A DNA stretch of 24,114 bases from IMG/VR virus record IMGVR_UViG_3300029448_005235, positions 1 through 24,114 of that record, one strand, 5' to 3'. Source of the stretch: a virus. Position numbers and translations under genes: made by a program. Position 1 is the first letter of the stretch. Every line of letters begins with the position of its first letter. Under the pieces are notes generated by a model. It saw nothing but the letters and a program-made list of their open reading frames with translations, ran no database searches and was not told the origin of the DNA. Below are positions 1-24,114 of the stretch, piece after piece.

Positions 1-1115
1 AAACCAAAACTCTCAGAAGTGTCAGTTAAATCAATATCTGAGGAACTAAATCCACTTCGTGTTGTCTGCGTTGCACTTACCACTGGAACATTACATTCGA
101 CTGCCAAGCCTCTTAATTCTTCTGCAATTGCCTTAATAACCATGTAAGAGTTTACATTTGAAGCAGCACGATAACGACTTGAAGCACAAATGTTTAGATA
201 ATCAATAAAGATAATATCTGGTTTGATAGAGCGTTTAAGAGCAAGTTCTTTAATCAGACCACGAAAGTGACTACTGTTTGCAGATGCAGTTGGATACTCT
301 TTAACAATTAACTGTCCTGTGGTCTTTTTCTGTATTTTTGCAATCTTATCCTCAAACATTTTTTTAGGTAGATTGTGCAAATCTTCCATAGATATATTCA
401 TTAGATTTGCATCAATACGTTCTGCAATACGTTCCTCTGACATTTCTAGAGTAATGTATAAAACATTCTTACCTTGAGACATGCAGTTAGCTGCCATGTG
501 ACACATGAATAAAGATTTACCAACACCAGTTCCAGCAAGAACAATGTTCAAAGTTTTTGGTGGAAGTCCACCCTTTGTAATCTTATTAAAAAACTCTAAG
601 TCAAATGGAATACGTTCTTCCTTTTTGTGATAGAACTCATATCGTTTTTCAGCATCTTCCATATAGTCATGACCGACACTACTATCAAACGATACAGCAA
701 GAGCATCAGATAAAATTGTTGGAATGGACTCAGGTGTTCTTTGTTTATCTTTACCATCAATGATAGAGACACCTTCAACAATAGCATTGTAAACTGCTTT
801 GTCTTTACAAAACTTTTCAGTGACATCAATCAACCAGTTTAGATCAACACTCTTTTCACTTAATGTTTGTATGATCTCTATGACTCTTTGATGTTCAGTT
901 TCATTTAAATCTTTACGATGTGAAACTTCAATTTCTAAAGTCGTTGATGTAGGAATCTTATTATATTTTTCTACGAACTTGTTGATTTCCTCAAAGACAA
1001 CTCGTTCTTCACGAATATCAAAATACTCGCCTTTTAGAAAAGGAAGAACCCTACGAGCATAGTCCTCATTTGTAACAAGATTAGATAACGCTGTTCTCTC
1101 AATCGTTGGTGGCAA
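1..1115 (-). CDS. 41: Replicative DNA helicase gp41, DnaB-like (3' end cut by window edge)
   Basis: This is the hexameric 5'-3' helicase that unwinds DNA at the T4-type replication fork and partners with primase. About 371 codons are visible and the C-terminus lies beyond position 1. My translation of the reverse strand shows a DnaB-type N-terminal domain, then a RecA-like core with Walker A GTGVGKS (near 500-525), a VLYITLEMSEERIAERI segment, the Walker B-like DIIFIDYLN and the SATQTTRSG segment that matches the DnaB motif after Walker B. I chose a TTG start at 1113-1115 because AAAGGAG lies a few bases upstream and no in-frame ATG fits. The gene overlaps the preceding small gene by 17 bases. 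Following uvsX closely fits the T4-like order uvsX-41. Family identity is firm; the start codon is inferred. Confidence 0.93.
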   Translation of the reverse strand, partial: MPPTIERTALSNLVTNEDYARRVLPFLKGEYFDIREERVVFEEINKFVEKYNKIPTSTTLEIEVSHRKDLNETEHQRVIEIIQTLSEKSVDLNWLIDVTEKFCKDKAVYNAIVEGVSIIDGKDKQRTPESIPTILSDALAVSFDSSVGHDYMEDAEKRYEFYHKKEERIPFDLEFFNKITKGGLPPKTLNIVLAGTGVGKSLFMCHMAANCMSQGKNVLYITLEMSEERIAERIDANLMNISMEDLHNLPKKMFEDKIAKIQKKTTGQLIVKEYPTASANSSHFRGLIKELALKRSIKPDIIFIDYLNICASSRYRAASNVNSYMVIKAIAEELRGLAVECNVPVVSATQTTRSGFSSSDIDLTDTSESFG

Positions 1116-1389
1116 AATCGTTCTCCTTTGTGCCTATTATGTCAACTAAAATATCACCAGCTAAACTAAAGAAGTCATCTCCAAATTCTTCTCTAGGTAT
1201 TCCATTGTTTTCAATTATATCATACTCAAACTGAAAAGGTAAAGTGCCATCTTCATTTTCTTCTCCAATTGATACCTTACCATATTTAAGTACAACACCA
1301 GCATATTTGCCTTCGTTGATACCTATGCAAGTCACATCATGACTTGGTGATTCTACGAACACATAATCTTTATTGTGTTGAACTTCCAT
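1099..1389 (-). CDS. Small conserved-type phage protein between uvsX and gp41, function unknown
   Basis: A 96-residue acidic protein that I do not recognise. It is predicted soluble, with no signal peptide or membrane segment, and is rich in Asp/Glu toward the C-terminus. The start ATG is preceded by AAGGAG at good spacing, which sits inside the uvsX coding end. The gene overlaps uvsX by about 20 bases and its own end overlaps the gp41 start by 17 bases, so the three are almost certainly translated from one message. Its place between the strand-exchange recombinase and the helicase suggests a replication or recombination accessory role, but that rests on context only. Good coding spacing and a clear ribosome site make it very likely real. 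Confidence 0.75.
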
Positions 1390-2395
1390 ACTTAAACTCC
1401 TTTTGTGCAGCTACGTTTAACTGCTCCATAATATCATCAGTAAAATACTTTTCTGGATTTTCCATGATTGTTTTACCATAGATTTTTGACCCATCTGGCA
1501 TTTCATAACGAGTTGATACTTTTTTAAATATATCATATTTTTCTGCAAGGTCTAATAAACCATAGTGACGATCTAGACCAGCATCATAATTCAATCGAAC
1601 ATCAACCATTTTATTTTCTTTTGTCATTCTTGATTTATGATTTTTACAGTGAATAATATTACCAACCACTTCACTACCATCTTTATCTTTTTTCTTTGAT
1701 AAGAACACGATAGACGAAGCTGCATATTTCAATCCAGAACCACCACCCATTTCTTTGGTAGGAAACATTGAACCCATAGAATCATAAGTATGATTTGTAA
1801 TCACCATTGGAACTTTTGCCTTACCTAATTTCAAAGTCAATACACGAAATGCAGCCTTGAGAACTTGTGCTCGTGTCATATCCCTTGTTTCTTTCCCCTC
1901 AGCCGTGTCCTCAACCTCTTTTGTTGTTGATAACATACCTAATGAGTCTAAACACATAAACATTGGTCTACGAACGTCTGTGTCCTGCTGAAGATACCTT
2001 TCAAGGACTTTGAGTGATTGTGTACGAAATTCTTGAACAGTGGTCACTGGAAGTATTACCATTCTCTCAGGGTCAATACCACGATCAATTACCATCTGTT
2101 TTGTGATTGCACTTTCAGACTCAAAGTACACCACACCACCCTCTGGATTTGCATCAAGAAAATGTTTACATATACCCATAAGGAAAAATGTCTTACCTGT
2201 TGCAGACTCACCAGCAAGTGCTGTAATTTTGTTTGCTGGTAAACCACCATGTACCGAACCCGATAAGAGTGCGTTAAAAATATATGAACCAGTGTCGATA
2301 AAAGTATCTACATCACCAGCTTCAACACCTTCAGCTACAAGTTGTGCATACTCATTACCAGTTGTTTTAATTACATCTTTTAAAAAATCATTCAT
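1370..2395 (-). CDS. uvsX: UvsX RecA-like recombinase
   Basis: UvsX is the phage strand-exchange protein. It coats single-stranded DNA with help from UvsY and drives recombination-dependent replication. The 341-residue product (T4 UvsX is about 390) carries Walker A GESATGKT near residue 62, a Walker B-type segment [11 protein letters not shown] near residue 147 and the PMVITNHTY segment characteristic of the RecA core. The start ATG is preceded by GGAG lying within the last codons of the ParB-like gene, only 2 bases away. The gene is followed by the small 96-residue gene and gp41, as in T4-like marine phages. The shorter length suggests a trimmed C-terminal region. Identification is confident. 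Confidence 0.96.
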
Positions 2396-2397
2396 AA

Positions 2398-3423
2398 CTA
2401 TTCTCCAATAAATGGATTGCCGAACTCATCAACCAACCCTGTTTCTTCAACTTGTCCGTGACTATTTAGGCCAATATTTTGTGGAAGAAATCCACCAAAC
2501 TCAAATACGGAAATTACTTTTTCATTTACTTCTTGAGTATCTAAAGTCATAGCATATTGACAAATCTCTTTAACTTTAGAATTCATTTTTGAAAATTCTT
2601 TTAACCATGCCTTTCTGTCGGCCTGAAGCTGAGATGGTTTAGGACTTTCAATATAACCATAGATAGTTACAGAAGTATATCTGTCAACACTTTTTTTTCT
2701 AGAGAGTTCTAATCCATCCCAAAACGCACCCTTGCTGAATCCTGTAGGTCTTGCATATGCGATACCATCAACATTACGATTTTTTACACCTTGATGTTGG
2801 TATCCATTTTCTTTTAACCAAGCGGCCGCAGTTCTAGCAATGAAAGGTCGCATGGATTGGAATGGGGAGTGTTCTTTTCTAAAACTATTAAAAATATTTT
2901 CCTGTTGTTCTTCTGTCATATCTCCAGCAGCAACAGAAATAAAACTTTTAATATCGGCATCATCTGAAATATCTATAGACCCTTCTGCAATTCCATCTGA
3001 TAAGCCTTTAAGAATATCATCTCTAGTATTACCAGTTCTGGGGTTTAGAATGTGATTGTCAATATAAATAAACTCCCTGCGAGCTCGAGGCGAGTCAAAT
3101 TCTACTACATCTACAATGGTAGTTTCCCAGTTCAATTCTTCTTGAGCGGCATCTCTATTATACCCACCCAAAATATCTTTCTTCCTAGAATCTTTTTTAT
3201 TATCCTCAACAACCTGTACCGGCTGGTCATAAAGAAATCCGTTAACTTCGTAAGACTGTCTAATCTTAGCAACATTTTCTGGGCGAGTTAACAATAGTCT
3301 AGCCTGTTTATTTCGAGTCAGATTTTCTCTATTAGTTACAATTCTTTTTTTAAAATTTACCCCATCTGGATATGATGGGGGATTTTCTCTGAGCGAACGC
3401 TCAATATCAAAGTGCTGTTTCAT
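2398..3423 (-). CDS. ParB-like (ParB/sulfiredoxin fold) domain protein
   Basis: A 341-residue protein with an N-terminal region resembling the ParB/Srx nuclease-type domain. A segment ending in QPVQVV (67-72) is followed by [16 protein letters not shown] (84-99), which corresponds to the ParB box G-x-[HYN]-R-x-x-A. The remaining residues match nothing I know. A strong AGGAG precedes the ATG. It follows the GNAT gene by 26 bases and precedes uvsX by 2 bases, so it is the last gene of a three-gene insert (methyltransferase, GNAT, ParB-like) between gp43 and uvsX. In phages, ParB-like domains often accompany DNA methyltransferases, and some have DNase or CTPase activity. A role in DNA modification or nicking is inferred from context. 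Domain identity is moderately certain; function is open. Confidence 0.65.
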
Positions 3424-3449
3424 TTTTTTCTCCTGTCCTACTGGACTGT

Positions 3450-3884
3450 TTAAGATTTAAATTTCCAAACCCTACCACTCATTTTTCCTCCACTCCAATT
3501 GATATAACCTACTGGTTGCATACCAATCTTTTTATAGAATGAGTTTGCAGCAAGGTTTGATTCTCTGACAGTCAGGTACACATCTTGTCCTGTCCAATCA
3601 AAAAATTCTTTCATGACCTTTGACGCATTGCCATTACCCTTTACGGAGTTAACGATTTGGTGAATCGTGTATGAATCACGCTCGACCTTTACATCTGTGT
3701 CACGACCTATGGGCCTAGTTGCGTTATTTTGATGGAATGTTATCACCACACCATCTTGTAAAACGCACTGACCTAATTCTATTCTTTTCCTTATTTTTGT
3801 GTTCCACACATGTGGAAACCATTCTTTGTTATTTTGAAATATATTCCAGACTTCATCAAAGTCTGCCGGTGTTGCAATGTTCAA
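3450..3884 (-). CDS. GNAT-family N-acetyltransferase-like protein
   Basis: A 144-residue protein with the GNAT fold signature. There is an acetyl-CoA pyrophosphate-binding-type loop at KGNGNASKVM (82-91) after a beta strand with HQIVNS, then the motif B pattern VRESNLAANSFYKKIGM (106-122). The substrate is unknown. GNATs can acetylate proteins, small molecules or toxins, and the fold also includes Mu Mom, which modifies adenine in DNA. The start is TTG at 3882-3884, four bases overlapping the methyltransferase stop, with GGAGG seven bases upstream. That coupling ties it to the methyltransferase. A joint role in DNA modification is an inference. The fold call is good; the substrate is unknown. 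Confidence 0.8.
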   Translation of the reverse strand: MNIATPADFDEVWNIFQNNKEWFPHVWNTKIRKRIELGQCVLQDGVVITFHQNNATRPIGRDTDVKVERDSYTIHQIVNSVKGNGNASKVMKEFFDWTGQDVYLTVRESNLAANSFYKKIGMQPVGYINWSGGKMSGRVWKFKS

Positions 3885-5167
3885 AAAAATGCCTCCAACG
3901 TATTCACTCTGATGTCTTTGAACAAATCTACAGAAGTGTCTTTACCAAAACACCAGACATTTTCCATATAAAGTTTATTCATAAACTCATCCATTTTATT
4001 TTTATCAAATTTTCCATCTTCGTCTTTGAACACAGCTGCACCTTGTGGTCTCTGCATAATTCTCATACCAATCTGTCCTAAGAAATTAGGAAGAAGCATA
4101 TCCACCAGTTCATCACCAGAATAATATCTTTTACCATGAACTTTAGGGTCTAGAATGTTAATCAACAGAACACCTTTATCACTTAGAGAATTAAAACTAT
4201 TTTGTGCAACAGGTAAGTAGAAATCATCTCTCCACGATTCGTAATCATTGAATTTTGCCCAAGACTGTAAATCTTCTTTTTCACCACCTTCATTATATCT
4301 TTCAGTCGAAAAATATGGGGGAGATGTAAATGCACAATCCACATTACTAATCTCATCCCAAGGCAAGTCCTCTGCGCCACAGTTATATATCTGCACAGTC
4401 TTTTTACCTCTAGACTTATCATAGATTTTGTCATAGAACTCAATCATTTTATGATAACGCTCAAATGTATTTGGGTTAGGGTCACAACCAATATAATGTG
4501 TTGCATTAGAGGCATAAAAACCAGTAAGTCTATCACCCCAACCCATAGAAGTATCCAATACAGTTTTCGCTCTAGTCATATCATAAATTGTTTTCGCAAC
4601 AATAGGTTTGAACTGTGTTGCAATATAAGTTCCAAGACGAAATGCCATTGTATAGGTTTGAGGTGTAAGTTCTTTTGCATCATTCACCCCTCTCCAAATA
4701 GGGCCGAACGCACCCCAAATATTATCACCTTCTTCCCAACGAGTAACTGGTGCTTTGAATCCATAAGAACCACAACGCATACGCAAATCGTTCATAAATG
4801 AATCTGCACAATAATTGAAGTTAGCTGGGCCCTCGATAAATCCTAGTCCAAAATCTTTGTATGGATATTTGTAGTCATCATACTTTTCAATTACTTCTTT
4901 TGTTGGAATATTAATGTAATCGGTGAAAGGCGCCTTTTCCAACTTACGAAAATTTTCAATAACCTTTTGATCATAGAATTTCTTTAGTGGATATGGTGGC
5001 TTTTCTTTTGTAATATACTCTGCAAGAGTGGAACGAAACAATTCTTTACCATACTTTTCTGTTGTAGAGATGAACAAAGACTTGTTCATTACTGGAAGTC
5101 CAGTATTGTCTACACACTCTCTTAATAGTTCATATAGTTCTAGATTTATTTCTGTCTTATTACTCAT
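3881..5167 (-). CDS. DNA (adenine/cytosine amino) methyltransferase-like protein with clamp-binding-like tail
   Basis: A 428-residue protein with the order of S-adenosylmethionine-dependent amino-methyltransferase motifs. Motif I-like VLDTSMGWGDRL is near residue 200, a motif II-like YIGCDPNPN follows about 25 residues later, and catalytic motif IV TSPPY is near residue 285. SPPY occurs in N4-cytosine and some N6-adenine enzymes; the motif order I then IV is not the beta-class order. About 190 N-terminal residues are unassigned and may recognise DNA. The last residues, NTLEAFF, resemble a sliding-clamp-binding peptide and the gp43 tail TTLEDFFA. Its ATG overlaps the gp43 stop (ATGA), so it is co-expressed with polymerase. 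A methyltransferase is likely; base specificity is not determined, and RNA or another substrate is possible. Confidence 0.8.
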   Translation of the reverse strand: MSNKTEINLELYELLRECVDNTGLPVMNKSLFISTTEKYGKELFRSTLAEYITKEKPPYPLKKFYDQKVIENFRKLEKAPFTDYINIPTKEVIEKYDDYKYPYKDFGLGFIEGPANFNYCADSFMNDLRMRCGSYGFKAPVTRWEEGDNIWGAFGPIWRGVNDAKELTPQTYTMAFRLGTYIATQFKPIVAKTIYDMTRAKTVLDTSMGWGDRLTGFYASNATHYIGCDPNPNTFERYHKMIEFYDKIYDKSRGKKTVQIYNCGAEDLPWDEISNVDCAFTSPPYFSTERYNEGGEKEDLQSWAKFNDYESWRDDFYLPVAQNSFNSLSDKGVLLINILDPKVHGKRYYSGDELVDMLLPNFLGQIGMRIMQRPQGAAVFKDEDGKFDKNKMDEFMNKLYMENVWCFGKDTSVDLFKDIRVNTLEAFF

Positions 5168-7662
5168 GCAAAAAAATCCTCAAGTGTAGTCTGTGTGCCA
5201 TAACTATCATCAATCTTTATTGAACTTACATCAGTGATAATCCGTAATGGTTCTATGAAAGACTTCTCAAATTGTAAGTCATAGTCGCAGGTTTTGTCAA
5301 GACCTAATCCTGTTGGTAGTTTTGTCAAAAATGATATTGATGTTGATGAATAGATGTTTGGACTTTTCATGTGTAGAAATTTAATCTTATCACCTTCTTG
5401 TATGAGAGGATACTTACTAATTAGATTGTTCTCTCTAAGAATATGATTATAGAGTATTGCACCCTTTACATGAATGGGAGCTCCCTTCTTAAATAAAACT
5501 GTTCCATCAAACCATTTTTTAAGACCATTAACTGAACGAGGATAAGCAATATCCTCTGGAGGTAGGCTCATGAACTCTGATCTGAAATCCTGTATGAACG
5601 TGTTTAATTCTTTCTCATCACCTGTCATGATAATCTTGAGTGCTTGTTTAATCTTCTCACGACATGGTGCTGGTGTTGATGACTTAACTGCTTCGATACC
5701 CATGATTTTAAGTTTGGGTTCATCATAACGAACACCTTCAATATCCCAAGCATTGAGAATATATCTTTTCTTTGCAGTCCAAATACCCTTATCAGCAATC
5801 ACCTCACGTTTCATCTGCATCTTTTGTTCATATGCATTTACATATTCAGCAAGTTCCTGATAGCACGAATCAATAAATGGTTCAATTTTTTCAGAGGCAA
5901 GCTTATCCAAGAAATTGACCACCTGTTCATTTGATGGTCGATTGTTGAATACTTTATTAACAAGTCGGTCAAAAGTAATGTACACCGAGTCTGTATCAGA
6001 AGCCAGAACGTAGTCCTCTCCTGTGGTATCAAGTATTTTATTAAGATATTCATTGATACTATTCTCAATCCATCGTATAGACAACTGACCAGAAGTAGTA
6101 ATTGCTTCAGCAATGAGTAGATTATAATACCTAAACCAATTATTACCAATTGCACCATAAGCACTATTGAGTGCAATTTTTTTGGCCATTTGTATGTTGT
6201 TATATTTGGAAATGTCTTTAAGTAATCTTCGATCTTTAGTCTGCTCATATTTTTTCTTTGCCTCAATCATTAATCGTTTATACTTCACACGATCATCATA
6301 CATTTTTTGCATAATCTCTGGCAAGAATCCCTTCTTGTCTGTTTTAAACAAAGCACCATTTGGTGTTAGTGCAACATTTTTCAGTATTGATGTATCTATT
6401 TCTTTATTTAACAATTTATCAACTGTCATACCATTAACTTTTTGTTCTCCAACTAAAGTCTCAGGTGAGATGTTATATTGCATAATTAAATGTGGATATA
6501 GAGAATTTAAATCAAATGACATTACCCAATCATGCACACCAACTTGTGGGTCTTTTACATAAGCACCCTCAAACTTTTCAGATTTTTGTTTTGACTCTTT
6601 CTGTGGAATTACAATATTCTTTTTAATCAGTTCATTGTAAATAATCATATCCCAATACTTTACTGAACCAAGAACATCCATATAGTTAACCTTTGCTTCA
6701 TAAGCCATAGTTAACAACAACTCAATTAGTTTCATCTTATCTTCAAGCTTGTCTACGATCTCTACGTCTTGAATATTATAATCAATGAACGATTGATAGT
6801 CTTTTATGTACCACTCTCTAAATGTCTCATATGGATTGTCATCTTTTCTTTCACCCAACTCAACGAACGCAATATGATCTAGTCGATACGATTCTTGATT
6901 GGTGTATGTAAACTTTCGATACAAATCATAGTAATCCAAGTGTGCAACACCTTGAATATCATACAACTGCATTTTACGACCTTTTTGAAATACCTCACGA
7001 TCACTAACTCTGCCCCATGGCGATAGTCGATTGATTTGATCTTCATCTAAAATATTTTTAATACGATTACACACATAAGGTATGTCAAAGAACTCTGTGT
7101 TCCAACCAGTGATAATGTCTGGTTGTGTACGTTCCCAAAATGATAGAAATTCTTCAATAAGATGTTTCTCATTATTACATCTTACATAAACAACATCATC
7201 TCGATTGGTTTGATATTCGTCAACACCCCAAACTAGTATTTGTTTGTTCTGATGATTTTTAATTGTGATAGACAGTAGAGGTTCGATTGCTTCCTCTGGA
7301 TTAGGAAAACCATTTTCACAAGCAACCTCAATATCAATAGTCACCATAATCAGTTTTTCAATATCCCAATCAACTACACCAGTGTAATTGTCTGATAGAA
7401 AACTGTATTGATATAACGTGTTACCCATTACCATGTGTGGCTGGTCTGAGTATTGTTTTACCCACTCACGAGCATCTTTAATGGTCTCATGTTGAATTGG
7501 TGCAACATTCCTACCATCTAAAGTTTTATAGCCTGTTTCTTTCGCAACTGGGCAGAATAGTGTTGGGGAATACTTTACTCTACGATTGATACGTTTACCA
7601 TCTTTGTACTCTCGTAAAAGTAAATAGTTACCCCACGTTGATACGTTGGTATAAAAATTCAT
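5164..7662 (-). CDS. 43: Family B DNA polymerase gp43
   Basis: The replicative polymerase with proofreading exonuclease. The 832 residues carry the exonuclease I motif TIDIEVAC (near 108), polymerase motif A DLNSLYPHLI (near 390), motif B with LNSAYGAIGNNWFRYY (near 505) and motif C ASDTDSVYI (near 560). T4 gp43 is 898 residues; marine T4-like versions are often somewhat shorter. The C-terminus QTTLEDFFA fits a PIP-like clamp-binding peptide (Q-x-x-L-x-x-F-F). The N-terminus aligns with the start of T4 gp43, supporting the ATG at 7660-7662. There is no Shine-Dalgarno and a promoter -10 lies six bases upstream, so its message may be leaderless. It heads the operon gp43, methyltransferase, GNAT, ParB-like, uvsX, 96-residue gene, gp41. 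Confidence 0.97.
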   Translation of the reverse strand: MNFYTNVSTWGNYLLLREYKDGKRINRRVKYSPTLFCPVAKETGYKTLDGRNVAPIQHETIKDAREWVKQYSDQPHMVMGNTLYQYSFLSDNYTGVVDWDIEKLIMVTIDIEVACENGFPNPEEAIEPLLSITIKNHQNKQILVWGVDEYQTNRDDVVYVRCNNEKHLIEEFLSFWERTQPDIITGWNTEFFDIPYVCNRIKNILDEDQINRLSPWGRVSDREVFQKGRKMQLYDIQGVAHLDYYDLYRKFTYTNQESYRLDHIAFVELGERKDDNPYETFREWYIKDYQSFIDYNIQDVEIVDKLEDKMKLIELLLTMAYEAKVNYMDVLGSVKYWDMIIYNELIKKNIVIPQKESKQKSEKFEGAYVKDPQVGVHDWVMSFDLNSLYPHLIMQYNISPETLVGEQKVNGMTVDKLLNKEIDTSILKNVALTPNGALFKTDKKGFLPEIMQKMYDDRVKYKRLMIEAKKKYEQTKDRRLLKDISKYNNIQMAKKIALNSAYGAIGNNWFRYYNLLIAEAITTSGQLSIRWIENSINEYLNKILDTTGEDYVLASDTDSVYITFDRLVNKVFNNRPSNEQVVNFLDKLASEKIEPFIDSCYQELAEYVNAYEQKMQMKREVIADKGIWTAKKRYILNAWDIEGVRYDEPKLKIMGIEAVKSSTPAPCREKIKQALKIIMTGDEKELNTFIQDFRSEFMSLPPEDIAYPRSVNGLKKWFDGTVLFKKGAPIHVKGAILYNHILRENNLISKYPLIQEGDKIKFLHMKSPNIYSSTSISFLTKLPTGLGLDKTCDYDLQFEKSFIEPLRIITDVSSIKIDDSYGTQTTLEDFFA

Positions 7663-7667
7663 AAGTT

Positions 7668-7697
7668 ATCATAATATATTTGGGCAAGTTTTGTCAA
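7668..7697 (-). promoter_or_regulatory. Sigma70-type promoter for gp43 operon
   Basis: Reading the minus strand, TTGACA (7692-7697) is followed after exactly 18 bases by TATGAT (7668-7673). The -35 overlaps the iscU stop codon. The expected start of transcription falls at about the gp43 ATG. It shares TTGACAAAAC and the 18-bp spacer with the promoters near 13.6 kb and 15.9 kb. Confidence 0.65.
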
Positions 7698-8074
7698 ATG
7701 TTTTTTTGTTGATAGTCTTTTATTGCCGATTGAATTGCGTCTTCTGCTAATACTGAACAGTGAATTTTTACAGGTGGTAGTGCTAGTTCTTCAGCAATAT
7801 CAACATTCTTGATTTGTTTTGCTTCGTCTAGTGTTCGACCCTTTACCCACTCAGTAAGCAGAGATGATGATGCGATTGCTGAGCCACAACCATATGTCTT
7901 AAATTTTGCGTCTACGATTACTCCATCATTATTCACTTGTATTTGAAGTTTCATTACATCACCACAAGCTGGAGCACCAACCATGCCAGTGCCCACATTC
8001 TTGTCGTCTTTGTCTAGACTTCCAACATTTCGTGGATTTTCGTAGTGGTCTAATACCTTTTCGCCGTATGCCAT
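7694..8074 (-). CDS. iscU: IscU/NifU-N-type iron-sulfur cluster scaffold
   Basis: The product resembles the housekeeping scaffold on which [2Fe-2S] clusters are built from IscS sulfur before transfer to client proteins with HscA/HscB. The 126 residues keep every key position of IscU at the same numbers as in E. coli: Cys37 with Asp39 (GAPACGD), Cys63 (YGCGSA), and His105-Cys106 (KIHCS). The HscA recognition motif LPPVK is at 99-103. No IscS, HscA or ferredoxin gene is nearby, so it would work with host partners. The ATG follows the regA stop directly and GAGAAG provides a ribosome site. An intact scaffold in a phage replication operon is unusual; it may serve host Fe-S supply or the phage's iron-dependent proteins. 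Family and integrity are clear. Confidence 0.95.
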   Translation of the reverse strand: MAYGEKVLDHYENPRNVGSLDKDDKNVGTGMVGAPACGDVMKLQIQVNNDGVIVDAKFKTYGCGSAIASSSLLTEWVKGRTLDEAKQIKNVDIAEELALPPVKIHCSVLAEDAIQSAIKDYQQKNI

Positions 8075-8458
8075 TTATTCTTCTCGTTTCTTACCAATGT
8101 TATATTTAGTTTCTAACTCCCATTCATTTTTTTCTTTGAATGGAATTATTTTAATTTGACTTAAAGGAGCTGACTCACCTTTACTTGTGAGTATGTTAAC
8201 TAAACCCCATTCCTCAAGTAAACTAGCTATTGTATTACGTCTTGCAATATCATTTTCACTAATGTCAGTTTGCTTACCATCTAGTGAAAACAACTCTTTA
8301 AAATGTACAATGTAATAACGGCCCTGTTTGTGTAATATGTGGCATGATTGGTATAATTTTTTTTCTTTTCTAGACGCCACTCCAATACGAGACAGTGTTT
8401 CTCTTATCTTGAGAAAATCATCTGGCTCGTTTAGTTTTACTTCAAGCATACTATCCAT
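8075..8458 (-). CDS. regA: RegA translational repressor
   Basis: RegA binds the ribosome-binding regions of many early phage mRNAs, including clamp-loader messages in T4, and blocks translation. The product (127 residues) matches T4 RegA along its length, including LYQSCHILHKQGRYYIVHFK in the centre and LLEEWGL toward the C-terminal half. I prefer the ATG at 8456-8458, nine bases after AAGG; a GTG three codons upstream would leave no ribosome-site spacing. This ATG overlaps the gp62 stop by eight bases (ATGGATAG), the same overlap size as the two preceding junctions. The order gp45-44-62-regA-43 is the T4 order, interrupted here by accessory genes. Targets in this phage are unknown. Confidence 0.94.
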   Translation of the reverse strand: MDSMLEVKLNEPDDFLKIRETLSRIGVASRKEKKLYQSCHILHKQGRYYIVHFKELFSLDGKQTDISENDIARRNTIASLLEEWGLVNILTSKGESAPLSQIKIIPFKEKNEWELETKYNIGKKREE

Positions 8459-8840
8459 TTTTTCCACCCTTGTTCAATCTATCCTTGATAAATTGTATTT
8501 GTTCATCATTGAGTACATCAAGAGCGGACTTTGCTTTTTCATTGTTGTATCCATAATACTCTTTAACATACTGTAAGTTTGTTACCTTACTCGCCTTCAA
8601 CCAAGCAGTGTATCTTTTACGAGGTCTAAGAGTATTTAGAAGAAAATCAAATTGTAACTTATTGTCGAGGTGAGATCGCATGTTTATCTCATTTACAAAC
8701 TGTATTGTATCTGGAAATGGTGCAAGACACTTATTGACAATAAATGCTGGATACTTTTTTGTCCATGCTTCATCTTCACTATCCATCAATTTCTCTTTAG
8801 TCGTATTGATGGCATTTAGATATTCTTTTAGTTCATACAT
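8451..8840 (-). CDS. 62: Clamp loader small subunit gp62
   Basis: The product (129 residues, against 187 in T4) resembles the compact gp62 of marine T4-like phages. A central stretch with YPAFIVNKCLAPFPDTI and LLNTLRPRKRYTAWLK corresponds to the conserved part of gp62, and position before regA fits. It completes the gp44/gp62 clamp loader that opens gp45. The ATG overlaps the psiE stop by eight bases (ATGTATGA) and there is no strong Shine-Dalgarno, so translation should be coupled to the upstream gene. Its first residues, ELKEYLN, are repeated at the start of PsiE because the junction is duplicated in DNA. Identification is good, resting partly on gene order. Confidence 0.85.
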   Translation of the reverse strand: MYELKEYLNAINTTKEKLMDSEDEAWTKKYPAFIVNKCLAPFPDTIQFVNEINMRSHLDNKLQFDFLLNTLRPRKRYTAWLKASKVTNLQYVKEYYGYNNEKAKSALDVLNDEQIQFIKDRLNKGGKNG

Positions 8841-8847
8841 CTTTTTT
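8814..8847. repeat. 34-bp direct repeat, copy A (gp62 start junction)
   Basis: This copy spans the psiE stop, the gp62 start and the first codons of gp62. It matches 9253-9286 at 32 of 34 positions; the two differences are adjacent (TA here, CG in copy B on the plus strand). Both copies contain the overlap form ATGNNTGA. Confidence 0.95.
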
Positions 8848-9279
8848 ATCTCTTAGTTTTTCTTTTTCTAAACTGAGTTTATCTTTAAAACTTATCACAT
8901 AAGCTGCACCTGCTAGAATGGCAACGGCACCTGCTTCTGCAAGAAGCATCAGTGGGTCTGCTTCCTTACTATGAAGAACAATAAGTCTACACAATGCTGT
9001 CATAGCAATGATGATAGGTAGTGTAACAGGAATTCGATTACTAACGTAAAAGGCACCAACCATACCAATAATCTCAGCGTATATAAACAACAGAAATAAG
9101 TCACCCAGTTCCACTTTTAGATTTAAAATCATGTGATAAACATCTATACCAGCCGCAAACATTGTTAGTGTACCTATGACTGCTAGTAGAAGTTTTTCAC
9201 TCCACAATGTTGTCCAGTGTAGTTTTTCATTTGTGATTTTCATCTTTGTAGAATTTAGATATTCTTTTAGTTCACGCAT
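8833..9279 (-). CDS. psiE: PsiE-family (phosphate-starvation-inducible) membrane protein
   Basis: A 148-residue membrane protein with about four hydrophobic segments: LLLAVIGTLTMFAAGI, LGDLFLLFIYAEIIGMVGAF, LPIIIAMTALCRLIVL and LMLLAEAGAVAILAGAAYVI. The pattern LLFIYAEIIGM...IPVTLPIIIAMTALCRLIVL is that of the PsiE family, whose E. coli member is induced by phosphate starvation and has no settled function. It should sit in the host inner membrane. I place the start at ATG 9277-9279, eight bases overlapping the oxygenase stop (ATGCGTGA), not at codons further upstream. The gene lies between oxygenase and gp62 and is bounded by a 34-bp duplication, so it looks inserted. Its first residues, MRELKEYLN, are gp62-derived and not typical PsiE. 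The family call is fairly confident. Confidence 0.82.
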   Translation of the reverse strand: MRELKEYLNSTKMKITNEKLHWTTLWSEKLLLAVIGTLTMFAAGIDVYHMILNLKVELGDLFLLFIYAEIIGMVGAFYVSNRIPVTLPIIIAMTALCRLIVLHSKEADPLMLLAEAGAVAILAGAAYVISFKDKLSLEKEKLRDKKDV

Positions 9280-9286
9280 CTTTTTT
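9253..9286. repeat. 34-bp direct repeat, copy B (psiE start junction)
   Basis: Second copy of the repeat at 8814-8847, with 32 of 34 positions identical. It spans the oxygenase stop, the psiE start and the first psiE codons. The two copies bracket psiE almost exactly. Confidence 0.95.
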
Positions 9287-9784
9287 CTTACACTTAAAAA
9301 CAACACATGTTCTTAATTCATAGCACTGTCGTGACACTGGCATTGCTTGGTGTGGTAGAACTGCATCAAATACAGCAATTCGATTACCAACATAATCTAC
9401 ATACTGTGGTAGATATGGTGACTCAACCAGTGTACCACCAGCCCATTCTTTTTTCCAATCCAGTCTTGGATAGTAAATGACTGTAACGTCACCATCATCT
9501 GTGTGTAGGTGTGGTTCAATACCATGCGTATGTGCGTTCATGTAAATACGAATATAATCATAGTCTGATAAATATTTTGATCGTATTGTTTCCCAAAGTT
9601 GTGGAATGTAATCAAATCCATTTGAATTACATTCTTCATTATCATGACCACATAAAACATGCCAGTGGCGATTAACTCTATTGGCATGTGATTTGTAATT
9701 ATATTTCCATGACACATCTCTCATTTGCAGGTCTATAAGTTCTGCCACATGTGGTTCTAATACATTATCATATACTTCTAACAT
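9272..9784 (-). CDS. 2-oxoglutarate/Fe(II)-dependent oxygenase
   Basis: A 170-residue member of the 2OG-Fe(II) oxygenase superfamily. The iron facial triad is visible as H94-x-D96 (in EPHLHTDDG) and H145 (in LPHQAMPV), and R158 (in ELRTCVVF) is a candidate for binding the 2-oxoglutarate carboxylate. WAGGTL and the strand FDAVLPH give the double-stranded beta-helix layout. Such genes are common in marine T4-like phages, with substrates mostly unknown; nucleic acid, protein or small-molecule hydroxylation are all possible. Its ATG directly abuts a TAG at 9785-9787 that ends the out-of-frame tail of the preceding small gene, and I see no Shine-Dalgarno. It sits between gp44 and gp62, splitting the clamp-loader genes. 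Confidence 0.87.
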   Translation of the reverse strand: MLEVYDNVLEPHVAELIDLQMRDVSWKYNYKSHANRVNRHWHVLCGHDNEECNSNGFDYIPQLWETIRSKYLSDYDYIRIYMNAHTHGIEPHLHTDDGDVTVIYYPRLDWKKEWAGGTLVESPYLPQYVDYVGNRIAVFDAVLPHQAMPVSRQCYELRTCVVFKCKKKDA

Positions 9785-9880
9785 CTATTTTAAATAGTGA
9801 ACATCTGCAAGTTTAGCACCAGAGGTTCTTACTATTTCCTTCTTTTCATTTGCTTCATTAATCCAATAAAGTAACTTTTT
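9785..9880 (-). pseudogene. Out-of-frame C-terminal extension of the 92-residue gene
   Basis: In the +1 frame relative to the gene at 9858-10136, an open stretch reads LLYWINEANEKKEIV, then RTSGAKLADVHYLK, and stops at TAG immediately before the oxygenase ATG (TAGATG). It has no start codon and an in-frame TGA stands just upstream (9899-9901). Losing one A from the five-A run (9876-9880 on the complement) would join it to the upstream frame as a 116-residue protein. A mutation, a sequencing or assembly indel, or a programmed shift could explain it. Confidence 0.6.
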
Positions 9881-10136
9881 GATTGCCAGTTTGAACTGTC
9901 ATTCCATCAGTGCTTAAAAAGTCCTCGTTTTGTTCCTTTTGTATTCTCTTTTGATGAATTTCAATAAATCTAGATATTACTTTTATGTTTTGAGTAATCC
10001 AATGTCTAGATGTTGTTGAACAGTCGGGCCCAAGTATTTCACCATTTCTGTTTACCTCGTATTGTCCTATTGGATATTTTTCATTACTCCAACCATCACA
10101 ACCTTCGGGTAATAGCGTTATTAACTGTATTGTCAT
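9858..10136 (-). CDS. Small phage protein, function unknown, probably frameshifted near its end
   Basis: A 92-residue product that I do not recognise. It is soluble, with a central basic/amphipathic segment (RFIEIHQKRIQKEQ) and an N-terminal part containing YPIGQYEVNRNGEI. A clear AGGAG precedes the ATG, nine bases after the gp44 stop. The frame stops 73 bases before the next gene, an unusually large gap for this operon. The +1 frame supplies a plausible 29-residue tail that ends exactly at the next start codon. The intact form is therefore probably 116 residues (9785-10136), with a one-base length change in the A run at 9876-9880. Function cannot be inferred beyond its place among clamp-loader genes. 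Confidence 0.7.
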   Translation of the reverse strand: MTIQLITLLPEGCDGWSNEKYPIGQYEVNRNGEILGPDCSTTSRHWITQNIKVISRFIEIHQKRIQKEQNEDFLSTDGMTVQTGNQKVTLLD

Positions 10137-10145
10137 TTTTTTCTC

Positions 10146-11081
10146 CTACTTAAACTTTACTTGAGCCATGATCTCAGTTAGACAGGCAAGCATATTGATT
10201 TCTTGGTCTGCAACAAAGGCAGATTTGTACGAATAATCGGCAATAATAACTACAGCATGAGGTATGGTTGATGGGTCTAATACTTCATACAATGAGTCAT
10301 ATATTTTTCGATAAACACGAGATGGGTCGTTATCTAGATTGTTAACAATCCACTTTCGTACTTGAGTAAACTCTTTTTCCTTGAGAGATGTCATTAGTTC
10401 ATTTATACTCACATCAGACAAGTTCACAAGTATACCACTATCTATTGTTCCCGAAACAGAGTATCTTTGTATCTCATTCAACACTCTACGCCAATCGGGA
10501 AAGAACTTCATAACCAACTCAATCAAAACCTTCTTATCATAGTTCACGTTTTCGTTTACAAGAATGTTCTCCAAACGTGTAAGAAAAAATGATGCTAGTT
10601 TAGGTTTCTGTTCAGTTGGAATAGTAAACTCAACCACTGAACAACGTGAATGTAGTGGTTCGATTAACCTGTTTTTGTAATTACAAGTTAGTATGAACCC
10701 ACAGTTACGATGAAATTCTTCCATGAAACCACGAAGTGCTGGTTGAGTTGATTGTGGATTTAGATAGTCGGCCTCATCAAGAATGATATATTTTCGACCA
10801 CCCTCAAGTGATACTGTAGATGCAAAGTTTTTAATCTTGGTGCGAAGTACATCAATACCTGATTCCTCAGAACCATTTATCATCATACTTGTTGCTCCAA
10901 TTTCATCTAGTACCGCCTTTGCAATTGTAGTTTTACCCACGCCAGGCCCACCTGATAGAATCAGATTAGGAACATGTTTGTCATTAACAAATTGTTGAAA
11001 TGTATCCTTTAGATCACTAGGAAGAATACAATCACTGACACTAGTTGGGCGATATTTCTCTACCCATAAAAATGTTTCCAT
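10146..11081 (-). CDS. 44: Clamp loader large subunit gp44
   Basis: An AAA+ ATPase of the RFC/DnaX class (311 residues, close to T4's 319) that with gp62 loads the gp45 clamp at primer ends. It shows LWVEKYRPTSVSDC at the N-terminus (the RFC-box I pattern), Walker A GGPGVGKTT near residue 45, Walker B IILDEADYL near residue 98, the sensor-1-like FILTCNY, and an SRC-type arginine finger (PLHSRC). AGGAG stands directly after the gp45 stop and precedes the ATG. It is followed by three accessory genes before gp62, whereas in T4 the two loader genes are adjacent. Confidence 0.97.
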   Translation of the reverse strand: METFLWVEKYRPTSVSDCILPSDLKDTFQQFVNDKHVPNLILSGGPGVGKTTIAKAVLDEIGATSMMINGSEESGIDVLRTKIKNFASTVSLEGGRKYIILDEADYLNPQSTQPALRGFMEEFHRNCGFILTCNYKNRLIEPLHSRCSVVEFTIPTEQKPKLASFFLTRLENILVNENVNYDKKVLIELVMKFFPDWRRVLNEIQRYSVSGTIDSGILVNLSDVSINELMTSLKEKEFTQVRKWIVNNLDNDPSRVYRKIYDSLYEVLDPSTIPHAVVIIADYSYKSAFVADQEINMLACLTEIMAQVKFK

Positions 11082-11090
11082 AATATTCTC

Positions 11091-11765
11091 CTAAGCTTCG
11101 TATGTTGAATCAGGTTCTAATGCAATCCAATACTCTACTTGTCCATTCTTAAAATGACTAATGTTTTTAGATGATACTGCCACAGTATAGTCACCATCAA
11201 TTAGTTTAAGATTTTCAACCTTAAAATAGAATCTATAGTTATCACTGTTTGTGCCGTTTGTATCAACATCTAAAGAATAAGTATTTGCAGTATCATTCTT
11301 TTTATCACAAACAGATAACATTACATCTTGACCTTGTTGAGTTAGTGACATATCTGGAGCTCCAATCACACCAGCAGCTCGTTTGAGTTTTGTTAAGTCA
11401 CTACTCTTTAAATTAAAACTAACCTCAGTCTCAGGCATTGTAATAGATTTACTTGGTGTTGTTACCACTGATGGGTCAGAATAGAAATACTTCAAAGCGT
11501 TGTAGTTGTTGTTTTCCTCAACGATTAAAACAGAGTTTTCTCCAAACTGTAATAGTGGATTACTAAACAATGATAGGGAAGATAGAAACTCATTAAGATC
11601 ATAGATTGCAATCTCTTTAGGAAAAGTTTCTTCAACCTCTGCCTGTGCCACAATGTTTTTCATGGCAGACATGGTGGTTAATGTATTGCCCTCACGAATC
11701 AAAAGATTTTGATTGATTGTGGCAAAGTTCTTTAGAACACTAATCGTGTTTTCACTTAATTTCAT
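11091..11765 (-). CDS. 45: Sliding clamp gp45
   Basis: The trimeric processivity clamp for gp43 and mobile activator of late transcription through gp55. Its 224 residues begin MKLSENTISVLKNFATINQN, very close to T4 gp45, keep AIYDLNEFLSSLSLF, and end VEYWIALEPDSTYEA, matching T4's VVALEADSTHDF. The length is nearly identical to T4 (228). GGAG precedes the ATG. An intrinsic terminator lies between hsp20 and this gene and I see no sigma70-type promoter in that gap, so its expression probably relies on readthrough, or on a promoter inside hsp20 that I cannot define. Proteins here likely to bind it are gp43, gp55 and perhaps the methyltransferase. Confidence 0.97.
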   Translation of the reverse strand: MKLSENTISVLKNFATINQNLLIREGNTLTTMSAMKNIVAQAEVEETFPKEIAIYDLNEFLSSLSLFSNPLLQFGENSVLIVEENNNYNALKYFYSDPSVVTTPSKSITMPETEVSFNLKSSDLTKLKRAAGVIGAPDMSLTQQGQDVMLSVCDKKNDTANTYSLDVDTNGTNSDNYRFYFKVENLKLIDGDYTVAVSSKNISHFKNGQVEYWIALEPDSTYEA

Positions 11766-11776
11766 AATTACTCCAT

Positions 11777-11803
11777 AATAAAGAGGGGAGCTGCATGCTC
11801 CCC
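11777..11803 (-). terminator. Intrinsic terminator after hsp20
   Basis: On the minus strand GGGGAGC and GCTCCCC form a 7-bp GC-rich stem (11785-11791 with 11797-11803) around a five-base loop, followed by TCTTTATT. It lies between the hsp20 stop and the gp45 ribosome site, so it would reduce readthrough into the replication genes. Confidence 0.75.
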
Positions 11804-11810
11804 ATACAAT

Positions 11811-12245
11811 TTACTTAACTTCAATTACTCTTGGCTTCTTTTCTTCTGGTACAATCTTTTCCATGTGTACTACTAGCAAACCATCTTTTAGACTTGCGTC
11901 TTTCACCACTACGTCATCTGCAAGAGCAAACTCACGAGTGAATTTACGTTTTGCAATACCTTGATGAATTACATTTTCATCTACATCATTGGTTTCATTA
12001 GTAGACCTTACAGTTAAAGTTCCATCTTCTACCTTGACTTCAATGTCATCTTTTCCATAACCTGCTACAGCCATCTCAACTTGATAATTGAATTCATCTA
12101 CCTTACGAATATTGTAAGGTGGAAATGGTGTAGTACGAGTGTTATTTGAATGATAGTTTTGTACCTGTTGTAGTACCCTATCAAATCCTATCATATGTGG
12201 CATTAGGCTCACAAGATCATTATATACAAAAGTTTTACTTACCAT
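11811..12245 (-). CDS. hsp20: Small heat shock protein, Hsp20/alpha-crystallin family
   Basis: An ATP-independent holdase chaperone that keeps unfolding proteins soluble. The 144 residues contain an alpha-crystallin domain: FPPYNIRKVDEFNYQVEMA (strands 2-3), GYGKDDIEVKVEDGTLTVRS, GIAKRKFTREFALAD and GLLVVHMEK, then the basic tail KKPRVIEVK with the C-terminal I-x-V motif. I chose the ATG at 12243-12245, preceded by AAGGAG, over an in-frame codon 16 residues upstream that would overlap the leader hairpin. It is an isolated unit with a T4-type late promoter, its own leader hairpin and a terminator behind it. Hsp20 genes are frequent in marine T4-like phages, and the late promoter suggests a role in virion assembly or late stress. 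Confidence 0.93.
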   Translation of the reverse strand: MVSKTFVYNDLVSLMPHMIGFDRVLQQVQNYHSNNTRTTPFPPYNIRKVDEFNYQVEMAVAGYGKDDIEVKVEDGTLTVRSTNETNDVDENVIHQGIAKRKFTREFALADDVVVKDASLKDGLLVVHMEKIVPEEKKPRVIEVK

Positions 12246-12269
12246 GTTTATCTCCTTTTCAGCAAGATT

Positions 12270-12296
12270 AAAAAAATGAGTTCCTTTCGGCAACTC
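12270..12296 (-). promoter_or_regulatory. Leader hairpin plus U-tract upstream of hsp20 (attenuator or terminator)
   Basis: On the minus strand GAGTT...AACTC pair (12292-12296 with 12278-12282), enclosing CC-GAAA-GG with one bulged G, followed by A and seven T (12270-12276). This is the form of an intrinsic terminator, yet it lies inside the leader between the late promoter and the ribosome site. It could attenuate hsp20, respond to temperature, or act as a second terminator for the cobS transcript. Confidence 0.6.
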
Positions 12297-12308
12297 GGTT
12301 TACACTAC

Positions 12309-12316
12309 TATTTATA
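12309..12316 (-). promoter_or_regulatory. T4-type late promoter for hsp20
   Basis: The minus strand reads TATAAATA, the exact T4 late -10 element recognised by gp55-RNA polymerase with gp45 as activator; gp55 and gp45 are both encoded in this window. It sits about 60 bases upstream of the hsp20 ATG and just downstream of the cobS terminator, with no -35 needed. Confidence 0.75.
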
Positions 12317-12321
12317 CAAGA

Positions 12322-12345
12322 AAGGGTGGCACTATGGCCACCCTT
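12322..12345 (-). terminator. Intrinsic terminator after cobS-like gene
   Basis: A perfect 9-bp stem, AAGGGTGGC with GCCACCCTT (12322-12330 and 12337-12345), with a six-base loop. On the minus strand it is followed by TCTTG, a short and weak U-tract. It lies 21 bases after the cobS-like stop. On the plus strand a T run follows a few bases later, so it might work in both directions. Confidence 0.65.
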
Positions 12346-12366
12346 GTTCACTTTTTTCATAACAAA

Positions 12367-13536
12367 TTATATTTGTACATCTGACGAAGTTTGGTCACCT
12401 CCTTCACCTTCATCAGAATTTTCTAGTGGATTAATACCAGCATCAATGTTGGAGTACAATTCCCAAAACGAATACTTTGTATCTTCATCAAATCGGGAAA
12501 TACATAACTCAACTGCTTTCTTTTTATCATGAAAGATCGTATAGGCCTTGACAATGTGATCAAGACGGCGAGTTGAAATTACTTCATCAACACCACCTTC
12601 ACTAAACAACTTACGAATGATTTCTGCCCAAGTGACTAGGTTCTTGGCAAACTCATTATCGACCAGACCATACTTTTCCATAGCACCAAGAATAATTTTA
12701 GTCTCGGTACTGGGATTTGCATATGGTTGTTCGATTGTGATAGCAAATCGTTCTAGAAATGCCTCATTGAGAATGTTAGTACCAATAAAGCGACCATCAT
12801 CAGAACCCTTACCTTTAGTATTGGCAGTGGCCATGACATTAAATCCTTCTTTTGGTGTAACCCATTTGTTTACCTTCTTGAGATAAACTCCCTTACCCTC
12901 TAGGACTGGTTGCAAACACATCAACTTGTTTGAACCAAGATCACACTCATCAAGTAACAAAGTACAACCACGTTCCATAGCCTCGATAACTGGGCCTGGC
13001 ACGAACTTGGTTTCACCATTGACTAAACGAAAACCACCTAGTAAGTCATCTTCATCAGTTTCAATTGTGATGTTTACACGAATCAAATCTTTTTTAAGAT
13101 TGGCATGTATTTGTTCAATCATCAATGTTTTACCATTACCAGATAAACCAGTAACGAATACAGGATAGAACATACCAGATTTTACAACTGACTTAATCGT
13201 GTTGAAGTGGCCCCATGGCACAAATCCTTCAAACTTTGATGGAACTAGATTTTGTACTTCCATATTCGTAGCGATTAAGTTAAGAGTTGAATTATTATTT
13301 TGTTGTACCTGTTCGGACAACATTGGTGTTGGTTGTGGTGTTGCCTCACCACTATCACTTGGTAGTTTGTACTTACCACTACCAACACGATATTTTTCTT
13401 TTTTGAACCAAGATGGTCGGCTCATACCAATTTCATCTGCGAATTCGTTGATTTCAGATCGTGATAGTATCGCCCCGATACCAAATCTTTCAGATGCATG
13501 ATCAACGAACTTTTGTTTCATGGGTGTTAAATTCAA
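12367..13536 (-). CDS. cobS: CobS/MoxR-type AAA+ ATPase
   Basis: A 389-residue AAA+ ATPase of the CobS/MoxR clade. Walker A is GLSGNGKT (VFVTGLSGNGKTLM, near residue 130), followed by DEDDLLGGFR; Walker B is CTLLLDECDLG (near 190) and VMATANTKGKG gives sensor 1. CobS proteins in marine phages are usually annotated as cobaltochelatase subunits in B12 synthesis. Here the partner gene upstream is a VWA-domain protein, so a MoxR-VWA chaperone-type machine is an equal possibility. The start is TTG at 13534-13536 with GAGAGG just upstream; the ATG five codons later has no ribosome site. It has its own sigma70-type promoter and an intrinsic terminator. Family certain, cobalamin role uncertain. Confidence 0.9.
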   Translation of the reverse strand: MNLTPMKQKFVDHASERFGIGAILSRSEINEFADEIGMSRPSWFKKEKYRVGSGKYKLPSDSGEATPQPTPMLSEQVQQNNNSTLNLIATNMEVQNLVPSKFEGFVPWGHFNTIKSVVKSGMFYPVFVTGLSGNGKTLMIEQIHANLKKDLIRVNITIETDEDDLLGGFRLVNGETKFVPGPVIEAMERGCTLLLDECDLGSNKLMCLQPVLEGKGVYLKKVNKWVTPKEGFNVMATANTKGKGSDDGRFIGTNILNEAFLERFAITIEQPYANPSTETKIILGAMEKYGLVDNEFAKNLVTWAEIIRKLFSEGGVDEVISTRRLDHIVKAYTIFHDKKKAVELCISRFDEDTKYSFWELYSNIDAGINPLENSDEGEGGDQTSSDVQI

Positions 13537-13568
13537 ATTTACCTCTCTATTTCTTAGTTTATATAACC

Positions 13569-13598
13569 ATTATACTGGGCTGGAGCATGTTTTGTCAA
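13569..13598 (-). promoter_or_regulatory. Sigma70-type promoter for cobS-like gene
   Basis: Minus strand TTGACA (13593-13598), 18-bp spacer, TATAAT (13569-13574), both elements perfect. GCCTTGACAAAACATGC is shared exactly with the promoter at 15923-15952. The -35 lies in the loop of an imperfect inverted repeat (GGGCTGGAGC and GCTCCAACCC), a possible operator. The predicted leader is about 25 bases. Confidence 0.85.
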
Positions 13599-13636
13599 GG
13601 CTCCAACCCCCTGATTTATAAGTAGTTTTAAAAAAA

Positions 13637-15895
13637 TTATGCAACCAAATCAATGAACTTTCTCAAAACTGGTCGATTATTAGACTTTTTAGTCAGTTTT
13701 TTAGAAAATGCTTTCTTGATCTGAGCCTTTGATGAATTTTCATCAAGTTCAATAGATTCCTCTGACATATCTATTGAAGAAGGTAAAACGTAGTATTCAT
13801 CATATCCAGCATTTTTAATAGTCAAAACATTTTGCAAACGTAATTCTTTTTGACATTTTTTGATAGAGTCATCATTCCAATCTTGGGTAATACTACCAAT
13901 AGTTGATCTAGTAACTTTACCATTTTTACCACTACCAGCAATGAAAAATCCAGCAATGGTAATATCTGGAATACGTTTTCTCAGCATCTGTAAAAGTTCT
14001 ATTGTCATGCTTGTACGCCACAGTCTTGGATTGTACTCTGATATTTCTGCATTTGTTTTTCTATCTCTTACAATGATTTGTGCTCTGTTTGAATTTTCTC
14101 TGTAATTTAAATCACTGACATGCAAATCACCCTCATGACTTTCAAATGTCTCATCAACAGGGTGACTATCACCATCAGTCAAGAAAACTACATTTACTTT
14201 CTGAACACCAGATTGTTTTTTGAACTCAGGAACTAAATCCATAGCTGCAATAATTGTATGGTTTAATGGAGTTCCCGATAACAGGTAGTTTCTAAGTACA
14301 TCTTTCAATTCAAAATCACGATATGGCGAAAGGGCTGCACATGGTGCTTTCCAAAAGCGTTCTGATCTAGTATTTGAATAGTAATATGCAAGATTATATA
14401 AGATTTCCATCATACGATTTTGTTGTCTTTTATTCATATTACTTGAAAAAAAGTTTAACAAGGTTAGATCAGAAATATTTAAATCACCAACTTTTGTATG
14501 TTTAGATTTAGAGTTAGATCGACTATTGTGAGCACCATCACTGAAAGCATAAACTTCAAAAGGTATCTTTACACTATCACAGAACCAGACCAAACTAAAC
14601 AATTGTTTCACAGTATCTAGTAGATTATCTGACATTGAACCAGACCAATCTAGATACATTACCATACCATGATTTGTTGAATTTGGTGTAATGTTTACTT
14701 TTGCAAATAAATCCTCATTGAACTTATAAGTATGAAGTTTACCCATATCCAAAGAACCTGTCTTGGCAGTAGTAGATCGAGAATAAGCCTCAGCAGACTT
14801 TTTCATCTCAAATTCTTTTACCATAAACGAAATTGATCTCTTACTATCTTTTTTGAAAGAAAGATATTCATCTCGCAGAAAACTAAACCCATCATTTTCT
14901 CGTGGATAATATTCCACTTCATTTTGAGTATAGATTGGAGACAGTTCATCTAGAATCTGTTGGAATGGAACAATCAACTCACTAGAATCACTTTTTGGTA
15001 TATAGGCATATATTCTATCTCTTGCTTCACTGTCTACCATTTTCTTTAGATTTTGAGAAAGTGCGGTATCAGTTTCACCCATATCCATATCTGGTTCATC
15101 AAGTTTACTCTCTGGTGGAACACCACCCTGATCGCCAGCACTTTTAGATTCTTCGTCTGATTGATTGTCTTGATTTACGTCACCATCAGACTGTTCACCA
15201 TCAGACTGTTCACTATCAGACTGTTGATTTTGATTTGAACTTTGTTCATCACCAGATTGTTCACCTTGACTTGAACCTTGTTCACCACCAGACTCACCAG
15301 ACTCGGTATCATCAGATTGTTCATTAGATTGTGGTTTTTTATGTTCCTCATTTTGTTCCATGAAGTTCATAATTTCAAGACCCAATTCAATTACATCACT
15401 CATAGTTTTAGTAGTGTATGCTCGATTTACAAAAATCATTTCATCATCAGTGAATGGAACATTCTGTGATTTTTTGAAATGAAGATTGATACGATCAATC
15501 AAGAACATTTTACTTAAATCTTTATCTGCAACTTTGAAAAAGTTTTTGTCATGTAATTCACCATATCCTGTCACGAAAGTACGAACCGAGCCAGGGTACT
15601 TACTTTGTACCATTTTTTCGATACGAACATCTTCTAGGATATTAATGACTGCATGTGGTACACCAGATTTACTAGCATCTTCCATGCCGTCAAGTGGTGT
15701 GTAGAGTGCATGTCCAACTTCGTGAAGTGTTAACATGTTAAGAACATCTTTAGTCATGTCCTTCCACATTGGAAGTACCAGTTCACGAGATTCTACATTG
15801 AATGAGGCGGTTGAAACTTGTTTATGAACTACATTTAAATCTTCCTCTGCCAAGAGTTTGGCAAGAATTGAATTATCATGTAATGTTGTAGTCAT
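13637..15895 (-). CDS. VWA-domain protein, CobT-like, with HEVGH motif and acidic repeat region
   Basis: A 752-residue protein in three parts. The N-terminal region holds LTLHEVGHALYTP, a zinc-metallopeptidase-type HExxH at 58-62. A highly acidic Ser/Gln/Glu/Asp/Gly-rich linker (about 190-275) is built from short repeats. A C-terminal von Willebrand A domain has the metal-site motif DWSGSMSD (about residue 415) and FLTDGDSHP further on. This matches the CobT-like layout (acidic linker plus VWA), and CobT pairs with CobS, encoded directly downstream. The HEVGH motif is not part of cobaltochelatase as I know it, so a chaperone or protease-like role is possible. GAGAGG precedes the ATG and a dedicated promoter lies upstream. 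Domain layout is clear, function uncertain. Confidence 0.85.
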   Translation of the reverse strand: MTTTLHDNSILAKLLAEEDLNVVHKQVSTASFNVESRELVLPMWKDMTKDVLNMLTLHEVGHALYTPLDGMEDASKSGVPHAVINILEDVRIEKMVQSKYPGSVRTFVTGYGELHDKNFFKVADKDLSKMFLIDRINLHFKKSQNVPFTDDEMIFVNRAYTTKTMSDVIELGLEIMNFMEQNEEHKKPQSNEQSDDTESGESGGEQGSSQGEQSGDEQSSNQNQQSDSEQSDGEQSDGDVNQDNQSDEESKSAGDQGGVPPESKLDEPDMDMGETDTALSQNLKKMVDSEARDRIYAYIPKSDSSELIVPFQQILDELSPIYTQNEVEYYPRENDGFSFLRDEYLSFKKDSKRSISFMVKEFEMKKSAEAYSRSTTAKTGSLDMGKLHTYKFNEDLFAKVNITPNSTNHGMVMYLDWSGSMSDNLLDTVKQLFSLVWFCDSVKIPFEVYAFSDGAHNSRSNSKSKHTKVGDLNISDLTLLNFFSSNMNKRQQNRMMEILYNLAYYYSNTRSERFWKAPCAALSPYRDFELKDVLRNYLLSGTPLNHTIIAAMDLVPEFKKQSGVQKVNVVFLTDGDSHPVDETFESHEGDLHVSDLNYRENSNRAQIIVRDRKTNAEISEYNPRLWRTSMTIELLQMLRKRIPDITIAGFFIAGSGKNGKVTRSTIGSITQDWNDDSIKKCQKELRLQNVLTIKNAGYDEYYVLPSSIDMSEESIELDENSSKAQIKKAFSKKLTKKSNNRPVLRKFIDLVA
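15181..15225. repeat. Three tandem 15-bp repeats in the VWA gene
   Basis: The plus-strand unit CACCATCAGACTGTT occurs twice exactly and a third time with one change, with degenerate copies to about 15310. It encodes EQSDG-type pentapeptides in the acidic linker, so copy number may vary between strains without breaking the frame. Confidence 0.9.
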
Positions 15896-15922
15896 TTAAC
15901 CTCTCTTTTGAAATATATACAC

Positions 15923-15952
15923 ATTTTAAGGTATAGAGGCATGTTTTGTCAA
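15923..15952 (-). promoter_or_regulatory. Sigma70-type promoter for VWA gene
   Basis: Minus strand TTGACA (15947-15952), 18-bp spacer, TAAAAT (15923-15928). It shares 17 identical bases around the -35 with the cobS promoter. The predicted leader is about 20 bases and includes the GAGAGG ribosome site. Confidence 0.75.
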
Positions 15953-15996
15953 GGCTACAACATACTGATTTTTGGTGAGTTTATAAAATAATTTAA

Positions 15997-16539
15997 CTAA
16001 ACTATCAAGTTTTGTGCATTTTTTACTGCAAATTTCTCCTCTAAAGCACGTTTTTTGGCCTTTTCCATCTTTTCCAATGCTCGATCTAACTTAAATTTTG
16101 AAACTCGTGATGTGAAGTCAGTGCCTTCCATGTGATCATATTCATGTTGAAAGATACGAGCTTCTAATCCAAACATAGCCTTTTGTTGTAACTCTCCATA
16201 TTCATCTTCATATTGGCACTCAATACCATCAGGGCGTTTGACTTTTAACCATAAGCCAGGCCATGTCAGACAACCCTCATCTTCTGACGTTTCATCTTGT
16301 GAGTAAGAAATAATTTGTGGATTAAAACACACAATGATTTCTTTATTATTAAAATCTGAATACATGATAAACACACGTTCACGAACACCCACTTGATTAG
16401 CAGATAATCCTAAACCAAAATTTTCTTTCATGGTTTCAATTAAATCTTCTTTCAGTTTTACTCGATCTAAATCTGCACTACATTTGGGTAGTGGAACATT
16501 TGTTGAAACTTCTTCTGGTGATAATAATTTATAAGTCAT
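15997..16539 (-). CDS. def: Peptide deformylase
   Basis: Removes the N-terminal formyl group from nascent proteins using a bound metal (Fe2+ or similar). The 180 residues keep all three motifs: GLGLSANQ at 42-49 (the second alanine position of GxGxAAxQ is serine here), EGCLTWPG at 88-95 with metal-binding Cys90, and QHEYDHMEG at 131-139 with His132, Glu133 and His136. It is longer at the C-terminus than minimal phage deformylases and ends in a basic helix (RALEKMEKAKKRALEEK). GAGGAG precedes the ATG, 14 bases after gp46. Deformylase is a common auxiliary gene in marine T4-like phages, thought to support virion or photosystem protein turnover; here no photosystem genes are visible. Confidence 0.95.
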   Translation of the reverse strand: MTYKLLSPEEVSTNVPLPKCSADLDRVKLKEDLIETMKENFGLGLSANQVGVRERVFIMYSDFNNKEIIVCFNPQIISYSQDETSEDEGCLTWPGLWLKVKRPDGIECQYEDEYGELQQKAMFGLEARIFQHEYDHMEGTDFTSRVSKFKLDRALEKMEKAKKRALEEKFAVKNAQNLIV

Positions 16540-16553
16540 TATATAAACTCCTC

Positions 16554-18260
16554 TTAGGCAACATGACTAAACCCTTTTTCTTTTTTGAATTGTAAAACAC
16601 TTCTAAACTTATCAATCAACATATCCTGTTTATGTGAAATTACAAATACATTCTCTTTGGTTAGTGTATTTAATATCTTCAAAAACTCATCTGTTCCAGC
16701 ACCATCTAAAGAACTGTCAAATATCTCATCAAGTATCAGTAGATTGGTATTGGTACTATTTTTCATTTTTGCAATAGCTCTCCATGTGAAAAGTAGAGCT
16801 AAATCAATACGCATCTTTTCACCTTCACTAAAAGAAGCATAGGAAAAATCATCACGATACCTTGACTTAATTGTCTCATTAAAATTTTCATCTAAAGTAA
16901 AATTAACATAAAACTCCATTGAGTTTAGATACTTGTTAATTAATTTGTTCATTACAGGTAAATACTGTTTAATGATTTTTGTCTTAATACCTGTATCTTG
17001 AAGCATGACCTTTGATGCTTCTGTGTAAGTCTTTTCCTTCTTTAACTCTGTTCTTTTTTCTTCAGCAACCTTACACTCTTTTTTCATGTCTTTCAGTTTA
17101 TCAATATCATCTTGTGATATTGTCTCATTACTTTGTGTTTTTATTTCTTTAAGTAACACTGCATTAAACTTTTCTAGTTCTGTGACTGAGCTATTCAATT
17201 GTGCTATTGTGACTTGATTGTCTCTTATCTCATCAGTAATCTTCTTAATTTCATTCAGTCTTTCTTGATTCTTACCTTCTGCCTCACGCAATTCTTTTAA
17301 GCCCTTTGTTACAACAGAATCTTCCTCTTTACGATTTGTGATCATTGTGTTTTTATAGTTTTCATCTATATGTTGTTGACAAGTAGGACATTCAATATTT
17401 GTCTCAAAAAAGTCTATCATGGACTCGTGTGTTTTATGTTTCTCGATTAAAGTTGCACGAATCTCTTTGAACTTGCTACTTCTTTTTTCGGCTTCAATTT
17501 GATCATCAATTGATGCAAATAGATTTTTATTCTTTTCATCATATCCTACACGCTCAGTATTTTTTTCATGTATCAAGTCTTTATTGTTATTATACTTAAT
17601 TTGTTTTTCACGAATTGCATTTGAACGATTTTCTTTAATATCATCAATGTGATTTTCTTGCATGGATATTTTTTCCATTGCCATGTTCACTTGATAATCC
17701 ATGTCACGAATTTCATCAACTAAATCTTTTAGTTTTTGTTTTAGTAATAGATTCATCAAAGAAAATATTTGTATGTCTAATATTTCCTCAACCACTTCAC
17801 GGCGATGGCGTGCTTTTAATTGCATGAATGGAACAAAAGTAGAACTACCTAAAATAACTACTTGTGTAAATGAACGATAATTGAGTTTGAGTATTTGTTG
17901 TTCAAGTATCTTTTGATAATCACGATTGTTAGCATCTTGATTCATGAGAATACCATTTTGATAAATCTCAAAACGATTTGGCTTTATTCCACGAGTAACT
18001 AGATACTCAACTGAACTAATTTTAAACTCAACCTCTACAATCAAATCTTTTAAATTAATTGTGTTTATCAGTTGTGCCTTATTAATATTACGAAACGGCT
18101 TACCAAATAATCCAAAGCACAAAGCATCAAGTATTGTAGACTTACCAGCACCATTCTCACCAATGATAAGAGTGGTAGGATTTCTATCTAATTGTATTTC
18201 TGTAAATTGATTGCCTGTACTTAGAAAATTCTTCCATCTAACTTTCTTGAATACTATCAT
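16554..18260 (-). CDS. 46: Recombination endonuclease subunit gp46 (SbcC/Rad50-like ATPase)
   Basis: The ATPase half of the gp46/gp47 exonuclease that resects DNA ends for recombination-dependent replication and degrades host DNA. The 568 residues show Walker A IGENGAGKST near residue 36, long coiled-coil halves flanking a zinc hook CPTCQQH near 290, the ABC signature SFSEGEKMRIDLALL near 480 and Walker B LLILDEIFDSSLDGAG near 505, with the H-loop ISHKQD. Length is close to T4 gp46 (560). It overlaps the preceding 79-residue gene by ATGA, so all of gp47, the small gene and gp46 are coupled. Confidence 0.97.
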   Translation of the reverse strand: MIVFKKVRWKNFLSTGNQFTEIQLDRNPTTLIIGENGAGKSTILDALCFGLFGKPFRNINKAQLINTINLKDLIVEVEFKISSVEYLVTRGIKPNRFEIYQNGILMNQDANNRDYQKILEQQILKLNYRSFTQVVILGSSTFVPFMQLKARHRREVVEEILDIQIFSLMNLLLKQKLKDLVDEIRDMDYQVNMAMEKISMQENHIDDIKENRSNAIREKQIKYNNNKDLIHEKNTERVGYDEKNKNLFASIDDQIEAEKRSSKFKEIRATLIEKHKTHESMIDFFETNIECPTCQQHIDENYKNTMITNRKEEDSVVTKGLKELREAEGKNQERLNEIKKITDEIRDNQVTIAQLNSSVTELEKFNAVLLKEIKTQSNETISQDDIDKLKDMKKECKVAEEKRTELKKEKTYTEASKVMLQDTGIKTKIIKQYLPVMNKLINKYLNSMEFYVNFTLDENFNETIKSRYRDDFSYASFSEGEKMRIDLALLFTWRAIAKMKNSTNTNLLILDEIFDSSLDGAGTDEFLKILNTLTKENVFVISHKQDMLIDKFRSVLQFKKEKGFSHVA

Positions 18261-18496
18261 TTAATAACCTTATACTCACCTTCGGTTTCAATTACAACTC
18301 TTGCTCCACACGATAACAAGGGTTTTTCATTACCACCATAAATTACTTTTGATGGGCCAAGTATTTCTACTTCGTGGCAGTATGTGTTTGTCTTACCATC
18401 TTTAATTGTAATTACTGGGTCGTCTGTACCATTCTTTTTATTTGCACGAATGACATGTTGATTTACATGAATATATTTCTTTCTCACTCTAGGCAT
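18257..18496 (-). CDS. Small protein between gp47 and gp46, function unknown
   Basis: A 79-residue basic protein, mostly predicted beta strands (HVIRANKKNG, PVITIKDGKTN, HEVEILGPSKVIYGG, ARVVIETEGEYKVIK). I do not recognise a named family. I chose ATG 18494-18496, five bases after GGAG; a GTG one codon earlier is too close to it. Overlaps at both ends (with gp47 and, by ATGA, gp46) suggest balanced co-production with the nuclease complex, and a binding partner of gp46/47 is a reasonable guess. T4 also has small genes in this neighbourhood, but I cannot show homology. Confidence 0.78.
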   Translation of the reverse strand: MPRVRKKYIHVNQHVIRANKKNGTDDPVITIKDGKTNTYCHEVEILGPSKVIYGGNEKPLLSCGARVVIETEGEYKVIK

Positions 18497-19560
18497 CACA
18501 TCTCCAAGTCTTGGGCTTCAACATATAATGTTTTCATCATAGATTTAAGTTTGTTTTTATCTAAATCTACATCTAATTCGTCAATGTATTTTCCTAACAA
18601 TGACATGGTGTCCTCTGTATTTTCAACAATATCATCTGATACTGTGCTTGCATCTAAATCAGAAAAGTCCTCAACAATCTTTACTTCATGACAGTCTGCC
18701 TTTAGAAGTCTATCTACAAATTGATCATACTTGTATAAGTCTTTTTTGTTAACAACAATTAACTTAACATATTTTTCTTTGTATTTGGTTACATTGTGTA
18801 TACTATAATCTTCTTTGGTGTCATCATAATATATTTTTTCAAAGATTGTAAACGGATTGACAATTCTCTCTAGTTCTCGTGTTTCAGTATCAAATATATG
18901 AAATCCTTTAGGGTCGTTCCAATCGTTTGAGTATATTTGATATGGTGTACCAAGATAATAAATGTGACCATCATCTGATTTTGTATGAAAGTGGCCAGAG
19001 AAAACAGTATCAAACTTTCTAAATTCTTCTCGGTCATAACCATGTTCTGAAACAATTTCACTTTTGTTCATAGCAAAACCATTAATATCTAGGTGTGCCA
19101 TCATCACTGGTGCATCTGTATCATTTATCATGCCAAAAGAATAAATGGTATTCTGACTATTAATCCATGGCATTAGTAGTATTTTTAATCCATCAAAAGT
19201 AACTTCTGTAGCCTCTGCATATGTGTGTATATTTTTATATCGACTATCAAGTAATTCTCGTAACGAATTAACATCATTTGTGTTTTTATAATAGATGTCA
19301 TGATTACCAACTAATGCATGTAGTTGTATATCAAGTTGTTCAAATGGTAATATAAATCGTTCACGAAAATCTTTTGCAATACGATACGAAACAAATTTTC
19401 TACGATCTAATACATCACCCAAATGAATACAATGTTTGATGTCATTTTCAAGTAAGTATGGAAAAAACACACCTTCATAAAACTTGTAGAAATAATCATT
19501 AAAATTTAAATTATCATTCCGAGCACCAAAGTGTGTATCGGTTATCAAAGCTATCTTCAT
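18496..19560 (-). CDS. 47: Recombination nuclease subunit gp47 (SbcD/Mre11-like)
   Basis: The phosphoesterase half of the gp46/gp47 complex. Its 354 residues (T4: 339) carry the calcineurin-like metallophosphoesterase motifs in order: TDTHFG (7-12), GDVLDRR near 48, GNHDIYY near 90, MMAHLDI near 150 and SGHFHTKS near 190. The ATG overlaps the stop of the upstream 202-residue gene (ATGA). The C-terminal region, rich in Asp and Glu, should bind the base of the gp46 coiled coil. Identification is confident. Confidence 0.97.
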   Translation of the reverse strand: MKIALITDTHFGARNDNLNFNDYFYKFYEGVFFPYLLENDIKHCIHLGDVLDRRKFVSYRIAKDFRERFILPFEQLDIQLHALVGNHDIYYKNTNDVNSLRELLDSRYKNIHTYAEATEVTFDGLKILLMPWINSQNTIYSFGMINDTDAPVMMAHLDINGFAMNKSEIVSEHGYDREEFRKFDTVFSGHFHTKSDDGHIYYLGTPYQIYSNDWNDPKGFHIFDTETRELERIVNPFTIFEKIYYDDTKEDYSIHNVTKYKEKYVKLIVVNKKDLYKYDQFVDRLLKADCHEVKIVEDFSDLDASTVSDDIVENTEDTMSLLGKYIDELDVDLDKNKLKSMMKTLYVEAQDLEM

Positions 19561-20165
19561 ACGTCTAAATCTTTCCAGTCCTTTTCAGATTGCATTACTG
19601 GGCCTCTAAGTTCTGATGGATACTTTGCAACTCCATATGTTTCCATATCCTCTGAGAAAATAAATGGTCTACCACGAACTTTTGACATAAACTCACCATC
19701 TTTACCAAAGATGGCAGCTCCCATTCTTACTTCTTTACCCATGCCTGGATAACCATCTGGGCAGGTATTAGTTCCCACAAGTTTACCACCACTACCAGCC
19801 TTTCCAAATAAAATACTATCTTGATCAAATTCTTGACCAAATTTTTTTAGATCATTAAGTAGTGTTCCTTTGTCTTGTAAATCTGCAACAAAGAAAGAAC
19901 TTTCACCTACCTCTCTTGCATTAGGTGTACCATAATTTTCAATATACGAACCTTTAATACTCGTTACTGAATAACCTTTTGCTCTAAGTTTTGAGAGAAG
20001 TAATTTATTTCTTTGTTGATTCTCTTTTCTTGTGTATGGTGTTCCCTTACCACAATCAGGTGCATATCTAAATGCAGTAATCGTTCCATAATCGTGTTCT
20101 CTAGAGTGTCGATACAATCGAGATAAACTTGACTCTTTTATTACATCATTGAGTATCTTTGTCAT
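19557..20165 (-). CDS. DUF3293-like protein between gp55 and gp47, function unknown
   Basis: A 202-residue soluble protein. The middle part (NKLLLSKLRAKGYSV, then GSYIENYG, GESSFFVADLQD and LKKFGQEFDQDSILFGKAGSGG) resembles from memory the DUF3293 layout: a helix, a Gly-x-Tyr/Ser turn, an E-x-S-F strand, and a helix ending in FGQ/D-x-I-F. That assignment is tentative. The C-terminal half is Gly-rich with GSGGKLVGTNTCPDGYPGMG. The start ATG overlaps the gp55 end by 20 bases, with GGAG about seven bases upstream. Tight coupling with gp55 and gp47 indicates an early or middle gene; no function is known to me. Confidence 0.75.
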   Translation of the reverse strand: MTKILNDVIKESSLSRLYRHSREHDYGTITAFRYAPDCGKGTPYTRKENQQRNKLLLSKLRAKGYSVTSIKGSYIENYGTPNAREVGESSFFVADLQDKGTLLNDLKKFGQEFDQDSILFGKAGSGGKLVGTNTCPDGYPGMGKEVRMGAAIFGKDGEFMSKVRGRPFIFSEDMETYGVAKYPSELRGPVMQSEKDWKDLDV

Positions 20166-20703
20166 CCTCTTTCTCCATAAAATTTTCTAAGCCATCAGTT
20201 TTTTCTTGAGGCTCTTTTGTTTTTGGTTTATAAACATCTTCGTCTGGTAACATGATTGTTGGGTCAAAACCATCTATACAATATACTGTGTCATCATTGT
20301 CCAGTGTGGTGTATTGTTCATACTGATGCTTTTCAATCATCTTGTTTTTGATGTGAGATTGTTTTTTCTCTTTTTGTATTCTACGCAAAAATGCATAGTA
20401 AATAATTTGAGTAAAATAAGAGAATGGATTTTTAGACTTATCTGGGTCAAAGTTATGTATGTATTGTAAACAGTTTTCAATACCATCTGAAACCATTTCT
20501 TTTCGATAAGTATAGTTGATAAAATTAGGTCGATACGAAAGTCCATTTGCAATTTTTAAAAAACAGTCACCAATATAATTGGACACAGGTGGTTTTCCCT
20601 CTCCAGCTTCCTCTGCTTCTTTACACTGTTCTTTCCACTCTTTCATAGCTTCTAGAAACTTTTTATTATCAACGTAATGTGCATTTTTCTTTTTTGCAGC
20701 CAT
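20146..20703 (-). CDS. 55: Late-transcription sigma factor gp55
   Basis: The minimal sigma factor that directs host RNA polymerase to TATAAATA late promoters, activated by DNA-bound gp45. The product of 185 residues (equal to T4's 185) has the sigma region-2-like core LKIANGLSYRPNFINYTYRKEMVSDGIENCLQYI with NPFSYFTQIIYYAFLRRIQKEKK, matching gp55. Near the C-terminus GLENFMEKE is a plausible clamp-binding peptide. Of two adjacent ATGs I favour the second (20701-20703), five bases after GGAG; the first would add one residue. It has its own perfect sigma70-type promoter. Its target late promoter occurs upstream of hsp20. Confidence 0.94.
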   Translation of the reverse strand: MAAKKKNAHYVDNKKFLEAMKEWKEQCKEAEEAGEGKPPVSNYIGDCFLKIANGLSYRPNFINYTYRKEMVSDGIENCLQYIHNFDPDKSKNPFSYFTQIIYYAFLRRIQKEKKQSHIKNKMIEKHQYEQYTTLDNDDTVYCIDGFDPTIMLPDEDVYKPKTKEPQEKTDGLENFMEKEDDKDTQ

Positions 20704-20732
20704 CATTACTCCAAGATGATTAAATTTCTGCT

Positions 20733-20762
20733 ATTATAAAGGATACACACAGGGTATGTCAA
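20733..20762 (-). promoter_or_regulatory. Sigma70-type promoter for gp55 operon
   Basis: Minus strand TTGACA (20757-20762), 18-bp spacer, TATAAT (20733-20738), both perfect consensus. The -35 is one half of the 16-bp palindrome TGTCAAGGCCTTGACA (20757-20772). The leader before gp55 is about 20-25 bases. Confidence 0.88.
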
Positions 20763-20766
20763 GGCC

Positions 20767-20795
20767 TTGACAAAAGATGTTGGAGTCTTTATAAT
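20767..20795 (+). promoter_or_regulatory. Perfect sigma70-type promoter facing antisense direction
   Basis: Plus strand TTGACA (20767-20772), 17-bp spacer, TATAAT (20790-20795). Its -35 is the other half of the palindrome shared with the gp55 promoter. Everything downstream (the 132-residue gene, uvsW, uvsY) is encoded on the other strand, so a transcript would be antisense. No plus-strand gene is visible. Confidence 0.6.
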
Positions 20796-20816
20796 CGCTT
20801 TGTGTTCCGTTAAGAA

Positions 20817-21215
20817 CTAATGTAGGTATTTGCTCGTATCAAAATGTTGATAATCAAATTCATCTTCTTCATATTCAGCTTCTTCCCCTGCATACACATC
20901 ATCTGCAAATTTTGGTTCAGATAGAGAGAGGTCATCAAGTTCAACAATCATCTTTTCGTAAAATACACCTAACCCAGCCGAAGCTTCGGTCATAGTTACA
21001 ATTGTTTTCTTGTTGATCGAATAATCAGATTTTTCAGATAATGGTTCAATCCAATGGCGCATGGTAAGTGACTCTACCATACCATATTCAGTTTCCCGAT
21101 TAATTAAACTCATTTTTAAAGGTAAATGTACGTCAACAAAGTTTTGACTTTCTTTGGTGACATTACAAACAATGTCCTCACCATTAGACAATTTTATTAG
21201 TTTTAAATTATTCAT
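20817..21215 (-). CDS. Conserved-type phage protein downstream of uvsW, function unknown
   Basis: A 132-residue protein. The first ~95 residues are predicted beta-rich (LKLIKLSNGEDIVCNVTK, FVDVHLPLKMSLI), in a pattern like small Sm-/SH3-type barrels, and the C-terminal 30 residues are strongly acidic (GEEAEYEEDEFDYQ). No named family is recognised. The ATG overlaps the uvsW stop (ATGA) with an AGG ribosome site eight bases upstream. It ends the operon, about 20 bases before the plus-strand promoter and palindrome. The acidic tail could mimic nucleic acid or bind a basic partner, but that is speculation. Confidence 0.75.
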   Translation of the reverse strand: MNNLKLIKLSNGEDIVCNVTKESQNFVDVHLPLKMSLINRETEYGMVESLTMRHWIEPLSEKSDYSINKKTIVTMTEASAGLGVFYEKMIVELDDLSLSEPKFADDVYAGEEAEYEEDEFDYQHFDTSKYLH

Positions 21216-22666
21216 AACTTTATCCTGTCTATTTGGTAGTTAAATTCTTCTTCATTGTATATATTTAGTCTGTCTAAAAAATGATTGAGAGTGAAGTTTC
21301 GTTTTTCCCTGTAAGTAAGATCATCTGCTATATCGTATAGTATAGTAGAATCTTTATGCTCGCTTCTTCGCAATCCCCTGCCGATGGATTGTAACACTCT
21401 AATTCTACTTTTACTGGGGCTTGAGAACACGATGTTGCTAAGATTACGAATATTGATACCAGTGCTAAACGTACCATATGACGCAATAATGATTGCATTT
21501 TTCTGACCCTCAACGATTTCACGAATACTCTCCCTTTCTTCGGCATCAACTCCACCATAAACAAAAAATACTTTTCGATCTAATCCTTTCATGAGTTGGT
21601 GAAGTACCACTCCATGTTTTTCTACTAATTGAAATAAACAAAGAGTGTTACCTGATAAATTTTCACAAAGATTTGTGATAAACTTGTTTCGTCTAGCATT
21701 AGAGACTAGATAATCAATTTCTTCAGCATAGGAAAAATCTTTGATTTCTTTTGATTCTTCGTCTGTATGTTTTAACACAATACAGTTTATATTTAGTTGA
21801 GCTAGTGTTTTCTTATCCATTAGATTCTTTGTTGAGGTAATCTTTTGTACTTTACCAAATAACCCCTCTAGAACGAGTCTATGGGTCTGTGAACCATCTA
21901 ATGTGCCCGTTAGTCCAAATCTATACCTACAATGTAAAAGTCTTGTCATAATTGATGTGAGAGACTTAGACTTAAATAGATGAGCTTCGTCACCAATGAT
22001 ACAATCAAACTCTTGAAAATATTCTTTGTCTAACTTATATAAAGATTGCCAAGTTGAAACAATCACTGGTTTGTCAGTATACAGTTCATGACCAGCATAA
22101 ATTCTATGAATATATTTGTCGTGCCAGCCGTAATCAATAAAATCAGAATACATCTGTTCAACTAGTGATGTTGTTGGTACAAGTATTAGTATTCGTTTGT
22201 CTACGAGAAAATTATAGTACCGAACTAGTGAGTAGATAATAAGCGACTTACCTGAAGCAGTAGGACTAAGAAAAAGCCCTCTGTGTTTCTGTATAGCTGA
22301 ATGAACTGCGTCAACTTGATAGTCACGAACTTGTAAGTCTTGCCCTCTAGACTTTGGTTTAAGTGATTGTATAAATCCCAATACATCTTCTCTAGAAATA
22401 TTTTGCTCATTTTCTATTCCTTTCTCAACTTCGTATTCTAAATCATTACGTTCACAAAACTCTTTAATATAGGATAGTAATCCAACATATATTTTACCTG
22501 TTTTAGATGAAAACAATCTTACCTTTCCATCCCACCTACGTTTTTTTACTGCTGGCATAAACTTAGCGCCAGGCACCTCAAATGTAAAGTAACATTCTAA
22601 CTCTTTTGCTAGACCATCATCGGTATCTATCTTCAAATAAACTTCATTGAGTTTAGATATTTTCAC
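21212..22666 (-). CDS. uvsW: UvsW recombination helicase
   Basis: A superfamily 2 helicase that unwinds R-loops and branched DNA, switching T4 from origin to recombination-dependent replication. The 484 residues include Walker A SPTASGKSL near 137, DEAH box IIGDEAHLF near 228, motif III GLTGTLDG near 255 and motif VI QSIGRGLRRSEHK near 438. The N-terminal region with FMPAVKKRRWDGKVRLF matches the UvsW accessory domain. The start is GTG at 22664-22666, overlapping the uvsY TAG by one base. Length is close to T4 UvsW (about 500). Confident. Confidence 0.96.
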   Translation of the reverse strand: MKISKLNEVYLKIDTDDGLAKELECYFTFEVPGAKFMPAVKKRRWDGKVRLFSSKTGKIYVGLLSYIKEFCERNDLEYEVEKGIENEQNISREDVLGFIQSLKPKSRGQDLQVRDYQVDAVHSAIQKHRGLFLSPTASGKSLIIYSLVRYYNFLVDKRILILVPTTSLVEQMYSDFIDYGWHDKYIHRIYAGHELYTDKPVIVSTWQSLYKLDKEYFQEFDCIIGDEAHLFKSKSLTSIMTRLLHCRYRFGLTGTLDGSQTHRLVLEGLFGKVQKITSTKNLMDKKTLAQLNINCIVLKHTDEESKEIKDFSYAEEIDYLVSNARRNKFITNLCENLSGNTLCLFQLVEKHGVVLHQLMKGLDRKVFFVYGGVDAEERESIREIVEGQKNAIIIASYGTFSTGINIRNLSNIVFSSPSKSRIRVLQSIGRGLRRSEHKDSTILYDIADDLTYREKRNFTLNHFLDRLNIYNEEEFNYQIDRIKL

Positions 22667-23094
22667 TACATCATTCCAGCTTCAAACTTACGCCATTCGA
22701 TTGCATTTTTTATATCCCAACCACGATTTTTAATATTCTGTAGCATACCCTCAATATATTTTATCGTAGTTTCAAGATATGCAATTTTATGTTCGGCACG
22801 AATAATGTCCTCATCAGACTCAAGATAAACATGTAAGTCTGTTTTGAGAACCTTTAGGTCAAATGGTTTTGTTGCATAAACTTTTGCGTCAGCTTTACCA
22901 CCATAGTATTCCCACTTTTCACGATATAAAATTTTATAATCACCTTTTGCTTTGTACAAAAGTAATTCAAAGTTGGATTTATAGTCTATGTATTTACGAT
23001 AAAGTTCTTGATTTTTTAATGCTTCGGTGTCAAGTCGTTCATCATCTACTTCTAAGTCTATCTTTGACTCAGTTTTAATATCTTCAAGTTGCAT
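22666..23094 (-). CDS. uvsY: UvsY recombination mediator
   Basis: UvsY helps UvsX displace gp32 from single-stranded DNA. The product has 142 residues (T4: 137) and aligns with T4 along its length: MQLEDI at the start, LYRKYIDYKSN, KWEYYGGKADAKVY (T4 LDYYSGRGDG) and the end IKNRGWDIKNAIEWRKFEAG (T4 IKSRGFAIKHIQDMRAFEAG). A GGAG site lies five bases before the ATG, 14 bases after the napC stop. It is followed by uvsW as in T4-like phages. Confidence 0.94.
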   Translation of the reverse strand: MQLEDIKTESKIDLEVDDERLDTEALKNQELYRKYIDYKSNFELLLYKAKGDYKILYREKWEYYGGKADAKVYATKPFDLKVLKTDLHVYLESDEDIIRAEHKIAYLETTIKYIEGMLQNIKNRGWDIKNAIEWRKFEAGMM

Positions 23095-23108
23095 AATAAC
23101 TCCATAAT

Positions 23109-23627
23109 TTAATAATCAGGTTCAAGCGGTACTTCGTGTGCAACACCTTGATGGCACTCGATACATGTTCTCCCCTGTTCTTCAGCTCTTTTATGTTTCT
23201 TACGAGAAAGTTTTTCTTGTTCAGATAAGTCCATAGCATCAAAGGTGTGACAACTTTTACATTCACGAGAATCAGTCTTTTCCATGTATGACCAGACTCG
23301 ATTTGCCATTTTCCAGCGATGTTCTTCAAACTTTTCTTCATTATCTATAACACCTGTAATCTCTCCCCACACATCTTTTGCAGCCATAATTTTCATGTGA
23401 AGTTTTGGCCCCAGTGAGTGTGGAACATGGCAGTCAGCACATTCAGCACGAACACCTGATGCATTTTTGTAGTGAACAGATTCCATCCATTCTTCTTTCA
23501 CCCACTGCATTGAATGGCATGATGTACAGAATTCTGTGGTGTTGGTTTGTTCTAAAACTTCTGATGACCCAAATGTAAATAACATACCAACAATGAAAAC
23601 GATAACAAGTAAACCGATTTTCATCAT
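23109..23627 (-). CDS. napC: NapC/NirT-family tetraheme c-type cytochrome (membrane quinol dehydrogenase)
   Basis: In bacteria this family oxidises membrane quinol and passes electrons to periplasmic reductases such as Nap, NirS, NrfA or TorA. The product has 172 residues. One N-terminal membrane anchor (about 4-20) is followed by four CXXCH heme sites: CTSCH (34-38), CADCH (63-67), CKSCH (123-127) and CIECH (155-159). Family context is intact: FCTSCHSM, VRAECADCHVPH, the helix AKDVWGEITGVID...EKFEEHRWKMANRVW, DSRECKSCH and GVAHEVP with a distal His. It would need host Sec and Ccm. The ATG overlaps the tail-tube-family gene stop (ATGA) and uvsY follows 14 bases on, so it is embedded in a phage operon. 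NapC, NirT, NrfH or TorC subtype cannot be decided by eye. Confidence 0.95.
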   Translation of the reverse strand: MMKIGLLVIVFIVGMLFTFGSSEVLEQTNTTEFCTSCHSMQWVKEEWMESVHYKNASGVRAECADCHVPHSLGPKLHMKIMAAKDVWGEITGVIDNEEKFEEHRWKMANRVWSYMEKTDSRECKSCHTFDAMDLSEQEKLSRKKHKRAEEQGRTCIECHQGVAHEVPLEPDY

Positions 23628-24114
23628 AAAGTTTTTATCTCATACAATTTATATTTAAAATCAATATCTGCGGTTAGATATTCTACGTCAGTTGGTGTTT
23701 GAGTATATGATAGTGTGCTTAGTGAAATTGGAAACACATCTTGAAAACGTACTTCAACTACTGGATTATTTTTATTACTGAGTATTGTTAGAGTTGCATC
23801 TGAATATATACCACGATCAGCAGTAGGGTCTTTTACGTCACCAATATCTTGACTTGTTCCTTGTGTGGTAACAGGAGTATTTGACGTTGCACTTCTAAAT
23901 GTTTTAAATTGTTCTCTACTCTTAGGAAATCCAATACCAGTAAGCCACTCGTGAATACTAATATAGTTTTCTAAAAATTCATCAACAATAAAAGATACTG
24001 TTAAGTTATCATATGTCAAACGATCACCTAACAATGGAATGTTTTTAAATGGTGTTTGCATTTCAATTTCACCTAAACTAATGCCAGGCAAATTTGCAGA
24101 AGTCGTAAAGAACT
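23624..24114 (-). CDS. T4 gp19-like tail tube superfamily protein (5' end cut by window edge)
   Basis: Open to the right edge, with 163 codons visible and no convincing start. The sequence SANLPGISLGEIEMQTPF, then GDRLTYDNLTVSFIVDEFLENYISIHEWL, follows the gp19/tail-tube pattern (T4: ATALPAGIVEK..., then GDRTFDDWTVTVMNDE..., FVDWQ). It ends with ADIDFKYKLYEI, like T4's EVTLALDYWE. A TTG at 24089-24091 is internal to the conserved LPG segment, so it is not the start. It may be the tail tube itself, or a paralogue used in the baseplate or tail completion. Its stop overlaps the napC ATG. Structural-fold family is likely; exact role is uncertain. Confidence 0.78.
   Translation of the reverse strand, partial: FFTTSANLPGISLGEIEMQTPFKNIPLLGDRLTYDNLTVSFIVDEFLENYISIHEWLTGIGFPKSREQFKTFRSATSNTPVTTQGTSQDIGDVKDPTADRGIYSDATLTILSNKNNPVVEVRFQDVFPISLSTLSYTQTPTDVEYLTADIDFKYKLYEIKTL

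Follow-up and report, generated by a model that had tools for sequence, protein, structure and literature searches.

Several described systems insert genes at gene borders with a recognizable scar. In fungal mitochondria, mobile endonuclease open reading frames (ORFs) are known from Allomyces atp6 and from Glomus atp6, atp9, cox2, and nad3 (PMC3630166). In T4-like phages, free-standing homing endonucleases (mobE, mobA, and seg) are found at core-gene junctions, the nrdA/mobE stop/start overlap (UAAUGA) suggests coupling, and the known transposition-like endonuclease cases split the target gene, with no duplication mentioned (PMC2988022). Modular shuffling in T4-type phages has also been linked to promoter early stem-loop (PeSL) elements (Arbiol 2010 and Comeau 2014, as summarized in PMC4503421). 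T4-type phages rely on recombination to initiate replication, and uptake of foreign DNA is expected by that path (PMC2993671); that the T4 clamp-loader genes are translationally coupled is described as established (PMC2988022, citing Torgov 1998).

In the marine T4-like phage analysed here, psiE is very probably an immigrant gene that was inserted exactly at the gp62 start, with 34 bp of the oxygenase-gp62 junction being duplicated as it entered. As in the fungal mobile ORFs, the insertion is flanked by two partial copies of the target gene, which itself stays whole; in contrast, the fungal elements duplicate the 3′ end of their target and carry an endonuclease (PMC3630166), whereas the phage insertion duplicated the 5′ end and has psiE as its cargo, with only psiE lying between the copies. 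The position at a core-gene junction is shared with the T4-like free-standing homing endonucleases, whose transposition-like cases differ from this one in splitting the target and in their nuclease cargo. Repeated regulatory sequence at a gene border, tied to gene gain and loss, is a likeness to the PeSL system as PMC4503421 summarizes it; unlike the promoter/stem-loop cassettes outlined there, however, the repeat at psiE is a translation start-stop junction with no promoter and no notable hairpin, no strong minus-strand promoter or terminator was found at the repeated border, and the folds there were ordinary. The locus also differs from a classical moron, as no convincing promoter or terminator of its own was found around psiE, and from a transposon or insertion sequence, as psiE is the sole gene and no transposase was found.

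The window, meaning the whole 24,114-nt stretch, is part of a 31-kb virus record and contains a minus-strand replication block in the order gp45, gp44, a 92-aa ORF, a 2OG oxygenase-like gene, psiE, gp62, regA, a nifU-like gene, and gp43. The features on which the argument rests are the following:

10146–11081, minus strand: gp44, clamp-loader ATPase (phrog_168, E 2.6e-120)
9272–9784, minus strand: 2OG-Fe(II) oxygenase-like gene, upstream of psiE (PF13640, E 0.0015, below the cut-off; phrog_274, E 7e-20)
9253–9286, minus strand: upstream, derived junction copy, oxygenase end plus psiE codons 1–9 (MRELKEYLN)
9272–9279, minus strand: 8-base overlap ATGCGTGA of the oxygenase stop and the psiE start, read from the sequence
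8833–9279, minus strand: psiE, 148 aa, PsiE-family membrane protein (PF06146, E 1.4e-18, above the cut-off)
9253–9279, minus strand: gp62-derived codons 1–9 of psiE (absent from 76 PsiE relatives, present in gp62 relatives)
8848–9243, minus strand: psiE core, where the alignment to PsiE relatives begins
8833–8847, minus strand: psiE tail KKDV-stop, originating in the oxygenase tail (in other PsiE proteins, LR is not followed by KKDV)
8814–8847, minus strand: downstream junction copy, psiE end plus gp62 codons 1–9 (MYELKEYLN), with the ATGTATGA that is common in relatives
8451–8840, minus strand: intact gp62, small clamp-loader subunit (PF16790, E 7.7e-11; phrog_225, E 1.7e-42)
8075–8467, minus strand: regA translational repressor, downstream of gp62 (PF01818, E 1.8e-44)

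Both key assignments exceeded their profile cut-offs, with 67.7 bits for PsiE (PF06146, cut-off 23.9) and 43 bits for gp62 (PF16790, cut-off 27), the latter lying in the gp44/regA interval with regA next downstream. The gp44-gp62 gap is a variable region whose gene content differs among phages, including oxygenases, a methyltransferase-like gene, and an acetyltransferase-like gene; in one contig (L027, 3097–3543), an endonuclease VII-like gene (PF02945) occupies it directly upstream of gp62, with the ATGTATGA overlap. Elsewhere in the window, a minus-strand motif around TTGACAAAAC with TATAAT-like hexamers recurs at 7668–7700, 13569–13601, 15923–15955, and 20733–20765, upstream of gp43 and three other genes, and its copies resemble sigma-70-type promoters.

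The initial annotation had claimed a 34-bp duplication around psiE, and this was borne out at 32 of 34 identical bases, with each copy made up, as proposed, of the end of the upstream gene, an 8-base overlap, and the start of the next gene, with ELKEYLN encoded in both. Read 5′ to 3′, each copy consists of AAAAAAG followed by ATGNNTGA ACTAAAAGAATATCTAAAT, with 7 bases ahead of the ATG and then nine codons (27 bases) counted from it, and includes the ATGNNTGA overlap together with the final four codons and the stop codon of the gene upstream. In the frame of that gene the copy begins exactly at a codon boundary and encodes KKDA-stop at the oxygenase end and KKDV-stop at the PsiE end, the oxygenase C-terminus (...VVFKCKKKDA-stop) lying inside the upstream copy. 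The two mismatches are adjacent and distinguish ATGTATGA in gp62 from ATGCGTGA in psiE. Between the copies is a 439-bp unit with psiE as its sole gene, and the expectation that deletion from one copy to the other would restore the junction holds, since an intact oxygenase and an intact gp62 would be left.

Chance was rejected as the origin of the repeat: given its base composition, the window should contain about 1e-7 such pairs, and shuffled upstream DNA reached at most 25/40, against 34/40 observed. The seven ELKEYLN codons would also agree synonymously by chance with a probability of about 0.003 under the codon usage of the window; because the synonymous codons are identical, the repeat points to common DNA, and a shared peptide constraint is unlikely to account for it by itself. 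An assembly artefact was likewise rejected because five further IMG/VR contigs from different metagenomes, separately assembled, have the same arrangement, with the repeat cores unchanged in all five. No Rfam element was found at the junction, and RNA folding at the two junctions was not unusual (z −0.15 and −0.99).

The polarity of the duplication is clear from comparison with relatives: the gp62 copy is ancestral and the psiE copy derived, because the gp62 start is conserved. MYELK-[DE]-YL is kept at nearly all of ∼200 gp62 sites in marine phage contigs (surveys covered 186–208 distinct sites), and the commonest starts among 208 distinct IMG/VR sites were MYELKDYLN (94), MYELKDYLK (50), and MYELKEYLN (27). 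At the two differing bases, the gp62 state, ATGTATGA, is ancestral and is the common gp62 start in relatives. PsiE proteins elsewhere with a gp62-type start, which would have contradicted this reading, were sought, and LK[DE]YL occurred in 0/76 relatives, of which 16 came from viral contigs and 60 from genome contigs of bacteria or archaea; no flanking start repeat was found at seven PsiE loci in other contexts.

By these alignments psiE is itself chimeric at both ends, with a gp62 start prefix and an oxygenase tail. The core runs MKITNEKLHWTT...LRD, and the ATG at 9241–9243 was probably the original start, because alignment to relatives begins around MKITNEKLHWTT; the KKDV-stop was copied from the oxygenase side, because the nearest oxygenases have a KKD tail. 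PsiE is 53–78% identical to 21 viral and bacterial relatives over matched stretches, and the nearest cellular relative, at 78% identity, is on a SAR116 contig. An AF2 model consists of long helices with a mean pLDDT of 84, the gp62-derived prefix being among its least confident parts, and a PDB fold search with this model returned nothing at E ≤ 0.001. Among isolated phages, PsiE gave four weak matches, one of which was inspected and none of which was shown in this gene context, and the terms used in a literature search found no papers on phage PsiE. In three other contigs (L097, L098, and L099, ∼4001–4430), a PsiE gene lies just upstream of gp47, with a 23-base overlap of the psiE end and the gp47 start.

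The single oxygenase-gp62 junction predicted for phages without psiE was seen in ten contigs. In L107, L108, L142, and L146, the oxygenase is 59–62% identical and ends VVFKTN[VI]KKD-stop, two bases before the gp62 ATGTATGA; in L110, L129, L131, L178, L179, and L181, the oxygenase stop falls within the same ATGTATGA overlap. Oxygenase tails that directly precede gp62 in relatives are ...VVFKTNVKKD or ...VVFKCHV. The picture is that of a junction-duplicating insertion: the filled site has two copies and the empty sites have one, the sequences match, and the duplicated segment is foreign to PsiE relatives; the proposed entry of psiE at the gp62 start is supported by these empty sites and by the PsiE relatives without a gp62 start. 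No near psiE-free relative was found in the collections searched, in which gp62 identity falls from 100% to ∼79% and oxygenase identity from 99% to 62%.

The arrangement is fixed in the five near-identical contigs and stable across six assemblies; the four contigs measured are 99.0–99.95% identical to the window over the main aligned blocks, psiE is present in all five contigs with a 99–100% identical oxygenase, and no excised form was seen. The substitution pattern indicates that the psiE core is under purifying selection, because synonymous changes outnumber non-synonymous ones (7:1 between the window and L003) and, against other phage PsiE genes, dN (0.10–0.12) is far below dS (1.3–2.1).

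Template switching or break repair is the best-fitting route. Synthesis would have passed the oxygenase end and gp62 codons 1–9, switched to a psiE-bearing template just upstream of psiE’s own ATG, copied almost all of psiE, and then jumped back to a position in the oxygenase tail that lies upstream of where it had left; the product would read oxygenase, gp62 start plus psiE plus oxygenase tail, and gp62, and the resident genes would lose no base. The outcome would look the same if a staggered break had been filled in around captured psiE DNA. The order of the template switches is a reconstruction because the searches turned up no donor DNA carrying these exact breakpoints. The copied start gives psiE an initiation site overlapping the upstream stop, and psiE ends on the copied tail and stop and passes to gp62 via an equivalent 8-base overlap. 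The overlap at both starts is consistent with a translationally coupled pair; coupling is proposed because no convincing promoter or terminator was found across the oxygenase-psiE-gp62 stretch, the T4 clamp-loader genes are coupled, and both starts sit on an upstream stop, and it probably made the insertion tolerable. As in T4 44-62, the gp62 start overlaps the stop of the preceding gene inside a clamp-loader operon; unlike T4, the gp62 start is doubled and its upstream partner is psiE, not gp44.

When all gene starts in 2.15 Mb of fetched phage contigs were compared pairwise, one more strict case was recovered, at 532–2522 of L184 (IMGVR_UViG_3300001097_000680), where the gene for a NUMOD3/GIY-YIG homing endonuclease (PF07460, E 7e-22) separates a truncated start from the intact copy of a neck/head-tail adaptor gene, the first bases of the start copy matching at 42/45. 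The remaining matches were rejected as internal motifs of paralogous oxygenases or of endonuclease repeats. Contig L001 (IMGVR_UViG_3300020440_001380) matches the window at 99.95% identity as far as the regA end and has, at ∼4764–5418, a ∼640-bp insertion with an HNH/homing-endonuclease-like gene between regA and nifU; the first ∼37 bases of its nifU are recoded, and the new ORF begins with a nifU-like IDHYEN segment (17/22 to the window nifU, 20/22 to that of L020). This is probably an older scar around the HNH-like gene, and a weaker case than L184. Both resemble the fungal mobile ORFs (PMC3630166) in their endonuclease cargo and in the partial copy of the target gene that comes with it, but the copied part is the 5′ end.

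At gp62 itself, the psiE scar was found in a single lineage among 186 sites, so gp62 is not established as a general docking site, and no other non-homologous gene there had a duplicated gp62 start, apart from a mini-ORF family. This 39-aa family (MYELKVKNGTY...HR..H...GEGF.D; L079 3882–4001, L133, L149, L187, and others) is common in marine phage contigs, has no Pfam or PHROG match, lies directly upstream of gp62 in many phages, and occurs there in one member but not the other of near-isogenic pairs (L147/L155, a 119-bp indel with 17 bp shared). A second gp62-start duplication was rejected for it: copies far from gp62 also begin MYELKVK, diverged members begin KYTLKV or MYTLKVP, the start being the family’s own, and its MYELK was at most pre-existing microhomology.

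Other histories of the psiE junction were weighed against this background. That the duplication arose in another phage, with the finished cassette of gp62 start, psiE, and junction arriving by homologous recombination, is somewhat unlikely; T4-like phages recombine freely, and endonuclease-gene and mini-ORF content nearby varies between near-identical backgrounds, but the same cassette was not found in any other phage, and the two copies and their flanks look native to this lineage. L184 and L001 make a nuclease-linked origin possible, in which a homing endonuclease cleaved the gp62 start and psiE came in as the break was repaired, or psiE replaced an endonuclease gene lodged there. The same kind of scar surrounds the L184 gene, the L001 gene comes with a nifU-start-like remnant and a recoded nifU start, and the endonuclease VII-type gene of L027 sits immediately 5′ of gp62; however, no endonuclease was found in the psiE cassette or beside gp62 in this lineage, and the second gp62 start lacks the recoding expected for protection from cleavage, leaving this account unlikely.

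A tandem duplication of the gp62 5′ end, with psiE landing later in the spare copy, would also explain a start fragment that stops after codon 9 followed by a second full junction, but it requires two events, and a bare partial gp62 duplication was found at none of 186 sites, making it quite improbable. Convergence, in which selection favoured a good coupled initiation site separately in each of the two genes, has some footing in the mini-ORF family, which independently has a MYELK start, beside gp62 and elsewhere, and in the gp62 start sequence, which may itself be selected. The gp62 Leu4 codon ends in A or G, giving a +1-frame stop, at 183/189 sites in the fetched loci (Leu8, 102/187), a bias whose test value overstates significance because the sites are related, and which may have other causes; the start also stops other frames, with TGA at bases 6–8 in one and, in the other, TAA or TGA at bases 11–13, the stop that the Leu4 codons produce. 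Against convergence, the match extends over nine codons that use the same synonymous variants and over a further seven bases upstream, and the start is absent in all 76 PsiE relatives, so that convergence is extremely improbable.

Insertion of psiE at the gp62 start with duplication of the junction, the preferred reading, leaves a readable scar, in which the copied bases, their source and order, and both chimeric gene ends are visible. The border of an essential replication gene can accept cargo without loss, because the border itself was copied. The similar scars at two endonuclease insertions suggest that nuclease cutting and gene gain may be linked in a testable way. It is an unlikely proposal that duplication of the downstream gene's start is a recurring insertion route for T4-like phages and their homing endonucleases in tight operons, with psiE as ordinary cargo; if true, the insert would take over the start that overlaps the upstream stop, while a second start would be provided for the target gene.
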